Of a stretch of DNA of 10,664 nt, positions 1 through 10,664 are shown one piece after another (within the stretch, counting starts at the first letter, position 1; every line of letters starts with the position of its first letter). Origin of the DNA: Verrucomicrobiota bacterium (GTDB lineage Bacteria; Verrucomicrobiota; Verrucomicrobiia; Verrucomicrobiales; Verrucomicrobiaceae); assembly GCA_009885275.1 (NCBI GenBank), contig VFKY01000025.1, forward strand, positions 1-10,664, written 5' to 3'. A program made the position numbers and the translations under genes. The notes below the pieces were generated by a model. That model had not been told where the DNA came from, searched no databases, and worked only from the letters and a program-made list of their open reading frames with translations.

Positions 1-930
1 AGACCCTTCGTTTTGAGGTGTGATCCTCCATCGATAGGGCAAGCTTGCGGTCAGGATGGCAACGATGGTTCGGCGCAACTCCATGTCTTTGGCAGAGAGT
101 AAGGGGGTGGTCTTCATCGTGGGACCTGATTTGACGCTGCCATCGGTTTCCTGAGCTTTGACAATTTCCTGCACTGCTCCTTGCATGAGGGCCTTCGTAA
201 GATCGGGATATTTTCTTGTGGCGGTGGGAAAAAGCAGCCAGTGCTCAAGCGAGCTGGTCTCGCTCCAAGAAAACTTCGCCGCCGTGGCGAGATCGCGATA
301 CCGTTTGACCACCGTTGTTGTAGCGGATCGGGCAGGCTCGGCGAATGAGGAACGGGAGTCACAGACATTGACCGCGATTGCCGCGCGCAAGAGCGCTACG
401 TCCGGAGCGAGGTTCTGAGGAGGCGTTGTCTCGATGAAGTATTTTATGGTTCGCCCCAGAGCGGGATGAAGGTTTTCGATTTTCAGGCTTGTGACTTTTG
501 CGGTGATCATCGCTTCGATACATTGCCCGGTGATGAGACAACCTTCCTCATCCTCTGCTCCCCAGGTGCCGTTGGGGAGTTGACGGTTGATGACACTTGA
601 AATGCAAGCTTCAAAATTTTCCCTTAAGCCTGGCAAACGGCGTGATCCCATCCTTGATAGCATATAAAGCTCCCCCAGCGCTTGCGTCGCAAGTGCCGCT
701 TCTTTGAGGGAGCGTTTCTCTGGCGGAGACTTCTTAAGCTGCTCAGCCATCCACAGATAGGCCTTCATGACAGTGTCTCCATAGAATGGAGATTCCGCAG
801 TCTCACAACGAGCCAGGTAACTCAGCAGTGCCAGCAAGGTAGTTTCAAGAGATGAGGTGTCTCCCCATGAACCATCCGGATTCTGAGTGGCCTTCAAGAA
901 ATCCCACCCACGAGTGGCCATCCGCTCTTG
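1..930 (-). other. Alpha/alpha-toroid (prenyltransferase/squalene-cyclase-like repeat) domain, partial
   Basis: From about residue 408 the protein consists of alternating amphipathic helices. Two clear QW-type turns, x-P-[DN]-G-[ST]-W-G, are centred on Trp429 and Trp530, and a weaker third (ETDGS) lies at 668-672. The spacing of about 100 and 140 residues suggests paired-helix repeats. The visible part shows neither the catalytic acid motif of squalene-hopene cyclases nor an obvious zinc site, so a structural or binding role is as likely as catalysis. More repeats may follow beyond the left edge. Confidence 0.6.
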
Positions 931-2151
931 TTCCTGAGTGCCGCCATACTCTTTTAATGCATTGAGGCGTTCTGCCATGGAACAACGGGATTTGTAGCTG
1001 GGGGGTAAGGAAAGAAAACCCTCCCCCGTGTAACCGGATGACGGCTTGAATGCTCCTTCACCGTCCACATACGCGACGAAGTAAGGCAGAGGTGCCTCGT
1101 CACGCCAAGCCACCACAAAGAACGGTTCATCAAAGACGAAGGCGCGTTTATGAGGGGGCTTGGGGGGCACTCCACCAATACCGATACCCTTACCAAACCC
1201 CACGATCTTCACGCCTTTCTCATCCATGTCGAACTGGACGGCATGGGAAGCGTGGACAAATTCCTGAGGCGGCACTTTGCCCGGCACCTGAAACGAACCC
1301 TGCAAATCGCCCAAGTGCTGCGTTTTACCTGAGAAGTGCACCTCGGGGATTTCCAGGAGATCACCGTTCCCAAAGTGTCCAGCGGTCTTATCACCACCAG
1401 CGATGCGTGACTTCAGTTCTGTCTTTGCGCGCTGGATCTCATCCATCGTTTGCGCCATAGAAGTGATGTATTCTTTGTTCTCCCTCGGAATTCTCGTGCA
1501 GAGATAGAGGTGTTCACCGGGGACGTTTGATTGGATGGCTATGATGGTGTTGGGAGATTTGTATCGAAGGACCTGGACGACACCGCTGAACTTGTCCGCC
1601 CAATCTGCAGGGGTGCCGAAGCACTTGATGGCATGCTTGTTTCCCAGCCCATCTTTGAAAAGCATTGCCCAGTCGCGTTGAGGAAGGAACTCCGGTTCAA
1701 ATCGCAAGTTTTGCACCAACTTACAAAAAGCAAACCATGACACATCATAGGTTGCGTGAAGAAGTGCATCGAGTTCAGGCCAGTTTTCGTCGAACTTCTT
1801 TTTCACTTGAGCCTGGGCTGCCTGAATAGAGGCTCTGCTTCCATCGCCGGAGATGACGAGGTAGCCGTCCTTGGGGAGGATGACGGCCGGATCCTGTTTC
1901 CAGGCATTGAGTTTATTCGCCAGTTTTGATTCCGGCGTGAGGACGATACTGTCAGTGCCGAGATGATCGCACAACTCCAGCCACATCGTGGGCATGGCGG
2001 CTGACCAGGCCACGACCTTGCCGGGTTGCACCTCGGAATCGAGGGTGGGCACCACGATCACGGAAGGTCCGACGGACGCGGGTTCTTGTCCCGATGCGGG
2101 AAGGATCAGCAGGGACAGGCCACAGAGAGGAACCAGGAGTCTTCGTTTCAT
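1..2151 (-). CDS. Exported serpin-like / alpha-toroid fusion protein, C-terminus cut by window edge
   Basis: The frame is open from an ATG at 2151 to base 1 (717 codons, no stop), so the 3' end lies outside the window. Residues 1-21 are a signal peptide (MKRR, then a Leu-rich core ending ASGQ), which predicts export. Residues about 45-362 look like a diverged serpin. A His-Ala-Val-x-Phe strand at 303-307 leads to a hinge Glu311-Lys312-Gly313, a loop of about 15 residues, Pro329-Pro330, and a closing FDEPFF strand at 340-345, in the order and spacing of the serpin reactive-centre loop. The hinge lacks the small residues (Thr/Ser, then Ala) of inhibitory serpins, so inhibition is doubtful. Residues about 408-717 are mostly helical with QW-type repeats, QNPDGSWG (423-430), LPNGTWG (about 525-531) and QETDGS (667-672), as in squalene-cyclase/prenyltransferase toroids. 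No DxDD acid motif and no thioester GCGEQ is visible. No clear ribosome binding site precedes the ATG. The gene is certain. The toroid call is fairly sure, and the serpin call is by motif recognition only. Confidence 0.8.
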   Translation of the reverse strand, partial: MKRRLLVPLCGLSLLILPASGQEPASVGPSVIVVPTLDSEVQPGKVVAWSAAMPTMWLELCDHLGTDSIVLTPESKLANKLNAWKQDPAVILPKDGYLVISGDGSRASIQAAQAQVKKKFDENWPELDALLHATYDVSWFAFCKLVQNLRFEPEFLPQRDWAMLFKDGLGNKHAIKCFGTPADWADKFSGVVQVLRYKSPNTIIAIQSNVPGEHLYLCTRIPRENKEYITSMAQTMDEIQRAKTELKSRIAGGDKTAGHFGNGDLLEIPEVHFSGKTQHLGDLQGSFQVPGKVPPQEFVHASHAVQFDMDEKGVKIVGFGKGIGIGGVPPKPPHKRAFVFDEPFFVVAWRDEAPLPYFVAYVDGEGAFKPSSGYTGEGFLSLPPSYKSRCSMAERLNALKEYGGTQEQERMATRGWDFLKATQNPDGSWGDTSSLETTLLALLSYLARCETAESPFYGDTVMKAYLWMAEQLKKSPPEKRSLKEAALATQALGELYMLSRMGSRRLPGLRENFEACISSVINRQLPNGTWGAEDEEGCLITGQCIEAMITAKVTSLKIENLHPALGRTIKYFIETTPPQNLAPDVALLRAAIAVNVCDSRSSFAEPARSATTTVVKRYRDLATAAKFSWSETSSLEHWLLFPTATRKYPDLTKALMQGAVQEIVKAQETDGSVKSGPTMKTTPLLSAKDMELRRTIVAILTASLPYRWRITPQNEGS
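1066..2019 (-). other. Serpin-like domain region with degenerate reactive-centre loop
   Basis: This spans residues about 45-362 of the exported protein. Its C-terminal part can be laid against human alpha-1-antitrypsin from memory: EKG hinge, loop of nearly the same length, PP, a few residues, then F-x-x-x-PF. Upstream pieces are consistent with serpin strands: an Asn-Leu-x-Phe-x-x-x-Phe stretch near 150-160, and a VLRY segment followed by a hydrophobic strand and Pro. P14 is Val314 and P13 is Lys315, and the loop is rich in Gly and Ile (318-327). By established serpin rules, bulky or charged residues at P14-P9 oppose loop insertion, so a non-inhibitory binding role is more likely. The domain limits are approximate. 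Confidence 0.5.
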
Positions 2152-2243
2152 GGAAGGTAGAGGAATGGAATGGAATTTAATCGATCCATTTACCCAGAAA
2201 ACAGAAAGCAGGGAAAGACAATCCTTGTAGCGATGCAGCGTGC

Positions 2244-2280
2244 GTATGTCAGCAGGTCCAATTCGTGGAGCTGCTGATAC
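2244..2280. repeat. Intergenic stem-loop, 11 paired positions around a G/G mismatch
   Basis: TCAGCAG (2249-2255) pairs with CTGCTGA (2271-2277). Inside that, TCCA (2257-2260) pairs with TGGA (2266-2269) around an ATTCG loop, with one G/G mismatch between the two stems. GTAT (2244-2247) and ATAC (2277-2280) could extend the base in an alternative pairing. Neither strand has a T-run after it, so it is not a standard intrinsic terminator. It lies about 100 bases upstream of the serpin-like gene, so in a transcript of that gene it would be a 5' leader structure. Confidence 0.5.
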
Positions 2281-2310
2281 CGTTTGTTACTTGTCCCTTG
2301 CAGGCCTGTG

Positions 2311-2334
2311 AAAAGCGGCGCTCTTGCGCGCCGC
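2311..2334 (-). terminator. Probable intrinsic terminator of the molybdenum-carrier-like gene
   Basis: On the minus strand a perfect 7-bp GC-rich stem, GCGGCGC/GCGCCGC with a 6-base loop (stem arms 2328-2334 and 2315-2321), is followed directly by TTTT (2314-2311). It lies about 160 bases downstream of the stop codon at 2495. The T-run is short, so termination may be weak. If it works, the serpin-like gene downstream needs its own promoter. Confidence 0.45.
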
Positions 2335-2346
2335 ATTCGCTTTGCG

Positions 2347-2375
2347 GCTTCGCAGCCATGACGCTGACGCGAAGC
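2347..2375. repeat. Inverted repeat GCTTCGC/GCGAAGC
   Basis: Two perfectly complementary 7-base arms (2347-2353 and 2369-2375) are separated by 15 bases. A smaller competing hairpin, TGCG/CGCA, overlaps the left arm. With the neighbouring hairpins this suggests a structured element such as a REP-like dispersed repeat, but one copy alone cannot show that. Confidence 0.4.
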
Positions 2376-2400
2376 TTGCTGTTACCTGACCTTAGAGTGC

Positions 2401-2413
2401 GGCATCGTATGCC
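2401..2413. repeat. Short inverted repeat GGCAT/ATGCC
   Basis: Two 5-base arms flank a CGT loop. The dyad is small and is listed only as part of the run of inverted repeats in this spacer. It could be a protein-binding dyad or chance. Confidence 0.25.
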
Positions 2414-2494
2414 ACAAAGGTTACATGCTTGTTGAGGATGAAGCCTGTGTTCGTATCACCGATTGCTGACCGCCCGGAAGAGTTTTATTACCTC

Positions 2495-2965
2495 TCACTT
2501 TTCCACACTGTCCTTGGCCTTGTCGAGTGAGTCCATGACCCAATCGTAGAGACCTGGTTCTTTAATTTCTCGGGAGCCGGCGACGTTGAGTCTTTTGACG
2601 CGATGTTTTTCAATGAAGGCGATCAGTTTTTCGGAAGCCGCGAGGATCCCTTTGTGCAAATGGAGGAAGGGCTTTTTATGCTTTCTTGCATAGGTGAGTG
2701 TCTTTTGAGCTCCGCCTGTAGCTTTGGGAGCCAATGTGAAAACTACCGTTGCATCGGAGTCGCGCACATTCCATTCGGTGCGTTCAAGGTATTCCTCAGT
2801 CACGGTTTCCTTGAGTTGGTATTTTTCATCAAGTGATCCATCAAGAGCAATGCGTCCCTTGGGGCACCAACCTCCATGGGGCAGGTTGTGTTTGATGGCC
2901 CAGTCGAGTGCGGCGCGATGGGCGCCAGTCTGGCCACCACTGATGATTACGATTTTGAGTTCCAT
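2495..2965 (-). CDS. Putative molybdenum carrier family protein (SLOG/YpsA-like Rossmann fold)
   Basis: The product has 156 residues, full length for this small single-domain family. The N-terminal strand and glycine loop, IVIISGGQTG (residues 5-14), is followed by a helix with RAALDWAI (17-24), then HGGWCPKGR (about 30-38), a conserved RTEWNVRDSDAT stretch (about 62-73) and a GGAQKTL segment. These are the family hallmarks of the 'putative molybdenum carrier' proteins, which resemble nucleotide-binding lysine-decarboxylase-like/LOG folds. The family name comes from one molybdenum-binding homologue. Ligand and reaction are uncertain here, and the protein should be cytoplasmic. The usual G-V-D-R after GGQT, as I recall it, reads G-A-H-R here (Ala15, His16). 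The ATG at 2965 starts directly before the first beta strand, which fits. It is divergent from the export operon, and I see no functional link. Confidence 0.85.
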   Translation of the reverse strand: MELKIVIISGGQTGAHRAALDWAIKHNLPHGGWCPKGRIALDGSLDEKYQLKETVTEEYLERTEWNVRDSDATVVFTLAPKATGGAQKTLTYARKHKKPFLHLHKGILAASEKLIAFIEKHRVKRLNVAGSREIKEPGLYDWVMDSLDKAKDSVEK

Positions 2966-3331
2966 GATTTTGTTATAAATATCGCCCTTATCCTTTGAGC
3001 CTAAACAGCACCTGTCATCTATACAGCAGAAGATTGAAGGGTGCGTCAGGTGTTTTTCATGGAATTAATTAAGAAGTCTTAAATCACGGGAATGGCAACA
3101 GGCCTACGTTAATGGTGAAGGGACTTCAAGCAATCCGAATTCTTAACTGTGTGAAGAAGCATTGTGGAGATGTTGAGTAATAGATGCGAATCAAAAAAAT
3201 TAAACTTGCTTGATATGGGTGTGAAACATAGAGCAGGGACTTTCAATGTCTTGACATGCGATTCTTCTGTATCTAAAGACTGGCTGCTCCCAAGTCCACA
3301 CACATTAATTTCGATAACAATATTTAGCGTT
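2966..3331. other. Divergent intergenic region upstream of the export operon
   Basis: These 366 bases separate the divergent minus-strand small gene from the plus-strand operon. The sequence is more AT-rich than the left part of the window. The tolC-like reading frame stays open back to an ATG at 3164, but residues encoded at 3164-3331 look non-coding (no family similarity, placed before the signal peptide). A candidate promoter lies inside this stretch. No RNA gene or riboswitch was recognised. Confidence 0.5.
3251..3279 (+). promoter_or_regulatory. Candidate sigma-70-type promoter of the export operon
   Basis: A perfect -35 box TTGACA (3251-3256) is followed after 17 bases by a weak -10 candidate TAAAGA (3274-3279; three of six match TATAAT). 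Transcription would begin near 3286, about 45 bases before the ATG at 3332. It lies inside the longer open frame from 3164, which supports the downstream start. The weak -10 box keeps confidence low. Confidence 0.3.
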
Positions 3332-4978
3332 ATGCGTACCAAGTTTCAAAATAAAGGGCGATCTATCCGTAAGATTAGCATGAGAATGGTTCTTGCTGGT
3401 TTTCTGGTAGCAGGCCAAGCCGAAGCTCAAGAAGCCTTTGAAAGTATTTCATTACAGGCAGCCATTGCACGGGCGCTTGATAACAATTACGAGGTTTCAA
3501 TACAACGCCTTAATCCCCTGATTCAGGATGAGCGATTGAAAATGGCGCAAGCGGTGTTTGATGTGAGGTTTGAATCGTCCTATTCCTTTCAATCCATCGA
3601 TACCCCTCAGAATGCTCAGGACTTTGTAGCAACAGGCGGTGGGGTCGCAAATTTCTCCGATACAGAATTTGGAGCAGATGGGACAACTGCTCCTGCGACT
3701 GCAATCCTTCTCGAGCCCAACATCTATGAAGAACAAAACCATATTGGACGAGCTGCCTTTATCAAAAGATTTAGCACCGGCACAAGCGTGGAGTTGGGGT
3801 CTACTCTTCGGGTACTAGATAACAGTTTAAATCGACAAAGCGCCTCTTCATTATTCAATCCTGAATTTGAGACGTTTTCTGGCATCACATTAACTCAGTC
3901 GCTTCTGAAAGACTTCGGAATGTCTGCGAACCTTACGGAGATAAAAATTGCGAAGTCCAATGTTGCCTTGGCTGAATTGGAATGGCAGTCACGGACGGCC
4001 GCATTAGTGGGTGAGGTAATGAAGCGCTATTATGACGTGGTATTTTCATATGAAAATATGGCCATTCAACGAGATGCGATTGGGCTCGCTGAAAAATTAT
4101 TAGAAGACTCTCGTAAGCGACTCGCAGAAGGAGTGGCTCCACCGAACGATGTGAATGTGGCGGAAGGTGGCGTGTATATCCGTAAAGAAGAAGCGCTTAT
4201 CGCGGAGAACAGTTACATGGAGAGACAGAACGCCTTACAGTTACTTTTTAAAACTGTGGCTGAGGCAGGCAAGGCAGTGAGTATTCGCCCTGTGGATCCT
4301 TTATTAGATAAAATAACGATTCCATCGAGAGCTGAACTTCTTGATTACGCATGGATTAATCGATATGAAATACGTCAGGCTGGAGAGGTCGTAAACCAAA
4401 GACGCGACCAGAGTCATTTCGCCAAGAATCAAGTGAAGCCGAGATTGGATATAGTCGCTAGCGCTGGCATGCATGGACTTGATGGTGGAGTTTCCGAGTC
4501 CTACAGTCGCGCTTATGAAGGGCAGGGGCCGGAGTGGGCCGTTGGATTTACTTTTGCTGTGCCGTTAAGCTTTGGCCGTCAGAAAGCTCAATATAGAATG
4601 GCGCAGCATGAAGAAGTTCAAGCCGAGATTGATGTTGAGAGAGTCAAGGTTCAAGTTTCCCTAGAAATCGATACGGTACTAAGTCGATTGGGTACTGATC
4701 AACAACGGTTGACCACAGCACGTAAAAGTCGCGAAGTGGCACTCAAGACACTTGAAGCCGAAACCTTGAGACTCAAGGAGGGTGTATCCACCAGCTTTCA
4801 AGTTCTCGAATATCAAAAAGAGTACGCGAAGACACGCAGTCGTGAAGTCGCAGCATTGGCGGACATGAACAAAGACATGGTGGATATCTGGTTAACGACG
4901 AGTCAATTGTTAGAGAAAAGAAACATTGCTATCGCTAGGCCTGAACCAGTGAAGAAAGTAAAAGGGAAATCGAATTAA
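3332..4978 (+). CDS. TolC-family outer-membrane efflux/secretion channel
   Basis: The product has 548 residues, the usual size for the family. With the ATG at 3332 it has a basic start (residues 1-18), a hydrophobic core MVLAGFLVAG (19-28) and a cleavage site after AEA (about 30-32), so it is exported. The frame is open back to 3164, which would bury the signal peptide 56 residues further in, so I prefer 3332; 3380 is also possible. Two outer-membrane efflux repeats are visible. Residues about 38-310 begin with SLQAAIARALDNNYEV, and ITLTQSLLKDFG (185-196) precedes long alpha-barrel helices. Residues about 335-530 hold the second beta hairpin (AVGFTFAVPLSFG, 403-415) and the coiled coil with the family-typical LKEGVSTSFQVLEYQKEYA (481-499). 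A polar stretch at 85-140 probably forms the surface loop of the first hairpin. It should form the trimeric outer-membrane channel for the adaptors encoded downstream. The C-terminus is Lys-rich. Confidence 0.92.
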   Translation: MRTKFQNKGRSIRKISMRMVLAGFLVAGQAEAQEAFESISLQAAIARALDNNYEVSIQRLNPLIQDERLKMAQAVFDVRFESSYSFQSIDTPQNAQDFVATGGGVANFSDTEFGADGTTAPATAILLEPNIYEEQNHIGRAAFIKRFSTGTSVELGSTLRVLDNSLNRQSASSLFNPEFETFSGITLTQSLLKDFGMSANLTEIKIAKSNVALAELEWQSRTAALVGEVMKRYYDVVFSYENMAIQRDAIGLAEKLLEDSRKRLAEGVAPPNDVNVAEGGVYIRKEEALIAENSYMERQNALQLLFKTVAEAGKAVSIRPVDPLLDKITIPSRAELLDYAWINRYEIRQAGEVVNQRRDQSHFAKNQVKPRLDIVASAGMHGLDGGVSESYSRAYEGQGPEWAVGFTFAVPLSFGRQKAQYRMAQHEEVQAEIDVERVKVQVSLEIDTVLSRLGTDQQRLTTARKSREVALKTLEAETLRLKEGVSTSFQVLEYQKEYAKTRSREVAALADMNKDMVDIWLTTSQLLEKRNIAIARPEPVKKVKGKSN

Positions 4979-5029
4979 AAAACTTTCTATCAGGATTGCT
5001 ATTAACTGAGCAGGTGGACAGACTGTGCC

Positions 5030-5854
5030 GTGATCAACGATTTCATTATGTGGAGCAATTTTTCAAGTCCAGTCATCAGCTTCCCTGAACGCTATAAAAT
5101 ATGCTTGAGCATAATCATCATTTGCTTGGTGACGGCATCAGGCGGTGGATTTGCACAAACGGTTTCAATTGATGGTGTGGTGAAGCCATTTAAGTCTGTG
5201 ATCATCAGCGCTTCCTTGCGTGAGGTCGTTCGAAAAATCGAAGTGTCAGAAGGTGATCGTATTAAAGAAGGACAAATACTCATTCGTTTGGAGTCGGAAA
5301 AACAGCGTCTTGCGGTAGAGCGTTATGAACTGATGATTACGAAGGCGACCTTTGATCAAAAAGCCGCGCAACGTTTATTCGAACAAAATGTTGCGAGCCG
5401 AGATGATGCTTTAAACAAAGAAATAGAATTGAAGCGTCTTCAGGTTGAGCAGAACATCGCCAAGGCAGAGATTGCGGAACGCGAGATTAAATCACCGCTC
5501 AACGGAGTGGTCGTACGCAAGCTCAAGGAATCAGGTGAGTCCGTCAGTGAGGTGGAGCCCATCTTGCAGATCATGGAAAATGATCGACTACTCTTGTTGT
5601 TCTATCTTGATGCCAACATGTTGGCATCAGTGAAAATTGGTCAGGAGCTAAACACCAGGTATCCTGAACTTTCTGCCAAGACGGTTAAAAAGGCGGTAGT
5701 AGATTTTATCGATCCAGAAGTGGATGCTCGCAGCGGTTTGTTTCGTGTCCGTTTACTCCTGGACAACAAGGATGAATCCGTCAAACCGGGGATGAGAGTG
5801 CAGGCTGAGTTTCCTGTTCTCGCGGTGGGCAAGACAGGGCTCAAGCAGCAGTAA
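5030..5854 (+). CDS. Soluble periplasmic adaptor (RND/HlyD-type membrane fusion protein)
   Basis: The product has 274 residues, short for an adaptor. The GTG at 5030 has AGGTGG at 5012-5017, 12 bases upstream; the ATG at 5048 (residue 7) is an alternative. Both leave a signal peptide with hydrophobic core ICLSIIIICLVTASGGG (24-40) and a likely cut after FAQ (41-43). The first lipoyl half-motif lies at about 58-88 (VRKIEVSEGDRIKEGQILIRLES). A short alpha-helical hairpin follows at 89-150. The second lipoyl half is IKSPLNGVVVRKLKESGESV (153-172), then a beta-barrel domain ends with the family-typical DPEVDARSGLFRVRL and KPGMRVQAEF (228-261). It should bridge an inner-membrane partner and the TolC-like channel in the periplasm. 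No typical RND pump gene is adjacent, so it probably works with the two other adaptor-containing proteins of this operon. Confidence 0.9.
   Translation: MINDFIMWSNFSSPVISFPERYKICLSIIIICLVTASGGGFAQTVSIDGVVKPFKSVIISASLREVVRKIEVSEGDRIKEGQILIRLESEKQRLAVERYELMITKATFDQKAAQRLFEQNVASRDDALNKEIELKRLQVEQNIAKAEIAEREIKSPLNGVVVRKLKESGESVSEVEPILQIMENDRLLLLFYLDANMLASVKIGQELNTRYPELSAKTVKKAVVDFIDPEVDARSGLFRVRLLLDNKDESVKPGMRVQAEFPVLAVGKTGLKQQ
5608..5629. repeat. Perfect 22-base palindrome inside the adaptor gene
   Basis: TGATGCCAACA (5608-5618) is followed immediately by its exact reverse complement TGTTGGCATCA (5619-5629). As RNA it could form a 9-bp stem with a CATG loop. It lies in codons for Asp-Ala-Asn-Met-Leu-Ala-Ser of the beta-barrel domain. 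It could be chance, an operator-like dyad, or an RNA structure that affects expression of the distal genes. Confidence 0.6.
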
Positions 5855-5904
5855 TCGTTACGAGGATAAATCCAGTAAGGGTATCAATAGTTTAAGTATG
5901 AAGC

Positions 5905-7725
5905 ATGAAATCTGACCCCCAAAAATCAGAGTCGAATCCAGTTTTTGAATCGCTGTCTTCTTTTGATGGAGAACCTTCTGTGTTCTGGGGCAAGCTCGCC
6001 GAGTACGCCCGTGGCGTGTTTCATGCGCAAGCCATTTGTCTGTTGGTGGAGACGAGTCAGGGAATGGATTTGCGAGTTCTAGCACAAACCCCAGCAGGGG
6101 CTTCACGACGAATGGGAGGTGTGTCTGAAGAGTTACGGGCACTTACTGGTTACGAGCCAGTGCCGCTTGTTTCCGTAAAGTCTGCCGACATGATTGGTTT
6201 GAATTTGCCATCGCATGAGGGGGCTAATATTTGGTTGGTGGCAGACTTTGATCGAAATGGTGTGCCTGCGGAAAAAAAAGAACTCCATGATGCGGCAAAA
6301 GATATCAGGGTATTGGCCGAGCTATTTCAGACACGGCGCCTTGAAAAAAGAACCCAGCAAAAACTGCTAACGTTGTCCGAAGTGTTGGGGATTGGGTTGG
6401 CGTTGGGGGAAAGTAATTATTTTAGTGAGGCTGCATTACGGGTTTGCAATGAGGTGGCAGCTCAAATGGTAGCGACTCGCGTTTCGCTGACATGGTTGGA
6501 AGGTAACCAACTACAGATTCAAGCGGTTAGCCATGGCGGTCGGATTTCCAAAGAATCAGAGGAAGCCAAGCTTTTGGAGCGCCTGATGGAGGAGTCCATG
6601 GATCAGGACAACGAGGCGGCTTATCCTCCGATTGAGGGGAGCACGGTGATTACACGTGAGCATCGTCTCTTTTCAAAAGCGCATGACGATGTTTCGGTTC
6701 TCAGTGTTCCCTTGCGTGGCACAAAAGGGGTATGCGGGGTGCTGTGCGTGGAAAAGGCATGTGAAGATGGCAAGTGGTTGCTGCCGGAGTTGGAAAAGCT
6801 TCGTCTCATGACGGATCTTTTTGCGTCTCGTCTTGATGATCTTCATGATAAGACGGGCTGGTTTGGTCGCAGAATCTGGAGACGCACCAGAACTTGGGCT
6901 GCTGGTTTTTTAGGGCCGGAGCACACAGGTTGGAAGCTTGCGGGTGTGACTCTCTTACTGGCGCTCCTATTCATGGCCATTGTGCCTATGGAACATAAAG
7001 TGAAGGCGCCCTTTATTTTGAAGACGGATGCCGCAGCGAGGATCACCGCGCCATTTCCAGGCTATATTGATAAGGTGACTTTTCACTTGGGCGATACTGC
7101 CGTGCGTGGTCAGTTGCTGGTGGGATTGGATCAGCGTGAACTATTGTTGCAACAATCAGATACTGTCGCAGGACGAAACAAGAGCGAGCGTGAATCGCGC
7201 AGCTTTGAAGCAGAAGGCAAGCTTGCCCAAATGTTGGTCGCCAAGGCAGAGCAACAACAAGCTGAGGCTAAACTTCTCATTATTGCTCATCGCTTGGCTC
7301 AGACTCAAATAGGAGCGCCCTTCGATGGAGTGGTGGTTGAAGGTGAACTTAGGGAGAAACTTTCCTCACCGGTTCAGGTGGGAGAAACGCTGTTCAAGAT
7401 TGTGCAGTTGCGTGATCTATTTGGTCAGATTCAGGTTGATGAGCGCGATGTTTCTTATCTATCTGCGGGGCTTGATGGGGAGCTGGCCTTCTCCAGTCGT
7501 CCTAGTGAAAAGTTTTCCGTAAGCGTTGATCGTTTTGAACCGGTGGCGGAAGTTAGATCAGAAGGGAATATTTTTCTACTGCGTGCTAAAATTCATGGGG
7601 AGCCGCAGAGTTGGTGGCGTCCCGGCATGAGTGGCATTTGTAAAATCAATGCAGGCAAGCGTTCTATTCTTTGGATCGTATCACATCGAATTATTGAAGT
7701 CGTTCGTCTTTGGTTGTGGGTATAA
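5905..7725 (+). CDS. GAF-domain protein fused to a membrane-anchored HlyD-type periplasmic adaptor
   Basis: The product has 606 residues. The N-terminal half lacks a signal peptide and should be cytoplasmic. A weaker GAF-like region lies at about 24-145, followed by a helix, and a clearer GAF domain at about 155-312 (core strands VSLTWLEGNQLQIQAV at 193-208 and VSVLSVPLRGTKGVCGVLCVEK at 263-284). One membrane helix follows (about 344-361). The periplasmic part starts with a lipoyl half-motif (ITAPFPGYIDKVTFHLGDTAVRGQLLVGLD, 380-409), then a short coiled coil (about 425-465), the second lipoyl half (IGAPFDGVVVEGEL, 469-482) and a beta barrel (about 500-580). It ends with RSILWIVSHRIIEVVRLWLW, a tail I associate with adaptors encoded beside M50 proteins. 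It probably senses a cytoplasmic small molecule or state and couples it to the export complex. The ATG at 5905 is the only good start. The next gene begins 4 bases after the stop, which suggests coupled translation. Confidence 0.88.
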   Translation: MKSDPQKSESNPVFESLSSFDGEPSVFWGKLAEYARGVFHAQAICLLVETSQGMDLRVLAQTPAGASRRMGGVSEELRALTGYEPVPLVSVKSADMIGLNLPSHEGANIWLVADFDRNGVPAEKKELHDAAKDIRVLAELFQTRRLEKRTQQKLLTLSEVLGIGLALGESNYFSEAALRVCNEVAAQMVATRVSLTWLEGNQLQIQAVSHGGRISKESEEAKLLERLMEESMDQDNEAAYPPIEGSTVITREHRLFSKAHDDVSVLSVPLRGTKGVCGVLCVEKACEDGKWLLPELEKLRLMTDLFASRLDDLHDKTGWFGRRIWRRTRTWAAGFLGPEHTGWKLAGVTLLLALLFMAIVPMEHKVKAPFILKTDAAARITAPFPGYIDKVTFHLGDTAVRGQLLVGLDQRELLLQQSDTVAGRNKSERESRSFEAEGKLAQMLVAKAEQQQAEAKLLIIAHRLAQTQIGAPFDGVVVEGELREKLSSPVQVGETLFKIVQLRDLFGQIQVDERDVSYLSAGLDGELAFSSRPSEKFSVSVDRFEPVAEVRSEGNIFLLRAKIHGEPQSWWRPGMSGICKINAGKRSILWIVSHRIIEVVRLWLWV

Positions 7726-7729
7726 GAAT

Positions 7730-9940
7730 ATGAGCAGTGCGTCATCAACTTTTGACGAATCGTGGCACCGCGTTGAAGGGCGACTGGTGCGATTGCGCCC
7801 CGGTATCGAAATTTTCGCTCAACAGTTTCGTGGCCAGCGCTGGTATGTGGTTCGAGATGCCTTGGGAAATAGATTTTTCAGAATCCGCCCGCCCGCCTAT
7901 CGATTTATCTGTGAACTTGAGCGCAGTGATACGGTAGGGGAAGCGTGGTTGAGAAGTCTGGATGTTGATCCTGACGATGCGCCGGGGCAGAGTGAAGTGG
8001 TTCAATTATTGGCACAGCTTCATCAGTCTGGTTTGTTGCGCAGTGATCTGGAGGGGGATGTTACTTCTCTCTTTGAGACGCAGATGAAGGAGGAAAAAAA
8101 GTTAGTCAGTAGTCAGTGGGCGAACATATTCTTTATGCGCATCCCGTTGTTTAATCCGGATGCATTTTTGAAGGCCACACTTCCATGGGTGGGGTGTATT
8201 ATCTCCAAGTGGGCTTTTATAGTATGGCTGGTGGCTTTGGGTTGGGGTGTAAAAGAGATCGCTGAAAATTGGCAACAATTTACCGCCGAGAGTGGAGCTT
8301 TACTGGGGTCTGCTAATTTGCCATGGCTCTATGCCGTGATGATTATCATTAAAGGTGTGCATGAGTTTGGGCATGGCTATTTCTGCCGCAAGTATGGTGG
8401 GGAAGTGCCGATGATGGGAGTCATGTTACTTTTGTTTAACCCGCTTCCTTATGTGGATGCCTCATCCAGTTGGGCTTTTCGAGAAAAGCACAAGAGAATA
8501 TTGGTGGGGGCTGCAGGCATGTTGGTGGAGCTTTTTCTGGCTTCTATTGCAGCGGTGATATGGGCAAACACTGGTGATGGGGCGACTCATACGATTGCTT
8601 ATAACGCGGTGGTCATTGCATCCGTGGGCACATTGCTTTTCAATCTCAATCCCTTACTGCGTTTCGATGGTTATCATATTCTCTCGGACTTGATCGAGGT
8701 ACCAAACCTCCAAGCTCGCTCAACCAGGGTAGTGGTTTACTTGATGGAGCGGTATGTGTTTAATCTTGAAAACTCGGCAAATCCTGCTGAGACCAGAAAA
8801 GAAACATGGGGACTGGCGACCTATTACTTCGCGTCATTAATATACCGTACAGTTTTGCTAATAGGCATTCTGTTTTTTGTTTCAAAGCAGTTCCTCATCC
8901 TTGGAATCATTCTCGCGCTGGTGTTTGCGGTCCTTTGGCTGGTGATGCCGGTGGCGAAGTCTTTTTCGTATCTTTTATATCAACCCAGATTAGAGCAGAG
9001 AAGAGCTCGAGCTATCGGTATAAGCCTTGGATTGGTGTTGGGGATATTTTTATTACTGGCGTTTCTCCCTGTGCCCAGTCATTTTCGATCGGATGGTGTG
9101 GTTCGATCCAATCCTTTTGCTCACATCTATGCAGGCGCATCGGGTGAATTGGTTGAAATTCTAACTCCTTCGGGAACGATGGTTGAAGAGGGGACACCTT
9201 TGTTGTTACTAAAGAGCTTTGAGCTCGATCAAGAGGTGAAGTTAGTGAATCTTGACTGGAGTATTGCAGAGGCAAATTCTCGTGCATCACTTGAGCAAGA
9301 TCCGGTGCGTTTTTTAACCATGCAGGGATATTTTAAAGCGCTTAAATCCCGTATTGAGAGATTGAATGAAGAGAAGCGATCGCTCGTGGTTCGTGCTTCA
9401 TGCCAGGGACGTTGGGTTGCGCCAGATATAAATACAGCACTTGGATCTACAGTGGCTAGAGGTGTGGAATTGGGAGTAATCCAAGGAGAGAAGCAGCACT
9501 ACTTTTCGGCAGTGGTGCGTCAGGGGGATGTGGCTAGATTATTTTCCGGTAATGTTAAAAAGACCCAAGTGAAAATTCTGGGACAGGAGCAGAAGACATT
9601 GTCGGTGACGGAATTGCAGGCGATTCCTGCTGAGCGCGGTCAATTACCGTCTGCGGCTCTTGGAATCATGGGCGGAGGCTCCTCTGCGGTGGATACAAAG
9701 GAAGATAATATCAGCCGTCGATCTTCATCGGGCTCTGGTTTGTCGGAATCCGAGGGAAGCAGAGGCACGAGGACGACGGAGCCGTTCTTTGAAGTGAGGG
9801 CGACCCTCCAGCCTTTGGAAAACACCTATTTAGTTCATGGGCAACGCGGTGTTGCGCGCATTAATCTGCCATGGGAACCTCTTCTCACGCAATGGAGCAG
9901 AAGCGTGCGCCAATTGTTCCAGCGTAATTATCGTATTTGA
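7730..9940 (+). CDS. M50-family membrane metallopeptidase with PqqD-like N-terminus and C-terminal adaptor domain
   Basis: The product has 736 residues from the ATG at 7730. The frame is open back to 7631, but that would overlap the preceding gene. Residues about 20-105 resemble the PqqD/RRE winged-helix fold (WYVVRDALGNRFFRI, then a TVGEAW helix and VVQLLAQLHQSGLL). Seven or eight membrane helices lie between about 153 and 449. The zinc site of site-2-protease relatives is intact: His211-Glu-x-x-His215 and Asp313 in NLNPLLRFDGYH. After the last helix (428-449) a periplasmic lipoyl-like domain (VVRSNPFAHIYAGASGELVEILTPSGTMVEEGTPLLLL, 457-494) and a beta-barrel region follow, with a coiled-coil linker at about 500-550. 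A Ser/Gly-rich low-complexity insert occupies about 647-684. The end (LPWEPLLTQWSRSVRQLFQR) fits M50-adaptor fusions as I know them. It should sit in the inner membrane. Whether it cleaves the exported substrate or acts only as membrane platform is not shown. Confidence 0.88.
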   Translation: MSSASSTFDESWHRVEGRLVRLRPGIEIFAQQFRGQRWYVVRDALGNRFFRIRPPAYRFICELERSDTVGEAWLRSLDVDPDDAPGQSEVVQLLAQLHQSGLLRSDLEGDVTSLFETQMKEEKKLVSSQWANIFFMRIPLFNPDAFLKATLPWVGCIISKWAFIVWLVALGWGVKEIAENWQQFTAESGALLGSANLPWLYAVMIIIKGVHEFGHGYFCRKYGGEVPMMGVMLLLFNPLPYVDASSSWAFREKHKRILVGAAGMLVELFLASIAAVIWANTGDGATHTIAYNAVVIASVGTLLFNLNPLLRFDGYHILSDLIEVPNLQARSTRVVVYLMERYVFNLENSANPAETRKETWGLATYYFASLIYRTVLLIGILFFVSKQFLILGIILALVFAVLWLVMPVAKSFSYLLYQPRLEQRRARAIGISLGLVLGIFLLLAFLPVPSHFRSDGVVRSNPFAHIYAGASGELVEILTPSGTMVEEGTPLLLLKSFELDQEVKLVNLDWSIAEANSRASLEQDPVRFLTMQGYFKALKSRIERLNEEKRSLVVRASCQGRWVAPDINTALGSTVARGVELGVIQGEKQHYFSAVVRQGDVARLFSGNVKKTQVKILGQEQKTLSVTELQAIPAERGQLPSAALGIMGGGSSAVDTKEDNISRRSSSGSGLSESEGSRGTRTTEPFFEVRATLQPLENTYLVHGQRGVARINLPWEPLLTQWSRSVRQLFQRNYRI

Positions 9941-9970
9941 GTTGAATCAGCAGCATTAAACCAACGACTC

Positions 9971-10664
9971 ATGCCTACTCCAACGGAAACACAGCGAACG
10001 TTGCATGTGCGTAAAAGCAAGTCCGCCCCCTTGGGTATCGATGCCTGGTATTATAGTCTAGTTGGGCGGATAAAGCGTGGTCCATGGGCATTTTCGCGCA
10101 TTGAAATTATGGCGGAGCGCATTGAGTTGCTCAGGGAAGAATTCAATTTGCTCAACAATGGTCAACTTGATGATCGACTACAGCGCCTGCGAGAGCATCG
10201 TCGGCGGTATCCCAAGGATATCGACTCAAAAAAAGAAGAGGGACTGGCGCTTCTGGCAGTGACCGCGAAAAGAGAACTGGGGCTTACTCCCTACAAAGTG
10301 CAGATCATGGCGGCAGCGGCATTGATCGATGGTTTTCTCACGGAGGTCGATACTGGGGAAGGTAAAACTCTGGCACTCTCTCTGGTCGCAGCCTACAATG
10401 CTTGGAGCGGATTACCGTGTCATGTCATCACCGCGAATGATTATCTGGCGGGTCGTGATGCCGAATATTTGAAAGGGTTTTATCTTCGAGTGGGATTGAA
10501 GGTAGGCAAAGTGCTTGGTGAGACCGCAGAACAGGATCGTCGTACTGCATATCAGTGCGATATCACTTATACTACCGCTAAAGAGGTGGCGGCGGATTAT
10601 TTGCGTGACCGTCTGAGGCTATATGGGATGGAAGACATTGGATCACGCCTTTCACTATCGAATC
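9971..10664 (+). CDS. SecA-like preprotein translocase ATPase, C-terminus cut by window edge
   Basis: The 231 visible codons cover the N-terminal part of the SecA motor. Residues about 46-115 carry the helical N-terminus, ending in RELGLTPYKVQIMAAAAL (101-118), the Q-motif region. Walker A is TGEGKT (128-133), then HVITANDYLAGRDAEY (151-166) and DITYTTAKEVAADYLRD (197-213), which correspond to SecA's TVNDYLAxRDAE and DITYGTNNEFGFDYLRD. The usual Met-[KR] before TGEGKT is Val-Asp here, and Gly-Thr-Asn-[Asn-Glu] is replaced by Thr-Ala-Lys-Glu, so it is a diverged paralogue rather than the housekeeping SecA. The N-terminus is about 25 residues longer than E. coli SecA before Walker A. The DEAD box, preprotein-binding and C-terminal zinc regions lie outside the window. 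It starts 30 bases after the M50 gene, which places it in the export operon as its probable ATP-driven motor. No clear ribosome binding site is present. Confidence 0.9.
   Translation, partial: MPTPTETQRTLHVRKSKSAPLGIDAWYYSLVGRIKRGPWAFSRIEIMAERIELLREEFNLLNNGQLDDRLQRLREHRRRYPKDIDSKKEEGLALLAVTAKRELGLTPYKVQIMAAAALIDGFLTEVDTGEGKTLALSLVAAYNAWSGLPCHVITANDYLAGRDAEYLKGFYLRVGLKVGKVLGETAEQDRRTAYQCDITYTTAKEVAADYLRDRLRLYGMEDIGSRLSLSN

Follow-up and report, generated by a model that had tools for sequence, protein, structure and literature searches.

A SecA-like, M50 and TolC gene cassette of Verrucomicrobiota as a candidate export machine for giant LEPR-XLL proteins

Introduction

What does a bacterium send through a TolC-like channel whose gene lies in one run with genes for HlyD-type adaptors, a site-2-type protease and a SecA-like ATPase? 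The question is raised by a stretch of Verrucomicrobiota DNA of 10,664 nucleotides, referred to here as the window, which is an entire contig (C72) of a genome that is 77% complete. This type of gene cluster was described as a secondary SecA_DEAD/type I-related conserved locus by Kamneva, Poudel and Ward, who proposed SecA as the ATPase and M50 as the pore and stated that its wider role in biology was completely unknown (Kamneva et al., 2015; PMC4452313). The paper assigns the locus of Methylobacterium extorquens AM1 to META1p2402-2399. The locus analysed here has the same hallmarks, i.e. SecA_DEAD without SecA_SW beside M50, HlyD and GAF-HlyD genes. Our analysis suggests that the cassette exports giant proteins with a common short N-terminal address tag.

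Results

Five collinear genes without an ABC or RND pump

The cassette consists of five plus-strand ORFs separated by 51, 50, 4 and 30 bases. Because the window is the whole contig and ends inside the last, open gene, the SecA-like protein can be read for its first 231 residues only. The features are:

3332..4978, + strand: outer-membrane factor, TolC/OEP family, 548 aa; ATG at 3332; PF02321, 1e-36
5030..5854, + strand: HlyD/RND-type periplasmic adaptor, 274 aa; GTG start; PF16576 (HlyD_D23), 1.3e-20
5905..7725, + strand: GAF-like N-terminal region, one transmembrane (TM) segment and C-terminal HlyD adaptor; HlyD_D23, 1.3e-13
7730..9940, + strand: RRE-like domain, site-2 protease and membrane-fusion protein in one fusion, 736 aa
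7766..8044, + strand: N-terminal RRE/PqqD-like domain, about residues 13-105, candidate leader-binding
8303..8884, + strand: Peptidase M50/RseP-like membrane protease core; HEFGH at 8360-8374, NPLLRFDG at 8648-8671
9065..9901, + strand: periplasmic membrane-fusion-protein domain, residues 446-724
9971..10663, + strand: SecA-like motor, first 231 aa only; PF07517 (SecA_DEAD), 1.4e-50; Walker A TGEGKT at 10352-10369

A first-pass annotation had read 3332-10664 as five collinear genes with these gaps, encoding TolC, adaptor, M50 and SecA domains and lacking an ABC or RND pump in the visible part. The ORF coordinates and the Pfam matches (OEP, HlyD_D23, Peptidase_M50 at 1.4e-06 and SecA_DEAD) bear this out, and none of the seven window ORFs scanned matched an ABC, RND or MFS transporter family at E ≤ 0.001; RND appears only within the names of matched adaptor models. 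The TolC-like protein, which by eye is likely to carry a signal peptide, matched TIGR01844 at 4.7e-18, below the model's cut-off. The adaptor at 5030..5854 exceeded the cut-off of TIGR01730 (8.8e-37) and has an N-terminal hydrophobic segment with its hydropathy peak at residues 22-40. For the product of 5905..7725, the GAF match (8.4e-4) was just under the cut-off, and hydropathy places the TM segment at residues 341-359. Of the parts of a type I secretion system, the cassette contains the periplasmic adaptor and the TolC-like outer-membrane factor and lacks an ABC transporter as energised inner-membrane part.

The M50 protein is a predicted three-part fusion

The membrane core of the fourth gene product matches RseP by fold and carries HExxH together with the second N..P....DG motif of site-2 proteases. 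The zinc and NxNP/D residues were identical in 28 of 28 M50 proteins compared, and to judge from these residues the protease site is intact and RseP-like. The adaptor domains are MacA/AcrA/MexA-like by fold. Because the adaptor domain fills a fold search made with the full model, a separate model of the N-terminal domain was built and searched. It has the three-stranded sheet and three-helix winged fold of RRE/PqqD domains; the non-RRE protein GdmN ties with RREs in VIA-align, followed by the winged folds of Rv2067c, MINA53 and NO66, so that the fold by itself is indecisive for RRE identity. RRE similarity was weak in Foldseek (best E 0.012). The top PDB profile hits were TfuB1 (E 0.0054) and PqqD (0.0072), with unrelated chains entering from E 0.4. 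At loose sequence thresholds (E up to 1, and up to 10 in the PDB profile search), the PqqD family PF05402 was found in 10 of the 28 M50 fusion relatives at E ≤ 1; this support comes from the relatives, the window's own M50 protein matching none of the PqqD models. Taken together, sequence and model predict a fusion of an RRE/PqqD-like fold, an RseP-like protease and a MacA/AcrA-like adaptor, with leader binding as a candidate function only. The leader-recognition-like domain had been missed by the first-pass annotation.

The SecA-like protein ends before the scaffold and wing

The SecA-like fragment of the window is 58% identical to the full-length SecA-like protein of a relative, G066. The window's genome, which is 77% complete, yielded no second SecA match. 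In five of five full-length relatives, the SecA_DEAD motor, the preprotein-binding domain and the second P-loop domain were all present, and the catalytic ATPase motifs are conserved. The helical scaffold and wing with its two-helix finger (SecA_SW) was absent at E ≤ 0.001 from the same five proteins, and the family profile covers only residues 16-609 of the 783 residues of B. subtilis SecA (3jv2). We take the SecY-engaging helical wing and two-helix finger of B. subtilis SecA to lie beyond residue ~609; as the profile stops near this position, both appear to be absent. A protein of this composition may power export.

The cassette is conserved and no ABC or RND family recurs in the scanned flanks

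The first-pass annotation had named random neighbours of the SecA-like gene, or an ABC or RND gene just downstream, as findings that would speak against an export function. Of the 74 named relatives with ≥ 700 bases of room beyond the M50 gene, 71 have a SecA-like gene no more than 1.5 kb downstream of it, a linkage far beyond chance, and the gene order is kept across many phyla. Downstream of the cassettes, 65 of 77 flanking ORFs were scanned, i.e. all but ten LEPR ORFs, one SecA fragment (L122) and one short ORF (L137), in a set that excludes ORFs of ≥ 1300 aa and ORFs open at the 5′ end. Among these 65 ORFs, none of the ABC or RND families was matched more than once, and MFS_1 was matched by two; 25 of 87 families are listed, a number that covers single matches in part. 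An ABC- or RND-driven pump was rejected on this count and on the lack of such a gene in the window.

Giant LEPR-XLL proteins accompany the cassette

Relatives carry giant open frames of up to 20,466 codons, in many cases next to the cassette, that start with the LEPR-XLL motif (NCBIfam NF012209), in the form F-x-[LVI]-E-x-L-E-x-R-[ILV]-L-L-S-[AG]. The LEPR-8K model matched nine of nine giant N-termini tested, eight of them above its cut-off. Chance open frames are ruled out, as the frames span about 13-57 kb and have a common N-terminal motif. The C-termini of the listed giants differ by eye; that of the G066 giant contains RTX repeats (4e-86). A strongly hydrophobic stretch was seen in one of 38 leader regions, by a crude measure on which the window's TolC-like protein, probably equipped with a signal peptide, scores only 1.93. 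LEPR-XLL may be related to an N-terminal motif of extracellular planctomycete proteins in Pfam. The giants had not been noticed in the first-pass annotation.

Across 288 genomes from the phylum, 19 of the 21 with a SecA-like gene have a LEPR frame of ≥ 1000 aa over the cut-off, and none is listed for the 267 without (Fisher p about 9e-28, from the 27 listed of 28 genomes over the LEPR cut-off and with counts inflated by shared ancestry). Within one family (f5) alone, the figures were 7/7 versus 0/17 (p 3e-6). We also followed M50-fusion loci into 50 genomes from several phyla (those of the 40 even-numbered loci from L106 to L184 and of ten odd-numbered ones with titles other than Verrucomicrobia), a set that overlaps the 288 by at least one genome (G307, with the same matches as G126). 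LEPR exceeded the cut-off in 37 of the 50 and was lacking in 13; 32 had such a match in a frame of ≥ 1000 aa. The fetched locus held a SecA-like match in 47, of which that of L174 is only a weak fragment; L142, L157 and L158 had none in the fetched DNA.

The pairing has exceptions on either side. One genome, G086, has the SecA-like gene and no LEPR match over the cut-off, and one of 14 control genomes (Deinobacterium chartae) has LEPR over the cut-off. LEPR-like proteins are encoded near SecA-free M50 fusions (L062, L064 and L068), and genomes that lack the SecA-like gene contain long LEPR-like frames below the cut-off, some of them perhaps with genuine leader variants (e.g. 4014 aa in G117, 4656 aa in G019, 4102 aa in G287 and 2698 aa in G147); the SecA-like gene is therefore possibly dispensable for some LEPR-like proteins. 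The window's 77% complete genome yielded no LEPR match at E ≤ 10. A search of it with residues 1-2610 of the G066 giant, run without a positive control, gave nothing, which says little for an incomplete genome.

The first-pass annotation had also advised looking for a substrate gene downstream. In the nearest relatives, this turned up giant LEPR-XLL ORFs directly 3′ of the SecA-like gene, namely in G066 (10,561 aa), L105, L106 and L110, the last two labelled as Prosthecobacter sp. In G217, which belongs to the window's genus, the start of a LEPR giant lies some 220 bases from a SecA-like gene, in divergent orientation. Across six single-contig genomes, six of 13 LEPR genes lie ≤ 10 kb from a cassette versus 0.23 expected (p 4e-8); the remaining seven of the 13 in these complete genomes are > 10 kb away, and in G018 all three LEPR genes are ≥ 145 kb from the cassette. 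A regular expression found the motif in 27 of 80 flanks, many of them cut by contig ends, which is likely to be an undercount because it missed G235 and L170, where the motif is visible by eye. By analogy with its closest relatives, the substrate gene of the window's cassette most likely follows the SecA-like gene, past the contig end.

Discussion

Gene order, domains, intact catalytic motifs and the co-occurrence and adjacency of leader motif and cassette were computed directly, and from them we infer a route. The five genes probably constitute a one-step export machine for giant LEPR-XLL proteins. The giant substrate, whose N-terminal LEPR-XLL leader mostly lacks a strongly hydrophobic signal-peptide core, would be bound at this leader by the RRE/PqqD-like domain on the cytoplasmic side of the M50 fusion. 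The SecA-like ATPase, pared down to two nucleotide-binding domains and a preprotein-binding domain, would push the unfolded chain into a membrane part formed by the M50 bundle or by SecYEG; the site-2-type zinc protease would cut off the leader, and the three HlyD-type domains and the TolC-like channel would conduct the chain through periplasm and outer membrane. We lean slightly towards regarding this as a separate class of secretion system, defined by a stripped-down SecA, one-step export of proteins that are among the largest in bacteria (frames to about 20,000 codons), a LEPR-XLL leader read by an RRE taken over from peptide-maturation systems and trimming by a site-2 protease that is joined to the periplasmic conduit.

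Two other readings would leave the giants with another route or the cassette with other cargo. The SecA-like protein could be an accessory, SecA2-like SecA that works with SecYEG and delivers giants to the periplasm, with HlyD, TolC and M50 doing the outer step or a separate task. The three SecA domains of all five full-length relatives fit this, as does the tree of PMC4452313, which puts such proteins beside actinobacterial SecA2; with SecA_SW in none of the five, the SecY-engaging wing and finger apparently missing past residue 609 and only one of the 38 leaders strongly hydrophobic, we nevertheless consider it unlikely. It is more doubtful still that the RRE-M50 protein matures and exports small RiPP-like peptides and that the giants are secondary. 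Its best NCBIfam match is a daptide metalloprotease (1.7e-48, below the cut-off), its N-terminal fold is RRE-like, and short LEPR-like ORFs (103-128 residues past the motif) occur near SecA-free M50 fusions, but no RiPP-modifying enzyme was among the 25 flanking families listed of 87, and the LEPR frames of SecA-like genomes are mostly thousands of residues long.

Alternatively, giants may leave through a conventional type I system that is driven by an ABC protein and encoded elsewhere in the genome, while the cassette serves another task. None of the 21 cassette genomes has a type I ABC protein over the cut-offs of three NCBIfam T1SS ABC models, and it is with the SecA-like cassette that the giants co-occur and are adjacent. 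However, sub-cut-off matches exist in 21 of 21 (for HlyB reaching 448 of 726 bits), RTX repeats occur in one giant, and the three strict cut-offs were passed by only 0, 0 and 1 of the 14 control genomes, so that the ABC route keeps a very small share of the probability. Hardly credible is an efflux pump for small molecules in which the protease is regulatory and the SecA-like gene next door unrelated: the adaptor folds would suit it, whereas the lack of a recurrent ABC or RND family in the flanks, the adjacency of the SecA-like gene in 71 of 74 relatives and the tie to LEPR giants argue against it. The one-step export machine is the reading we retain.

The first-pass annotation had proposed an architecture different from those of known TolC-dependent systems. 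As an unreported architecture it cannot stand, because Kamneva et al. (2015) had already set it out and made nearly the same proposal; what survives of that interpretation is a module conserved across phyla, with no ABC or RND family recurring among the 65 flanking ORFs. The terms giant, LEPR and PqqD are absent from the main text of PMC4452313. In the excerpts at hand, PMC10868602 and PMC9611531 mention LEPR-XLL without a tie to an export machine, PMC5313232 only cites Kamneva, PMC2754498 cites Studholme et al. (2004) for a giant gene of Rhodopirellula whose product has a novel peptide motif, and PMC6461901 and PMC12288469 mention giant genes and give no export route.

The LEPR-XLL/cassette pairing offers a candidate substrate family for the secretion-like locus of 2015 and a candidate function for the LEPR-XLL motif, and bears on how bacterial proteins of 5,000 to 20,000 residues are secreted. 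If it holds true, a RiPP leader-recognition fold would have a use beyond peptide maturation, and a SecA motor one beyond its usual Sec role.

With type I secretion systems, e.g. HlyB-HlyD-TolC, LapBCE and SiiCDF, the cassette has in common a TolC-like channel, HlyD-type adaptors and a giant candidate substrate, one of them RTX-bearing; it differs in lacking an ABC transporter, in the N-terminal position of the candidate address tag and in its inner-membrane protease-adaptor fusion. The SecA-like family has the DEAD motor, preprotein-binding domain and second nucleotide-binding domain of SecA and accessory SecA2, but stops where the scaffold helix starts and is devoid of SecA_SW. RRE/PqqD leader-binding proteins and daptide/YydH M50 proteases resemble the M50 protein in the RRE-like fold and the M50 core, which are here combined with a membrane-fusion-protein domain and linked to giants. 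The N-termini of the giants carry the motif of LEPR-XLL (LEPR-8K) proteins, NF012209. Finally, the locus of Kamneva et al. (2015) has the same gene set (SecA_DEAD without all or most of SecA_SW, M50-HlyD, GAF-HlyD, HlyD and sometimes OEP), to which the present analysis adds a candidate substrate family, its leader motif and an RRE-like domain.

The export cassette and its conservation

The source genome is incomplete (2.54 Mb in 409 contigs), and the window is one complete contig of it (C72). From position 3332 to the contig end, five collinear genes lie on the + strand, separated by gaps of 51, 50, 4 and 30 bases, exactly as the first-pass annotation had given them. Pfam and NCBIfam also bore out its gene families: OEP/TolC-like, HlyD-type adaptor, GAF-like plus HlyD, peptidase M50 and SecA_DEAD. 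The contig ends after residue 231 of the SecA-like protein; the remainder of the motor and any substrate gene lie outside the window. The flanking ORFs are:

1-2151, - strand, 717-aa ORF, open at the contig end
2495-2965, - strand, circularly permuted YpsA (SLOG) protein (PF12694, 1.3e-49)

A Pfam and NCBIfam scan of the 717-aa ORF gave no matches at 0.001; by eye, one stretch of it resembles prenyltransferase/terpene-cyclase repeats.

A search of 288 genomes of the phylum with the M50 protein gave matches in 63 of them at E <= 1e-10. In the nearest class (33-64% identity), the M50 gene has GAF-HlyD and SecA-like neighbours, joined in most loci by HlyD and TolC-like genes; the only loci of this class lacking an adjoining SecA-like gene were those of genome G086 and one contig fragment of G180. 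Among 80 named loci, the best 80 of 555 confirmed matches, 74 have at least 700 bases downstream of the M50 gene, and in 71 of those a SecA-like gene lay no more than 1.5 kb away on that side (exceptions: L137, L141 and L158). Record titles among the 80 include Verrucomicrobia, Kiritimatiellae, Thermodesulfovibrionia, Desulfuromonas, Chlorobiaceae, Fibrobacteres, Elusimicrobia, Spirochaetales and Parendozoicomonas. A second, more distant class of M50-HlyD fusions (L052, L054-L071), which accounts for 42 of the 63 matching genomes, mostly has no SecA-like neighbour.

The SecA-like protein retains the Walker A, DEAD box, MAGRGTD and GR..RQG motifs. Its profile aligns to residues 16-609 of 783 in the Bacillus subtilis SecA structure 3jv2, and SecA_SW was matched by none of five SecA-like proteins at E <= 0.001. 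The protein ends where the long scaffold helix begins, and the wing and two-helix finger, which follow in SecA, therefore appear to be missing.

Giant LEPR-XLL ORFs beside the cassette

In other genomes, very long ORFs adjoin the cassette, and further ones run off contig ends in the extended loci.

Giant ORFs beside cassettes
G066, after the SecA-like gene, 10,561 aa
G091, 18,972 aa
G140, 14,147 aa
G274, 8,942 aa
G271, 7,210 aa
G186, 8,020 aa
G235, 4,233 aa

The giants have an N-terminal motif in common: LEPR-8K (NF012209, LEPR-XLL) matched all nine N-termini tested, eight over the cut-off. We derived the consensus F-x-[LVI]-E-x-L-E-x-R-[ILV]-L-L-S-[AG]-x-P from 38 N-termini, of which two belong to the SecA-free locus L064; the motif lies 5-37 residues from the assumed start. 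By mean hydropathy, a simple measure rather than a signal-peptide predictor, only one of the 38 has a 12-residue stretch of at least 2.0 (median 1.29; window HlyD 3.15, TolC-like protein 1.93). The G066 giant carries RTX repeats within its C-terminal 1350 residues, and a 5000-residue inner piece had no Pfam matches; the G186 giant ends in DUF11 and SdrD_B. DUF4347 follows the motif in two giants (L088:1434, +; L048:5058, -). G323, the genome of L176, has seven LEPR-XLL frames of 4,674-9,787 aa, and the longest LEPR-XLL open frame among the matches listed is 20,466 codons (G015:C142:82006). Two loci titled Chlorobium/Chlorobiaceae hold the ends of repeat-like long ORFs near a cassette (L178:1-5397; L180:2-2914), with N-termini beyond the fetched DNA; these may be related to the known Chlorobium giant proteins.

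Among the window's nearest relatives, L105, L106 and L110 (M50 60-61% identical; L106 and L110 titled Prosthecobacter) show the order M50, SecA-like, LEPR giant. In G217, of the window's genus, a LEPR giant lies divergently, about 220 bases from the SecA-like gene; its M50 and GAF genes are of the more distant class, on a separate contig that starts inside a giant-like frame. From these arrangements we predict, rather than observe, a LEPR giant directly beyond 10664.

Co-occurrence of giants and cassette

Bit scores across the 288 genomes separated SecA-like proteins (at least 316; 272 for the incomplete window copy) from housekeeping SecA (at most 237), which placed a SecA-like gene in 21 genomes. 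Nineteen of these had a frame at least 1000 aa long with LEPR-8K over the cut-off, the other two being G086 and the incomplete window genome. No such frame occurred in the other 267 genomes among the matches listed (27 of 28 over-cut-off genomes named); eight of the 27 have no SecA-like gene, and their frames span only 138-848 aa. The association (Fisher p ~9e-28 from the matches listed) also held within family f5 (7/7 vs 0/17, p 3e-6, likewise among the matches listed), both values ignoring shared ancestry, and the same contrast was seen within four genera (g16, g20, g23 and g58). Of 50 genomes reached via the named loci, 37 passed the LEPR cut-off, and in 32 of these a frame reached at least 1000 aa. 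In each LEPR search, one of 14 control genomes passed the cut-off as well. G086 (L188 = contig C22, L049 = C80) breaks the pairing: its SecA-like gene lies on a contig without the M50 gene, and LEPR over the cut-off is absent.

Six genomes assembled as a single contig hold 13 LEPR genes, and 6 of these lay within 10 kb of a cassette (0.23 expected, p 4e-8). The remaining seven comprise two located immediately after an adjacent giant, two at 25 and 42 kb in G186, and three at least 145 kb away in G018.

LEPR-like starts also occur apart from the SecA-like gene. Genomes lacking it have long frames below the cut-off, two of them on the same contig as a SecA-free M50 fusion: 4014 aa at about 5 kb (G117:C1:2899857) and 2698 aa at about 10 kb (G147:C119:38514). 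LEPR-like proteins also lie near SecA-free fusions in L062, L064 and L068. The two in L064 (16491 and 6149) lie around the fusion and, counted from the motif, run for 472 and 1066 aa; those at L062:932-1763 and L068:19059-19589 are short ORFs with 103-128 residues past a motif ending ELFAA or HLFAA..PHH, two in tandem in L062. The leader may thus predate this cassette and extend beyond it.

Export model and relation to known systems

On evidence that is comparative throughout, the domains of the cassette suit an export machine: the RRE-like domain would recognize the LEPR-XLL leader, the SecA-like ATPase would move the chain, the site-2 protease would trim the leader, and the adaptor domains and TolC-like protein would form the conduit, with either the M50 bundle or SecYEG as inner-membrane channel. 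Export by a type I ABC transporter is one rival explanation. All 21 SecA-like genomes have sub-cut-off ABC matches; none passed the cut-offs of TIGR03375, TIGR01842 or TIGR01846, which are strict enough that only 0, 0 and 1 of 14 control genomes passed them. Among 65 downstream ORFs, no ABC or RND family was matched more than once. These results make the cassette the strongest candidate here for export of the giants, though others are possible.

A literature search, with subscription papers and preprints outside its scope, returned no link between LEPR giants and the cassette, nor do the passages seen of PMC10868602, PMC9611531, PMC5313232, PMC2754498, PMC6461901 and PMC12288469 make one. The words giant, LEPR and PqqD are absent from the main text of PMC4452313 (Kamneva, Poudel and Ward, 2015), which describes secondary SecA_DEAD proteins with SecA_SW wholly or mostly missing, encoded alongside M50, HlyD and GAF-HlyD proteins at a conserved locus. 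That locus has the same gene set, and the cassette has therefore already been described; in their absence of SecA_SW, the SecA-like proteins found here agree with those of Kamneva et al.
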